Assembly (NCBI GenBank): GCA_903813345.2
Contig: CAIIXF020000003.1
Location: 34,707,000-34,770,999, forward strand
DNA from: Owenia fusiformis
Taxonomy: Eukaryota > Annelida > Polychaeta > Sabellida > Oweniidae
Direction of reading: 5' to 3'
DNA: 64,000 bases
The notes beneath the pieces are model-generated. The model searched no databases and was not told where the DNA came from. It saw only the letters and a list, made by a program, of their open reading frames with translations. A program made the position numbers and the translations under genes. Shown one piece after another: positions 1 through 64,000 of the stretch (the stretch's first letter is position 1; each line of letters begins with the position of its first letter).

Positions 1-362
1 TAGCAACTGTGTCCCTAAGCATTATCATATACAATTTGAACCAAATCCGTTCACTGGTATTTGAGTTATCAAAGATTACATATTTTTACGAAAAATGGCC
101 GCCATTTTGAAATTAAGTGGCCATTTTGAAAATCTCTTTTTGTGCGAAACTCCTTTGTCCCTAGGCATCAGCATATAAAGTTTGAACCAAATCTGTCAAC
201 TTGTACTTGAGTTATCAACGATTGCATTTTTTACGAAAAATGGCGTCCATTTTGAATTGAGCGGCCATATTGAAAATTCCTTCTCAAGCAGAGGTCCTAC
301 ACTCATAAGGCATAAGCCTATAAAATTTGAACCAAATCCGTCAACTGGTATTGGAGTTATCG
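1..362. repeat. Dispersed repeat with AAAATGGCNGCCATTTT motif, about 2.3 units
   Basis: Roughly 145-bp units are repeated. Each has the phrase 'tttgaaccaaatc', then 'ggtatttgagttatc', then a near-palindrome of the type AAAATGGCCGCCATTTT (about 95 and 239) and a second single CCATTTTGAAA. The same motif family recurs at 7.5-8.5, 17.6, 30.9 and 33-35 kb, so this is an interspersed repeat and not a gene. The array is cut by the left edge of the window. Confidence 0.75.
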
Positions 363-884
363 CCTGAAGTCACACGTCGTGTCCACGCAAATATCTTGCC
401 TTAAAAATACAGTTTCGCGATACCCCTGACAAATACACGCAGGAATACACGCTTAATAACTTATCATAATATCAGCAGTGATGTATTAGATTGTACAAGG
501 CGGTAATAATTCAAGATCAGATACCAACTCGGGCAAGGCTAATCAGTACACTCAATAAAGAATTACATAAAGGAGTAGTGAACATTGGGTCAGGTTTTTA
601 ATGTGTTATATCATTTTCTTGGCCCTCGAGTTTGTACCCTTTGCATTCATTCAACTTTGCTTCTCTACAGTGAACTTCATCTTCACTCTTTCAGTTTTCA
701 ATAAATATGTATGTATTGAATGTCTTTATAGTAATTAATTACCATCAAAGTAATTTTTATTACGTAATCACAACCATTGTTACGTCATATTATGTAATAT
801 AATTTATAAGTTATGATTTTATAATATATATATATATCTCACACACAAAACTTGTCTTTTCTGTGGTTTATATTCATCATATAA

Positions 885-1682
885 ATAGTTCTATAGCAGA
901 ATTGAGATATGAGCTGCCTGTTGTTCTTGAATGTATTGAATGTCTTTATAGTACTACAGCAGAATTGAAATATGAGCAGTTAGTTGTTTTTGAATGTATT
1001 GAATGTCTTTATAGTTACTATAGCAGAATTGAGATATGAGCTGCCTGTTGTTCTTGAATGTATTGATTGTCTTTATAGTACTACAGCAGAATTGAGATAT
1101 GAGCTGTCTTTTTATTGAATGTCTTTATAGTACTATAGCAGAATTGAGATATGAGCTGTTTGTTGTACTTGAATGTATTGAATGTCTTTATAGTACTATA
1201 GCAGAATTGAGATAAGAGCTGTCTTTTTATTGAATGTCTTTATAGTACTACAGCAGAATTGAGATATGAGCTGTTTGTTGTTCTTGAATATATTGAATGT
1301 CTCTATAGTACTATAGCAGAATTGAGATATGAGCTGTTTGTTGTTTTTGAATGTATTGAATGTCTCTATAGTACTATAGCAGAATTGAGATAAGAGCTGA
1401 TTGTTGTTTTTGAATGTATTGAATGTCTCTATAATACTATAGCAGAATTGAGATATGACCTGTCTGTTGTTCTTGAATGTATTGAATGTCTCTATAGTAC
1501 TATAGCAGAATTGAGATATGAGCTGTTTGTTGTTCTTGAATGTATTGAATGTCTTTATAGTACTATAGCAGAATTGAGATATGACCTGTTTGTTGTTCTT
1601 GAATGTATTGAATGTCTCTCTATAGTACTATATCAGAATTGAGATAAGAGCTGTCTGTTGTTCTTGAATGTATTGAATGATG
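885..1682. repeat. 63-bp minisatellite, about 12 units
   Basis: The unit is built on 'actatagcagaattgag', 'atatgagctgtttgttgt' and 'tgaatgtattgaatgtct'. Some units are shortened to about 46 bp by an internal deletion (near 1105 and 1215). Because 63 is a multiple of three, short open frames persist through several units, but the codon content is just the repeat. No gene is visible between 363 and 885. Confidence 0.9.
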
Positions 1683-1747
1683 TCCTTTTATACAAGTAAG
1701 AGTTGATAACTTTGAAGCCAATCTGATTGTAGAAGTACATATGTACA

Positions 1748-2507
1748 AAGGTTGTCCCACAAGTAATGCACTATATGGTCTAACTTTATCAATAACTGAT
1801 ATTTTTCCATGAAATGTTCCTAGAGATTATTCTACAAATTTTCATGTTGACTGCAGGAAAAACACTCTTGGCAATTTTTTCCACTGCGACTTGTGGAGTT
1901 TTTGCCTCCCATGTTTGAGTTATCATCCAGGGTCCAGTCATCTCTTTTAAATCTCTTCTGCCACCTCATAAGTGTAGTTCTATCTGGTATATACTCATTT
2001 TATACTTTCTTCATTAAGCATCAGTTTTATGTGGCTATGAGTCCAAGTGAAGTATGAAATTAGGCCACCAAACGCAAGGCCTTCTGTTATCAGGTGAGAA
2101 TTGCAGCCATTTTGCAATTTTTTGACTGCGACTGTACTTGAATTTGTGACTACTGAACTGTGGTATTAAGACATGACAGTGCTAAATGTCATTATTTGTA
2201 CTTGGTTAACATCATGCTAAATAAATTTAACGATTTCCGAAACATTATGATCATTTAAAAGAAAGAAATATTTAAAAAAATACCACTTTGGATCTTTTCA
2301 TAATTAGAAAAATTGGTACCTGCCCCGCTCAACCCTACCCCCATGTTGGTACAGCACCCATATTAAGACTTAATATTAATATTTGATGCTGAAACTTCAG
2401 GATATAATAGATAAAACTTCAATTGTTATATACACAAAATTTCAGCTGAATTGAAGGATATTAAAGAAAGTTAGAACATATAGTGCATTACTTCTGGGAC
2501 AACCCTA
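1748..2507 (-). mobile_element. Mariner-like element, degraded, with transposase fragment
   Basis: The ends are inverted copies: GGTTGTCCCACAAGTAATGC at about 1750 and, on the other strand, GGTTGTCCCAGAAGTAATGC ending near 2504, each followed inward by CACTATATG and TCTAACTTT. Terminal inverted repeats reading GGTTGTCCCA are typical of mariner elements. On the minus strand around 1870-2000 one frame reads NEYIPDRTTLMRWQKRFKRD followed by DWTLDDNS, which resembles the helix-turn-helix part of a mariner transposase. Stops and frame breaks occur on either side, so the copy is dead. A segment inside it (2281-2405) recurs at 12020-12140. Confidence 0.65.
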
Positions 2508-2639
2508 GTATAAACAGATGTTTTCTCAAATTCATTTCTGTTGTTTCCATGTTCTTCCAGTACAGCTGATTATAAAGTCCTCGTGCTACAGCAACATAAT
2601 AGTTGTCAGCCATCTAAGTATTACCATAGAAATGAAACA

Positions 2640-4104
<1,465 letters not shown>

Positions 4105-4119
4105 AAAAAAAATAATAAA

Positions 4120-5480
4120 GGAGTTACATACAATTGAGAACTGTATTGTTTTATATTCAAGACTTAAAGGTTGAGTAAGTAGTGTCAAGACGAATCCAAC
4201 GATCATGGACCTTAGTGTCTAAATATATCGAAGTTTGGAAACTTTCATCAAATTGCATCGAGGCTAACATCTATATTCATTAGCTACAAAGAAAACCCAA
4301 GAGCGTACCTTATTTCTCCTGATATTCACAATCAAATCAACATAAATCCCCAGGAATCTTCTCTCAGAACCAGAAAACTTCGACACAAAAAATGCTCACT
4401 AACCTTTTAATATATTCTTTCATTCTTGCACAAAAGATGCATTAGTGTACCTACACTATTAATTGAGGGTTGATAATTCTTCAGAATGTTTGAATGAACT
4501 GAATAAGTAGTTTACTTTTCAAAATTGCAAAAAAATCCAAAGTGCACTCTTAAATAGCCTGACCCCAGCCAGTTGGTTTTAATGTCAATAAATCCTAAAA
4601 TGTGACATCTTGAAAATTGTCATTTTGTCAAAAAGCTATCAAAGGCATACATTCAAGTCCACGCGAGCATATGATTTGCTATTAAGGTTTTGCAACAGAA
4701 GACTAAAAGCAGTAATATGCAAGTGTCCCACATATTAACCTTTCAAAACCTGTTTCAATTTCAGAAGCTGTTAAGGCTCTCATACAAAGTAGTTTAAAGT
4801 CTCTTATATTCTATAAACCTAAAACGTATAGCATTTCATAGAACACTTATATTGAAAAATCTACATGATTTATTTAATTTGAATTCACTGCAATATTTTT
4901 ATTGGATCATTCTGGCTTATATTAGCCAAGTAAAATAAATGAGCAATGCAATCATCATACCAAAATGTATCAATATTAAGAAAGTTGGCAGTGATTGTGT
5001 GTTAATTGTTACATATTTTTTATTTTAATCTGAAACTGCAAAACCATGTACATATGAACACACATTAGAATAGAGATTATCCTTTCAATGAGCCAAAAAA
5101 CATATCCAGCCTAGACTTGGCCAAGTTCCCCAATCCACTATTCTCTCTCTACAGCTTTAAATGCAAGAGAGATATAAGTACAGAATGTCCTCACCAAATG
5201 TAAATTCAGCTAAAGAGGTATATTAATTACTATAAATAATAATTAATTGCATTTCAAAACTTTTAGTTAAAAGAAACATCTGAATAAGTGTATTTTTGTA
5301 AAAACTCTGCAAGGCAACTGCCTCGCTTGCTCAGCCTAGGGATCCTCACAAGAACGTTTGAAAACAGTCACGAAATGAGATAATAATTGTAAGACAATTT
5401 GTCCTCCATTAATTTTCAGAGACCCTGTTTTGTTGATGCTGTTTAAAAGACATAGCTACAATATTACACTAATTTATTAC
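4120..5480. other. No recognisable gene
   Basis: AT-rich sequence between the sulfotransferase-like gene and the SLC10 exon. I see no long frame, tandem array or clear inverted terminal repeat. If the SLC10 gene is intact, this is part of an SLC10 intron on the minus strand. Confidence 0.6.
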
Positions 5481-5504
5481 TTATACACGTATTGATATAC
5501 TTAC

Positions 5505-6203
5505 CACAGGCATAAAACCATACTGTGAGCAGAAGCCAATGATTGGCGCAATTGGGCGCTTCATTATGACCTTGAAATCATCCAAATCAACTTTACAGCC
5601 CATAGCAATTTGAGCGATGCATACGAGTAATATAATCACGATAGTGAATATTGTATCTAAGGCACGGATTTGACGAATCACTGATACATGGTAGGTTGCA
5701 GCCAACTGTCTTTGCTGTGGGGCATTGTCAATAGAGTACCCATCAGTGCTAGATGATGTTGCAAGTCCAACTGGTTGAAGGTTCAAACTTAATCTGGTTC
5801 TACCAAGGAATAGTCCACGCAGTGTGAAACTAACTGACATGTTTGACCCAAAAGGCATATTTTCTAACAGGAATGAAGTATTTCCCATCACCATGACGAT
5901 ATCTGGTCCTTGTGGTTTAGCAACATCTATTTGCATGTTATAAATACTATGTTTAGCATTGGTCACAAATGTATAATTAACCAATACATCTCTTTGATGA
6001 TTTTCTACCAAACCTTCCATTTTGCCAGGTGACAGCACAAGAATGACATCATCATTTCCTAATAAGGTGTTTGGTTCATCCACAGTCGGGCTTATGGGAG
6101 ATGAACTCAATGGAATATCTACTGTATGAATAGTTAAATTATCACAGGTGATAAAACCAATCATTGCAATTAGCAGTAACTCCTTTATGACTTGTTTCCA
6201 CAT
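5505..6203 (-). CDS. SLC10 family transporter (A3/P3-like), 5' coding exon
   Basis: This exon encodes a signal peptide (MWKQVIKELLLIAMIGFITC), then an extracellular beta-rich domain of about 150 residues with N-glycosylation sites (NLT, NYT, NTS, NMS), then IRALDTIFTIVIILLVCIAQ, MGCKVDLDDFKVIMKRPIAP and IIGFCSQYGFMP. The last part matches the first transmembrane helices of SLC10 (bile-acid:sodium symporter superfamily), and the long ectodomain is typical of the A3/P3 and A5 branch, whose substrate is not established. The exon ends at 5505 with donor GTAAGT in phase 0; a 3' splice site (TTTGCAG) precedes it at 6225, so there is an upstream, probably non-coding exon. I use the first ATG (6203) because it starts the signal peptide. 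The remaining membrane helices are not found down to base 1 and should lie left of the window. Confidence 0.78.
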
Positions 6204-6429
6204 GTTGATGGATTGGTTCTCAGACTGCAAACAGAAAATAGAAATGAATTTAAATCACACATATGTATATGGTATGGTTATCAACAAATTAATTTTAAAA
6301 TTTTCTGTATGCCTATAATTATTTTCCTTTTAACTTTTTTCTCATCTCTTAAAGTATGTTATCATGTGTGTCTAATTATCGTTGTACTTAGAGCCCTAGC
6401 CCACAGTCCACTCACATAATTATTAACTA

Positions 6430-6840
6430 ACTTATTAACCAATTAAAATGTGTGTAAGACAATATTAACCAAGGTCCAATTAACATGTGCGTATCAATTG
6501 CAGACATAATCATCAACCAAGGTCCAATTAACATGTACGTATCAATTGCAGACATAATCATCAACCAAGGTCCAATTAACATGTGCGTATTAATTGCAAA
6601 GACAATTATAAACCAAGGTCCAATTAACATGTGCGTATTAATTGCAAAGACAATTATTAACCAAGGTTGAATTTACATGTGTGTATTAATTGCAAAGACA
6701 ATTATTAACCAAGGTCCAATTAACATGTGTGTATTAATTGCAAAGACAATTATTAACCAAGGTTGAATTAACATGTGCTTATTAATTGCAAAGACAATTA
6801 TTAACCAAGGTTGAATTAACATGTGCGTATTAATTATTAA
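6430..6840. repeat. 48-bp minisatellite, about 8.5 units
   Basis: The unit has 'ttaaccaaggtccaatta', 'acatgtgcgtattaattg' and 'caaagacaatta'. Variants tccaatta/ttgaatta alternate. It lies about 200 bp upstream of the SLC10 exon on that gene's strand, inside its first visible intron. Open frames on both strands here are by-products of the repeat. Confidence 0.92.
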
Positions 6841-7372
6841 AAGATTGAAAGGGAGAGACTGGTTATCTAAGGTCATTTCATACCAAATTTGGTGCATCTG
6901 CACAACTTAAAGGTCAACTCAGGGAAGGGTCATATTTATTTAAAGGTTTATCACTTGAAGGCCAATATATAGGTAATATTCAAGTTTTAAGGCTATTAGT
7001 GAATTATCAGTATCTCTATTATACATGTATATATAAATTCATATGAGGGCAAAAAAGTGTACAGCTAGGAAAAGGTACCCCTCAAAGTGCATCCTGGATT
7101 GTGAACAATATGTCAGTGATAAGTAGATAAGAGCAATTAAGAAGAGATCACATCAAGTATTGTAATATTCAAAGTACACCTAGCTGAGTCAACCCCGTTA
7201 AATTAATAAAAATTCTATTTCTAGTGTCAGGTTTGATAATTTTTAAACAAGACAACTGAGTGTCAGGTTTAATAATTTAACTTGTTCCTGGATACAAGAA
7301 GACAAAACAATTGCACTCTAAAGCAGTTATACAAATTCTTACAAAACAAACAAGAGATCCCATTCTTTGATC

Positions 7373-7460
7373 CCAGGGCCGTAGGGAGAGGGGGTTCGGA
7401 GGGTTCATGTGAACCCACCTTTTTCAGCAATTATGCGAACCCCCCAAATTTTGAGTTAAT
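7373..7460. repeat. Terminal fragment of the 'GTAGCCAGG...GGGTTCG' repeat family
   Basis: Sequence 'gggccgtagggagagggg', 'gttcggagggttcatgtg' and 'aaccccccaaattttgag' belongs to a dispersed family with G-rich/C-rich inverted ends seen again at 10850-10888 (opposite orientation), 32380-32537, 41363-41430 and 43690-43745. The 7373 and 10888 copies may be the two ends of one 3.5-kb element enclosing the palindrome at 9.3-10.8 kb, but the ends are too diverged to be sure. Confidence 0.5.
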
Positions 7461-7529
7461 ATTTTGCAGTTAATATATAATTTCAATGATCTATCGTTTT
7501 TTTGATTACCTTAGATATTCAGGGTATGC

Positions 7530-8600
7530 AAAGATGGAAACTAGACAACAGCAACGCCAAAGCGTAGCAAATCCCATCGAACAGCCATGGCTGCCATTTT
7601 TACAAAATCCTTCTGCTACAGTCTCAGTTATAGCAAAAATTCAAAATGACTACCTTCTAGCCAAAGTGTCATAAAACAGTGTGCCATGCTTGTGAGTATT
7701 CACACATGAACAAAATCTTTTTGAGTTATAGTAAAAAACCTTAAATAACAAAAGAAAAAAATGGCGGCCATTTTCAAAATGGTTGCTCACTTGCCAAATT
7801 ATCATCAGACAGTGTATCATGCTTATGAATATTCGCATATCAAATATGAACAAAATCGCTCTATTACTTTTTGAGTTAGAGTAATAAAAAACGTAAAATA
7901 TTAGTGTGTATACAAGTGTATATGTTTAACAGTGTGCATCACACTGTATAATAATTATTATTTGTAGTTAGAATAGTTGTAGTAGTAGTTTGTAGTGTTT
8001 TAGTGACTAATGTATCATGTAACTGATATAAATTGTCAATAAAAGATATAATAAAACACAAGTAAAAATGGTGGCCATTTAGTTTTAGTAAAAATGTAAA
8101 ATAACGCACTTAAAATTGCGGCCATTTTCAAAATGGCCACCTTCTAGCCAAAGTGTCATAAAACAGTGTGCCATGCTAATAAGTAGTCACATATCAAATA
8201 TGAACGATATCGCTCTACTACTTTTCAAGTTATAGCAAAAATTGTAAAATAGCGTGTAAAAGCCGCCATTTTTCAAGATGGCTGCCATGTGTTTCTTAAA
8301 TATTTACATGTCTAGCTTTATTAATGTCCTGTATAACTTTTTTACATTGCTATTACAGTTTTATATACTGTACCTAAATAACTGTAAAATCGGCACTAAA
8401 ATGGCCGCCATTTTAAAACGAGCAGCCATTTTGAAAATCGGCTTTCGAGCAGAACTTCCACCCCCATAGGGCACATGTTTATAAGTTATGAACAAAATCG
8501 GGCCAATGGTATTTGAGTTCTTGCCCCGGACGGACGGATGGACGGAGGCGTTCCCTACATCCCTCTGAACTTGGTCCGATGGGATAATAAGTGAAATGTA
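7530..8600 (-). repeat. Dispersed repeat rich in AAAATGGCGGCCATTTT, with CGGACGGA end
   Basis: Three or more related units carry 'ccaaagtgtcataaaaca' and 'gtgtgccatgct' and near-palindromes AAAATGGCGGCCATTTT (7758, 8120, 8399). The right end has a simple CGGACGGACGGATGG run and 'tccgatgggataataa', the reverse complement of the end seen at 59638. The same end type is at 17399. I take it to be a non-autonomous interspersed element; no protein is coded. Confidence 0.65.
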
Positions 8601-9261
8601 TAACTTTATCAAGAGTAAAATGACTGAGAACACAGAAAAAGGATATATTTTGACTGGATGTGCGATAATAGGTTTGCACTCTGTATTTTAGGCCTGAGGC
8701 TGAAATACTCTTCTAATACCATCAAAAGGAATTCAATTGTAGAAAAAAGCATACTTACCAATATTAACTGTCTGATTAGGATATAAGGTCAAAATTGTCC
8801 CTAATTTATGATATAAATCAGAGAATTTTGAAATTCAGTGATGCAATGCACGTGTTGCACCAAAGTTCTGAATGCTAGAAACTCTATTTGGCTCTATTTT
8901 TGGTCAGGAGTCACTTTCAAAATTGTTTTCTTTCATTGGAACTCACATTTTTGGCTTTTATTTATTTGAACAGTATATTGTGCAAGTAATGGAAAATAGA
9001 CAATTGAATTACACAACCTATGCTTGAATTAAATTGGGGGGGAGGAGTTTTTGTCTGATAATGATACAATTTAAAGGGATTTTAACAGGCCTTTATTGAA
9101 AAAAAAAAGTTCTAGATTTTTACCCATAAATGTTCCAAATGAACGGAATTGGTCAAAAATTAGGATATTTCACTTGTCTTATGGATTTTGCTTTTGCTGT
9201 TGTTTGGCAAGGGTAAAACTTTAAATTCCAGCAAACTGACAAAGATTAATGAAATGGACCA

Positions 9262-10815
9262 CAATTAAGCAAAGGCATAATTTAAGCAAAGTTCGCAAAA
9301 TGTAAGCAAAGGAGTGGTATCGATATGGTGAACTTTTTGAACACGCATTTCTCTTAAACCAGTCATCAAAACATTCTGAAAATTTTACACATCGTCAATT
9401 TAATGGTCATCATTTTGTTCTTGGTATCATATGTTCGGAATGAAATGACATCTATCCGAACCTCATTGGAACAAAACGACATGAACACTACGTGTTTAGG
9501 TCTCTCAATATTGTAATTGTACAAAGGATAGTTTGGTTGATTTTAAAAAAGTATCTTGTTAATTACAGGCTGGTATCGAAAGATTTGTCCGCTGTGACGA
9601 AGCATGCTATTTTTCATAAAAACACTAAGAATGCTTCACGATTTATTTTTTAACTCATATGTTTCGTTATATCAAAGATAATTACTTACTCCATGCAATG
9701 GATATATCATTTGCGTGTAACCTTCACTTCTGTTTGAAGTCCAATAACGCTAGGAGTAAAATCTATTGAAAACGGCGCCAGAGTATCAAACTCTAAAATG
9801 TACCATTTATTTTTTAACTTTTTAATGGCATGATATAGTGACACGATAATATTAACATATGTTTTCAGCATAACTCTGAATGAATTAATGAGATATTAAT
9901 GCAATTGGTCTTTTTAATTTTTTTATAAAAAATAATATTAATATTTTTTGTCCGCTGTGACGGAGCATTTTCACAGTTCACATTTGAAACTGCTCCGTCA
10001 CAGCGGACAAAAAAATTATACATTATTTTTTATAAAAGAATTAAAAAGACCAAATACATTAACATCTCATTTATACCTTCATAGTTATGCTGAAACCATG
10101 TGTAAATATTATCGTGTCACTATATCGTGCCATTAGAAAGTTAAACAAGATATGGTACATTTTGAAGTATGATACTCCGGCGCCATTTTCAATAGCTTTT
10201 CTTCCCAGTGTAATTGGACTTCAAACAGAAGTGAAAGTTACCCGCAAATGATATATCCATTGCATGGAGTAAGTAATTTTGTATGGTATAACGAAACATA
10301 TGAGTTAAAAAATAAATAGTGAAGTATTCTTAATGTTTTTATGAAAAATAGCATGCTCCGTCACAGCGGACAAATATTTCGATACTAGCCTGTGTTAATG
10401 AAATAAAAGGTTTATCTTAATTTTCATCTATTTTGGGGGGTTTTGTTTTAAGTTTTTGCATACTTTTTGTTAAATCAACAAAAATTTATTTTGTATAACT
10501 ATAATATTGAGAGGTCTAAGAAAATGTTGTATATGCTATTTTGTTCCAACAAGGTTCGAAAAGACATTCTCAAGAACTGGAAGAAAGGAACAAAAAACAA
10601 TTGCACTAAAAAACAGTTATAAAAAATATATATAAATAATTTTTGCATTAAATTGTTGCCAATGAGTCAACATTACATAATGGACAGTGTTTTTCTACAA
10701 AATGTTTTCAATAATTGGTTGAAGAGAAAAACATTGTTGAATTCAGTTCACCATATCGATACCTATCCTATGTGTAAAATTTTGCAAAATTTAAGCAAAT
10801 TTCACCAAATTCACC
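9262..10815. repeat. Foldback element: ~1.5-kb palindrome with ~750-bp arms
   Basis: The left arm (about 9262-9975) and right arm (about 9990-10815) are inverted copies with small indels. Matching landmarks: 'ggtatcgatatggtgaac' at 9317 with its complement at about 10748; 'aggtctctcaatatt' at 9499 with its complement at about 10504; 'tgtccgctgtgacg' at 9586 and 9949 with complements near 10005 and 10360; 'ggcgccag' at 9774 with its complement at about 10180. The centre is near 9984. The motif tttgtccgctgtgacg therefore appears four times, twice per arm. No transposase frame is present. Confidence 0.88.
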
Positions 10816-11065
10816 GTTAGGTGGCTCCTAAAAAAATTTTGCTGAAAATGTTCGAACCCCCTCCTGTCAAATCCTGGCTATACCACTGGATTCTATTTTC
10901 ACACATGCTTAATTGATAAAAAAGAACTTTTAGATATTTGAATATATTTGTCTTTTGTGAGTTAAAAGGCAAAATTCATAATCTTGCATGAGAGTCCTTT
11001 TTTACTGTAGTACATGTATTTGAATATCACAGATATCAAATTCTTCTATTTCAACAAACCTATAT

Positions 11066-11602
11066 CACTGGTGATCCACTCGATTACGCTGGTTACCAAA
11101 ACGAACCGTTTTGGTAACAAAATGTCGGAACATCCGGAAGGTACGATTTTCTCGTTTCCTTATTTTACACGTTGTAGGCAGAATTCCCACGACATTATTT
11201 AACACAAACGTGTATCAGTATCATATGTTTAAGAAATTGTACATATTTGCGAACAAATAGTTCAGAAGACAACAGAATCGTCGATTTACTTCCTCACTTA
11301 AGTTACATAAACGGTTTGGGTTAAAAGTGCAGATCTTAACTGTTTTTCCAAAAACCGTTTATGTAACTTAAGTGAGGAAGTAAATCGACGATTCTGTTGT
11401 CCTCTGAGCTATTTTTTCGCAAACATGTACATTTTCTAAAACATATGATACTGCTGCACGTTGTGAGAAAAAACGTCGTGGGGATTCTGCCTACAACGCG
11501 TGAAATAAGGAAAAAAAGGAAAATCGTGCCTTCGACGTTCCGACATTTTGTTACCAAAACGGTTCGTTTTGGTAACCAGCGTAATCGAGTGGATCACCAG
11601 TG
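11066..11602. mobile_element. Foldback MITE, CACTGGTGATCC termini, TATAT duplication
   Basis: A 537-bp near-complete palindrome. It starts CACTGGTGATCCACTCGATT and ends in the complement (ATCGAGTGGATCACCAGTG), with arms meeting near 11325-11345. The inner arms share 'taagtgaggaagtaaatc' and 'cgacgattctgttgt'. Flanking TATAT at 11061-11065 and 11603-11607 fits a 5-bp target duplication, though both sites are AT-rich. CAC-type ends with 5-bp duplications recall Transib, but I cannot assign a superfamily. Confidence 0.85.
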
Positions 11603-12019
11603 TATATGTTACCATGTAAAACATGCAAAACAAATTCACCTACCTTTGAAAAGATCCAAAATGAATGTATATATTAAGTCTTAACTTAAAGTACAAATGA
11701 AAAAATAACTTGATATTAACTTGATATGTGCATGTTGAACCAGGTCGATATCTAGGACCTCCTAATTCTAAGTGCTTAAATAAATAAAGTGTAGATTTAT
11801 TAGTAATACAGTTTTGCACTGCATCATACGTCACACCACAGCCAAATGAAAATCTTATTTGCATTAGATATTTACTTCTTATAACCTGATAACCCTATTT
11901 TCTTATTTTTCTTAATGATTGTCAACAGTGGATGTTTTTAGAGCACATACTTCATCATGCTGAGTAAATGATTCACATTTTGATAATTTAGATTAGAAAG
12001 AAATATAAATAGAACAACA

Positions 12020-12140
12020 CTTCAGACCTTTTCATGATTAGAAAAATTGGTATCTGCTCCACCCATCCCTACCCCTATACATTGGCATGGTAACCATCTT
12101 AAGACTTAACATCAATGGTGATGCCGACTCAAACCTCAGG
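12020..12140. repeat. Dispersed repeat fragment shared with 2281-2405
   Basis: The string 'ttttcatgattagaaaaatt' with 'ccctacccc' and 'aagacttaa' matches the segment inside the mariner relic at 2281-2405. A separate repeat end, 'gatctgattctgccttta', is at 12468 and again as both ends of the element at 57021-57925. No gene is seen from 11610 to 12760. Confidence 0.6.
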
Positions 12141-12759
12141 ATGTGTTATGTTATGTTTCTCTAATTCCTCTGTTTAATTGGAGAGCAAAATAATCAATAC
12201 ATGTCTATCACATTACAGAACATATTACAGAAGAGTGAAGGGGTTATTAATATTTACATATTGAAAAAATAGATTACTCTTACATTTTAATATTACAATT
12301 CAAATGTGCCTATTTGAAAAATATATTTATATTAAAATGACAGGACGACTACCTTTGCTTTGATGAAACATATTGTGAATCTTTTAAGAGATATTGTATT
12401 TGATATTGTAAGGAATAGATTGGTAGGTCAATTATAAAAGTTGCATGTAATTTTGTCACCCCCTATAGATCTGATTCTGCCTTTAAACAAATCTTCTAGT
12501 AGAAATTGCCATCATAGAAAACAATCATCGATATCCTGTCAATCACTCAGACAATAAATCAAGCAACTTATGTCATCGTACATGTACGTAAACTGTGTAA
12601 AATTACTTAGGACTTGCGAATTCAGTTTGTTACGTGTTCATGTTAATTCAGTGGATATCTTGAGTAGGTAACAATTTAGTTTTTACTGATATTGATAAAG
12701 TAGTAGATTATTTTAGGAAGAAATTTTCGTTTTTGATAGAGAGAGATTCCATCACTTTT

Positions 12760-12844
12760 CAAGATGGCGGTTGGATTTAAAGAGGATTCCCCGTTTGACT
12801 GGCCCGGAAGTGGCCCGGAAGTACCAATAAATGGAGAAATTTGA
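12760..12844. promoter_or_regulatory. Candidate housekeeping-type promoter: YY1-like site and two ETS sites
   Basis: CAAGATGGCGG (12760-12770) matches the YY1 consensus that often overlaps a start region, and CCGGAAGT occurs twice, at 12804 and 12815, the ETS/GABP consensus, 11 bp apart. The combination is typical of TATA-less promoters of ubiquitously expressed animal genes. On the plus strand ATG at 12764 opens a 26-codon frame ending 12844. The most economical owner is the SLC10 gene on the minus strand, whose exon at 6224 must have an upstream exon, but a plus-strand transcript is equally possible. No splice partner was identified. Confidence 0.35.
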
Positions 12845-13005
12845 CAGCTGAAATAAGTTAAATATTACACGCAAATATTGTGATCAAAAACGAAAATTTA
12901 TTCATTCTGCCGATAAACCCAGACAATTGTGGATTCAACTACACGAAAAGAATGCTAAAATACCAAGGAATCTATTGAAGTAGGTATCTTAAGTGTAAGG
13001 GGAGA

Positions 13006-14580
13006 CCCTATCTCTTGCAAGACTTATGCCTGACACAACCGTCACCATGTTATTAAGTGTTTTTAAGTTTCGCAAGGATCCTGCCACGACCGTGGTAGTG
13101 TTATCGTGATAGCCTGATATAACCTTGGCAATGCTATATAATATTGCATGGCCTGTCATGACAGTGGTAATGTTAAAGCCTGATATGACCATGACAATGG
13201 TTGCAAGGCCTGTCATGACCGTGGTAATGTTAAAGCCTGATATGACCGTGACAATGGTTGCAAGGCCTGTCATGACTGTGGTAATGTTAAAGCACATTAT
13301 GACCGTGACAATGGTTATATTAATGGGTTTACGAAAAAGACCGACCCCCACCGACCACCGACCGGTCGGTGTTTTCCATTGGTAGCCTCAAAACAGGGTT
13401 TGAAGAAAATGTGTAAAAGACCGACCATATTTGTAGCCTTAAAATATTAATAATTCGATTTTGAATGTCAATCGTAGGTTACATTTTTTATCGATTTTGT
13501 TCCTTTCAACGAAAGGCTAGCAAACAAATTGGGCATGACCATCTCCTCATGATTCAATTGTCCTGCCTTAGATTCCTGACCTACAATTAACCAACCTATC
13601 ATTTCTATCTATCCTAATTTTTTACTGAAATCCAACGTAGGCCTACAATTTCGAAATAAAAATGATTTGTTATCGTTATAGCCTACTGAATTCTGAACAC
13701 GATGTAATGTTACATGCAATCTCTTATAGGGATTAAAAGTGACTAACCATTTCAGTACACCATTAGAAAGCTTTTTTTGTCATATTAAATGTAGTTTTTA
13801 CCATCTGACGTTTAACAACTGAGAAATCAAAAATTACGTTACGACGTGAACACCGACAATGTTAAGTGTGTTTTTTTGTTAATTGTGTTTCATATTAATG
13901 AACTTAATGCATTGTTACGTGCGTTTTCTCATCATAATCCAAAGTTACTAACCAGAATGAAATTGGTCTTCTAACAAAGACATTACACACCACGATGATG
14001 TTACGTTTTTCATCGTGATTTGAAATGATTAAATACATTTTTAAATCACTACCTTGTACAGGTACTATAGTCATTGGATTCCCAGTTTTAGTTTTTCTTT
14101 TAATTTTGCATCTTTTTATCTTCATGTAAAAGACCGACAGTCGACCACCGACCACGTATACCCAACTGTGGAGAGTGACTGGTCGGTGGTCGGTGTTTTT
14201 CGTAAACCCTATATTTTAGTAGCTGGTAGCATGAGAATACTGTAATGAAAAATTTCATCGTTTATCTACCTTAGATATGTAAATCTAGATTACTACTACC
14301 TGTACATGTACTTCTACTTTAACTCATAATTCATTTCCACAAACTATAATTCTAATCTCATTCAAGAATGTGAACATTGTCAGGGTCATATCAGGCTTTA
14401 ACATTACCACGGTCATGACAGGCCTTGTAACATAATATAGCATTGTCACGGATACACCAGGCTTTCACGATAGCAATACCACGGTCATGGCAGGATCCTT
14501 GCGAAACTTAAAAACACTTAATAACATGGTTACGGTTGTGCCAGGCATAAGTCTTGCAATAGATAGCATGTGTGTAAGGG
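13006..14580. repeat. Long inverted repeat with unequal arms and a nested MITE
   Basis: The left arm (13006-13200) and right arm (about 14378-14580) are inverted copies: 'gcaagacttatgcctg' at 13018 pairs with its complement at about 14535, and 'tttcgcaaggatcctgcca' at 13069 with its complement near 14485. The left arm has expanded into three 57-bp tandem units ('ggcctgtcatgaccgtgg'). The loop is occupied by the MITE at 13325-14209. Without that insertion and the tandem expansion it would be a simple foldback element. Confidence 0.8.
13325..14209. mobile_element. MITE with GGGTTTACGAAAAA ends
   Basis: The 885-bp element begins 'gggtttacgaaaaa' and ends 'tttttcgtaaaccc', both followed inward by CACCGACCACCGACC-type sequence in opposite orientation. 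No transposase frame is recognisable inside. The flanks (TATATTAAT and TATATTTTA) do not give a clean target duplication. It lies in the loop of the 13.0-14.6 kb inverted repeat and is therefore younger than it. Confidence 0.8.
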
Positions 14581-14589
14581 GCGTAGATA

Positions 14590-15540
14590 ATTCTCCCAAG
14601 TTGTAATCGTACAGGCAAAAGAGTGCGCTCGGTACAGGACTATAGTCCTGGCAGGGGATAATATGGCCCTTCTAACAAATTCAAAACGATACACTCAGAA
14701 CTGCAACACAGAACTGTAACTGTTTACAGTGGGGGACATAGAGAATTACAAAAGCTATGAAAATTACATGCTGTCGCACATGTAATAAATTCTTACCTCA
14801 GTGTATTCAGTGCTTTATTTTCTCCGTCCTAGTAAGTCCAGATATAGTGGAATTCGTGTCCAAAATGACAAATAAGAACTTAAAAATTTGAAGTGGAATT
14901 CACATGTTAATGCCAACTCTTTGAATGTTGACGTGATTTTGGAGCACGATTACGCCGCAATGTGGATTGGCTCCCAGAATGCAACATGACACGTGTCAGC
15001 TTTCAAAATGCCATTCCGCCACTTGTTCGATTTGGTAGGGATTTATCCATCATTTGCAGGTATGAAGCTTTGGATTCATTTATTGTGCTACTTAAAGTGA
15101 ATGGGAATTTTTTTTCTACCGCTTGGGAGAGTTTGAGACACGAAACTTAGAATTTAGCTCATTGTGACAACTTTTGAGGGTTGAGATTTATTTTTGTCCC
15201 CCACTTTACCTTACCTTATTCTTCGGCCACAGTGTAATTGGCTAGAGACTCGAGTTAGTAACTGTTATGTATCTCACTTCAGTACGTCTGCAGTAAGGTT
15301 TTTGCACATCACTACGGCTACTTTAAATCAGACCAGTAAATAATATGTATAGATAAACTATAAATGTTAAAGTTAGATCTACTTTTTTGAAGTTATCTAA
15401 CTTATGATAAGGACTGAAGAAATGCGAGGATTTGGTTGCTCAAATTTAGCGCGAATTTCAAACACGGGGATTCCCCGTTCTCGATGCCGATAAACAGGGG
15501 GTTCCCCTTATCCCGTTCCGGGAACGGGATAAGGTTCCCC
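14590..15540. other. No recognisable gene
   Basis: Nothing definite. The string 'gattggctcccaga' with 'tgcaacat' near 14964 recurs near 45312, so at least part is an interspersed repeat. A 62-codon frame at 14962-15150 has no recognisable domain. Confidence 0.5.
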
Positions 15541-15546
15541 TATTAA

Positions 15547-15907
15547 CCCTAGAAGCCCTAAAGTAAAGAAACACGAACACCTAAGGGGGGGGGGGGGAGT
15601 CAAAAGGGCACCCCCTTGTAAAATTTTTATTAGTAGAACTAGGATGTTCAAACTTTCCCAAAATATACTTCATTCAATTCTCTACAGTCTCTACAACTTG
15701 GTGTAATAACTTTAACAACCATGATGATGTAAGATTGCGTAATTTTATTCTAAAGACAACACGTATGGTAGAATTAGTGCTAGCTTTTTATTGCGTAATT
15801 TAATTCTAAAGACAACAGTATTGTAGAAATATCCTAACAGATGCCAATAAAAAGTTATGGGGAAAAACTTAAAAAGACCCCCCCCCCCCCCTTTAGGGCT
15901 TCTAGGG
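15547..15907. mobile_element. piggyBac-type MITE with TTAA duplications
   Basis: The 361-bp element starts CCCTAGAAGCCCTAAAG and ends with the exact complement CTTTAGGGCTTCTAGGG. It is flanked on both sides by TTAA (15543-15546 and 15908-15911). CCCTAGA ends plus TTAA target duplication are diagnostic of piggyBac. Inside are a G-run (about 15585) and a C-run (about 15880) that could pair, and a duplicated block 'taattttattctaaagaca' at 15739 and 15792. It is non-autonomous. Confidence 0.92.
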
Positions 15908-16382
15908 TTAACGTTGACAGTCAGAACATTCCTCCGGATCCGATTCAATGCGTGTGTGTGCTGAATCCTCGGGCTCATGGGGCTGAATCATTCATCTCGC
16001 CTTTGTCTGATGTCAATAAGGATTTAAGCCCTGGACTCGGTGCAATGTGGAATGACAATTCCTTGAAGATTTTGCGGTGACGGTGCTCTGACGGTGCTCT
16101 GCGATGAGACCTCAAAGTAGTGATAGTGTTTGTACCTGTTATTAGGTGATAGCAACTGTCAATTCGTTAAAACAGCTAGTCTGTGTGTCAAAATTCATCG
16201 GAGGTGATCGATTGTAAGAATATATACGGAAAATTATTTTTGCTTGATGGAAATGGATTAATAAGTGACTTTTTTTACATTGATATTGGTTATTCTGACA
16301 TTCTGACCATGGGCTTTCAACTAGAATTGAAATTCACACATGATCATGAAGTTCGCATTGCGTTGCTCCGGAATGCGATCTT

Positions 16383-17275
16383 TTGACATGCTATCATGGC
16401 TATCTTTTAGCATTGCCCATTGGGAACATTTACAGAAGAATTTGCATCATACGTATCATTCAAATGAGTGCTGCCAACCTTAATGTACAGTCTCCTTTAC
16501 GTGACATAATGAACACATGTGTTAAATACGGTTTATGGTCGAACGTTATGAATATGGTAAAATTTGCAATTGTACCCTGTAAGTTACAGTGGAAACGAAT
16601 GGTCGTTGAAAAACTTAAAGACTATCATATCAATGAGTGGCATTTTAAGTTGTTAACGTATAGAAAACTCAATGTTTACAGAGATGTTGTAACAGAGATC
16701 AAGCCCATTTCATGGTGGGTAGTTGCTCGGAAATACCCTAGACTAGTGAAACATTGCCGCCTGATGGTAATGCTTCTGGTAGGAGAGGGAAACCTCCAAG
16801 TAAATGTAGGCCGTTGGAATAATACACCAACTTATCTTAGACTGTGCCAAATGTGTGAGAATTGTATAGAAACGTTATCCCATATGTTATTTGAATGTGA
16901 GGCTTTAAGTGAAGCGCGAACTCCATTAATGGACTTGATGAGGGAATATGGAGTTGTAGAATTTAATAACATCAATCAAAAACTTAATTTCATTTTCGAC
17001 GAAGGTCAGATCCTAGATGACAATGAACTAATCTTAATTGTGACAACCGTATTTAAAATGTACACTATGCGTCCAAATGAGGCATAAGTGGTCTGATAGT
17101 CAACTTTTGACAAAATAACACACAAATGTAATATACATGTAATTTTAATCTGTACTATAAATCTTATCTCACATCATATAATGTATAAATGAAAATGATA
17201 ATTTCATATGTATTATATGTTACTAAACTAAAATGTACTCATCAAAAATGATGGATTAATAAACATAATAATAAA
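16383..17275 (+). mobile_element. 5'-truncated LINE: reverse transcriptase C-terminal region
   Basis: An open frame (to 17087) gives about 230 residues including NVGRWNNTPTYLRLCQMCEN and ETLSHMLFECEALSEAR. This is the zf-RVT motif (C-x2-C-x8-H-x4-C) at the C-terminus of many non-LTR retrotransposon polymerases. The reverse-transcriptase core itself is absent, as expected from 5' truncation. An AT-rich tail with AATAAACATAATAATAAAG ends near 17275. The host strand and any target duplication could not be defined. The frame is uninterrupted here, so the insertion is not very old. Confidence 0.8.
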
Positions 17276-17398
17276 GTACTCACATAACATTTTAAAACTT
17301 GGTCTCTCTCATTATTTTTGTACCTTACTAACGGTACTCTTGGGCTACTTTAAATTTTTTATACGAATTTTCATTGAATTTGGTTCTTCAGTTGCCGA

Positions 17399-18222
17399 GA
17401 AAATACTTGTTATCCCAACGAACGAAGTTCGTTAGGGATATAGTGAAGCCCTCCGTCCGTCCGTCCGTCTGTCCGTCAGTCCGTCAGTCTGTCAGTCCGT
17501 CAGTCAGTCAGTCCGTCCGTCCGTCTGTCCGGAAGATAACTCAAATATTAGTTGACAGATTTTCTTCATATTTAGTGGAAAGATGTATATTGGTGAATAG
17601 TTTTACGCAAAAAAAAATATTTTCAAGATGGCCGCCGCTTTAAAAATGACGGGACTTTTTCGCAAAAATCATAAATTTTTCATTCTAAACCAAAGTAATT
17701 AATATTATTGTTTGAAATTTTGGTAGTGTATTCACAACATTTATCTATTTCACATATATTCCGTGTTTTTCATCCTGACCCCCAGGGGCCATGTATGGGG
17801 GGACAGGAAAACAGAAATTTTCGCTAATTTTTAGATCTTTCTAAAGTATAGCTTTATTATACTCAAATGAAAGGCAATTAAAAGTAGATTGCAAATATTG
17901 TATCTTTTTTCTGATTGGAGCCTCGTAAAATTCAAAATGGCCGTCTAATGTACGATTTCGCAATAATTTTTCGATCCCTTCAAAGTATGGCTATATTATA
18001 CTCAAATTGAAGGAATTTTGGAGTAGATCACAATTATGGTATTATTTTTCAGATTTGTACCTCAGAAAATTCAAAATGGCTGCTTTGCAGGAATTCGCAA
18101 TTCTAAAATCTAATTTTTTCATTTTCAACCAAAGTAATGAGTATAATTGATTGGAATTCGGTAATTGATATTTTGTTCGTTGGGATTTGCTACTCCGCGG
18201 AGTTGCCGTTATCTAGTTAAAA
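17399..18222 (+). repeat. Dispersed non-autonomous element, TATCCCAACGAACGAAG family
   Basis: The left end is 'ttatcccaacgaacgaag' with self-complementary CGAACGAAGTTCG, followed by a CCGTCCGTCC run and 'gataactcaaat'. The right end is 'ttcgttgggatttgctac' with 'ggagttgcc'. Internal copies of ATGGCCGCC/AAAATGGC occur. Related copies: 8460-8600 (-), 51455-51778 (right part only) and 59638-59860 (left part only). No protein is coded; the open frame across the CCGTCC run is an artefact. Confidence 0.7.
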
Positions 18223-18224
18223 AG

Positions 18225-19342
18225 TGTCTCACTTTTGGGATGAACATATTTTCCAGTTCTGTTATTTGTTATTCCCCACTAAGCGGATTTATCTGTTTGA
18301 AATATTTAATCCATTATTCATTTTGATATACTTTTCAAAGCAACTTTTTGTTTTATCTACTGTAAGTGTTAAGGTTTGTTTATGCTTGCCTCCGAGTTAA
18401 TCTCATGGTTTGTTTTCTAAGCTTTTTAACAGGAGTTAACTGTTGATTTCACATACACTTGATTAAAGTTTACACTTTATAAAGTTTGCTGATAATATTT
18501 TATATATATAGACATTTTAAAATATAAAATTATATACGGATTTATTCACTATATGCGTAGCCAGGGGGTGAAATAGACGCGAACGCTACCCCCCCCCCCA
18601 TAAATAAAACCATTAGATAGAGGAAGATGCGAGGTTTACACTAAATTTTATTTCCTTTTTTGTATATTAGTATTTTTGTATTTCAAGTCTGAAAAAGTTT
18701 AAGGCTCACATTCTTAAACTTAAGTTATTCTAAAATTAAATAATAAGGCCTTTAAAGGCACAGTCATGCCCAAAAAGGATCACTTATTGGGGCCCCAGTT
18801 TTTTTTGGGCCCATCCAAGGGGGGGGGGGCTTGTCCGCCAGTGAAATAGTATTTAAATTAAGTGCCAGTGGTATCAAAACGAGAATAAAGACGGTTATAT
18901 GAACATGCACTTGGGGTACACATGTACAGGTATAACTACACCGGGTATAGTATATCATGTCTGTATCCAGCAGAAAACATTTACTCAGTTTTAAAAACTT
19001 TTCACCCACGCCCCACTGGCGAATCCAGAAACTAACACGACATCCACGACACCATTCGCTGGCGATGTTTGTTTTCTGTCATAAATTCACCCGGGGAATT
19101 CATCCTCTGCTTTCAAGTTCTCCCAACTAACTATGAAACATTTTACAAGTAATGACCTCTTTCACACGACAGCTGACTTTTGTTTTGATTTTGTCATTCT
19201 GTTGCTATCCGATAGACGACGCTACTGATTGTCGAGCTATGATTGGTCAATAATGATTTCATCGTAAATTTGATTGGTTGTTGATGACATCATTGATGTT
19301 TCGTCACCTCCGGAACGTGAAGCTGACAAAATCAAAACAAAT
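18225..19342. other. Upstream region of ZFTRAF1
   Basis: This contains short G/C-tract repeat fragments ('gcgtagccagggggt' at 18556, 'ccatccaaggggg' at 18812, 'ccactggcgaatcc' at 19011). The last few hundred bases before the ZFTRAF1 start have no TATA box that I would call. A CCGGAACG near 19310 is an imperfect ETS site. Confidence 0.4.
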
Positions 19343-19549
19343 ATGGCGGACGTAGGTGGGTCTTCGATAGCAGATGCTCAGGAAAATGTAAAAATACTCG
19401 ATGTTGAAGAGGAATCGAGAGAACCTGAAGCCAAAAAGGCTAGGATAGATACACCTTCTAAAGAATTAAAGTATAAACTCGAGGAAAGATTAAATGGAAT
19501 TTTATGTTGTTCTGTTTGTTTGGATCTACCCAAACATTCCGTTTATCAG
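19343..19549 (+). CDS. ZFTRAF1 (CYHR1) coding exon 1
   Basis: First of four exons of a 350-residue protein (19343-19549, 20559-20797, 24094-24305, 25552-25946) that aligns along its length with vertebrate CYHR1/ZFTRAF1. Layout: acidic head with PEAKKARID, a RING-type finger at about 55-102 (CCSVC here; CSNGH, CAGC and CPKC in exon 2), a TRAF-type finger at about 111-175, and a conserved C-terminal domain. Mouse Cyhr1 was reported as a galectin-3 partner; an E3 ligase role is inferred from the RING only. ATG at 19343 is in good context (acaaatATGG) and the frame ends at CAG with donor GTTGGA, a weak donor sequence (phase 0). Confidence 0.93.
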
Positions 19550-20558
19550 GTTGGAAGATTTTCATCTCACAAATGTACATTTTTGTAAAGATGATTTCGT
19601 TTAGTTATCTCCAGAATCGTTGGAATAATTGATTTTCTTCAGATAGGATATGTATTGATTCTATGTTTGCAATATTCATTACATTTTTTCACTGCTACGG
19701 AAACTAGGATTGAGTAATATTTGAGAAGTTTACGTGGCAGAGGAAGAACATAAACAAAACCTTTTTGATGTAAAAGATTTTCAGGATCGACCCTTAAACT
19801 TCATACATTTTCAATATTATATAATGCAAAACCTAGATGACCGACTCGTCTAACTATACTGAAAATTTCAGAAAATTTGGAGCTCGGAGTTACAAAATAT
19901 TTAGTTTTCTTCAATTGTAACTAGGGTTTGTGCTTTGGCCTTGGTGGCTCACGTGATCACCTCATTATTTATACATTTGGAGGATTGCCAATTTGGTGAA
20001 TAGGATATTTTCGATCCTCAGGTTAACTTATTTATAGTATGTTTCATTGGCAAGGGTCAAATATTCATGATTGACATCAATGTTTGCAGGTTTACAGTGC
20101 AACATTACAGATAGCGTTGCTCAAAAATAGAGCTAATTAATAAGTATATTGATAATTTGACAGATGTAGATGCATCAATCAACATATGCATGCTGTGCTG
20201 TGATCATGGGCCATGCTGTGATTTACATGCATGTATATATGTATGTATAGTAAAGGTCTATTCTAAGACCAGTCTGAGCAATAAATAAATGAATAGTGGA
20301 TCTGCTGAAGTGAGGATTTCCCTGTATCCAATATCTCCAAGTACATTACCAATTTGTGCCATAATGTAGGAATTTCTCTTTTCTACTGTGGTCCATACCA
20401 AGGTTCTGATCTTTGGACCTCATTAGAATCTGATTATATGCTCATTTTGCTCAGTATTTTGTCGTGTACTGTAATTCTTGTTCCAATCTTCACCTTATAT
20501 CTACTTGTATTTATAAACTATCTAACACCATATATGTGCAATATTTTCTGTTTTCCAG

Positions 20559-20797
20559 TGCTCAAATGGTCACCTTATGTGTGCTGGCTGTTTCGCACAT
20601 TTACTAGCAGATGGCAGACTCAAAGACGAGACTTCAACATGTCCAAAATGTCGATGTGAAATCAGCAAAAATCTATGCTCCCGTAATTTAGCAGTAGAGA
20701 ATGCAGTATCTGAGCTGCCAAGTGACTGCCAATTTTGTGCAGTGCAACTGCCAAGAAGTGCCATTGAGCACCATGAGAGTCAAATGTGTCAAGAAAG
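20559..20797 (+). CDS. ZFTRAF1 coding exon 2 (RING remainder, start of TRAF finger)
   Basis: This exon follows TTTTCCAG at 20551-20558. It encodes [33 protein letters not shown], then [14 protein letters not shown]. It completes the RING metal ligands (C70, H74, C77, C80, C97, C100) and starts the TRAF-type finger. It ends in phase 2 at GAAAG with donor GTACAA. The 27-bp minisatellite starts about 10 bases after the donor, so the normal 5' end of the intron is almost entirely repeat. Confidence 0.95.
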
Positions 20798-20807
20798 GTA
20801 CAATTTA

Positions 20808-21806
20808 CACTCCCCTCCATAAGTTCTACATATACACCCCGCTTCAAAAGTTCTACATATACACTCCCCTCCATAAATTCTACATATGCAGTATACACTC
20901 CCCTCCATAAGTTCTACATATACACTCCTCTCCATAAGTTATACATATACACTCCCCTCCATAAGTTCTTCATATACACTCCCCTCCATAAGTTCTACGT
21001 ATACACGTCCCTCCATAAGTTCTTAATATACACTCCCCTCCATAAGTTCTACATATACACTCCCCTCCATAAGTTCTACATATACACTCCCCTCCATAAG
21101 TTCTACATATACACTCCCCTCCATAAGTTCTACATATACACTCCCCTTCATAAGTTCTACATATACACTCCCCTCCATAAGTTTTACATGTACACTCCCC
21201 TCCATAAGTTCTACATATACACTCCCCTCCATAAATTCTACATATACACTCCCCTCCATAAATTCTACATATACACTCCCCCCCATAAGTTCTACATATA
21301 CACTCCCCTCCATAAGTTTTACATGTACACTCCCCTCCATAAGTTATACATATACACTCCCCTCCATAAGTTCTACATATACACTCCCCTCCATAAGTTC
21401 TACATATACACTCCCCTCCATAAGTTATACATATACACTCGCCTCCATAAGTTCTACATATACACTCCCCTCCATAAGTTCTACATATACACTCCCCCCC
21501 ATAAGTTATACATATACACTCCCCTCCATAAGTTATACATATACACTCGCCTCCATAAGTTCTACATATACACTCCCCTCCATAAGTTCTACATATACAC
21601 TCCCCCCCCATAAGTTATACATATACACTCCCCTCCATAAGTTCTACATATACACTCCCCCCATAAGTTATACATATACACTCCCCTCCATAAGTAATAC
21701 ATATACACTCCCCTCCATAAGTTCTACATATACACTCCCCTCCATAAGTTCTACATATACACTCCCCTCTTCAAGTTCTACATATACACTCCCCTCCATA
21801 AGTTTG
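20808..21806. repeat. 27-bp minisatellite, about 37 units, in ZFTRAF1 intron 2
   Basis: The unit is 'ccataagttctacatata' plus 'cactcccct'. Length 27 is nine codons, so frames stay open for over 200 codons on both strands (TPLHKFYIY on plus, GGECICRTY on minus). These have no start context or conservation signal and the array sits inside an intron. Variants of one or two bases (gttatacat, cccccc, gcct) are scattered through it. Confidence 0.95.
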
Positions 21807-22319
21807 GCAACAAGAAGTTTTCATTTGATAATATGTTAAAGTCTGTTAATGTTTGAATCTTTCATTTGTTCCTTTATAGCAATACTTTGGAAATATGTGA
21901 CAAATTTTATTTATTTTTTATCTTAAATCGCCAAACAGGCTCTAACATACACTCAAGAAGGAAACTTTCGGTCGCTAAACTTATGGAAGGGGATGTATAT
22001 ACTTGTATGTATATTACATTTTATTTTTGTTTTCAATTAACATTTTGATTAATCCCGGAAGGGACCTTAACACTTGGCATATGTTTTTTCAATTGCAATT
22101 AGACGAAACAACATGGCTTCATTCTATTTTTCATAAATTGGCAAATTAAGCTGCATGTGACATGAAACAATATTGATCTAAACAACATAATCAGAAATTA
22201 ATTAAAGTCACCTTGATCTGGTATAACTTCAATACATACTTTTATGCAAACTATATTTGTGCAGGGGTAGCTGCTCATTAGGCCACAGTCTACTATAAAA
22301 CCTATTATACCAGGGAATT

Positions 22320-23690
22320 ATAAGATTTAATAGACCGTGGGCCTTTAAGAGGAGGTAGTACCCAAAAACCATGTTCCTTAATAGGAGTTGTCCTGTTAGG
22401 GACCATGGTCCTTTAAGAGGAGTTATAAAACATATTATACCATGGTCCTATTAGAGGAGCTAGAACCAGTATAAGACCATGCTCCTTTCATAGGAGTTAT
22501 CCTATTAGACCATGCTACTACAAGAGAGATTTTATCACCTATTAGACCATGGTCCTTTAAGAGGAGTTATAAAACATATTATACCATGGTCCTATTAGAG
22601 AAGCTAGAACCAGTATAAGACCATGCTCCTTTCATAGGAGTTATCCTGTTAGACCATGCTACTACAAGATAGATTGTATCACCTATTAGACCATGGTCCT
22701 ATAAGAGGAGTTATAAAACAAATTATACCATGGTCCTATTAGAGGAGCTAGAACCAGTATAAGACCATGCTCCTTTCATAGGAGTTATCCTGTTAGACCA
22801 TGCTACTACAAGATAGATTGTATCACCTATTAGACCATGGTCCTATAAGAGGAGTTATAAAACATATTATACCATGGTCCTATTAGAGGAGCTAGAACCA
22901 GTATAAGACCATGCTCCTTTCATAGGAGTTATCCTGTTAGACCATGCTACTACAAGATAGATTGTATCACCTATTAGACCATGGTCCTTTAAGAGGAGTT
23001 ATAAAACAAATTATACCATGGTCCTATTAGAGGAGCTAGAACCAGTATAAGACCATGCTCCTTTCATAGGAGTTATCCTATTAGACCATGCTACTACAAG
23101 ATAGATTGTATCACCTATTAGACCATGGTCCTATAAGAGGAGTTATAAAACAAATTATACCATGGTCCTATTAGAGGAGCTAGAACCAGTATAAGACCAT
23201 GCTCCTTTCATAGGAGTTATCCTATTAGACCATGCTACTACAAGAGAGATTGTATCACCTATTAGACCATGGTCCTTTAAGAGGAGTTATAAAACAAATT
23301 ATACCATGGTCCTATTAGAGGAGCTAGAACCAGTATAAGACCATGCTCCTTTCATAGGAGTTATCCTATTAGACCATGCTACTACAAGATAGATTGTATC
23401 ACCTATTAGAACATGGTCCTTTAAGAGGAGTTATAAAACATATTATACCATGGTCCTATTAGAGGAGCTAGAACCAGTATAAGACCATGCTCCTTTCATA
23501 GGAGTTATCCTGTTAGACCATGCTACTACAAGATAGATTGTATCACCTATTAGACCATGGTCCTATAAGAGGAGTTATAAAACAAATTATACCATGGTCC
23601 TATTAGAGGAGCTAGAACCAGTATAAGACCATGCTCCTTTCATAGGAGTTATCCTATTAGACCATGCTACTACAAGAGAGATTGCATCAT
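22320..23690. repeat. ~144-bp tandem array, about 9 units, in ZFTRAF1 intron 2
   Basis: The unit contains 'agaccatggtcctttaag', 'aggagttataaaacatat', 'cctattagaggagctaga' and 'catgctcctttcatagga'. It is itself built from smaller related pieces: 'ccatggtcc' or 'ccatgctcc' with 'taggagtta' recur every 35-50 bp, so it is a higher-order repeat. Adjacent units are nearly identical, which suggests recent homogenisation. Degenerate flanking units occur at 22260-22320 and 23690-23890. Confidence 0.92.
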
Positions 23691-24093
23691 ATATATGATA
23701 CCATGGTCTATTAGAAGAGGTAGCACCTGCAAGACTATGTTCCCTTTATAGAAATTATCCTCTAAGAGACCATGGTGATATAAAAGGAGTTGAAATATCC
23801 ATAGGGCCATGACCATATAAGAATATAAAACTATGGTATTTTAAGGAGTTACCATGGTGCTATAAGAAATTGTAGCACCTATAATTAAGGCCTCGTTTGT
23901 ACATCCAGACAGTCACACAGGTTAAAATATTGATTTTGGACGCTGTTATAGTTTTCAGTATTCCTACAAGTAATAGCCTGCATTGATTTTTCTATATCTT
24001 CATGAGTGACACTTAATCAAATGCTTATTAATGTAATTTTATTTGTAAGTCTTGCAATGCCCACTGCAAGAAATATTTTCATCTTATTTTCAG

Positions 24094-24305
24094 AATAGTG
24101 ACTTGTCGTTTTGTTCGCATTGGTTGCCAGTGGAAGGGGCCTTTCCATGAACTCCAGAATCATACAGACATATGTACGAGACCTGATAGTAAGGGGTCAG
24201 AGGTCATGGAAGCGTTGGAGTTTATTGATCAGAAACGATCAGAAGAAAGCAAACTCTTTGATAACATATTCAACTTGTTATCATATGAAAAAATCACATT
24301 CAATG
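24094..24305 (+). CDS. ZFTRAF1 coding exon 3 (TRAF-type zinc finger)
   Basis: Acceptor TTATTTTCAG. Codes for IVTCRFVRIGCQWKGPFHEL, QNHTDIC, then VMEALEFIDQKRSEESKLFD and LLSYEKITFN, closely matching vertebrate RIGCPWHGPFHEL and LLSFEKIG. C, C, H and C ligands of the TRAF-type finger are all present. It ends in phase 1 with donor GTAAGA. In-frame stops occur in the intron just after the donor. Confidence 0.95.
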
Positions 24306-25551
24306 GTAAGATAACATGATGTTACTGTTACCTATGTACATTTTGTAAAAAACACAAAATATTATTTTTCTAGAGGAACTTAAGCCAAGATCTTATTTTT
24401 GAGACTTTTTCATAATGTTTTTGAAAGATATTATTATGATCAAACATAGGTCTTCAGGAAAAGACCCATGTAATAGAATAAATTATTTGTTTGAAACGTG
24501 ACTTGTTTTGTTTGACACATTGTAGACAATCACTCATTGGATTAAAACAATCTCTTATTGGACACATTGTAGCAATCTATTGATACATTGTAACAATTTA
24601 TTGGCACATTGACTACTGTGATTGACATATTGTTGAATAATCAAGACATTCTCTAAGGAACACATTTATAGAAGTATTAGATAAGTTGAATGCTTATACA
24701 CTAAATAAATTACATGTACTGACATATTGTACTTGCTTTGAATAAATTATTGGCATAGATTTGATTAATTTTACAAAGTCCTCAATATTTTGCCCAATGA
24801 GCACCAATTTAAGATCAAATTATTCCATTGAAAAAAGAAACTATTAAAGCAAGAGTCTGTTCTATGGCAAGTAATAAGCAACATGATAAGACACAGTGCA
24901 TCAGTTTAAAAATGTGTTCAATCAGTTATTTTATTCGAGACACTAGAAAGTATTTAATTGAAACATAGCTTTTTCTTCCATATTATTACAGATTCTAGCT
25001 TTAATCAAAATGCATGACCAAAAAGTCATTTGAAAATGCTCATTACTGTCATTAGGGTTGCCATGATGTGAAAACAAGTGCATGGGGTAATGCCAATGGT
25101 TAATGTTAGCATCACACAATTCCAAAAGAAGTCCACTTGATTCCATATTGAAATAGAAAACGGATATAACTTTAACATAACTTGAGTTGAGCAATAACCA
25201 AGCCAGGATTTTTAAAAATTAAAAATATTTGGGTGCAACTTCATTTTTGTAAATTTATTGAATAAAAATAAAAAAATAAAAAGGCTACACATTTTTGCTG
25301 AATTGAACAGTAATAAATTCATTCATCAGGAAAAAATCATGAGAAATATTAGGAAAAATAAAATCTTTAAAGTTTCGCCTAAAATAGTACTTTCTTAATA
25401 GGCCTGTACAAAAATGCATACTTTTATCCCATTTGTTTGTTTTTAACACCATGTGACATTATAATGTTTTACCCAATCACCAGATTATTTCTGAATAATG
25501 ATGTTTCATATATTCTTGCTTTTTGTCGTATATTTTTTTGTGTATCCGCAG

Positions 25552-25946
25552 ATTTACAGCTCCGACCGTATCGAACAGATGACTTCATCACTCAACTTTA
25601 CTACGAGACCAGTAGATTCACAGCTTTCAACTACCAATGGGTGATCAAGGCACGAGTTGATGGTGATAAAAAGGATCCTGTACAGACATGTTCTCGAAGC
25701 CTAAGCTACCAATTGGTCCTTAAAAGCAAAGTTAACGCCCCATTGAGCGTTCACTTTGTAGCACTTAAAGGGCCATATGGTGATATGGATGTAAAGCCCC
25801 GTATTTGTCAGTTTGAGTTTGGGGGAGAGAAGGGAATGGAAACGGAGTATCATGATCTTCTATTGGCAACTCCATCAGACTGTAACAAAGTATTAGCTGC
25901 TAAAACAATGAATATGCGCCTAATTCTTTTTCAAATTCCTAAATAA
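25552..25946 (+). CDS. ZFTRAF1 coding exon 4 (C-terminal domain and stop)
   Basis: Acceptor TGTATCCGCAG. Encodes LRPYRTDDFITQLYYETSRF, FNYQWVIKARVDGD, SYQLVLKSKV, VALKGPYGDM and the end ANTMNMRL-like segment ending LILFQIPK. The vertebrate counterpart ends RLFLFQIQK, so the C-terminus is complete. The stop TAA is at 25944-25946. I see no perfect AATAAA in the next 150 bases; a pogo-type MITE lies 154 bases beyond the stop and may be inside the 3'UTR. Confidence 0.95.
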
Positions 25947-26099
25947 CTTAAACATAACTATTTATAAGTATCTTTTTGATGAGATCTGTTTATCGGCCAG
26001 TCGATTCCCCAAACAAAAAATAGAAGTGCTAACACTTAAAATCTGTGGTATAAATATTACATACGTGTATATTATGGTAACTCTGTTATAACCTATATA

Positions 26100-26247
26100 C
26101 AGTAAAACCTGTATGTAGTGAACACGTATAGAGCCACATTTAAAGTGTGGTATTTTATTCAGGAGTATATGTAAAATGTGTTTTGCAGCGGTACTCACTA
26201 AACACATGTGTTCACTAGAGAGGTGTTTACCAAGACAGGTTTTACTG
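26100..26247. mobile_element. Pogo/Tigger-like MITE just after ZFTRAF1
   Basis: The 148-bp element begins CAGTAAAACCTG and ends with the complement CAGGTTTTACTG. TA flanks it on both sides (26098-26099, 26248-26249), the target duplication of the Tc1/mariner/pogo group. Inner arms repeat 'agtgaacac' and complement 'gtgttcact'. The family recurs at 38249-39106, 55781-55963 and as single ends near 26681, 46998 and 60065. Confidence 0.85.
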
Positions 26248-26639
26248 TATTATGGTCACTTTGTTATTCCTTTTAACAGCTATTGTTGGAAATAAGCATG
26301 CAAAAATGAAAACAAAAAACACTAAAATGCATATAAAAATAATTTAACTTTGATGTACAATAACTATAATCAAAAAATTGTTAAATGTTAAAATTGAAAA
26401 ATTCCAACAAAAATGTTATTCAATTTGAGTCACCTGTGAATATTTGGTATACCTGATTTTCCAAGAAAAGTGCATTGTAGAAATAGCAGAATATACTGTA
26501 CTGTCTCTATGCGATTTGTACTTGTACTGTATTCCACTTATGCTGGACCAATTCAAATTTTACAGACGTGTGTTTCATTTGTCACCAGACACAGAAATGT
26601 GTAAAGTATGTCAGTTGAGATCTAAGGATTTTTAAATTT

Positions 26640-29050
26640 GAGAGTGTGGCACATCTGTATATAATTAGAACACTGTCTACAGTAAAACTGTCTTATCTGC
26701 ACATCTCTGTTATAGAAAAAGGTTTTAAATTGAGAGGTTTTAAAGAGGTATTTAGATGTACAGGTTTTACTGCACAATTTGGTTTAAATTGGTGTTCTAG
26801 TAGATTCAAAATGCTTATTATACAGTTCAACTAGTCCCATATATAGTCTACAGTTCAGTTCTTCATGAAAAATAGAACTTCTGAATTTAACATTCATTGT
26901 ACTGATCATGAAATTGAACCATATAACAAAAGTTAACAGAGTCTTATTCTTACTATTTTTGTAGTCTTTAGGCCTTAACCCTTATGCCTGTTCTCTTCCT
27001 CATTTCAAATAAATGTTAGAGTGAAAGAAACCTGAGTTTATAATGGCACGTAGGACTCTACAATGTACATGTTATTGATACTAGCTAGTAAATGGTATAT
27101 TTTACCAGGTAGAACTATCAACTAATTAACAGTATTACTTTTTCAGGAGATATTATTCACTTATTATACAAAAGTTTATATAGGCTAAACACGAATAAGG
27201 CAATTTTTACTGGATTTTTAGTTTTAGAAGTGTAAAATTTACATATATGTGTAATGTCACCTTGGTTATAATCTTGTTTATGTCGTGGCTGTAGTAGGTA
27301 TTTATACAAATATATTACATGTATTTATCAGGGCCAGTTAAATTAAGATTTGAAAATGTATTTGCATTTCATAGTATACTATTGATCACTTTTTCCAAAG
27401 AGTCTTCTATTTTGAATCCGTCATTAATTGAAAACACTGTAAAAATGGTATTATTGGTGAAAAGAAGTGTTAGGGAATTTCAATTACTAAATAAGAATAC
27501 ATTTGGTGATTAGATGTACAAGAATTGGGGTGAAAAGTTGGGCAGACAAAAAAATGAACTGTTAATTGCAGAATTTAGCAGAATATAATATAAAATCATG
27601 GGATTCCTTCAAGAACTCACATCCTGCCATACTTCTAAGGAGCTTCTCATAAGCTCATATTTTGAAGCCTTTTTCAAATACTAAATAATAATAGAAAAAC
27701 AAACACATTAATTAGGTCTACTCATTTTACAGTAATTAATGAATCAGTAAATGTGTTATTTGAACCTGTCTACATAAGGGCATTCAATTAAAAGCCAATT
27801 AAAAGCTGTATCAATTTGATATTTTTTGCTATAATGATAATATTTAATGATGAACAAATGTTGCAAACGTTGCATGATAAATGTGTCATTATGACGATTG
27901 TTCCTTAGATTGTGTGGATGCTTGCTGACTTTCCAATTTCTAAACAATGACAAGTGATTAATTGCTAAATTAGAACGTTAAAATTAAAATAAGCCGTATT
28001 AAATTTCATGTAGGATTATCAGAAGGATTATCATCCCACATCGTGCAATAGTCGAAAAGCAAATACATTTTTCTGTTATCTTTGCAAAAATAGAAACAAG
28101 AAACTTCCCTGCGTACACGGGAAACTTCTAGGTTGGACTACAACTTAGCTATGTCACTTCAAACTTTCAAACTTTCAAGTGGCATTTTTGTACATAATAA
28201 TATACCCACATGTAAAAAATATACTTACTTTGATTACATGGGGAACTGTATACTAGCGCAGAATTATTTGATGTACACAATTAACATGATTTGGAATTCC
28301 CAAGCTCTGAATTTCCTATCTTGTAAGTTCATTTGTTAATTATCGACACACACATAACTATTTTGTTGTATCTTAAAGGATGTATTTCAATTTATGATGA
28401 AAGAATTAAAGGTATAGCCAGACAGAGAGCAAGTTCAACAAAAATTATGTCATTCAGATTCTCTTTATTCGTATTATCCTTTTTCATGGATATTTCCAAA
28501 ACATTTTTGCTTTATTCAAGGAAATACAGAGGAATTGACTTCTTTTTGAGAAACTGATCCGTGAGGATATAATCTCTTGAAGAATATATATACTAAAGCA
28601 CCATTTCAAAATGTTTCATGAGAATCACTTTAAAATATTATTTGGAATGAAAGGGAACACATTTTGATTGCTTGAAATTTTCTCTACTCTCTTTTATGCT
28701 GCCTTTAATTCAACTCAAATGTTCATTTTAATCAAAACAATAATCAAAAGTGAAAATGTAATTAGGCCATCACTATTTCAGTGCATGTAACCAGCAGTTC
28801 AAATAAGTACAGGGTGTTCATAAGCTTCAAGAATTTGATGAACTCCCTGTTTATGTGCAAATACATGTAATTATCTGATTATAGTCTTACAGTTCAGTGG
28901 TGTACATGTAATTGTGTCTAAATATCATAAAATATTCAAGCATTTGGTTTATTTAAAACATTTTGGAAAAACAGACTGCATTTTCACTTGGGAAGTCTTC
29001 ATAAAGAGATTCATTAATGTTAAGTGTTCCATTGACACATTTTACAATAA
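26640..29050. other. No recognisable gene; repeat fragments
   Basis: A pogo-like end 'acagtaaaactgtctta' at 26681 and 'caggttttactgc' at 26760 are remnants of another MITE. The remainder, to the start of the 20-bp minisatellite, is AT-rich with no domain-bearing frame or tandem array. Confidence 0.5.
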
Positions 29051-29054
29051 ATGC

Positions 29055-30165
29055 ATATGTACTTTACAAGAATGTATTTGTACTGTACAAGAATGTAAAT
29101 GTGCTGTACAAGAATGAATATGTACATGTACTGTATAAGAATGTATATGTACTATACAAGAACGTATATGTACTCTACAAGAATACATGTATCTATGTTT
29201 TGTACAAGAATGTATATGTACTGTACAAGAGTGTATATGCCCTGTACAAGAATGTATATGTACTGTACAAGAATATATATGTACTGTACAAGAATGTATA
29301 TGTCCTGTACAATAATGTATATGCACTGTACAAGAATATATATGTACTGTACAAGAATGTATATGTCCTGTACAATAATGTATATGCACTGTACAAGAAT
29401 ATATATGTACTGTACAAGAATGCATATGTCCTATACAAGAATATCTATGTTCTGTACAATAATGTATATATTCTGAACAAGAATGTATATCGACTGTACA
29501 AGAATGTACTTCTACTGTACATGAATGTATATCGACGGTATAAGAATGTATATGTACTGTACAATAATGTATATGTACTGTGCAAGAATGTATATGCACT
29601 GTACAAGAATGTATATGTGCTGTACAAAAATGTATATGTTCTGTACAATAATGTATATGCACTGTAAAAGAATATATATTGTACTGTACAAAAATGTACA
29701 AGTATATGTTCAGTACAAGAATGTTTATGTTCTGTACAAGAATGCATATCATCTGTACAAGAAAGTATGTTATGTACAATAATGTACATCTTCTGTACAA
29801 GAATGCATATCATCTGTACAAGAAAGTATGTTATGTACAATAATGTACATCTTCTGTACAAGAATGCATATCATCTGTACAAGAAAGTATGTTATGTACA
29901 ATAATGTACATCTTCTGTACAAGAATGCATATCATCTGTACAAGAATGAATGTTATGTACAATAATGTACATCTTCTGTACAAGAATGCATATCATCTGT
30001 ACAAGAATGTATGTTATGTACAATAATGTATATCTTCTGTACAAGAATGCATATCATCTGTACAAGAATGTATGTTATGTACAATAATGTATATCTTCTG
30101 TACAAGAATGCATATGTACAATAATGTATGTTATGTACAATAATGTATATGTTCTGTACAAGTAC
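29055..30165. repeat. 20-21 bp minisatellite, over 50 units, with 60-bp higher-order part
   Basis: The basic unit is 'tgtacaagaatgtatatg' plus two or three bases. From about 29785 to 30110 it becomes a regular 60-bp unit ('atgcatatcatctgtaca', 'agaaagtatgttatgtac', 'aataatgtacatcttc'). Because most units are 21 bp, frames run open on both strands for 80-250 codons (repeats of LYKNVYV and similar). TGTACA palindromes recur about every 20 bases. Confidence 0.93.
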
Positions 30166-31990
30166 CAGATTAGTTCTGTAACTTAAGGGATTTAGTGGTG
30201 TTATATTTATTATTATTCTATACTGCATGTTTTTGTTGTATTTTATATTTCAACATTTGTTACTTGCAATTATTATGTTCTATTTATATGTATTTATTCA
30301 CAACCATACATCTTAAGCTGGTTTTATTGTATTGGAGTATGAATGAGTCATGCTGATATTGTAAAACATAAATTCTGATATTGTACAACATAAATGTTGA
30401 AAATGTAATGTATGGTTATATTGTGAAACAGGTGATTTTTGCTTACAAGTTACATTTATTTATTATTGATAAGTTCCCCAGAGCTCTCCTCACTTTGAAA
30501 TCACCGTGCCATATCACAAACAAGGAATTGCTAACTAATAATACCTATCTTAGCTTAATCTTCGAATGTTATGCTTAAAATTTCAAATGAAATGTTGCAC
30601 TAATTTTTGTTAAAAACTTTAAAACAATGTTGTTCTAGAATTTAATTGAAAATACCAAAATGTTCCTCTGTAGGATGAGTTGTTAGTATATATGCAATTT
30701 TTTTACCTGCCACAAATTACTATTACTATCAATTAAAGTGTGTATCTTGAAGCAAAATAAGCCTGTTTTACAATATCGATATTCTTGCCATATATGGCCG
30801 ATATGGTGTTATAACCTTGGCATTATTATCGCATAGTTATGTCGTGATTACAAAATTCAAAATCAAACCGTCCGCCATTTTCAAAATTTGAATTGTGTGG
30901 TTTGGTCTTATTTCCAAACAAAAAATTTAAAACACACAAGAAAGAAGTGATCAAGATATTAGTTCAAATTTTTCGGATTGCTGATTATGAATTAATAGTC
31001 AGTTATAATATCAGAAAATAATGACATTTTCAATGTTGTCATCGATCAAGGTCGAATATCGTGTTGAGACCCTGGGAGCCACCTAGAGTCCTTGTTTTCA
31101 AAGCAAAGTTTTACTTAAACATAAAAAATATTTTGTGTTTGATGAAAAGATGTCACTGTCAATATTTTTATGAACTACAGCATTTTACTGGATCCTCCCA
31201 TCCAGAATGTGTTAGGATACATAAAGCACTTGCTGTAGAATGTAATTGGATCCACACTATGGTTAAAATAGATTTTGTTTCATTGATGTCCTGGCTCCTC
31301 ATTGGGGTTGTAGCCACAATCTAAAATAGCCATCCATTGCCAAGAAATTGAAATGTGCAAAAACAACATGAGGGGCAAAATGCAATTTTCTGTTTATTTT
31401 CATATTTCATGTGCAGTTCACAGAACATGCAAGCAGAAAAGAGAAATTGATAAGTTTCTCAAATTATTTATAGCAAGGCAGTTTCTCCAACTTATCATTC
31501 TTACATACATGTATGGCTACTGTACCTGTCCTGGCTACATCCATGGTATTAATGCTTGTTTGCAGTATCTTGCAAATTTTGTTTATTTAATGGATTACTG
31601 ATGTTTCCTATCAAGTATGTTGTATAGGAAGGAATTCTGTATCATTCAACATGTATTAATCAATATGTTATTCATCTTGAAATTTAACTAGAAAAATATA
31701 TTATAATAATCATATGCAAAATATACTTTATTATCTTAGTTGCTTTGATCAAATTAGTATAAACACTGCTCTATCTTATAATAAAATGGGTGCAAGACTT
31801 AAAGGGGCAACACAGTACAGATGAGCTGAGTGTAAAATGTTTGTTTCTGTATTCCCAATTAGACCTGTTTTCAAAATAGACAATTATAAATACAGGCAAT
31901 GGATTCATTTCATGAAAATGATTGTTTGAGGATATAAGCAAAATTTTTGAATAAATACCCTATTTTACTTTTATTTAATAATAATATTTC
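30166..31990. other. No recognisable gene; one interspersed repeat
   Basis: The segment about 30830-31330 has 'gtcgtgatta', 'ggtcttatttcc' and 'cacacaagaaa', which recur in similar order at about 45360-45460, so it is an interspersed repeat. Frames at 31061-31324 and 31353-31601 show no recognisable domain. Confidence 0.45.
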
Positions 31991-31993
31991 TGC

Positions 31994-32272
31994 ATCTCAA
32001 AATCAAAAATCTTTTATCAGAGATTGTATTTGGGATCATGTTTTCTTCATGTTTCTTGCGAATTTCATAAAAAAAGCTTTGAATTGTGGACGAAGAATTT
32101 TACTCTTTCGTACTGTACCTTGAATTTATTTCATCTCAAAATCAAAAATCTTTTAACAGAGATTTTATTTGGGATCATGTTTTGTTCTTGTTTCTTGCGA
32201 ATTTCATAAAAAAAGCTTTGAATTGTAGACAAAGACTTTTATTCTTTCGTATCGTACCTTGAATTTATTTCA
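31994..32272. repeat. 139-bp tandem duplication
   Basis: Two copies start at 31994 and 32133 with 'atctcaaaatcaaaaatc'. They share 'gggatcatgttt' and 'aaaaaaagctttgaattg'. About 95% identity by eye. Confidence 0.9.
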
Positions 32273-32289
32273 TACAAATGAACTTTATA

Positions 32290-32815
32290 TTTAGGTCTCA
32301 CGCCCAAAGCTTAGCACTGTGCCTCAGGGCAGACTGACATGTTAACTACATGTATGTCTCATACCAAAGCTTAGCACTGCAGGCCCGTAGCCAGGGGGGG
32401 GGGGGGGGGTTCGCAGGGCTCGGGCGAACCCCCCCCCTGGCCAAAATTCTTTCAAAATCAAAATTGTCAAATGTAAACCCCCCCTGGAAATTTTTGAAAA
32501 CTGAACCCCCCCTTGGCAAATCCTGGCTACGGGCCTGCACTGTGCCCCAGGGCAGACTGACATGTTAACTACATGTATGTCTCATACCAAAGCTTAGCAC
32601 TGTGCCTCAGGGCAGACTGACATGTTAACTACATGTATGTCTCATACCAAAGCTTAGCACTGTGCCTCAGGGCAGACTGACATGTTAACTACATGTATGT
32701 CTCATACCCAGAGCTTAGCACTGTGCCTCAGGGCAGACTGACATGTTAACTACATGTATGTCTCATACCCAAAGCTTAGCACTGTGCCCCAGGGCAGACT
32801 GACATGTTAACTGAA
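32290..32815. repeat. 60-bp tandem repeat, six units, interrupted by a MITE
   Basis: The unit has 'agcttagcactgtgcctc', 'agggcagactgacatgtt' and 'aactacatgtatgtctca'. Units start near 32311, 32371, 32594, 32654, 32715 and 32776. The second is split by the element at 32380-32537. Confidence 0.93.
32380..32537. mobile_element. 158-bp MITE inserted in the 60-bp repeat, CACTG duplication
   Basis: Ends CAGGCCCGTAGCCAGG and the exact complement CCTGGCTACGGGCCTG. The flanks are CACTG on both sides (32375-32379, 32538-32542). Neighbouring repeat units read agCACTGtgcc, which is the empty site, so the insertion and 5-bp duplication are certain. The interior is G-rich then C-rich ('gggttcgcagggctcggg', 'cgaacccccccc') and can fold on itself. 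Confidence 0.95.
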
Positions 32816-32845
32816 AGGATTGTTTTCAACATTTTGCACAATATA

Positions 32846-35812
32846 CAGGGTGGGCCAAAAAAAAAAAAAATAGTACCATGGGTACTAGGCTCACATGGTG
32901 ACAGAAAAAAACGGATATAATTTTTTGCTGATTTTTTGTGACAAAATTATTTCAAGCCATCTGTCTCTCAGTCAGTTAAAATGGCTGAAAAAAACGGATA
33001 TAATATTTTGCCAATAATTTGTAACAAAATTATTTCATACAACTACTCTTTACAGTGACATGGCTTTTTGCAATGCAAGACACCTGAAATTATTTGTAAA
33101 GCTAGGAAATGGGCCAAAATTGAATTTCGCGAGACAAAAATGGCGACCATTTTGAAATCAGGCAAGCTTTTGAACCAGGAGTCATAAGGGAGTTTTTTGT
33201 ATTGATGTTGAACAAAAATAACTTGAAACTGGAATCCTATCGACAGAGGTTTTGAGCAAATGGTCCAAAAGAGGATTTCGCGAGACAGATGGACAAATCA
33301 ATGTTAACTAAAATGGCTGAAAATAAAAAAACGGATATAATATTTTGCTGATTTTTTGTAACAAAATTATTTCATACAACTACCTTTAACAGTGACGTGG
33401 CTTTTTACAATGCAGGACAGCTGAAATTAAAGCTAAAATGTAAAGCTAGGAAATGGGCAAAAAGTGAATTTCGCGAAACAAGAATGGCAACCATTTTGAA
33501 AATAGGCGAGCTTTTGAACCAAGAGTCATAGGAGAGTTTTTTGTATTGATGTTGAACAAAATTAACTTAAAATGGGAATCCTATCTACAGAGGGTTTAAG
33601 GTAAATGGTACAAAAGTGGATTTGCGAGACAGATGGACAAATCAATGTTAACTAAAATGGCTGAAAATAAATAAATGGATATAATTTTTCGCTGATTTTT
33701 CGTAACAAAATTATTTCATACATCTACTCTTTACATTGACATGGATTTTTACAATGTAGGACACTTGAAATTATTTGTAAAGCTAGGAAATGGGTCAAAA
33801 GTGAATTTCGCGAGACAAAAATGGTGGCCATATTGAAAATAGGCGAGCTTTTGAACCAGGAGTCATAGGGGAGTTTTCTGAATTGATGTTGAACAGAAAT
33901 AACTTAGAACAGGAATCCTATCGACAGAGGTTTTAAAACGTGCCACAGAAAGTGGATTTCGCGAGTCAGATAGACAAATCAATGTTAACTAAAGAGGCTG
34001 AAAATAAAAAAAATTGATACAATTTTTCGCTGATTTTTTGTAACAAAATTATTTCATATATCTACCCTTTACATTGACATGGATTTTTACAATGTAGGAC
34101 ACCTGAAATTATTTGTAAAGCTAGGAAATGGGTCAAAAGTGAATTTCGCGAGACAAAAGTGACGGCCATTTTGAAAATAGCCGAGCTTTTGAACCAAGAG
34201 TCATAGGAGAGTTTTTTGTATTGATGTTGAACAAATATAACTTAAAATGGGAATCCTATCGACAGAGGGTTTAAGGTAAATGGTCCAAAAGTGAATTTTG
34301 CGAGACAGATGGACAAATCAATGTTAACTAAAATGGCTGAAAATAAATAAATGGATATAATTTTTCGCTGATTTTTCGTAACAAAATTATTTCATACATC
34401 TACTCTTTACTTTGCAATGGATTTCTACAATGTAGGACACTTGAAATTATTTGTAAAGCTAGGAAATGGGTCAAAAGTGAATTTCGCGAGACAAAAATGG
34501 CGGCCATTTTGAAAATAGGCGAGCTTTTGAACCAGGAGTCATAGGGGAGTTTTCTGAATTCATGTTGAACAGAAATAACTTAAAACAGGAATCCTATCGA
34601 CAGAGGTTTTAAAACGTGCCACTGTTATTGACAGAAAGTGGATTTCGCGAGTCAGATAGACAAATCAATGTTAACTAAAATGGCTGAAAATAAAAAAATG
34701 GATACAATTTTTCGCTGATTTTTTGTAACAAAATTATTTCATATATCTAATCTTTACATTGACATGGATTTTTACAATGTAGGACACCTGAAATTATTTG
34801 TAAAGCTAGGAAATGGGCCAAAAGTGAATTTCGCGAGACAAAAGTGACGGCCATTTTAAAAATAGGCCAGCTTTTGAACCAGGAGTCATAGGGAGGTTTT
34901 CTGTATTGATGTTGAACAGAAATAACTTAAAACAGGAATCCTATCGACAGAGGTTAGCTAGGAAATGGGCTAAAAGTGAATTTCGCGAGACAAAAGTGAC
35001 GGCCATTTTGAAAATAGGCGAGCTTTTGAACCAGGAGTCATAGGGGGGTTTTCTGTATTGATGTTGAACAGAAATAACTTAAAACAGGAATCCTATCGAC
35101 AGAGGTTTTAAAACGTGCCACTATTGTTGACGGACAGACGGACGAACAGACGGACGGACGGACAGACAGACGACAAGTGAGTGATTGCAAAAGCTCACCA
35201 TGTGAGCTAATAATAACAATACCCAAGTTTAAAGATGAATGATTCATATGATATATGTTATACCATACCATGTATCATATATCAGTTTACAGATAACTCA
35301 TTTCCTAACAAAATGACACCATCCAATTGGAAAACCATTGGTTTCTCGTGGAGTAAGAGACTAAAATTGACACCAGGGGTGCCGTGAGCGACCAAAAATC
35401 AAAAAATATTGCAGTCACAGCTGCACTTAATATGCTTGACTGAATCATCACAAATGTATTTAAAAGTAATACACAATTGATAATCAATTAAAAATATATA
35501 AGTATTATTGCCGAATTTTGCACTATACTTGAATAAATGTACCTCTTTTGAAGGTGTCAAAGTTCAAATTTCCCTCCATTTTCCGCAATTTGGAAATCTG
35601 CAGTCAATATTTTTTTGGTCGCTTTTGACACCCCTGGTGTCAATTTTAGCCTCTAGCTAAACAAGAAAACAACAGTTTTTCAATCAGATGGTGTCATATT
35701 GTTAGGAAATGATTTATCTTTAAGATGATATACAATACTTGACATGGTTTAACATTATATCATATGATATTCATTCTTAAACTTGGGTATTGGTTTTTTT
35801 TGGCCCACCCTG
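32846..35812. mobile_element. Composite element with mariner-type ends and ~340-bp internal tandem units
   Basis: The left end CAGGGTGGGCCAAAAAAA and right end TTTTTTTGGCCCACCCTG are inverted copies, each flanked by TA (32844-32845, 35813-35814). The interior from about 32900 to 35120 is 6-7 tandem units near 340 bp ('aatgttaactaaaatggc' at about 33300, 33644, 33982, 34317 and 34668), each with an ATGGCGGCCATTTT-type site. It is followed by a CGGACGGACGG run and an inverted repeat (35215-35420 against about 35590-35800, sharing 'aatacccaagttta' and 'gacaccaggggtg'). No transposase is seen. Confidence 0.82.
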
Positions 35813-36084
35813 TATATACTGTGTATCCTTTGCTGCCACTTTCTGAACCACTTTCAACAACATACTGAATGCAGGCCTGTCAGATACCTTTCCAAAACAA
35901 GGTTGCAGTTTCACAATTTTTACTGGAAGTAGCTGTATGACATCAGAGATACACTGAATTCAGGATTCCAGGATTTATTTATTTTATTTATCTAATGCAT
36001 CCCCCTATCTGACAGAGCTGGATAATGTCATCCGAGAAACACAATCCTCAAAACTATTGTCTTAAGTAGATGTGGACATAATTA

Positions 36085-37050
36085 GTGGAATTACACCTAT
36101 TTCATGGCTAAAGGCGTATCAAGGCGTTTTGGGTAACGTAGGCTAGAAAACCGCAATCCTGATTACACCAGAATTTTAAAAGCGCCTTGAAGACAACTTT
36201 TCGTGATTACACTTGATTTTTCTAAAGCGCTTTTAGACTGATTTAAGACAAAAATTTGCCATCAACCATCGCATTTGCATCAAAATCTGCTATTTAGATA
36301 TACACTTTCAACCGTAGCGCCATCTCTGGAGATTCAAAATGATCCGATACTGTATGTTCCTTTTTTTCTTAAATCGTATTCAATCTACCTCTGGCGTTAA
36401 CAAATATGTGCTAAAGAAAGCATGGAAAACAATGCATTGCTGAACTATGTACAGGATATAGGGTAGCTTTTCTCAAAATCTGTGGTTATATAATCTTTGT
36501 ACAGTAGGCCCATAGGGTAACTGGAGGGTTGGATCTTTGAGAAATTATTTATCCTAACTTAAGCTTAGGCTTACTTTCATTTCCTGCGAGATCAGGTCAT
36601 ACGCAATCGCATTTTTTAACGTGCCGTTCATCATGGCCTGGATCTTTTTGTCAGCCCAAATCGAAAGCATACGCTCAGTATTGACGTGGTCCCAATAAAT
36701 TCTACTTTGTTTCGACATTTTGGTGATTTGATTGAGTTTTGCACAATATTTGAATTTTGTTTTTTGAAGTTTCCTCCACACCGGAAATCAATAACATGCT
36801 TGATGCTCATGCGCAAATATAGTTTTCGTTCAGTGTAAAATCGAGTTAAAGTGCCTTGAAAACCAATCGGTATTACACCTACACGTTAAAGCGCCTTTGG
36901 GTGTGAAAGCGGTTTTCAATGACTAGGGGTCTGGGAGGATTACAAAAGCGCTTTTCTAAATCCGCGATCGTGATTACACCTGACTCTAAAGGCAGGTCGA
37001 AACCCGATAGGATTTTAAAAAGCGCTTTTACATCGTAGGTGTAATTCCAC
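36085..37050 (-). mobile_element. PIF/Harbinger-like element carrying a Myb/SANT exon
   Basis: Termini GTGGAATTACACCT and AGGTGTAATTCCAC are exact complements. Flanks TTA (36082-36084) and CTA (37051-37053) approximate the 3-bp duplication of Harbinger. Variants of ATTACACC recur inside (about 36163, 36216, 36873, 36975), like subterminal transposase sites. The element encodes a Myb/SANT protein fragment, as Harbinger elements do, but I see no DDE nuclease. Confidence 0.72.
36575..36718 (-). CDS. Myb/SANT-like domain exon of a Harbinger-type transposon
   Basis: Starts MSKQSRIYWDH and continues TERMLSIWADKKIQAMMNGT then NAIAYDLISQEMK. The pattern W..D.KIQ...NGT..N...Y..I..EM is the Myb/SANT-like domain of the DNA-binding partner protein of PIF/Harbinger and of host MSANTD proteins. 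The frame ends at an apparently intact donor (ATGAAA then GTAAGC), which implies a second exon that would complete the domain; none is visible before the element ends, so the copy is truncated. Confidence 0.6.
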
Positions 37051-37273
37051 CTATTGTATCATCTTTAGTCATCCACATAAAAAATATGATTAAATCTCAG
37101 TAGTCTAATCAAACCAATACTAATCCTCTTTAGTGTTGTGGCAAAATACTGTAAGGATGCAAGACCATGTTTTACATTACCATGTCATCTAGAAAACACA
37201 ATCCTAAATGTTTATTCCATATAAAATGAGCATAACAACCATGGCTTGTTTATCACCTACAGTACACAGTATC

Positions 37274-37867
37274 TCATTTGGCCTTATAAAACACTAGTTT
37301 CTCCTTCTGTGATAGCCCAAGCATAAGGGCAATATTAGCCACAGCAAGGGCATAATGAAACCAGTCTACACGTAACACTCCAAACAATGTCCCCTCAATT
37401 CCAATAACAAGTCCTGCTACCACATATAACACAGCACCAATTATTCCAGTTGGATTGAATTTCAAACAACATATGACTGCAATTGATAACAATGCTACAC
37501 CTCCTACAGCAGTACTTGCCAAATTCTGAAGTTTGTAATTCAAAACATTCCATGATATTATAGCTGCAATTCCAAGGGCATAATGTACATTGGCCAGACT
37601 GTTCAGCTCCACATGTTGGCAATAGGCTGCCCCTAATGCAGGGACCCCAATGAGAGAAGACAGCCAGGCTAAAGTCGTGTGAATATAAATCAAATTATCA
37701 GTCGGTGATTCCTGAGAAAATTTCAAAACTCCTGCAGTTGCAGCGGAACCAATCAGGGCGAAGCCAAAGGATGCAGCTAGATTACCCCGTCCTATAGTGT
37801 ATGTTGCGTGGAATGCTGACAGCGCAAGAATTCCATCTGATAGTGATGTACTGAGCTGTTTGACCAT
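37274..37867 (-). CDS. TMEM276-like multispanning membrane protein
   Basis: A 197-residue protein with six or seven hydrophobic segments (about 10-28, 32-52, 62-84, 93-112, 118-138, 141-165, 170-187) and a basic tail (KEKLVFYKAK). Compared from memory with human TMEM276, which was formerly annotated as part of CYHR1, the shared features are LSDGILALSAFHATYT with LSHLVLGVVSLHAAVST, IGVPALG with IGLPLLA, S-AN, and a late ALAV. That is weak but ordered similarity. Function is unknown. ATG at 37867 has good context (ttgacaATGG). A strong acceptor (TTTCATTTCAG) lies 24 bases upstream at 37891 and the frame is open to it, so a 5' exon exists further right and might add residues. Confidence 0.6.
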   Translation of the reverse strand: MVKQLSTSLSDGILALSAFHATYTIGRGNLAASFGFALIGSAATAGVLKFSQESPTDNLIYIHTTLAWLSSLIGVPALGAAYCQHVELNSLANVHYALGIAAIISWNVLNYKLQNLASTAVGGVALLSIAVICCLKFNPTGIIGAVLYVVAGLVIGIEGTLFGVLRVDWFHYALAVANIALMLGLSQKEKLVFYKAK

Positions 37868-38248
37868 TGTCAACTTGACCACGGTGAAATCTGAAATGAA
37901 AGAAATTAGAATGCAGAAAAGATCAAGATTTTTTCCAGTCTAAGCTTAGAAATTAGACTTTTATTAGACTAGAGCATGGGCTTTCAACACAGTGACCACT
38001 ATCGATCTTCATTATTCAATATTACAGATATTAGATAGATTATGCTGGCTGTGGCTTTCAACTAGAAAGCCCATAGACCAGTCTAGAGTCCATTTCACTG
38101 TTTTATTGCGTCAGTAGAACCCTAAAAATAAGAAATCGGGAGACCATTTTGCAATAATATATGGAAAAGTATATTCATATTCAGTCATTCCACATATAAG
38201 CAGACATTCGTGTCGCCAAGGGTTTTTTCTCAAGTGTTAATAGATATA

Positions 38249-39106
38249 CAGTAGAACCTGCTAAGTGGAACACCTCCGTAAGTGGAACACCTCGCAAGTG
38301 GAACGCCTTTTCAAAGTCCCGTTTTAAAAACCCATTGACTTAAGGTTAATTGAACCTCTGTAAGTGGAACACCTCCAAACTTGAACAGTGAACACCCCAT
38401 ATTGAAAATTTAACCTGCTAAGTGGAACAGTCAATTTCCATAAACTTTAATATTGACACATGTATTAAACAGAATTAATCTCCTACAGGGATATATTGGT
38501 ATGAAAACAGGTAATAATGTGAACTAATTTGAACGGATTACAATTCAGCGAATTGGATTAACCTCCTGTAGAGGTCAACATGTGATGCAACCACTAATTA
38601 GTTTGATAATCAGCAAATTAGCATTTAATAAGATTATCATTCAGAAAATTGGATTAACCTCCTGTAGAGATGGACATGTGATGCTATCACTAATTGATAC
38701 CCCTTGCTGTTTGTTTCAAACTTGATAAGTAAGATTAAGAATGTCAGTTAAAAATAATTGTATTATTAGCAGTAGGAACAAGTCTTTAAAACTTAATTGA
38801 AAAATCTTTGTACCTGAGACTGGCAGAATGAGGAGGATTTAGAATGTCAGAAAACATTTTTGACAGAATGAGTAAGATTATGAATGTCAGATACCTAATT
38901 GAGTAAAACAAAAGGATTATTAATAGTATATGCCTGCTCTGCAATGAAGGGGAGAATCATATTTACAGTGATATATATAAATCCTATATTTTATCAAATA
39001 TATTCTTAAAATCCCCGCGAACCCAAAACCTCCGTAAGCGGAACACCTCCTAAGTGGAACGCTTTTTGGCAGAACGGAGGGTGTTCCACTTACACAGGTT
39101 CTACTG
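38249..39106. mobile_element. Pogo/Tigger-like MITE, 858 bp, nested
   Basis: Starts CAGTAGAACCTGCTAAGTGG and ends with the matching complement ('ccacttacacaggttctactg'-like); TA flanks both ends (38247-38248, 39107-39108). 'gtggaacacctccgtaag' recurs inside both arms. The interior has a duplicated segment ('ttggattaacctcctgtag' at about 38556 and 38650). No frame for transposase. Confidence 0.85.
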
Positions 39107-39109
39107 TAT

Positions 39110-40219
39110 ATAGAAACTTTTTAAGAACAACGACTTAGGACCAATACCCACTTGTACAACCACCAAACAGCAAATTTTAATTGTTTGGTAATAAGTGAGA
39201 ATTTTTTCTAACTTAATTTGATGACAAATTCCTCGGGTACGTTATGTCGCCAGAGTGCATAGTGATGTTTTATAAGCAAAACTGAAGTAGTTATAGATTT
39301 CAGAACATGTCCAAACTTCCTGAAAAGATACCTGTGGGTATATACTGTATTTTACCAACGTTTCGAGTAATCTTATCTTTCTAACCTAATAATTAGATGC
39401 CCGGAACCCATGTCGCCAGTTTTTTTTCTAAAATACCACTTTAGATATTTCAATTTCTAGAGAATGCACAAATCACTTAAATGTTTAACCCAAAGTGATA
39501 TTTTATCAGAAAATGATTTATCAAAATGCATGCAAAGTTTCAAAACTGTATTCTATCCAGAACAAAAGTTATAGGTCATACATGTAAAGGTGTCATTTTT
39601 CAATTCAAAAGATAAGGATTTTAAGGTACGTTACAACATTTCCCAACATTTTGTAATAGCTTGATGGAATTAGTAAATAAATTCTTGAATATGACAAGGC
39701 GGACATTCAATACAATGTGCTCATTACCTTTGTTCGCTCTGTTATATTGCTTTATTGGAACATGTAATGAGTTTTCCTCATGTACGTTGCAATAAGGTAC
39801 GTTACGGAAAGTGCGAAATAAGTTGATTAACTCAGCAATAGATGCTGCTAACCCAGTGGAGGAGATCATCACGTGATCTCATGATACGCCATACTTTATT
39901 TGCAGTCAAATGAAATGGGATTTCTTCCTAAAAATCCCTAAATAATGCAGCAATCGCGTAAGTACAACACCTGTATCTTTTGCCTAAGCAAAGCTGGTTA
40001 ATCAAAGATCTAGGATATCCCGATTCGGTTGAAAGATATTCTAAATAAACAACTTAAATTGTCATTGTTAAAACATGATGTCAACTTTTTCCCAAATCGC
40101 TACGACTTGAGTTTTATATCAATTAAGGTACGTTGCTCTTGATAACGTCGCTTAAAACTTGTTTTATTTCTGTCTTAATAGTGGTAACTAATCCGGGAAT
40201 TCACAATATGTTGCAGAAT
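39110..40219. other. Interior of the transposon remnant, no gene seen
   Basis: The phrase 'aaggtacgtt' occurs four times (about 39623, 39793, 40125 and a variant at 39237). No domain-bearing frame. Confidence 0.45.
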
Positions 40220-40886
40220 ATGGCCAAGACTAAAGCAGAAATTCAAAAGAATTAAAGAGAAAGAAAGAAAAGAATCGAAGGACAAAAATACCTTGAAAAG
40301 GAACGTATCAGAAGAAGGCTGTCAAGTTCATTTGGTTAAGTTCCGAAAGATGCGCAGTCAAAAAGAATGAGCTTGAACTTCGTGACAAAGTCAAACCTTT
40401 GAAAGGGACATTCAAGCTACATGCAATTTCTGGGATCGGGAACAACATTGTCATGATGAGCGATGTCAGCTGTTATTGCAAACACTGTTTAAACGGAGAC
40501 TTTTGTGACAAGTGGACTGGAGCAAAACTCACTAATACAAAGTCTAAAAATCAATCCAGCTCAGAGAAAAGTGATGTAAACAATAATGCACAAGTACACA
40601 ACGAAATATCAGCAATGAGATACAACAAAGATGAGTTTTGTGCTACGTTATATGATAAAAATTGGTATATCGGAAAGATTGTGGACAGAGATGAGGAGGA
40701 CGGAGAATATGAAATTGATTTCATGGAGAAAAAAGACAGTTATTCCAATGGCCCAAGAAAACAGATCTAATTTGGGTTAAGGAAAATGATATTTTGGGTA
40801 AAATTTCAGACCCACTTGCAACTGGGAAGCACGCACGAATGATGAAAATCGCCGCCAGTGACATGCAATTGATCTTGCAAAAGTGA
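40220..40886 (+). pseudogene. Transposon-encoded protein relic (basic N-terminus, C-terminal FxWP domain)
   Basis: Reading from ATG 40220, MAKTKAEIQKN then a stop, continuing REREKKRIEGQKYLEKERI with RRRL in the same frame. After a second stop and a frame change, KGTFKLHAISGIGN, VSCYCKHCLNGDFCDKW and NWYIGKIVDRDEEDGEYEID follow. A further shift gives FQWPKKTDLIWVKENDIL to the stop at 40884-40886. A charged KTKAE..KRYREK start and an FxWP..D..WV end are features I associate with proteins coded by some invertebrate DNA transposons; I cannot name the superfamily. At least two in-frame stops and two shifts make it non-functional. Confidence 0.55.
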
Positions 40887-41362
40887 AGCACATCTAGTGA
40901 AAACGTTAATATATGGAAAAGTATATTCATAATGTACATGAATGACATTTGTATATTTCAGATTTTTTAGTTTTTTGTGCAATAAGCCTGTGCCGTCTTG
41001 TAATTTGAAGAATTTCAGCCATGAAATCTTATTGAAAATAACATGGCAGAGAAACATCCAAATATAAGAGGCCACACACTTTATAAGCCAAACTAGAAGC
41101 AATCCAAGATATACAAATGTCATTCATGTACATTATGAATATACTTTTCCATATATTATTGCACAATGGTCTCCCAATTTCTTATTTTTGCCGTTCTACT
41201 GACGAAATGAAGCAGTGAAATGGACTCTAGAAGCAATCCAAGATATAGAAATGTCATTCATGTACAATAGGAATATATTTTCCATATATTCGTGCATAAT
41301 GATATTTTTATTTTTTATTTTTTAGGTTTTACTGACGCAATTAAACAGTGAAATGGACTCTA

Positions 41363-41440
41363 CAGTGGCGTAGCCAGGATTTGGTGACCGGGGGTTCTAT
41401 TTTCATGTTATTCACAAATCCCCCCCCCCTCTTCATTTGG
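41363..41440. repeat. 'GCGTAGCCAGGATTT' repeat terminus
   Basis: The string 'agtggcgtagccaggatt' followed by 'gaccgggggttc' and a C-run matches the G-rich repeat family. A related inverted end ('gggggttcgttcgaaccc', 'gctgcctacggctatgc') at 43690-43745 could be the other end of one 2.4-kb insertion. Confidence 0.5.
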
Positions 41441-41696
41441 GTTCCTCAAATAAAATCCTTTTTGTGCAATTTGTACAATTACACTCCCTCCAAAAGTTTG
41501 GCAATCCTAACTCACCCATTGGATTATGTATTAAAGCATCTTTAAGTTTGAATTCTTATGCATAATTTGTTACGAAAAAACTTTGGGAGGGGAAATATAA
41601 TTCATTTTAATACCTTCATTAAGTTAAGTAGACAATTGAATTTGAATTTTATCAATCAAAATGATGTCTTTATTTACGTTAAGCAAAGTCTGAACA

Positions 41697-41795
41697 ATAA
41701 CGTCATTTCAAAGGGCAATATAGTGAAATATTGGACCAAGGGCCGCAGGCCCAAGGTCCAATATTTCACTATTTTGTCCGCAGAAATGACGTTAT
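41697..41795. mobile_element. Short palindromic MITE
   Basis: Near-perfect inverted repeat: 'aataacgtcatttcaaag' and 'gtgaaatattggacc' on the left, complement on the right ('ggtccaatatttcac', 'gaaatgacgttatt'), with CCGCAGG at the centre. Arms about 45 bp. The right arm carries a short change (ttttgtccgcag). Confidence 0.82.
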
Positions 41796-41859
41796 TACTA
41801 TTATTACCACCGTTAATGCCCAGGGCTGAAATAGCAAATTTGAAATAGAAAATCTTACG

Positions 41860-44140
41860 CACTGAACGATATCACTTTTCCCGGGAAAAATAGCGGGGCG
41901 GATAATGTCATTATTGCCCGACTAAAGTCATAACGCCCGACACAATATTGCTCATGTCAATATAGCAATTTAAATGCCTTCTCAACTAGTACTAAAACCC
42001 CTAGAACAGGCCCTGCAACGCGGTAATAATAGGCTTTATCAAGAAACCTCTCATTGAAATAACACAGGACGTAAAAATGATTTTCAAAAATGACCTTGTA
42101 GCTTTGTAACTTTAATGTTCACAAAGTAAAATAAACAGGCAACGTGCAAAAAAGTCAGACAACTTATAATTAATTTTCTGCCTCAAAATAAATTTCTGTG
42201 AATCTTTTACTAAATATATATCCTGAAATCTGATTTGCCTCGAATCCACCATTATTTCGTCTGATTTCTGGAAGACCCTGGAGCATGTTTTGTTACCAAG
42301 GGATATCAACTATTTCGCACAATTTATTCTTTAACTTAAGCTACTTCATCTAGGACAAAATAAATCACCTCATGCAATGGCTTATCATTATTTTGCAGGA
42401 ATTTTGTTGGAAGCCAGTTCGGATCAAATGCAAGGCAAGGCGCAAACACCCTATAAATTCCGAAAGATCGCTCTTCTATGATAACTTTTCACAACGTTTA
42501 CGCGAATGATTTTTAAACTATCCGGGGTAGTCGTATTAATGATGAAAACATCTGTTATTAAAATTAGTGTGTCTCCGTTATGCTTTGTTTTAAAAAGTTA
42601 AAAACATTTCTTTGGACGTCCCCGGAGCTCAGTGGCACTGTACATGTAAGTCCCCTGGAGCAGATCAACTGCAACTGATGATAAAAACGTTTTGGTGGAT
42701 ATAAATCATATACAAGCGACTGTAAAACGTATTTTGTTAAGTTCAGACGGCTTGATAATAAATTAGGCCTTCATTATTTGAAGATTAATACCATATGATT
42801 TTTCAATGTTTTTTATTATGTAATTTATTCCCTAAACATATCATGACATTAACATGAAAATGGAGAGCAAGTAAAATGGAACGATAACAATTTGAATTCT
42901 ATACAATCTCTTAGATGAGTGGAGTGTATCTGAAAAAATCATTTTTTGCAATGATTGATTTTTCTTTGAAAAAGTGATGGATAAATTAATACTGAACAAA
43001 TGAAAGAATGAATTCTTTGAACAAATGCTTGAATTTATATATAAATGATATACGCTTTTAAATAATTCATTTCACAACGTTTTTAATTAATTTTCTGCAA
43101 TTGGTTTGGGGTACTTGCCAGCCCCAGGGGCTGTTCCAAGAAATATTTTGAATTGTAATTGAAATAAAACAAAACAGAGATGTACACATTTGAAAGAACA
43201 TTTGTTTCATCAATATTACGACTATTCCAGATATTTATTCGTAAATGTTGTAAAAATCATTCGGAGTATTGGACGTCTGCATTGTTTTCAATAACTTCGT
43301 TTTGGACCAGAACTGGCTTAAAACAAAATTCCTACACAGGACTGATTTAGCTATTGCCCAAGATGGGTTATTTTGTCCGAGAAGAAGCAGCTTTTAAGTT
43401 AATTGCGCGAAATTATTGTTATTTCAAAATGTAAAATCTCATGCTCTCTACATGCTCTGGGGTCTTCCCAAAATTAAATCTCACCCCGTATCCCTTAGGT
43501 TGCAAAACGTTTTGAGGGAAGTGTAACTTCACTATGACATGTGTTTTAACAAAATAAGGCTCTCGTGTTCACCATAACAATTCAATTCATTTACTGGTCA
43601 TATAAACCTATGCCTAGTTTTCAAATAGCATGTAGTAATTTAATGTTTCTGGTTATATGCATCATGCATCAAAATGATATTTTGGGAAATCCTGACCGGG
43701 GGTTCGTTCGAACCCACCGAACCCCCGCTGCCTACGGCTATGCTCTAGCCTAAATTCAACCACTAGAGTTTTGCCCTAGTTTTGCCAAAGGATAGTTCAA
43801 TAGAAGAATGCAATAATACAAAGTCAAAATTATAATACAAAAAGGCTGTTAAACTCACCTCTTTATTGTGATATAGTTATCAATAGCCTAGCTGACAGTT
43901 GCACTTGATAAAATCATGAATCCAAAATTATTTTTTTCAATTTTAAAGAAGTAGGTCAAATTTGAAAGACAAGACTAGATCTAATCAAACAATAATTCTG
44001 CAACTAAATATGAGAATGTTTTATGATTTTTTTCACGGTAAAATACTAGAAATTTGAGAATTCTAATATGCATTTCTCACAAACTAGTCTAGCCTATGTT
44101 GGGAGCGAAAATGCATTGCACCGGGAACTTGTAAATGTGG
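41860..44140. other. No recognisable gene
   Basis: AT-rich region between transposon remnants and the Piezo 5' end. Only the G-rich repeat terminus near 43690-43745 is identifiable. Confidence 0.45.
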
Positions 44141-44933
44141 CAAATCATTTCTAATGTTGATCGGGTAGTCTAGTCGAGTAAAAAAAGGAAAAGGACAGTC
44201 GACAGCAGGTAGGGTTCTCTCGCATTTATGTTAAAATATACTTTAGTTCTGTTTTTTTTCATGTAAACCTAAGTGCAAATAAAACGTAAATACCACTTCT
44301 AAAATAATTTCAAGAAAAAGTCCAATAGTTTTTCTACCATATTGTAGAAAATATGATGCAAGTGTGTCAACATTTTATATGTAAATAATTTTTCAATTTT
44401 GGCCCTTTACTTGTCCACCCACCCGAATATTGTTTATCTTTCTTTTCAGCGAAGATCATCATGTGATTCTTACTAAGATCAATCCTGGTGTAGACTGTTT
44501 GTAGTTATTAAACAGAAGCTCTGCTTAGAGTAAAGAGTTCTATGCCACAAAACTAGATGCACAGCCAAATAGGATTTAGCTGATTTTAAACAAGATTAGG
44601 ATTTCATTTATGAATTTGAAAAGAGCTGATTTGGTGTGAAGGTGATACTCTTGAACATAGAACTTGTATAAGAAACAAAATATAACATTAACAAGAAATA
44701 CCATCTAATTCATTGTTTTATGGGATATGTACATGTATGTACCGTTATATTATATCTGAGTACCTAGTAACAAGTATAACTAACATAACACTATGTGACG
44801 CTATAAGTATCCAACTGATTTCTATATTACCGGTTGAAAAAGATACTGCAGATATTTTGGTGACATTGCGTTAACATGATTCCTGTGGATTACTTTACTT
44901 AAAAATGACTGGACTGTAAAAAGAGACAGAGAC
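44140..44933 (+). promoter_or_regulatory. Probable Piezo 5'UTR with an intron
   Basis: A donor-like CAG/GTAGGG is at 44208 and a strong acceptor with a pyrimidine tract (TTTATCTTTCTTTTCAG) ends at 44449, so a first non-coding exon left of 44208 and a second from 44450 to the ATG are plausible. The second exon would add 484 bases of leader. It contains several upstream ATGs followed by stops. No TATA box is evident. This is inference from splice motifs only. Confidence 0.4.
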
Positions 44934-45000
44934 ATGGATACAAAACGGACAGTGTGCTATTTGCTGTTTAGGCTTCTGCTGCCAGTTACTCTGCTTGCAG
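44934..45000 (+). CDS. Piezo mechanosensitive channel, coding exon 1
   Basis: The gene encodes a trimeric, very large (usually 2,000-2,800 residues) mechanically gated cation channel of the plasma membrane. Only the first ~276 residues lie in the window: exons 44934-45000, 58562-58657, 62336-62458, 63091-63568 and 63937 to the edge, all phases compatible. Exon 1 gives MDTKRTVCYLLFRLLLPVTL and LLA, corresponding to vertebrate PIEZO2 GLIFRLLLPICLAVACAFR. The joined product keeps the first four-helix blade unit: helix 1, NLLSLVYGLLLLVAPL, the STMQG turn, and PDVGMLI in exon 4. Ends in phase 1, donor GTAAGT. Intron 1 is 13.56 kb. Confidence 0.9.
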
Positions 45001-47530
45001 GTAAGTCTAATGACTTTTAAGCTATATGAGCAATTTTTAATTTAAAGGGGCAACAAGAACTGTAAAGGGAAAATTCAATTTCAGCATTTAGAAGTGTAAA
45101 TTCAGTTCAAAGCTTCTATAGAGTCCCACTTATAGATTTTTAAGATCCACCATGTTTTGGTGATGCATCGATGTCTGAAACAAAACATTGACATTTTTAC
45201 AGAAAAATAAATATGCTTAAATCACTTTTTCCTTTCTCGTCTTCATGCATTCAAGTTCATCTTCCAATATTATCTGATATGATATTTTATGCTTTCACTT
45301 AAACAGGGAGGATTGGCTCCCAGATTGCAACATCGGTAATCTGTCACATGTATGGACATGTCGTGATACAGAATTCGCTGCTATTTTGTTCACTTCAATA
45401 TTTGAGTCATGAATTTTGGTCTTATTTCTTAATGAAAAATTCCAAAACTCACAAGAAATGATTGATGATTGTGCGGCGTATCCAGTTTTTTACAGGCTGC
45501 AGGGAGGGTGTAGAAATTATAACTCGGCGTTATAATATTTGTTCATTTGTTCAGGCTATTGCCAGACCACAGAACAGTCCCACGGTGGCCACACGTTGAC
45601 TCGCGTCTGCCGTAGTGTTTTGATGGGTTATATGTTTGGAAACAGTTTTTAGGTCAGGTTTGCTGTCAAATCTTTGAAGTGAACACAACGCAATAGGTAT
45701 GTTGTTTGATGTAATACCATAGCAACCTATACTACAAAAGATTAGGTTACTAATGGTCAATGCAACATTAACACTTTCTATTTGATAATATATCCTAGCA
45801 CTATAAATAACATTTATGAATTGTACTAATGTAAATAAATTAAAAATAAACAATAACGTTTTTAACAGAAATTCAAAATTTGCCGTGCGTCTGCCATTGG
45901 AAATGTGACTGCAAAAGTATCCGACCGCAGAAATTCTATGGTGAGCGTATAAATGTTACTGACCGCAGAAATGACAGACCACACGGTCGCCATAGGAAAT
46001 GTGACTAGGATGTTAGTATTCGCATTTGAATTTTTTTCAATTGTGGCATTGTGATATGCATTCTCTTTGATGCCAACATTCTTCATGTACGATTATGGCA
46101 CATCGTGACAATACAAGAAGTTACTTGTGTCAGCATTTGGTTCAGTCCAATAAACATATCTTCTGGTGACCTAATTTGAGATAATTGAACCATATATTGT
46201 CTTAGATTATTCTCTATATTGAGTTAACTGTCAAAAGGACCATTAGAAATTAAATTGCTGTTCTGCTATGTTGATATTATTTATATCCTGTTTCACTTAA
46301 AACCTCCTTAGTCTGACATTTTAGATTCATCAGAGTTCCTTTTTAACATGTAATCATTTATCTGCAACCTCTTCCTGAGAGAGACGGCCTTAACACCTTT
46401 ATTATTAGAGCCTTGTTTTGAGCCAAACTATTGGAACTCATGTTGGTCTAAATCCTAATAAAACATAAAGATGAAGTCAACCAGAGCATCTTACTAGTAC
46501 CCCTCTCTGTAATTCAGTACAGTTATTTGGACTTGAGGCAGACTATTTATTTCTATTTTCTTTAAGTTGAGTGAGGGGGGGGGGGTCGGTTTAAGGTTAG
46601 AGAATGACATTACCACTTTACTAATTACTTTATCAGAGGGGCAGTATATGACTTTTATTCTAGAGTATTTTACTGATGAAATCTACTATGTACTGGTGTT
46701 GAATAAAAAAGCATGTTTCACTGAATTATAGTTTAGAATTATTTTTAGTTCATGGAGTAATTAAAGTTATCTTGACCTACGATAAGTTGTACATGATGTA
46801 CATACTGTAGTACATGTATGACATGTACTACCATGATATACCAGCAGGATATGATGAGTCAGAAACTGTGAATAATAGTAATTAATTGGTTCACCTAGAT
46901 AACATGATGATGTAATGTTAACCAGACAAAACTTAAAGTCAAGCTAAATTACATATCATTAAAAATGTAACATATGCCTGAACTTTGTTATATTTGTTCA
47001 GTAAAACCTTTATAAGTGGAATACTTTGGGAACCTCTAAAGTGTTCTTACAGGAGTCATAATGAGACTGAAGTGTTCTTCAAATAATGTTTTCCATAAAT
47101 CACTTTTTGACATTTCTTGACAGTTTTATTGCAAATGAATCATAATATTGAAATATTTTTTGTCACTTTTGGTCTCATAATTTCACTGGTGGTAGACATT
47201 TCTCCAATATACAGTTTGTGAGGTTGTTTTTATTTTTATGGTTTATATTTATTGGTTATATCAATAGTATATGATAAAGAATAAAATTAAGTGAATATGT
47301 TATTAGCTTGTACGACATGTTAGAAGATGTTAGAACCTGCTTGAAATTGTACATTGATTATTGTTAGATCCATGCTACCTCATCGATGTTTTCAAATAGA
47401 ATGTTTAGTGTTGGTGTTGGGGAAAGGAAGATGCTTCTTATCACCAGTTTTTGATAGAAAGCTCTGTGAACTTTCAGATATCATTCCATATGTTTGAACA
47501 TTACTATATTTCACTTACTTAACTTACTAG
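45001..47530 (+). other. Piezo intron 1, proximal part
   Basis: Contains an interspersed repeat near 45310-45470 (shared with 14960 and 30850), a pogo-type end 'cagtaaaacctttataag' at 47000, and a G-run at 46576. No exon-like frame. Confidence 0.5.
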
Positions 47531-47532
47531 TT

Positions 47533-48421
47533 CACACCCCATTCTCTGGTACGTTGTAGCACTGGAGGTTTACGACGTAATACAGGTATTTTCTGGGGGA
47601 GATTTGTAAGCACTCATTTATTTCGACATTTTGACAGAATATTGTCCTTTCCCTTTTGTAGAAACATTGACCATACCATGCAGATATACCTCTAGTACTG
47701 TAGTATCACTACGTCTTGACATTTCGCCTGAACACGGTCTAAAACTTCTTAAACCTTCTAGAAAGCACAACATTTTCTTGAAAAACAATGATATTTTTTC
47801 ATGAAAATCATGACAGTTTCTACAATTTTAGCCCTGTCATAATGAAATATTGATGAAATTAACAATACTATTTTTACATATCATCCAAACACTTTAGTTT
47901 CCAAAATCAATGAAAAAATTCCGGGGATATAAACTTTTCTTTGGAAAGTGTACGACGTAAAAGGGGTACAACGTTCAGGGAATTAAACATAGACAATGAA
48001 ATGTCGTATACCTCCTTTTAGTCGTATACTTCCAAAAAAAATTAATTTCTTGAAATTCTTTCATTGATTTGGGAAATTAATGTGTCTGGATCATGTATAA
48101 AAATGTAATTGTTAATCTTATCAATATTTCAAGATGATAGAGTTAGAATTATAGAAACTATGATGATTTTTGTGAACAATGATATTTTTTTCCAAAAAAT
48201 GGAGTGCTTTCTAGAAGGTTTGAGGGCTTTTATACCGTGTTCAGACAAAATGTTGAGATGTAGCGATACTAGAGGTATATCTGAATGGTATGGTCAATGT
48301 TTCTACGAAAAGGAAAGAACCATATTCTGTGAAAACGTCGAAACAAATGAGTACTTAAAAATCTCCTACCAAAAATACACGTAAACTTCCGGTGCTACGA
48401 CATATAAGAGAATGGGGTGTG
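47533..48421. mobile_element. Foldback element, 889 bp, CACACCCCATTCTC ends
   Basis: A palindrome of two ~440-bp arms: 'cacaccccattctctgg' at 47533 with complement 'agagaatggggtgtg' ending 48421; 'gtacgacgtaaaagg' near 47949 against 'cctccttttagtcgtat' near 48012 at the centre; 'cataccatgcagatatacc' at 47673 against its complement near 48275. Identity is perhaps 90% with no large loop. The 91-codon frame within is incidental. Located in Piezo intron 1. Confidence 0.88.
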
Positions 48422-48542
48422 GAAGTTAGAACCTAGATTTTACAGAGATCTATTGTTGTTATGTCAGGTTTATGGGCAAACTTGTACCATTTTTTCATAT
48501 AGTTTGATTTTCCATAAGAGAGTCCCCTCATCTTTCAGTTAC

Positions 48543-48705
48543 AGATGCCTCTTTGATCTAACCTTGACCCTTTGATCTAACCTTGATCCTTTGATCTAAC
48601 CTTGACCCTTTGATCTAGCCTTGATCCTTTGTTCTAACCTTGACCCTTTGATCTAGCCTTGACCCTTTGTTCTAACCTTGACCCTTTGGTCTAACCTTGA
48701 ACAAT
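48543..48705. repeat. 19-bp tandem repeat, about 9 units
   Basis: Unit 'ctttgatctaaccttgacc' with variants ctagcc and gttcta. It lies in Piezo intron 1. Confidence 0.92.
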
Positions 48706-49030
48706 TAAAATACTGAAACTATGGCTCATAAAACCCCAACTACATAATGAAAATAGTATTCATTGAATGATTTGACTCATTAGCATTTATTTCAGATGAA
48801 AACTCTCATTAAAGGCCTATTTTACTGTCACCATCATGAGAAATATTTTCATATTTTCAGCATAAGGTCTGGTCTCAGCACTGGTCTACATCATGGAATC
48901 ATTAATCAAATATAACTCATTTGAAAATGAAGGAAAATTTACTATTTTAATGTTTCTTCTGCTTTCAAGCGAAAAGAATTAATGTCATTAAACATTAAAA
49001 GTATATATATTTATTTTGACCTGTTTAAGG

Positions 49031-49610
49031 TAGTGGTCGGACCGGTAGTGAAAAGTGATGCCGGTATTGTCGTGTGTCAATACCGATATTTACCGATTAT
49101 TTTGCAAGCATTTTGAAAAAAGGGAAAAAAACTTCTCTCCATTGTATACTATTATATATTTTGCCCCAAATCGCATAGTACGCCATACATACATTACATA
49201 CCAGTTAATTTAACTGTAGAATACATTAAGAAGCATTTTAAACCACTAAACAATCCTGATTTTAACAGTTCATAAGATATAAACTAGTAAAATAAATACT
49301 TTTTTGTTCGTTGTATTACCAGCCTCATTCTGAACTTCTAAATCGAGCGATAATAGGTGGAAGTGAAAGTTCAACGTCAGGATGATGTTGGACACTTAGT
49401 AATGTACACAAATCAGTTTCTAAACATAACAGTTTAGTTCTTAAGTGAGAAAAATAACTATAAAGAGCATACTGATGAAGGAATCTGACTGATTCCGCCC
49501 GAGAATCTAATTCAGATGAATGCCATCCATTGCCGGTAAGAAGATTTTGATGCCGGCATTGGGTCAAACTAGTGCCATTGCCGGTAATGCAGCATTACAT
49601 CCGAGCACTA
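49031..49610. mobile_element. hAT-type MITE with 8-bp target duplication
   Basis: The 580-bp element begins TAGTGGTCGGACCGG and ends CCGAGCACTA. It is flanked by GTTTAAGG at 49023-49030 and again at 49611-49618, an exact 8-bp duplication, the hallmark of hAT elements. The interior has 'gccggtatt' and 'gccggcattg' near the two ends but no transposase. Inserted in Piezo intron 1. Confidence 0.93.
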
Positions 49611-49702
49611 GTTTAAGGTGAAAATGTTTCAATACACTCTTCAAGCAAGTCATAATAAATTTATATAGTAAACCATATATTATTGCTTAGGAACAGCTGG
49701 AA

Positions 49703-50110
49703 ACATTCATTGGTCAGTATCAAGTCATGGTAACGGCTGGAATCATCATATCTAAGATGGCAGACAGTAATCGTTGATTTAGATATTTTTAGTTTACATC
49801 GAATTATGCTATTTATAGTTGATGTAAGGTTTCATGATATTTGACCCAAATCAGGCGTATATGGAATATGATAATTTGTTCATTTGTGCCATATGTCATG
49901 TTTGGGTGCCACAGTTCAATGATATCTTTCACTTCTCAAATTGTTACGCATCACCACATATTAGTTATCCTATCATCTGTAAAACCAAAATCCCAGTTAC
50001 CTTTCCTAACTTAAGATGTGGGAGAATTGTTTGAAATCAACACTATAACCATCCACCATCTTAGATGTGACGGTTATGGCCATTACCTTTGCTTGATACT
50101 AACCAGTGAA
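49703..50110. mobile_element. MITE with ~65-bp inverted ends
   Basis: Left 'attggtcagtatcaag', 'ggtaacggctgg' and 'atctaagatggcagac' pair with the right-end complements 'cttgatactaaccagt', 'cggttatggccattacc' and 'ccaccatcttagat'. The interior has a 66-codon frame of no recognisable family. Target duplication not resolved. Confidence 0.75.
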
Positions 50111-50114
50111 GATT

Positions 50115-51450
50115 AGAGTTCACTCTCATAGTGTTGAAGTGTTCTTATTTGGAAGATTAAAGAGAATTACTTTATAAAAGAACACAAAAGTAAGCGACAT
50201 GTATTTTAGATGATGCTATACAATATTGAGAAACCGTGCCATATGTTACATAGTACATCTCACATCTCATGTTTTACCAGCTAACAGAAATCTATGAATG
50301 ATTGTCTGCTATTTGTCTATTACTCACATTTACTGGTTTTACATGGCTTATTTGCAATATTTAGAATTCTATTTAGAATGGATTAAAATCTAAAAGCATG
50401 CATAGAGATCACACAAACCATGACAATCAGTTGCTGAAAAATCAGTTTCTGAAAATAATTTTTTACTGAATTTATAAAATATTAAACTACTTCTTGTTAT
50501 TCATTTTCCAACATTCTTCTGCCTGATTTATTAATTGTTGCCTTGTTTCATAAATGACTTTTATTGTTATAGAATGATATTCCTATCAGTTGCAGCTTGA
50601 TCTGACATAGCAGTATCAGCCTCAGTTCTAAATTGTCAAATTAATTTGGAGGCTCTCTATCAGATATACACAGCATTGTGTCAGTTGATTGTGTATTTTG
50701 GAACAGCTGTATTTTCAATTCAAAAAGAAAACAAATATAACAGAATAATCAATAAAATGGAAGAGCTCCTATATCATGAACTGCACTATGATAAAGATGA
50801 ATCCCAGTTTGGATCATCCTCCGTACGAAGGGCTCCAAAATCAATTGGATGAACAAAGCAAATTGCTCAGTTCAGCACCAAGCTCTAAAATATTGAGTCC
50901 ACTCAGACTGTTGTATTATTAAGATAGCAGAAATCATGTTCTTTCTCTATAGAGGCTATTCATTATAAAGGAAGTTAATTAACTTTAAAATAGAATAAGG
51001 TTTTAGATTAACCAATATATAGGGGTATCTGGCGAGAGAGAAACAAGACATTATTATATCAGCTTCAGCTCCTCACAATGGTAACCCTTTATAAGAGGTT
51101 GACCTGATCAACACTCTTTATATATTAAAGAGATAACTTTTTGGTCTTGCTTATATCCAATCAGAATGTGTATTTCATAAGTAACCATTTCCAGTACTTT
51201 AGTTTGATTTGTTTCTTTGTAGAGCTGATAATCATTTGATCTAGCCTTATCCAAATAAAATGCTAGATAAAGTACTTTGTATTGACATTTTGTCAGAGTC
51301 ATAATGCCGGTTAGTGGTAATTCAGGGTATACGTTTGAGAAAACATGGCAGCTGGTCATTTTGTTCATTGCCAAAGAGGCATCTATAGTAGCATAATGCA
51401 GGTTAGTGCACGGAGGGTGTTTCCGTGCACCCTCTGATTCTGATTCGGGC
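50115..51450. other. Piezo intron 1, no exon seen
   Basis: No clear repeat ends and no frame with a recognisable domain. Two short frames (50646-50852 plus, 51108-51464 minus) lack splice context or similarity that I recognise. Confidence 0.45.
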
Positions 51451-51454
51451 CGTG

Positions 51455-51778
51455 TAAAATTCAAAATGGCCGCTTAATGTGGGATTTCGCAATGAATTTT
51501 GTGATCTCTTAGAAGTATGGCTATATTATACTCAAATTGAAGGAATTGAGGAGTAGATTCCAAATATGGTATCATTTTTCTGATTTGTGCCTCAGAAAAT
51601 TCAAAATGGCTGCCTAGAGCAGGAATTCGCCATTACTTGAGATATCTTTAAATATGGTTACATGATACTACAATGATCTCAAGTGTTTATTGTTCTAGAT
51701 GGTAATTGTGACTGTACAGATTCATGATATATAGTGTTTGTTGGGATTTGCTACTCGGTGGAGTTGCCAATTTCTAGT
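51455..51778 (+). repeat. Right-hand part of the TATCCCAACGAAC family
   Basis: It matches the 17399-18222 copy from 'gtaaaattcaaaatggcc' to the end 'tttgttgggatttgctac', 'ggagttgcc'. The left third with the CCGTCC run is missing. Confidence 0.75.
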
Positions 51779-52060
51779 TATATTTCAAAAGCATTTATAG
51801 TATTGCTAATAATACCATTTAGATGAAACATTTGGTTTCCCTCTCCATTTAAATAGTCAGTGGTTACTAGTTATTAGATATTTTGGAATGAAAGAAAAAT
51901 GCTGATAAAATAACTATTCTGGTAAAAGCTGGTGCTATCAAATCTTATATAGTTATCAGTTGAAAAATCCCACTCCCTCTCCCACTGTATCTGATATAAA
52001 TGAAAATGCCTTAGTCAGAGAGATAATAATGCAGATGCGAGTAAGTAGTTACCAGTTTCA

Positions 52061-52072
52061 CCACCAGGTGGC
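52061..52072. promoter_or_regulatory. CTCF-like motif
   Basis: CCACCAGGTGGC is close to the CTCF core consensus (CCACNAGGNGGC). It is an isolated match in Piezo intron 1, so occupancy is unproven. Confidence 0.25.
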
Positions 52073-52118
52073 TTGTTCGGGTCAGATAGCATGGCGGGTA
52101 TAGTAGAAAGTTCCCTTT

Positions 52119-52262
52119 AACTTAAATTACATCTGTTTTAGAGGTTCAGTTTTTGAATAACCCTTATGTATCTAATAGTTATTCAAATGCAACTTGAATT
52201 ACATCTGTTTTAGTGGTTCAATTTTTGAACAACCCTTATGTATCTAATAGTTACACAAATTA
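52119..52262. repeat. 72-bp tandem duplication
   Basis: Copies start at 52119 and 52191, sharing 'attacatctgttttag', 'tttttgaa' and 'cccttatgtatctaatag'. Confidence 0.9.
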
Positions 52263-52860
52263 GAATATGTCCAGTAAAGAAAATGTTATCTGTCCTGTAC
52301 AAGATAAGATCAAATCAAGATTATTTCTACTCACATCTAGTCTATGAAATCATTTTGCTTATCTTGATATATGTGATGACTAATTACTGACGTGATTATA
52401 CTAAAATGAAAAATGAAATGAAAAACAATAGAAGTCTCCAAAAGTTTATTAGTGCTATGAAATATTTACTTTCATATGTTTTCTTACTTTACTGCCATAC
52501 ACTATGTTTGAGGTCATTGCAACATCTTATGTTCGTAATAGTTATTCAGATCTATGTTTTTATCAGTTTTTGTATGTTTTTCTGTATCAAGTTACAGGTG
52601 AGGCTGTATTATAAGGCATTTGGACAAATGGGGGATTTATGAGGGTAAGGGGGGGGGGGCTATGGAAGGAAGGAAGGAAGGGAGAGAGTTGGGGGAGTGA
52701 GATAGAGGGGGCAGGTTCAATAGTGGTAGAAACATCATAATTCTTTTTTTGATACAGTACCAAAAATATATTATTAGGTAGAGTGTAATTTGCTTCGAAT
52801 TATAAACTGAATTTATGTAATTTCTTGGGAGATTATTGATCAAACCAAATGTTTCTTTGA

Positions 52861-54334
52861 TCAAAAATACCTGAATCATCATTGTTTCTATATAACTCTA
52901 TGACTTATGAATCAAAATACCTGAATCATCATTGTTTCTATATAACTCTATGACTTATTAATCAAGAATACCTGAATCATCATTGTTTCTATATAACTAT
53001 ATGACTTATTAATCAAGAATACCTGAATCATCATTGTTTCTATATAACTCCATGACTTATTAATCAAAAATACCTGAATCATCATTGTTTCTATATAACT
53101 CTATGACTTATTAATCAAAAATACCTGAATCATCATTGTTTCTATATAACTATATGACTTATTTATCAAAAATACCTGAATCATCATTGTTTCTATATAA
53201 CTCTATGACTTATTAATCAAAAATACCTGAATCATCATTGTTTCTATATAACTCTATGACTTATTAATCAAAAATACCTGAATCATCATTGTTTCTATAT
53301 AACTCTATGACTTATTAATCAAGAATACCTGAATCATCATTGTTTCTATATAACTCTATGACTTATTAATCAAAAATACCTGAATCATCATTGTTTCTAT
53401 ATAACTCTATGACTTATTAATCAAAAATACCTGAATCATCATTGTTTCTAGATAACTCTATGACTTATTAATCAAAAATACCTGAATCATCATTGTTTCT
53501 ATATAACTCTATGACTTATTAATCAAAAATACCTGAATCATCATTGTTTCTATATAACTATATGACTTATTAATCAAAAATACCTGAATCATCATTGTTT
53601 CTATATAACTCTATGACTTATTAATCAAAAATACCTGAATCATCATTGTTTCTATATAACTATATGACTTATTAATCAAAGTACCTGAATCATCATTGTT
53701 TCTATATAACTCTATGACTTATTAATCAAAGTACCTGAATCATCATTGTTTCTATATAACTCTATGACTTATTAATAAAAAATACCTGAATCATCATTGT
53801 TTCTATATAACTCTATGACTTATTAATCAAAAATACCTGAATCATCATTGTTTCTATATAACTCTATGACTTATTAATCAAAAATACCTGAATCATCATT
53901 GTTTCTATATAACTCTATGACTTATTAATCAAAAATACCTGAATCATCATTGTTTCTATATAACTCTATGACTTATTAATCAAAAATACCTGAATCATCA
54001 TTGTTTCTATATAACTATATGACTTATTAATCAAAAATACCTGAATCATCATTGTTTCTATATAACTCTATGACTTATTAATCAAAAATACCTGAATCAT
54101 CATTGTTTCTATATAACTATATGACTTATTAATCAAAAATACCTGAATCATCATTGTTTCTATATAACTCTATGACTTATTAATCAAAAATACCTGAATC
54201 ATCATTGTTTCTATATAACTCTATGACTTATTAATCAAAAATACCTGAATCATCATTGTTTCTATATAACTCTATGACTTATTAATCAAGAATACCTGAA
54301 TCATCATTGTTTCTATATAACTATATGACTTATT
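52861..54334. repeat. 51-bp minisatellite, about 28 units, in Piezo intron 1
   Basis: The unit is 'tacctgaatcatcattg', 'tttctatataactctatg' and 'acttattaatcaaaaa'. Units differ almost only by ctc/cta in 'aactctatg' and by aaaaa/aagaa before TACCTG. The near-identity over 1.47 kb points to recent expansion. No long frame crosses it because each unit carries stops in several frames. Confidence 0.96.
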
Positions 54335-54339
54335 TTTGC

Positions 54340-55780
54340 ATTTAATCAGATTGTTCGCTTTACTCCTCCCAGGTTCAGAATTTCCTTTGATCTGTTTTAT
54401 GAAGCCATAATGATAACAACTGTGATGATATTTTGTTTGATTGATTTGTGAATGTCAAGGGCAATGTTGTTCAGCTTAACCCCCTTTTTAAAGTAAGATC
54501 ATTCAGTTTAGTTTAGTGAACTACTGTTGACCTCAGTTAAGGTTAACAATTAGTTTCATTTTGATATATTGCTTGTTTCATATAAGTTTCGTAATAGTTA
54601 TGCTTTTGCATAGTATATAACTTGAGTTGAGAAATTATTTTCTAAGAAATCGCCACAGTTTTACGAAAACAGTTGTTCCCGTCATTCTAATAGAATTTTT
54701 GTAATGTCATGCCTCTTTTCTAAAAAGTCAAACATGATTATAACCATTTTTAGGATAATCCTTAAAGTCCCCGTCTTAAGTTTGAAAATATTTTTTTATC
54801 ATTCATTAAAAAGTGATTTTAGAGATTTTTAAACAAAAAAACTTTTTGAAAAAAAGTTGTGAGCATTTCATTTCTCAAATATTCAAATTTCCCGCCATTT
54901 TTCAAAAAAAGTTGAAATTTCTTAATCATCAAATATTTCTTAATGCATTTCAAAAAAGATTATCTTTTTAACACCAATGCAAAGATTGAACAAAAGACAC
55001 ACTATTTCAATAATAAAATGTCATATTTAATGGGCCACTTCAATGTTTTAGCTTATCAAAAATATTTTGAAACATTAGTGATGTCACTAAGGTAACAAAA
55101 ACTTTTTGAAAAAAATTGAATTTTTTTTTCGATGTCAATCTTTTCTAAATATGCTACACTTTCATAAAAAACCAATGTTGATTGTCTAACCAGGTTAAAA
55201 GGAAGAATTAAATTATGTTTTAGATATCATTGTACTACATTGGTTTCTATGAGAACTAAAATTTTGAAATGCATTTTTCTCAGAACCATTTTCATGCACT
55301 GATAAGTTCATTTCTCGCTTGTTTATCAACCGATTTTCTTATTTTTTTCGACAAAAAACATGGGAGGATGAATGCTATGCATTGGTATGAATTGTGGCTA
55401 ATTAGAAGATATGAGTGACCTCTAAAAGTTGGTTTTAAATAAATTCACAAATTTTGGAACAAAAAGTCTATCAAAAACCACTTTTTGAAATTTAAAAAAA
55501 AAGTTTCACATATCACACTTTGATAACATTGGGTAAGACTACAATATAAGCCAAAGTGGTTTAAACTTTACATGGGGCCTTTAAATTTTTAAGTTTTTCT
55601 CATCATGATTTAGCTCAGAATTCTTTTTATTCTTAAGAAGAAAACTGAGATGTCGATGCAATGTAAACATATCAGGTTGGAATTTTAATGATTTCTTTTC
55701 AACTACCTGGGTTACCATGACACGATGATGATAGCAAGCTTGTTCAAAAAGGAAATGTCAGATTCATGCACAAGTAAATA
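54340..55780. other. Piezo intron 1, A/T-tract-rich stretch
   Basis: Many 'ctttttgaaaaaaa' type tracts between 54780 and 55510 suggest an old interspersed repeat. No exon. Confidence 0.4.
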
Positions 55781-55963
55781 CAGCAAAACCTGTCTTATTT
55801 GAACCTATTAGGACTGGTCAAAACTGTTTGGATAAGCAGGTGTTCACATTTCAAGATTTTTAATAGGTTGGTCATTGGGAGATAATAGCATCAGGGCCAA
55901 GAAAAGTGTTGTTATTAAGAAATGTTTGTACAAGAGAGGTGTTCCTCTATAAAGGTTTTGCTG
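55781..55963. mobile_element. Pogo/Tigger-like MITE, 183 bp
   Basis: Starts CAGCAAAACCTGTCTTA, preceded by TA, and ends AGGTTTTGCTG. 'aggtgttc' occurs in both arms in opposite orientations. It belongs to the same family as 26100-26247. Confidence 0.75.
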
Positions 55964-57020
55964 TTGTATGCCAGCTCAGATAAACTAATTATCAGTGCCC
56001 TGATAAAATATCAATTTATAGCCTTTTGCCTTTAGTCAAACATAGCAAAATAGTCTATACTTAAAACAGTTCCAAACTGTTCTATCCCATTGAATAGAGA
56101 TGGCTGATTTTTTAGCTAGACATTCTTAATCTGATCTTGCCCTGACCTAATCTACCTCTTTCTTCTTGAAGTTTTTTAATTCTCAATAATTTTTCTTGAA
56201 GGTTTCAATGCATAAAATTAAAAGCATTCCTAATATAAAAAATCATTTATTTAACTTATAATTAATTTTCATTACAATCATAGTTTTTAAAACATGAGGT
56301 CAACTTCTGTTAAGGGATCATTTTGTTAGAAATGGAGGACAGTTTTAGTATTTATTGATTTGGAGTGTAGCTCATGTTCTGGCTTATGTACACAAATTTT
56401 GACTCATTTATTTCATCTATTTCACATAAATTATTAGTAAAAATGGAATGATAAAATAATATAAATTATGTTTAATCAATTAAATATATGTTGTGCAATC
56501 TCATGTCTCTCTGCTTGACCCCTAACCCTAAAATATTTCTAATTTCTTATCTTAATCCCTTACGTTTCTGATGAAATATGTCTCTCAGACAGAAAGTACA
56601 TATTATGGATGCCATAGTAGGTCAGAATTCCAGAAGCAATCCATAAAATAAGCTAATATAAAAATCACAAATGAGACATTTTTATATTCAATTGATGTGA
56701 TATGATGTTTGAATACAAAACATGAAACATTCTGTTTGTCTAACAGCATCAAGACAATGAATATTGTTCCCAAGGTTCCCGGGAATAAAGCACTTTGAAT
56801 ACGGGGGATTATAAACAAAAGATTATAGATTTCACAACCTGTTACAAGAGCCATGTGATGCAAACATTGATGTCAAGATTCATGTTTTTAAATTAGAACC
56901 CTGATATGGAAGAACAATAGGTTAGGTGAAATAGATTGATTGTTTTATTTCAAGTACACGGCACTTCATGTATAGAGGATAGAACAGCTTGTATAACTTC
57001 AAAATTACAGCAAGGATATA

Positions 57021-57925
57021 TTAAAGGGAGAATCAGATCCATATGGAGTGACAAAATTGCAAGCAACAATGCAACATGTACATAAAATACATATATTTAG
57101 TATAATTAACCCACAATATGTTATTGATTAGGATGGGTCAAAGTGCCAAAATAGGCAAAATTGTTTAAATTCTCCTAAATAAAGAAAATAGTAACCATAA
57201 AGTAAAAAAATTAATGTATTATTGTAAAAGACATTCTATACCATGCTTTTCACCCCTTTACAAAATTACATGACATTATCTAAGAGACTATAAGCAAATG
57301 GCTTGGGGTCGCTTTATTGCCATGTTATGTAGTCACAATATATGGAACACACAAAACGGTTCTGTATATTAAAGAAATGAGCAATGACAAAGTGTTGTAC
57401 AAAATGGTAACATAGATTGTTGCATCTGAATTATATTTACTAAGTGTGTCAATCTAGTGGAAATTAAAAACACTGATTGATTTTTGGGTCCTTCACACCA
57501 TTAAAACCTAATAATAATTAGGAAAGGTATGGAATTACCCCTCCATCTATCAGCATTTTTTGAAATTTATTCTGTGAGGTGTTTATGCTATTAGGCGACC
57601 AGAGCCCAGAATGAAGCTAAACAGCCAGCAATCTACCACAATACACAATACAACACACTCTCAAAAGCCAAAACATGCATGAAAGCACACCAACATGATT
57701 GGTATCCGAGTTTACATTACACAATAAAAATATTTATGTTCTAATTTGTTACTCTCAACCAAACATAAATTATTAGTAGTTTTCTTCAAATACAGTGTAT
57801 AACTAAGGGTAGTTTTAGAAATTAGATATGACAAGGAATGATATGAGTCCAAAATATTCTAAAATTGAAACAATTGTCAATAATTGTTGTCAGTAATATC
57901 TTACTAGATCTGATTCTGCCTTTAA
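57021..57925. mobile_element. MITE with TTAAAGGCAGAATCAGATC ends
   Basis: Left TTAAAGGGAGAATCAGATC and right complement GATCTGATTCTGCCTTTAA; both are bordered by TATA-rich sequence, so the exact ends and duplication are uncertain. A lone end of this family sits at 12468. Interior has no transposase frame. Piezo intron 1. Confidence 0.7.
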
Positions 57926-58561
57926 TATATTAGGAGAGAAGAAATAAATTATGTTTAACATATTTTGTTTTTAAGAAGAATGATACTTAATTATAATTAT
58001 GTTGAAAAATCGATAAGTAGGAAAAATATGCAATAAATATTGTTTATATCTTGCCTTTAATTTATCAATTTATAGTGGTTTAAACAAAACTTTTAATTCC
58101 TGAATCTTTATTTAGAGTTAGCCACAAGAATTCAAGCTCAATTATATCTATGCTTAAGGCCAGGTGCCAAAAAGGCTCCCTTTCAGCCAAATAGAAAATG
58201 AATACCATAAATGTGTACCAAATGTGATTTGTGAATTCATAAGTTGCATATTATTTTCTGTTTTATATTTGAAGCTCATCTTTCGTGAATCCTCAATTTT
58301 ATTACAATCTATTTACACTAAATATGATATGCATGTAGGGAAATATGCATTTCTTGTACATATGTACCAAATATTCCATTCTATTGAGGTGAAACATGTT
58401 CATCTTTCCCACAGCATATGTATTACAGTACTATCTTTGAATGTTCTCACTTTACTTTGGAAATATGCAAATTAAGTGTATTTCCTCAAACTACAAGATA
58501 CAGTGAGAAAATGAGAAACATCTCAATGACATAATAAATATGTTTATTTCTTGTTTTCCAG

Positions 58562-58657
58562 CATGTGTATTCCGGATCAACCTCCTATCATTAGTGTATG
58601 GCCTTCTGCTACTGGTGGCCCCTCTCATACAAAGCCCATCAAGGTCAACAATGCAAG
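58562..58657 (+). CDS. Piezo coding exon 2
   Basis: Acceptor TTGTTTTCCAG. Encodes ACVFRINLLSLVYGLLLLVA then PLIQSPSRSTMQ, matching PIEZO2 ACAFRYNGLSFVYLIYLLLI and EPTKTTMQG. It forms the second membrane helix. Enters in phase 1, leaves in phase 1 (G of GGC), donor GTAAAC. Confidence 0.92.
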
Positions 58658-58794
58658 GTAAACAATTTCAAAGGATGCAGTTTTTTATGTCACCACCAAA
58701 AAGTGGTTGGCAGTTGGTGGTTATAACTTCCAATAACTTAACAATTACTTAATTACTTAATTAAAATGACTTAAATTTTCTTCAAAATCATCTT

Positions 58795-59420
58795 CAATTT
58801 TCTGAAGTTCAAATCTGACTTTAGATTTAAGATTTGACCTTCAATGACCTTCTCAAGGTCAAAAAAGGTAAAAAATGTATTTTTCAACTTGCTCAAAATT
58901 TACCAATCTTTTTTTCAAAATTACCTACAAGTTCTCAGAAGTTCAATTCTTACTTTAGATTTGAGATTTCACCTTCAATGACCTTTTCAGGGTCAAAAAG
59001 GTATTTTTCAACTTGCGTCAAATTGACCATTTTTTTCAAAATCATCTACAAGTTCTCAAAAGTTCAAACCTGACTATATATATATGAGATTTGACCTTCG
59101 TCAACCTTCTCAAGGTCAAAAAGGTCTTTTTCAACTTGTTTCGAAAAACCTTTTTTTAAATCATCAACAAGTTCAAATCTGATCATAGATTTAAGATTTG
59201 AAGTTCAAAGGTCAAACAAGGATAAAAGCCTTATATTTTTAACTTGCTTCAATTTTTTTCAAAATCATCTTCAATTTCTGACAATTTCAAATCTGACTTT
59301 AGATTTAAGATTTGACCTTCAATGACCTTCTAAAGGTCAAACACGGCTAAAAAGGTCATAAAGGTATTTTCTCAACTTGTTTCAAATTGATCAATTTTTA
59401 AAAAAAATCATACAAGTTCT
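58795..59420. repeat. ~110-120 bp tandem repeat, about 5 units, in Piezo intron 2
   Basis: Repeated blocks: 'tttagatttaagatttgac', 'cttcaatgaccttctcaagg', 'tcaaaaaggtatttttcaac' and 'caagttctcagaagttc'. Units have diverged by indels, so this is older than the neighbouring arrays. Confidence 0.85.
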
Positions 59421-59514
59421 CATAATTCTAAAAGTTGAGGTTCATTTTTAGTTTCCCTTCAGACAGAAAATAGGGGCATCAGGATTCCACTTCCCTATTA
59501 TTATCAGCCAGCAT

Positions 59515-59586
59515 ATTTAGTATTTCCCTTTCAAAGTATGTTTACAGATTTATATATACATACTTTGAAAGGGAAAATACTAAATG
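59515..59586. repeat. Perfect-stem hairpin, ~28-bp stem
   Basis: 'atttagtatttccctttc' with 'aaagtatgt' on the left pairs with 'acatactttgaaaggga' and 'aaatactaaat' on the right. The loop is about 14 bases (ttacagatttatat). One or two mismatches. It lies in Piezo intron 2 on the sense strand. Confidence 0.8.
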
Positions 59587-59637
59587 TACAAGCTAAGACA
59601 GACAGTGCAATGGTTTGTCTAACATGAATATGTTATT

Positions 59638-59860
59638 ATCCCATCGAACGAAGTTCGGAGGGATATAGGGAATGCCTCCGTCCGTCCATCCGTCTGTCCG
59701 TCCGTCTGTCCGGGCAATAACTCAAATACCGTTGGCCCGATTTTGTTCATGTTTTGTACACATATACCCAATGGGGGTAGAAGTTCTGCTCGAAAACCGA
59801 TTCAAAAAAATTTCTGAAAGCAAATGTAATGTTCAAAGTAATGAATTTCCATTTCAACTT
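59638..59860 (+). repeat. Left end of TATCCC(A/T)TCGAACGAAG family
   Basis: It begins 'ttatcccatcgaacgaag', then a CCGTCCGTCC run, 'aataactcaaataccgtt' and 'cccgattttgttcat'. It is the plus-strand counterpart of the end at 8460-8600. Truncated on the right. Confidence 0.72.
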
Positions 59861-61039
59861 TAACAAAATAGTAATATCTACCTAATGGCAAGTGTTAATA
59901 TTTCCAGGACTTTCAAAATTGAAGTCAAATAGGAGATAAAAATGGCACAAGAAAATGTTCACATTGAGAGGTGTTCAGATTAGAGAGGTGTTCACATTGA
60001 GAGGTGTTGTTCAGATTAGAGAGGTGTTCACATTGAGAGGTGTTCAGATTAGATATGTGTTATAATTTATAAGTTTTACTGTAAATACACCTGAAGTATC
60101 TTTAAGTGTCCTAGCAATCTCAAGGGTTTCATTGTACCTAAAATACCTGTACCTGTAAAATGTACCTAAAAAGTTTTCAAATCAAATCAAATTCTGGTGG
60201 CCATTTTGGAAGTTTTTAGATAAATCTTAAGAGAATTATATCAAATACATGTTATATGGTAAGAAGTTCAAGAGCTGATAAACTCTTTAGTGGATTTTGC
60301 TTTCTTGGTTAATAAGTCCACACTGCTGTGCTTTAGGTACGATAATGTTCACTCTGTGCCTTGTTAAACTGAGTATTTCAAAATATTGATGAATTAAAAA
60401 AAGAATTTCACAAAATTCTGTAGATATTCTTAGAAAACTAAAGATTTTCTCCCAAAACCTACTTAGTTTCCCTCCCAGTGAGATCATATCCTAGGAGACT
60501 TTGATCATGTGTTTATTGCAATTAAGTGGCCCTTGGTAATGTTGTTCATTTTTCCAGGGTTATCAATCCACTTAATTAATACATGTGTAAAAAACTGTAA
60601 AGTAGGTGTAGATTGATTTTACACGTTTGGTATCTTTGTAAGTGGTTTTTAATGTTCATTAATCTTCATGGAAAGATGAGAGAGGAAGTCAGAAACATTG
60701 TGCACAACCATTGGGATTTAACACTTTCGGGAGTTATTGCTTACTTATAAAAAATAAATCTGCGAAAAGAACAGAGACACATGCAAGATTACCAAGATTA
60801 CTCGTATTATAAAGGATAATCTGAAGTGAAGAGGTCATTAAATGTTAGACTATGATTTCCAATGGTGTTATTTTGCTGTTGATTATAATAATATTTCTTG
60901 AAGTTCTATTAAATCATACAATGCATTTTCATTTTTTGGCAAAATATCAAAATCATGGTAAAATGACAAGTCAAGAGATGGCAAGAAAGAGTCCTGTATG
61001 ATATATTTTACATTATAATACTTCCCCAATATATACAAT

Positions 61040-62330
61040 ATATATAAGTTTGTGATGTATTCCAGGCTCTACCAAACACTACCTGATTGTGGTCCTATAT
61101 TATACATTTGGGTAATACTTCCCCAATATATATAAGTTTGTGATATATTCCAGGCTCTACCAAACACTACCTGATTGTGGTCCTATATTATACATTTGGG
61201 TAATACTTCCCCAATATATATAAGTTTGTGATATATTCCAGGCTCTACCAAACACTACCTGATTGTGGTCCTATATTATACATTTGGGTAATACTTCCCC
61301 AATATATAAGTTTGTGATATATTCCAGGCTCTACAAAACATTACCTGATTGTGGTCCTATATTATACATTTGGGTAATACTTCCCCAATATATATAAGTT
61401 TGTGATATATTCCAGGCTCTACCAAACACTACCTGATTGTGGTCCTATATTATACATTTGGGTAATACTTCCCCAATATATAAGTTTGTGATATATTCCA
61501 GGCTCTACCAAACACTACCTGATTGTGGTCCTATATTATACATTTGGGTAATACTTCCCCAATATATATAAGTTTGTGATATATTCCAGGCTCTACCAAA
61601 CACTACCTGATTGTGGTCCTATATTATACATTTGGGTAATACTTCCCCAATATATATAAGTTTGTGATATATTCCAGGCTCTACCAAACACTACCTGATT
61701 GTGGTCCTATATTATACATTTGGGTAATACTTCCCCAATATATATAAGTTTGTGATATATTCCAGGCTCTACCAAACACTACCTGATTGTTGTCCTATGT
61801 TATACATTTGGGTAATACTTCCCCAATATATACAATATATATATAAGGTTGTGATATATTCCAGGCTCTACCAAACACTACCTGATTGTTGTCCTATGTT
61901 ATACATTTGGGTAATACTTCCCCAATATATACAATATATATATAAGTTTGTGATATATTCCAGGCTCTACCAAACACTACCTGATTGTTGTCCTATGTTA
62001 TACATTAGGGTAATACTTCCCCAATATATACAATATATATATAAGTTTGTGATATATTCCAGGCTCTACCAAACACTACCTGATTGTGGTCCTATATTAT
62101 ACATTTGGGTAATACTTCCCCAATATATATAAGTTTGTGATATATTCCAGGCTCTACCAAACACTACCTGATTGTGGTCCTATATTATACATTTGGGTAA
62201 TACTTCCCCAATATATATAAGTTTGTGATATATTCCAGGCTCTACCAAACACTACCTGATTATGGTCCTATATTATACATTTGGGTAATACTTCCCCAAT
62301 ATATACAATATATATAAGTTTGTGATATAT
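61040..62330 (+). repeat. 88-99 bp array containing 14 copies of the Piezo exon 3 acceptor
   Basis: Each unit runs 'aagtttgtgatatattcc', AG, then 'gctctaccaaacactac', 'ctgattgtggtcct', then 'atattatacatttgggtaa' and 'tacttccccaatatata'. Copies of the CCAG junction are at 61062, 61150, 61238, 61324, 61412, 61498, 61586, 61674, 61762, 61861, 61960, 62059, 62147 and 62235; the real acceptor is at 62332. The first ~31 bases after AG match exon 3 except for one base (tac for tat). The difference in length (86, 88 or 99) comes from an extra 'acaatatata'. Frames through the array are incidental. Confidence 0.95.
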
Positions 62331-62335
62331 TCCAG

Positions 62336-62458
62336 GCTCTACCAAACACTATCTGATTGTGGTCCTGAGCTTCAGTGTCATTGCAGTTGTGGCTCAAATA
62401 TGTTTCCAAATCTACTTGGGTGCAGGGATGTCTCCTTATGGATCAGAGTTCACAAACT
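62336..62458 (+). CDS. Piezo coding exon 3
   Basis: Acceptor GATATATTCCAG, the last of 15 such junctions. Encodes STKHYLIVVLSFSVIAVVAQ, ICFQIYLGAG and SPYGSEFTN: the third membrane helix and the start of an extracellular loop. Enters phase 1, leaves phase 1, donor GTAAGT. The 41-residue contribution matches the vertebrate spacing between STMQG and NCS. Confidence 0.92.
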
Positions 62459-62863
62459 GTAAGTTCTAGTATGTTTAGTAAAATATCATTCCAGGGATGT
62501 ATCTAGTACTGTTCTAGAAAGCATTTATGTATTATTACCTGTCATTGATGTGGCAAGATAAGCCATTATACATTGACACCATTAAAATCACAACAGTCTG
62601 CAAAGATCATCCTCAAGAGACTATGATACATACATTTTCTGTTAATACTTCAGCTTGAAAACCTTTTCATATTATGTTTTTGGTACACTCATATATTTGA
62701 GGAATGTTTTCCAAACATATGTTCTAACATGACTTTATTCACGTCTTCTATAAACTGTGAACAAAGTCATTATTTCATCAAGTATTTATTTGTCAGTACA
62801 ATACCTGGCTTTCATGTTCGAATCCTAATAGAGACCTCAGATCAGGTATTTATATCAGTAATT

Positions 62864-62920
62864 GGGCTAGCCACGAAAGCTTTCAAACCCTGAGGTACAG
62901 AAATCTTTTGTGGCCAGCCC
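62864..62920. repeat. Short hairpin in Piezo intron 3
   Basis: GGGCTAGCCACGAAAG pairs with CTTTTGTGGCCAGCCC across a loop of about 25 bases. The stem is 16 bp with two non-standard pairs. Probably a tiny MITE remnant; a structured intronic RNA is the alternative. Confidence 0.6.
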
Positions 62921-63090
62921 TGTCAGTATTCATTCTTGGACTTAATACTTAATAAGGTTGGTATTAGTCTTTTGGTTGAAGAAGGTTTTAATGATACATT
63001 TATAGAAGTATGTGTTGACCATTCATTCATGACATTACCATGAATGAAATTTTGTACAAAATTAACTCATTCAAGTCCTTTCTCTTTTAG

Positions 63091-63568
63091 GTTCTACAAA
63101 GGAACAAATCGCAAGAGAAGTTGGGTTCCAGCGTTACGACACAGCATCTCTTGTCAATATATTCCGCCTGGTTACACCTGATGTTGGCATGCTGATTATT
63201 TCCGCCATTGTATTTGGCATCTCTAAGGGGCTCCTCCCACAACAAGAGAGCCAATCAGAACTCCCAACAATAAGCCGTCAACCCTCAACGAGCAGAAGCC
63301 ACACCATCCTTGGTTACCTGGGAGAATTTTTAATGGTGCTTTTCCTGGCAGCATCTGGGATCGCACTGCCATCTATTCTTAATGGAATTTATTTTTTAAC
63401 ATTCCTTGGTATAGCCACCTGGTGGTCATTTTATAGATCACTAGGACGTGTGTTTGCATACCTGCGCTGTATTCTTCTGGTGTATACTGGACTGCATATG
63501 ACAGTGCTCTATCTCTCACAGTTCCAGACATTCCAACAGAAGGTTCCATATGAAAACCTGTTTGCAAG
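63091..63568 (+). CDS. Piezo coding exon 4
   Basis: Acceptor CTTTCTCTTTTAG. Begins CSTKEQIAREVGFQRYDTAS, then LVTPDVGMLIISAIVFGIS, a polar serine-rich cytoplasmic stretch (QQESQSELPTISRQPSTSRS), then GYLGEFLMVLFLAASGIALP, SILNGIYFLTFLGIATWWSF and LYLSQFQTFQQKVPYENLFA. PIEZO2 has VPDIGMFI, MMLPSLTSSVYFFVFLGLCT and LYLYQFQFFQEAVPP in the same order. The cytoplasmic linker is about 70 residues shorter than in human PIEZO2. Ends in phase 2 at GCAAG with donor GTATAA. The frame happens to stay open for 127 bases of intron. Confidence 0.93.
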
Positions 63569-63936
63569 GTATAATACTGAATATATTGTTTGTAACAGTA
63601 CTTTGTCCATGCTGTCACCCATGATTGGTATTTTACCACATTTTTACAAATCAGTTAAACAAGGAATGATTTCTGGGAGAGCAATGGTGAGCTGAGATCC
63701 AGAAAGGTTTTTTATCAACAACAATTCCGCCATCTTTTTGACAATTATGTAATTTGAGAAATTTCATTAGCAGGAGCAAGTCCTTTATTTGAAGAATCAA
63801 CACTTTTGATAAAGATATGATTGATCAAAATCAAAGCTCTCAGATATTAAAGAGTGACAAATGGGTGATAACTATAACTACCTCAATTATAAATTGCCTT
63901 AAAGATATTTTGAACTCATTTTCATCTTGTTTTCAG

Positions 63937-64000
63937 AATATTTGGAGTAAGTCCTATAATACAGACAAATTGCGACAGGCCTTGGGAGATAAACTTCCAT
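63937..64000 (+). CDS. Piezo coding exon 5, partial at the window edge
   Basis: Acceptor CTTGTTTTCAG. Joined to exon 4 it reads FAR then IFGVSPIIQTNCDRPWEINF, against vertebrate ARLFGIKSVIQTDCSSTWKI. Confirms the phase-2 junction. The exon is cut by the right edge; the remaining ~90% of the channel lies beyond. Confidence 0.9.

Follow-up and report, generated by a model that had tools for sequence, protein, structure and literature searches.

Arrays in which a tandem repeat has captured the edge of an exon are known from lancelets, where they were named mirages. In amphioxus, the intron-exon boundaries of Adh3, of the globins BflGb6 and BflGb9, of troponin C and of PGBD5 are affected by minisatellite-like tandem duplication (PMC3087553, PMC3902484). 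As far as the available portions of these papers go, RT-PCR of Adh3 and the globins suggests that the arrays do not interfere with splicing (PMC3087553), and the PGBD5 report adds its own case to Adh and troponin C as further ones without aberrant mRNAs (PMC3902484). A human counterpart is the VNTR in intron 18 of ABCA7, which has a 25-bp unit and begins with the GT of the exon 18 donor; in the part of that study available to us, retention of one unit is put at ~2%, independent of VNTR length, and in-frame skipping of exon 19 (44 aa) is found to correlate with VNTR length (PMC5954066). A study of C. elegans, likewise seen in part, also links a minisatellite with alternative splicing (PMC4039745).

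The array described here lies in a Piezo gene. The window, i.e. the whole stretch of 64,000 nucleotides that was analysed (C3:34707000-34770999), belongs to a genome of which 498 Mb in 525 contigs were searched, and it contains the 5' part of the gene near its right end. The features are as follows.

58562..58657, plus strand: Piezo exon 2, 96 nt, ending in phase 1, donor AAG/GTAAAC; it reads ...CVFRINLLSLVYGLLLLVAPLIQSPSRSTMQ(G) and is aligned to PIEZO
58658..62335, plus strand: Piezo intron 2, 3678 nt, of which the array forms the last 1.3 kb
61003..62366, plus strand: tandem array of 15 units, each an intron stretch, an acceptor and the first 31 nt of exon 3, spaced 86-99 bp (TRF and unit alignment)
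61066..61096, plus strand: decoy 1, 31-nt exon copy in the first unit, whose left part is the most diverged
61154..61184, plus strand: decoy 2, junction match
61242..61272, plus strand: decoy 3, junction match
61328..61358, plus strand: decoy 4, junction match
61416..61446, plus strand: decoy 5, junction match
61502..61532, plus strand: decoy 6, junction match
61590..61620, plus strand: decoy 7, junction match
61678..61708, plus strand: decoy 8, junction match
61766..61796, plus strand: decoy 9, junction match
61865..61895, plus strand: decoy 10, junction match
61964..61994, plus strand: decoy 11, junction match
62063..62093, plus strand: decoy 12, junction match
62151..62181, plus strand: decoy 13, junction match
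62239..62269, plus strand: decoy 14, closest to the real junction, 97 nt upstream of it
62336..62458, plus strand: Piezo exon 3, the real one, 123 nt or 41 codons, donor ACT/GTAAGT
63091..63568, plus strand: Piezo exon 4, 478 nt, donor AAG/GTATAA, set by the reading frame into exon 5
63937..64000, plus strand: first part of Piezo exon 5, which extends to 64096, past the window end

The junction TTCCAG/GCTCTAC occurs 15 times in the window, at 14 decoy acceptors and at the real one at 62336, with spacings, in order, of 88, 88, 86, 88, 86, 88, 88, 88, 99, 99, 99, 88, 88 and 97. An independent TRF call places the repeat at 61036-62366 (period 88, 14.7 copies, 93% matches). An earlier note on this DNA had reported 14 decoy 3' splice sites in units of 88-99 bp; the count agrees with both the junctions and TRF, while the spacing has to be widened to 86-99 bp. 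The common unit of 88 bases consists, by unit alignment, of ~57 bases from the end of the intron and 31 from the start of exon 3, which together with the junction count upholds the note's description of an exon edge captured into a minisatellite. The copies are faithful: eight of the 14 decoys match the real site at every one of the 30 intron bases that precede the junction, 12 of the 14 match it at 26 or more of them, and the first 16 exon bases are those of real exon 3 in all decoys except one. The inner units (2-14) differ at seven columns and in length variants, with the three adjoining 99-bp units sharing variants in a non-random internal order, and units 1 and 15 carry private differences. 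The real unit alone has the T in ACTATCTG, a synonymous difference. The left part of the first unit reads ATATTTTACATT, followed by a gap in which three bases of TTTGGG are missing and by ATAATAC, versus ATATTATACATTTGGGTAATAC in the others; this unit carries ATTATAATA, without a donor, the alternative form being TTTGGGTAATA. The distinct left part suggests that the first unit marks the border of the founding duplication, which moves the left edge of the array to ~61003.

These observations comprise three features of a mirage: tandem units that span an intron-exon boundary with its AG signal (15 units), an authentic boundary that is the exon-side end unit (62336) with the duplicates in the intron, and inner units that are homogenised while the edge units have diverged. 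Mirages are further described as varying in copy number among haplotypes or cells, and as leaving regular mRNA splicing intact. When a 101-base stretch of the array was compared with the genome, in a search that skips very common words, it found 15 matches, all at the Piezo exon 3 array; a dispersed repeat or mobile element was ruled out, the unit being matched at this place alone.

Matches to Pfam and PDB, together with a rough general splice matrix, served to infer the exon boundaries, with part of the Piezo exons placed; the remainder of the gene was read as 14 genomic stretches up to the contig end. The open frame that holds exon 4 (63066-63692) matches Pfam Piezo_TM1-24 with E 7.9e-37. 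An end of exon 4 at 63687 was ruled out because it puts a stop in exon 5, and the donor at 63569 was used. Intron 3 is 632 nt long, and exons 2, 3, 4 and 5 form a single open frame. The translation of exons 2-4 matches 11 distinct PIEZO chain sequences in the PDB at E <= 0.001 (best 3.2e-28, whole query), and the first aligned stretch of the best chain (query 2-128, own E 2.2e-13) spans the exon 2/3 and 3/4 junctions. Since the joined reading aligns to PIEZO across both junctions, the 15th acceptor (62336) is supported as the coding one. Skipping of exon 3, a loss of 41 codons, would keep the frame, which stays open through exon 5.

Use of any decoy is predicted to truncate the protein. Beyond the part encoded by exon 2, a join to any of the 14 would read TMQGSTKHYLI(V/M)VL(Y/C)YT(F/L)G and stop after 16 codons at a TAA in frame, much as the note had it when it described ~31 bases of exon 3 leading on to an in-frame stop. 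Each decoy is preceded by AG and has a GT 46 nt downstream, which makes it a candidate 46-nt cryptic exon, as had also been proposed; the candidate donor, TTTGG/GTAATA in every unit according to the note, has that form in 13 units and is TTAGG/GTAATA in the remaining one. When the last one to six units are read as cryptic exons, all six predicted products contain a premature stop. The array thus holds, 14 times over, the sequence make-up of a poison exon, i.e. a candidate exon with two sites that brings in a premature stop.

What would distinguish the 15th acceptor from its copies is not apparent in the strength of the site. In a rough consensus matrix, the real exon 3 acceptor scores 4.3, as do 12 of the 14 decoys, the other two scoring 4.7 and 3.0. 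The candidate decoy donor scores 2.9 (4.3 in one unit) versus 2.8 for the exon 4 donor at 63569; the idea that decoy donors are too weak was ruled out on this similarity, and since they are no weaker than a donor of the gene itself, donor weakness cannot exclude the 46-nt cryptic exon. RNA structure that hides the decoys was also rejected as an explanation: a segment of 299 nt (last decoy unit, real unit and exon 3) folds no better than its shuffles (z 0.35; 127 of 200 shuffles did equally well or better). Among the 24 acceptors that were placed, that of exon 3 is the fourth lowest by the rough matrix. The decoy junctions are near-identical to the real one, so that, if splicing is faithful, the deciding information lies outside that stretch, and the array amounts to a natural experiment in choosing among near-identical splice sites.

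The same gene offers a second case outside the window, in a region (L017) that spans C3:34879130-34880851.

C3:34879533-34879680: Piezo exon bracketed by two arrays, reading ...LLIPFLLELRALMDWMWTDTTLALTSWLQMEDIYANIFVLKCNRTAEQ

Upstream of this exon, six 68-bp units provide five decoy acceptors and the real one, and joins to all five decoys end in a stop. Four of the decoys score 3.0-3.2 and the fifth 0.4 by the rough matrix, compared with 0.7 for the real acceptor; because four of five outscore the real site, strength is disfavoured as the deciding factor. A real acceptor stronger than its copies was accordingly ruled out, the scores being equal at exon 3 and mostly higher for the decoys here. 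Both arrayed acceptors are among the lowest four of the 24 (chance 0.022, a post hoc figure in a set whose other acceptors were partly chosen by score), and that weak acceptors are better at tolerating arrays is a lead only. Downstream, a 54-bp unit is repeated 21.7 times from the GT of the real donor onward and presents 21 decoy donors of the form GCA/GTAAGC or GCA/GTAACT, which score 5.8 or 2.4 versus 13.0 for the real donor (rough matrix). The first 12 of the 21 are in frame with the real one, and the open frame of the exon reaches the 11th, ending at 173285 in joined coordinates; any of the first 11 would add in-frame repeats of 18 residues. The three splice-edge arrays of this Piezo gene have unrelated units, and in each of them the true site belongs to the unit that adjoins the exon. 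As with the VNTR of ABCA7, arrays here include splice sites of the adjoining exons, namely the acceptor of exon 3 and both the acceptor and the donor of the exon at C3:34879533-34879680.

How arrays come to sit on splice sites can be judged against the repeat content of the region. Minisatellites (period at least 15, span at least 100 bp) make up 26.6% of the 146 kb between 58000 and the end of the contig, and TRF arrays of at least 300 bp (period at least 15) cover 22% of the 204 kb that begin with the window and reach the same end. Many long minisatellites with differing units are also seen within the window, e.g. at 885-1679, 20806-21804, 22401-23689, 29050-30162, 32988-34992 and 52860-54334. 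The GC content is 33% and that of amphioxus about 41%, so the host is probably not a lancelet; a search of the assembly for COX1 gave no match. Exon edges fall in arrays less often, not more often, than they would if arrays were placed at random: three of 46 edges (24 acceptors, 22 donors) lie in arrays versus 12.3 expected by array rotation, and three or fewer were found in 0.99% of 20,857 rotations. Restriction to arrays of at least 300 bp gives three edges versus 11.4 expected (1.5%). The full set includes six edges of exons Ec, Eg, Eh and Et, which were recognised by eye from their likeness to Piezo sequence; they come from a list with repeat-covered frames removed, which favours edges outside arrays, and without these six, i.e. 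for exons matched by family or homology, the figures are three of 40 versus 10.7 expected (2.3%). This rarity fits frequent birth of arrays and selective removal of most of those that touch splice sites. Within the inner units, variable columns number four of 31 in the exonic part versus three of 57 in the intronic part (Fisher p 0.24); the exon copies vary no less readily than the intronic stretch, so that nothing argues for selection on the decoys. A core of 20 bases in the inner units shows zero changes, an outcome that chance gives in 16%.

The Piezo stretch is also more repeat-dense than 40 loci around myosin-head and ion-channel exons (22 of 92 and 18 of 138 matches, respectively, some loci overlapping), where array cover is 6.3% versus 26.6%. 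No TRF array overlapped the matched stretch or came within 20 nt of it in these 40 loci; the survey is a weak one, in which exon edges were worked out for one locus alone and many ion-channel loci may be single-exon. In that locus (L027:1-2147, C9:5802775-5805999) a myosin exon sits between two minisatellites, one of which stops ~76 nt before the apparent acceptor and the other begins 23 nt after the apparent donor, the nearest approach in the survey. A subtelomeric origin is a candidate explanation for the repeat density of the Piezo region: the end of C3 is ~7.6 kb past the first and 0.8 kb past the last of three matches to Piezo terminal exons, but the last stretch of C3 showed no TTAGGG/CCCTAA run, and arrays are common upstream of the gene too.

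Taken together, we consider it likely that the array is a splice-junction minisatellite, or mirage, whose 15th acceptor is used in most transcripts and which is tolerated as a by-product rather than selected as a regulator. A segment of ~90 bases that joins the end of intron 2 to the opening 31 bases of exon 3, as read from the unit alignment, would have been tandemly duplicated, and the units would then have been expanded and homogenised like other minisatellites of this repeat-dense region. With the duplicates on the intron side, the true acceptor is therefore the exon-side unit, and it alone continues directly into the remainder of exon 3. Exon definition may suffice to keep it the choice of the cell in most transcripts. 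In human data and minigenes, an exon whose flanking introns exceed ~250 nt is recognised as one unit, with the sites closest across the exon favoured, and the portion of that work available to us describes upstream preference among competing acceptors under strict exon definition as significantly reduced, not as reversed (PMC9225289). Introns 2 and 3 (3678 and 632 nt) are both within this range (PMC9225289, in the same portion), and the distance to the exon 3 donor is 123 nt for the real acceptor versus 220-1393 nt for the decoys. As upstream preference is reduced rather than reversed in that work (again in the portion available), some leakage to decoys may occur; any use would probably be minor, centred on the one or two closest units, and lead to truncated products. 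That the true site is nearest its exon may be the very reason such arrays survive. With three of 46 edges in arrays versus ~12 expected in a minisatellite-rich region, the Piezo arrays are read as tolerated survivors of minisatellite growth.

The contrary view, in which the length of the array tunes Piezo like a dial, is unlikely. Decoys would vie with the real acceptor for the splicing machinery of the 3' site and for the donor of exon 2, and longer alleles would yield more transcripts with premature stops or, likelier, more in-frame skipping of exon 3 with a loss of 41 residues. The early stop predicted for all 14 decoys, the open reading left through exon 5 when the 123 nt of exon 3 are removed, and an exon 3 acceptor that is weak by the rough matrix and equalled by its decoys all agree with such a dial, for which the skipping of ABCA7 exon 19 that rises with VNTR length provides a precedent in the part of the report available (PMC5954066). 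Against it, the decoys are without sign of constraint, analogous amphioxus arrays are thought, in the accessible parts of the reports, not to alter splicing (PMC3087553, PMC3902484), and the presence of two more arrays in this gene is easier to explain by general minisatellite activity than by a dedicated switch. The suggestion of the earlier note that the array could tune or limit Piezo expression is for these reasons, and given the minisatellite-rich surroundings, unsupported as stated, and a regulatory reading is less likely than tolerance. Because VNTR length in ABCA7 affects skipping of the next exon, at least in the part of that study available, tuning may yet occur in a form other than the one proposed, namely exon skipping. 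The boldest combination, in which one Piezo gene, probably outside lancelets, carries three unrelated splice-edge arrays, the copy number at exon 3 sets the rate of in-frame skipping and individuals with different alleles vary in the amount of Piezo lacking 41 residues near the N-terminus, is a long shot and quite improbable.

Two further readings carry still less weight with us. It is very improbable that the array provides starting material for the gain of introns or the birth of exons, by which a decoy with its TTTGG/GTAATA donor would become a small exon. An acceptor with a GT 46 nt downstream is available in every decoy and such a model has been proposed for amphioxus mirages, as stated in the portion of that paper available (PMC3087553), but the last one to six units taken as exons all lead to premature stops, and 46 nt is not a multiple of three. 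An excess of copies from mis-assembled reads appears extremely improbable. Tandem arrays are error-prone, the locus is present in a single copy in the assembly, and the BflGb6 array seemed aberrantly assembled in the amphioxus draft genome, to go by the accessible part of its description (PMC3087553); however, the contigs encountered are 32-62 Mb long, the order of units is non-random, with an adjacent 99-bp trio that has common variants and distinct first and last units, and the existence of the array is independent of the exact copy number.

The position of the true site in all three arrays, nearest the exon, suggests a simple survival rule in long-intron genes, which predicts that splice-edge arrays are rare where introns are short. 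If array length changes the inclusion of exon 3 instead, a mechanosensory channel would be under the control of a dial that mutates fast.

The far end of the gene holds an observation of its own. Three intact, alternative-looking Piezo terminal exons lie outside the window at C3:34903117-34903362, 34908820-34909062 and 34909962-34910198 (L020), each with an acceptor-like site and a stop and encoding the last 83-88 residues (Piezo cap family model positions 217-298); pairwise they are identical at 43, 45 and 57 of 83 positions, and they could yield channels with three different C-terminal ends. Elsewhere in the genome, C9:37986009-37994334 contains twelve matches to one myosin-head stretch (model positions about 18-84) in 8.3 kb, an arrangement that resembles a large set of alternative exons belonging to a myosin gene.

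The Piezo exon 3 array belongs to a known kind, that of the amphioxus mirages and the ABCA7 VNTR. No splice-edge array in Piezo or outside chordates was recognised among the papers listed from an open-licence library, as judged by titles and the openings of abstracts, and the host of the Piezo arrays is probably outside the lancelets. Like that of BflGb6, the array takes in the 3' end of an intron and the 5' part of the next exon, and it shares with the amphioxus mirages its many units with AG/GT signals, of which the inner ones are homogenised and the edge ones excluded from this process; the 14 decoys spaced 86-99 bp compare with six or three units of 150-160 bp in two haplotypes of BflGb6 (PMC3087553, in the portion available). 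The Piezo gene here carries three such arrays. The downstream array of the second arrayed exon resembles the VNTR of ABCA7 in that the first unit starts with the GT of the true donor, and both ABCA7 exon 19 (44 aa) and Piezo exon 3 (41 codons) are in frame when skipped; whereas ABCA7, in the part of the report available, repeats a donor and has a measured effect on splicing, the Piezo exon 3 array repeats an acceptor with 31 exon bases (PMC5954066). With work on competing splice sites the array has in common the question of how a choice is made among several near-equal sites, posed there, in the portion available, with alternative sites in human data and designed minigenes (PMC9225289) and here with a natural set of 15. 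What makes the Piezo locus stand out within its kind is a higher number of copies than in the amphioxus globin examples, as far as the available accounts describe these, the presence of three arrays in one gene and a host that is probably not a lancelet.
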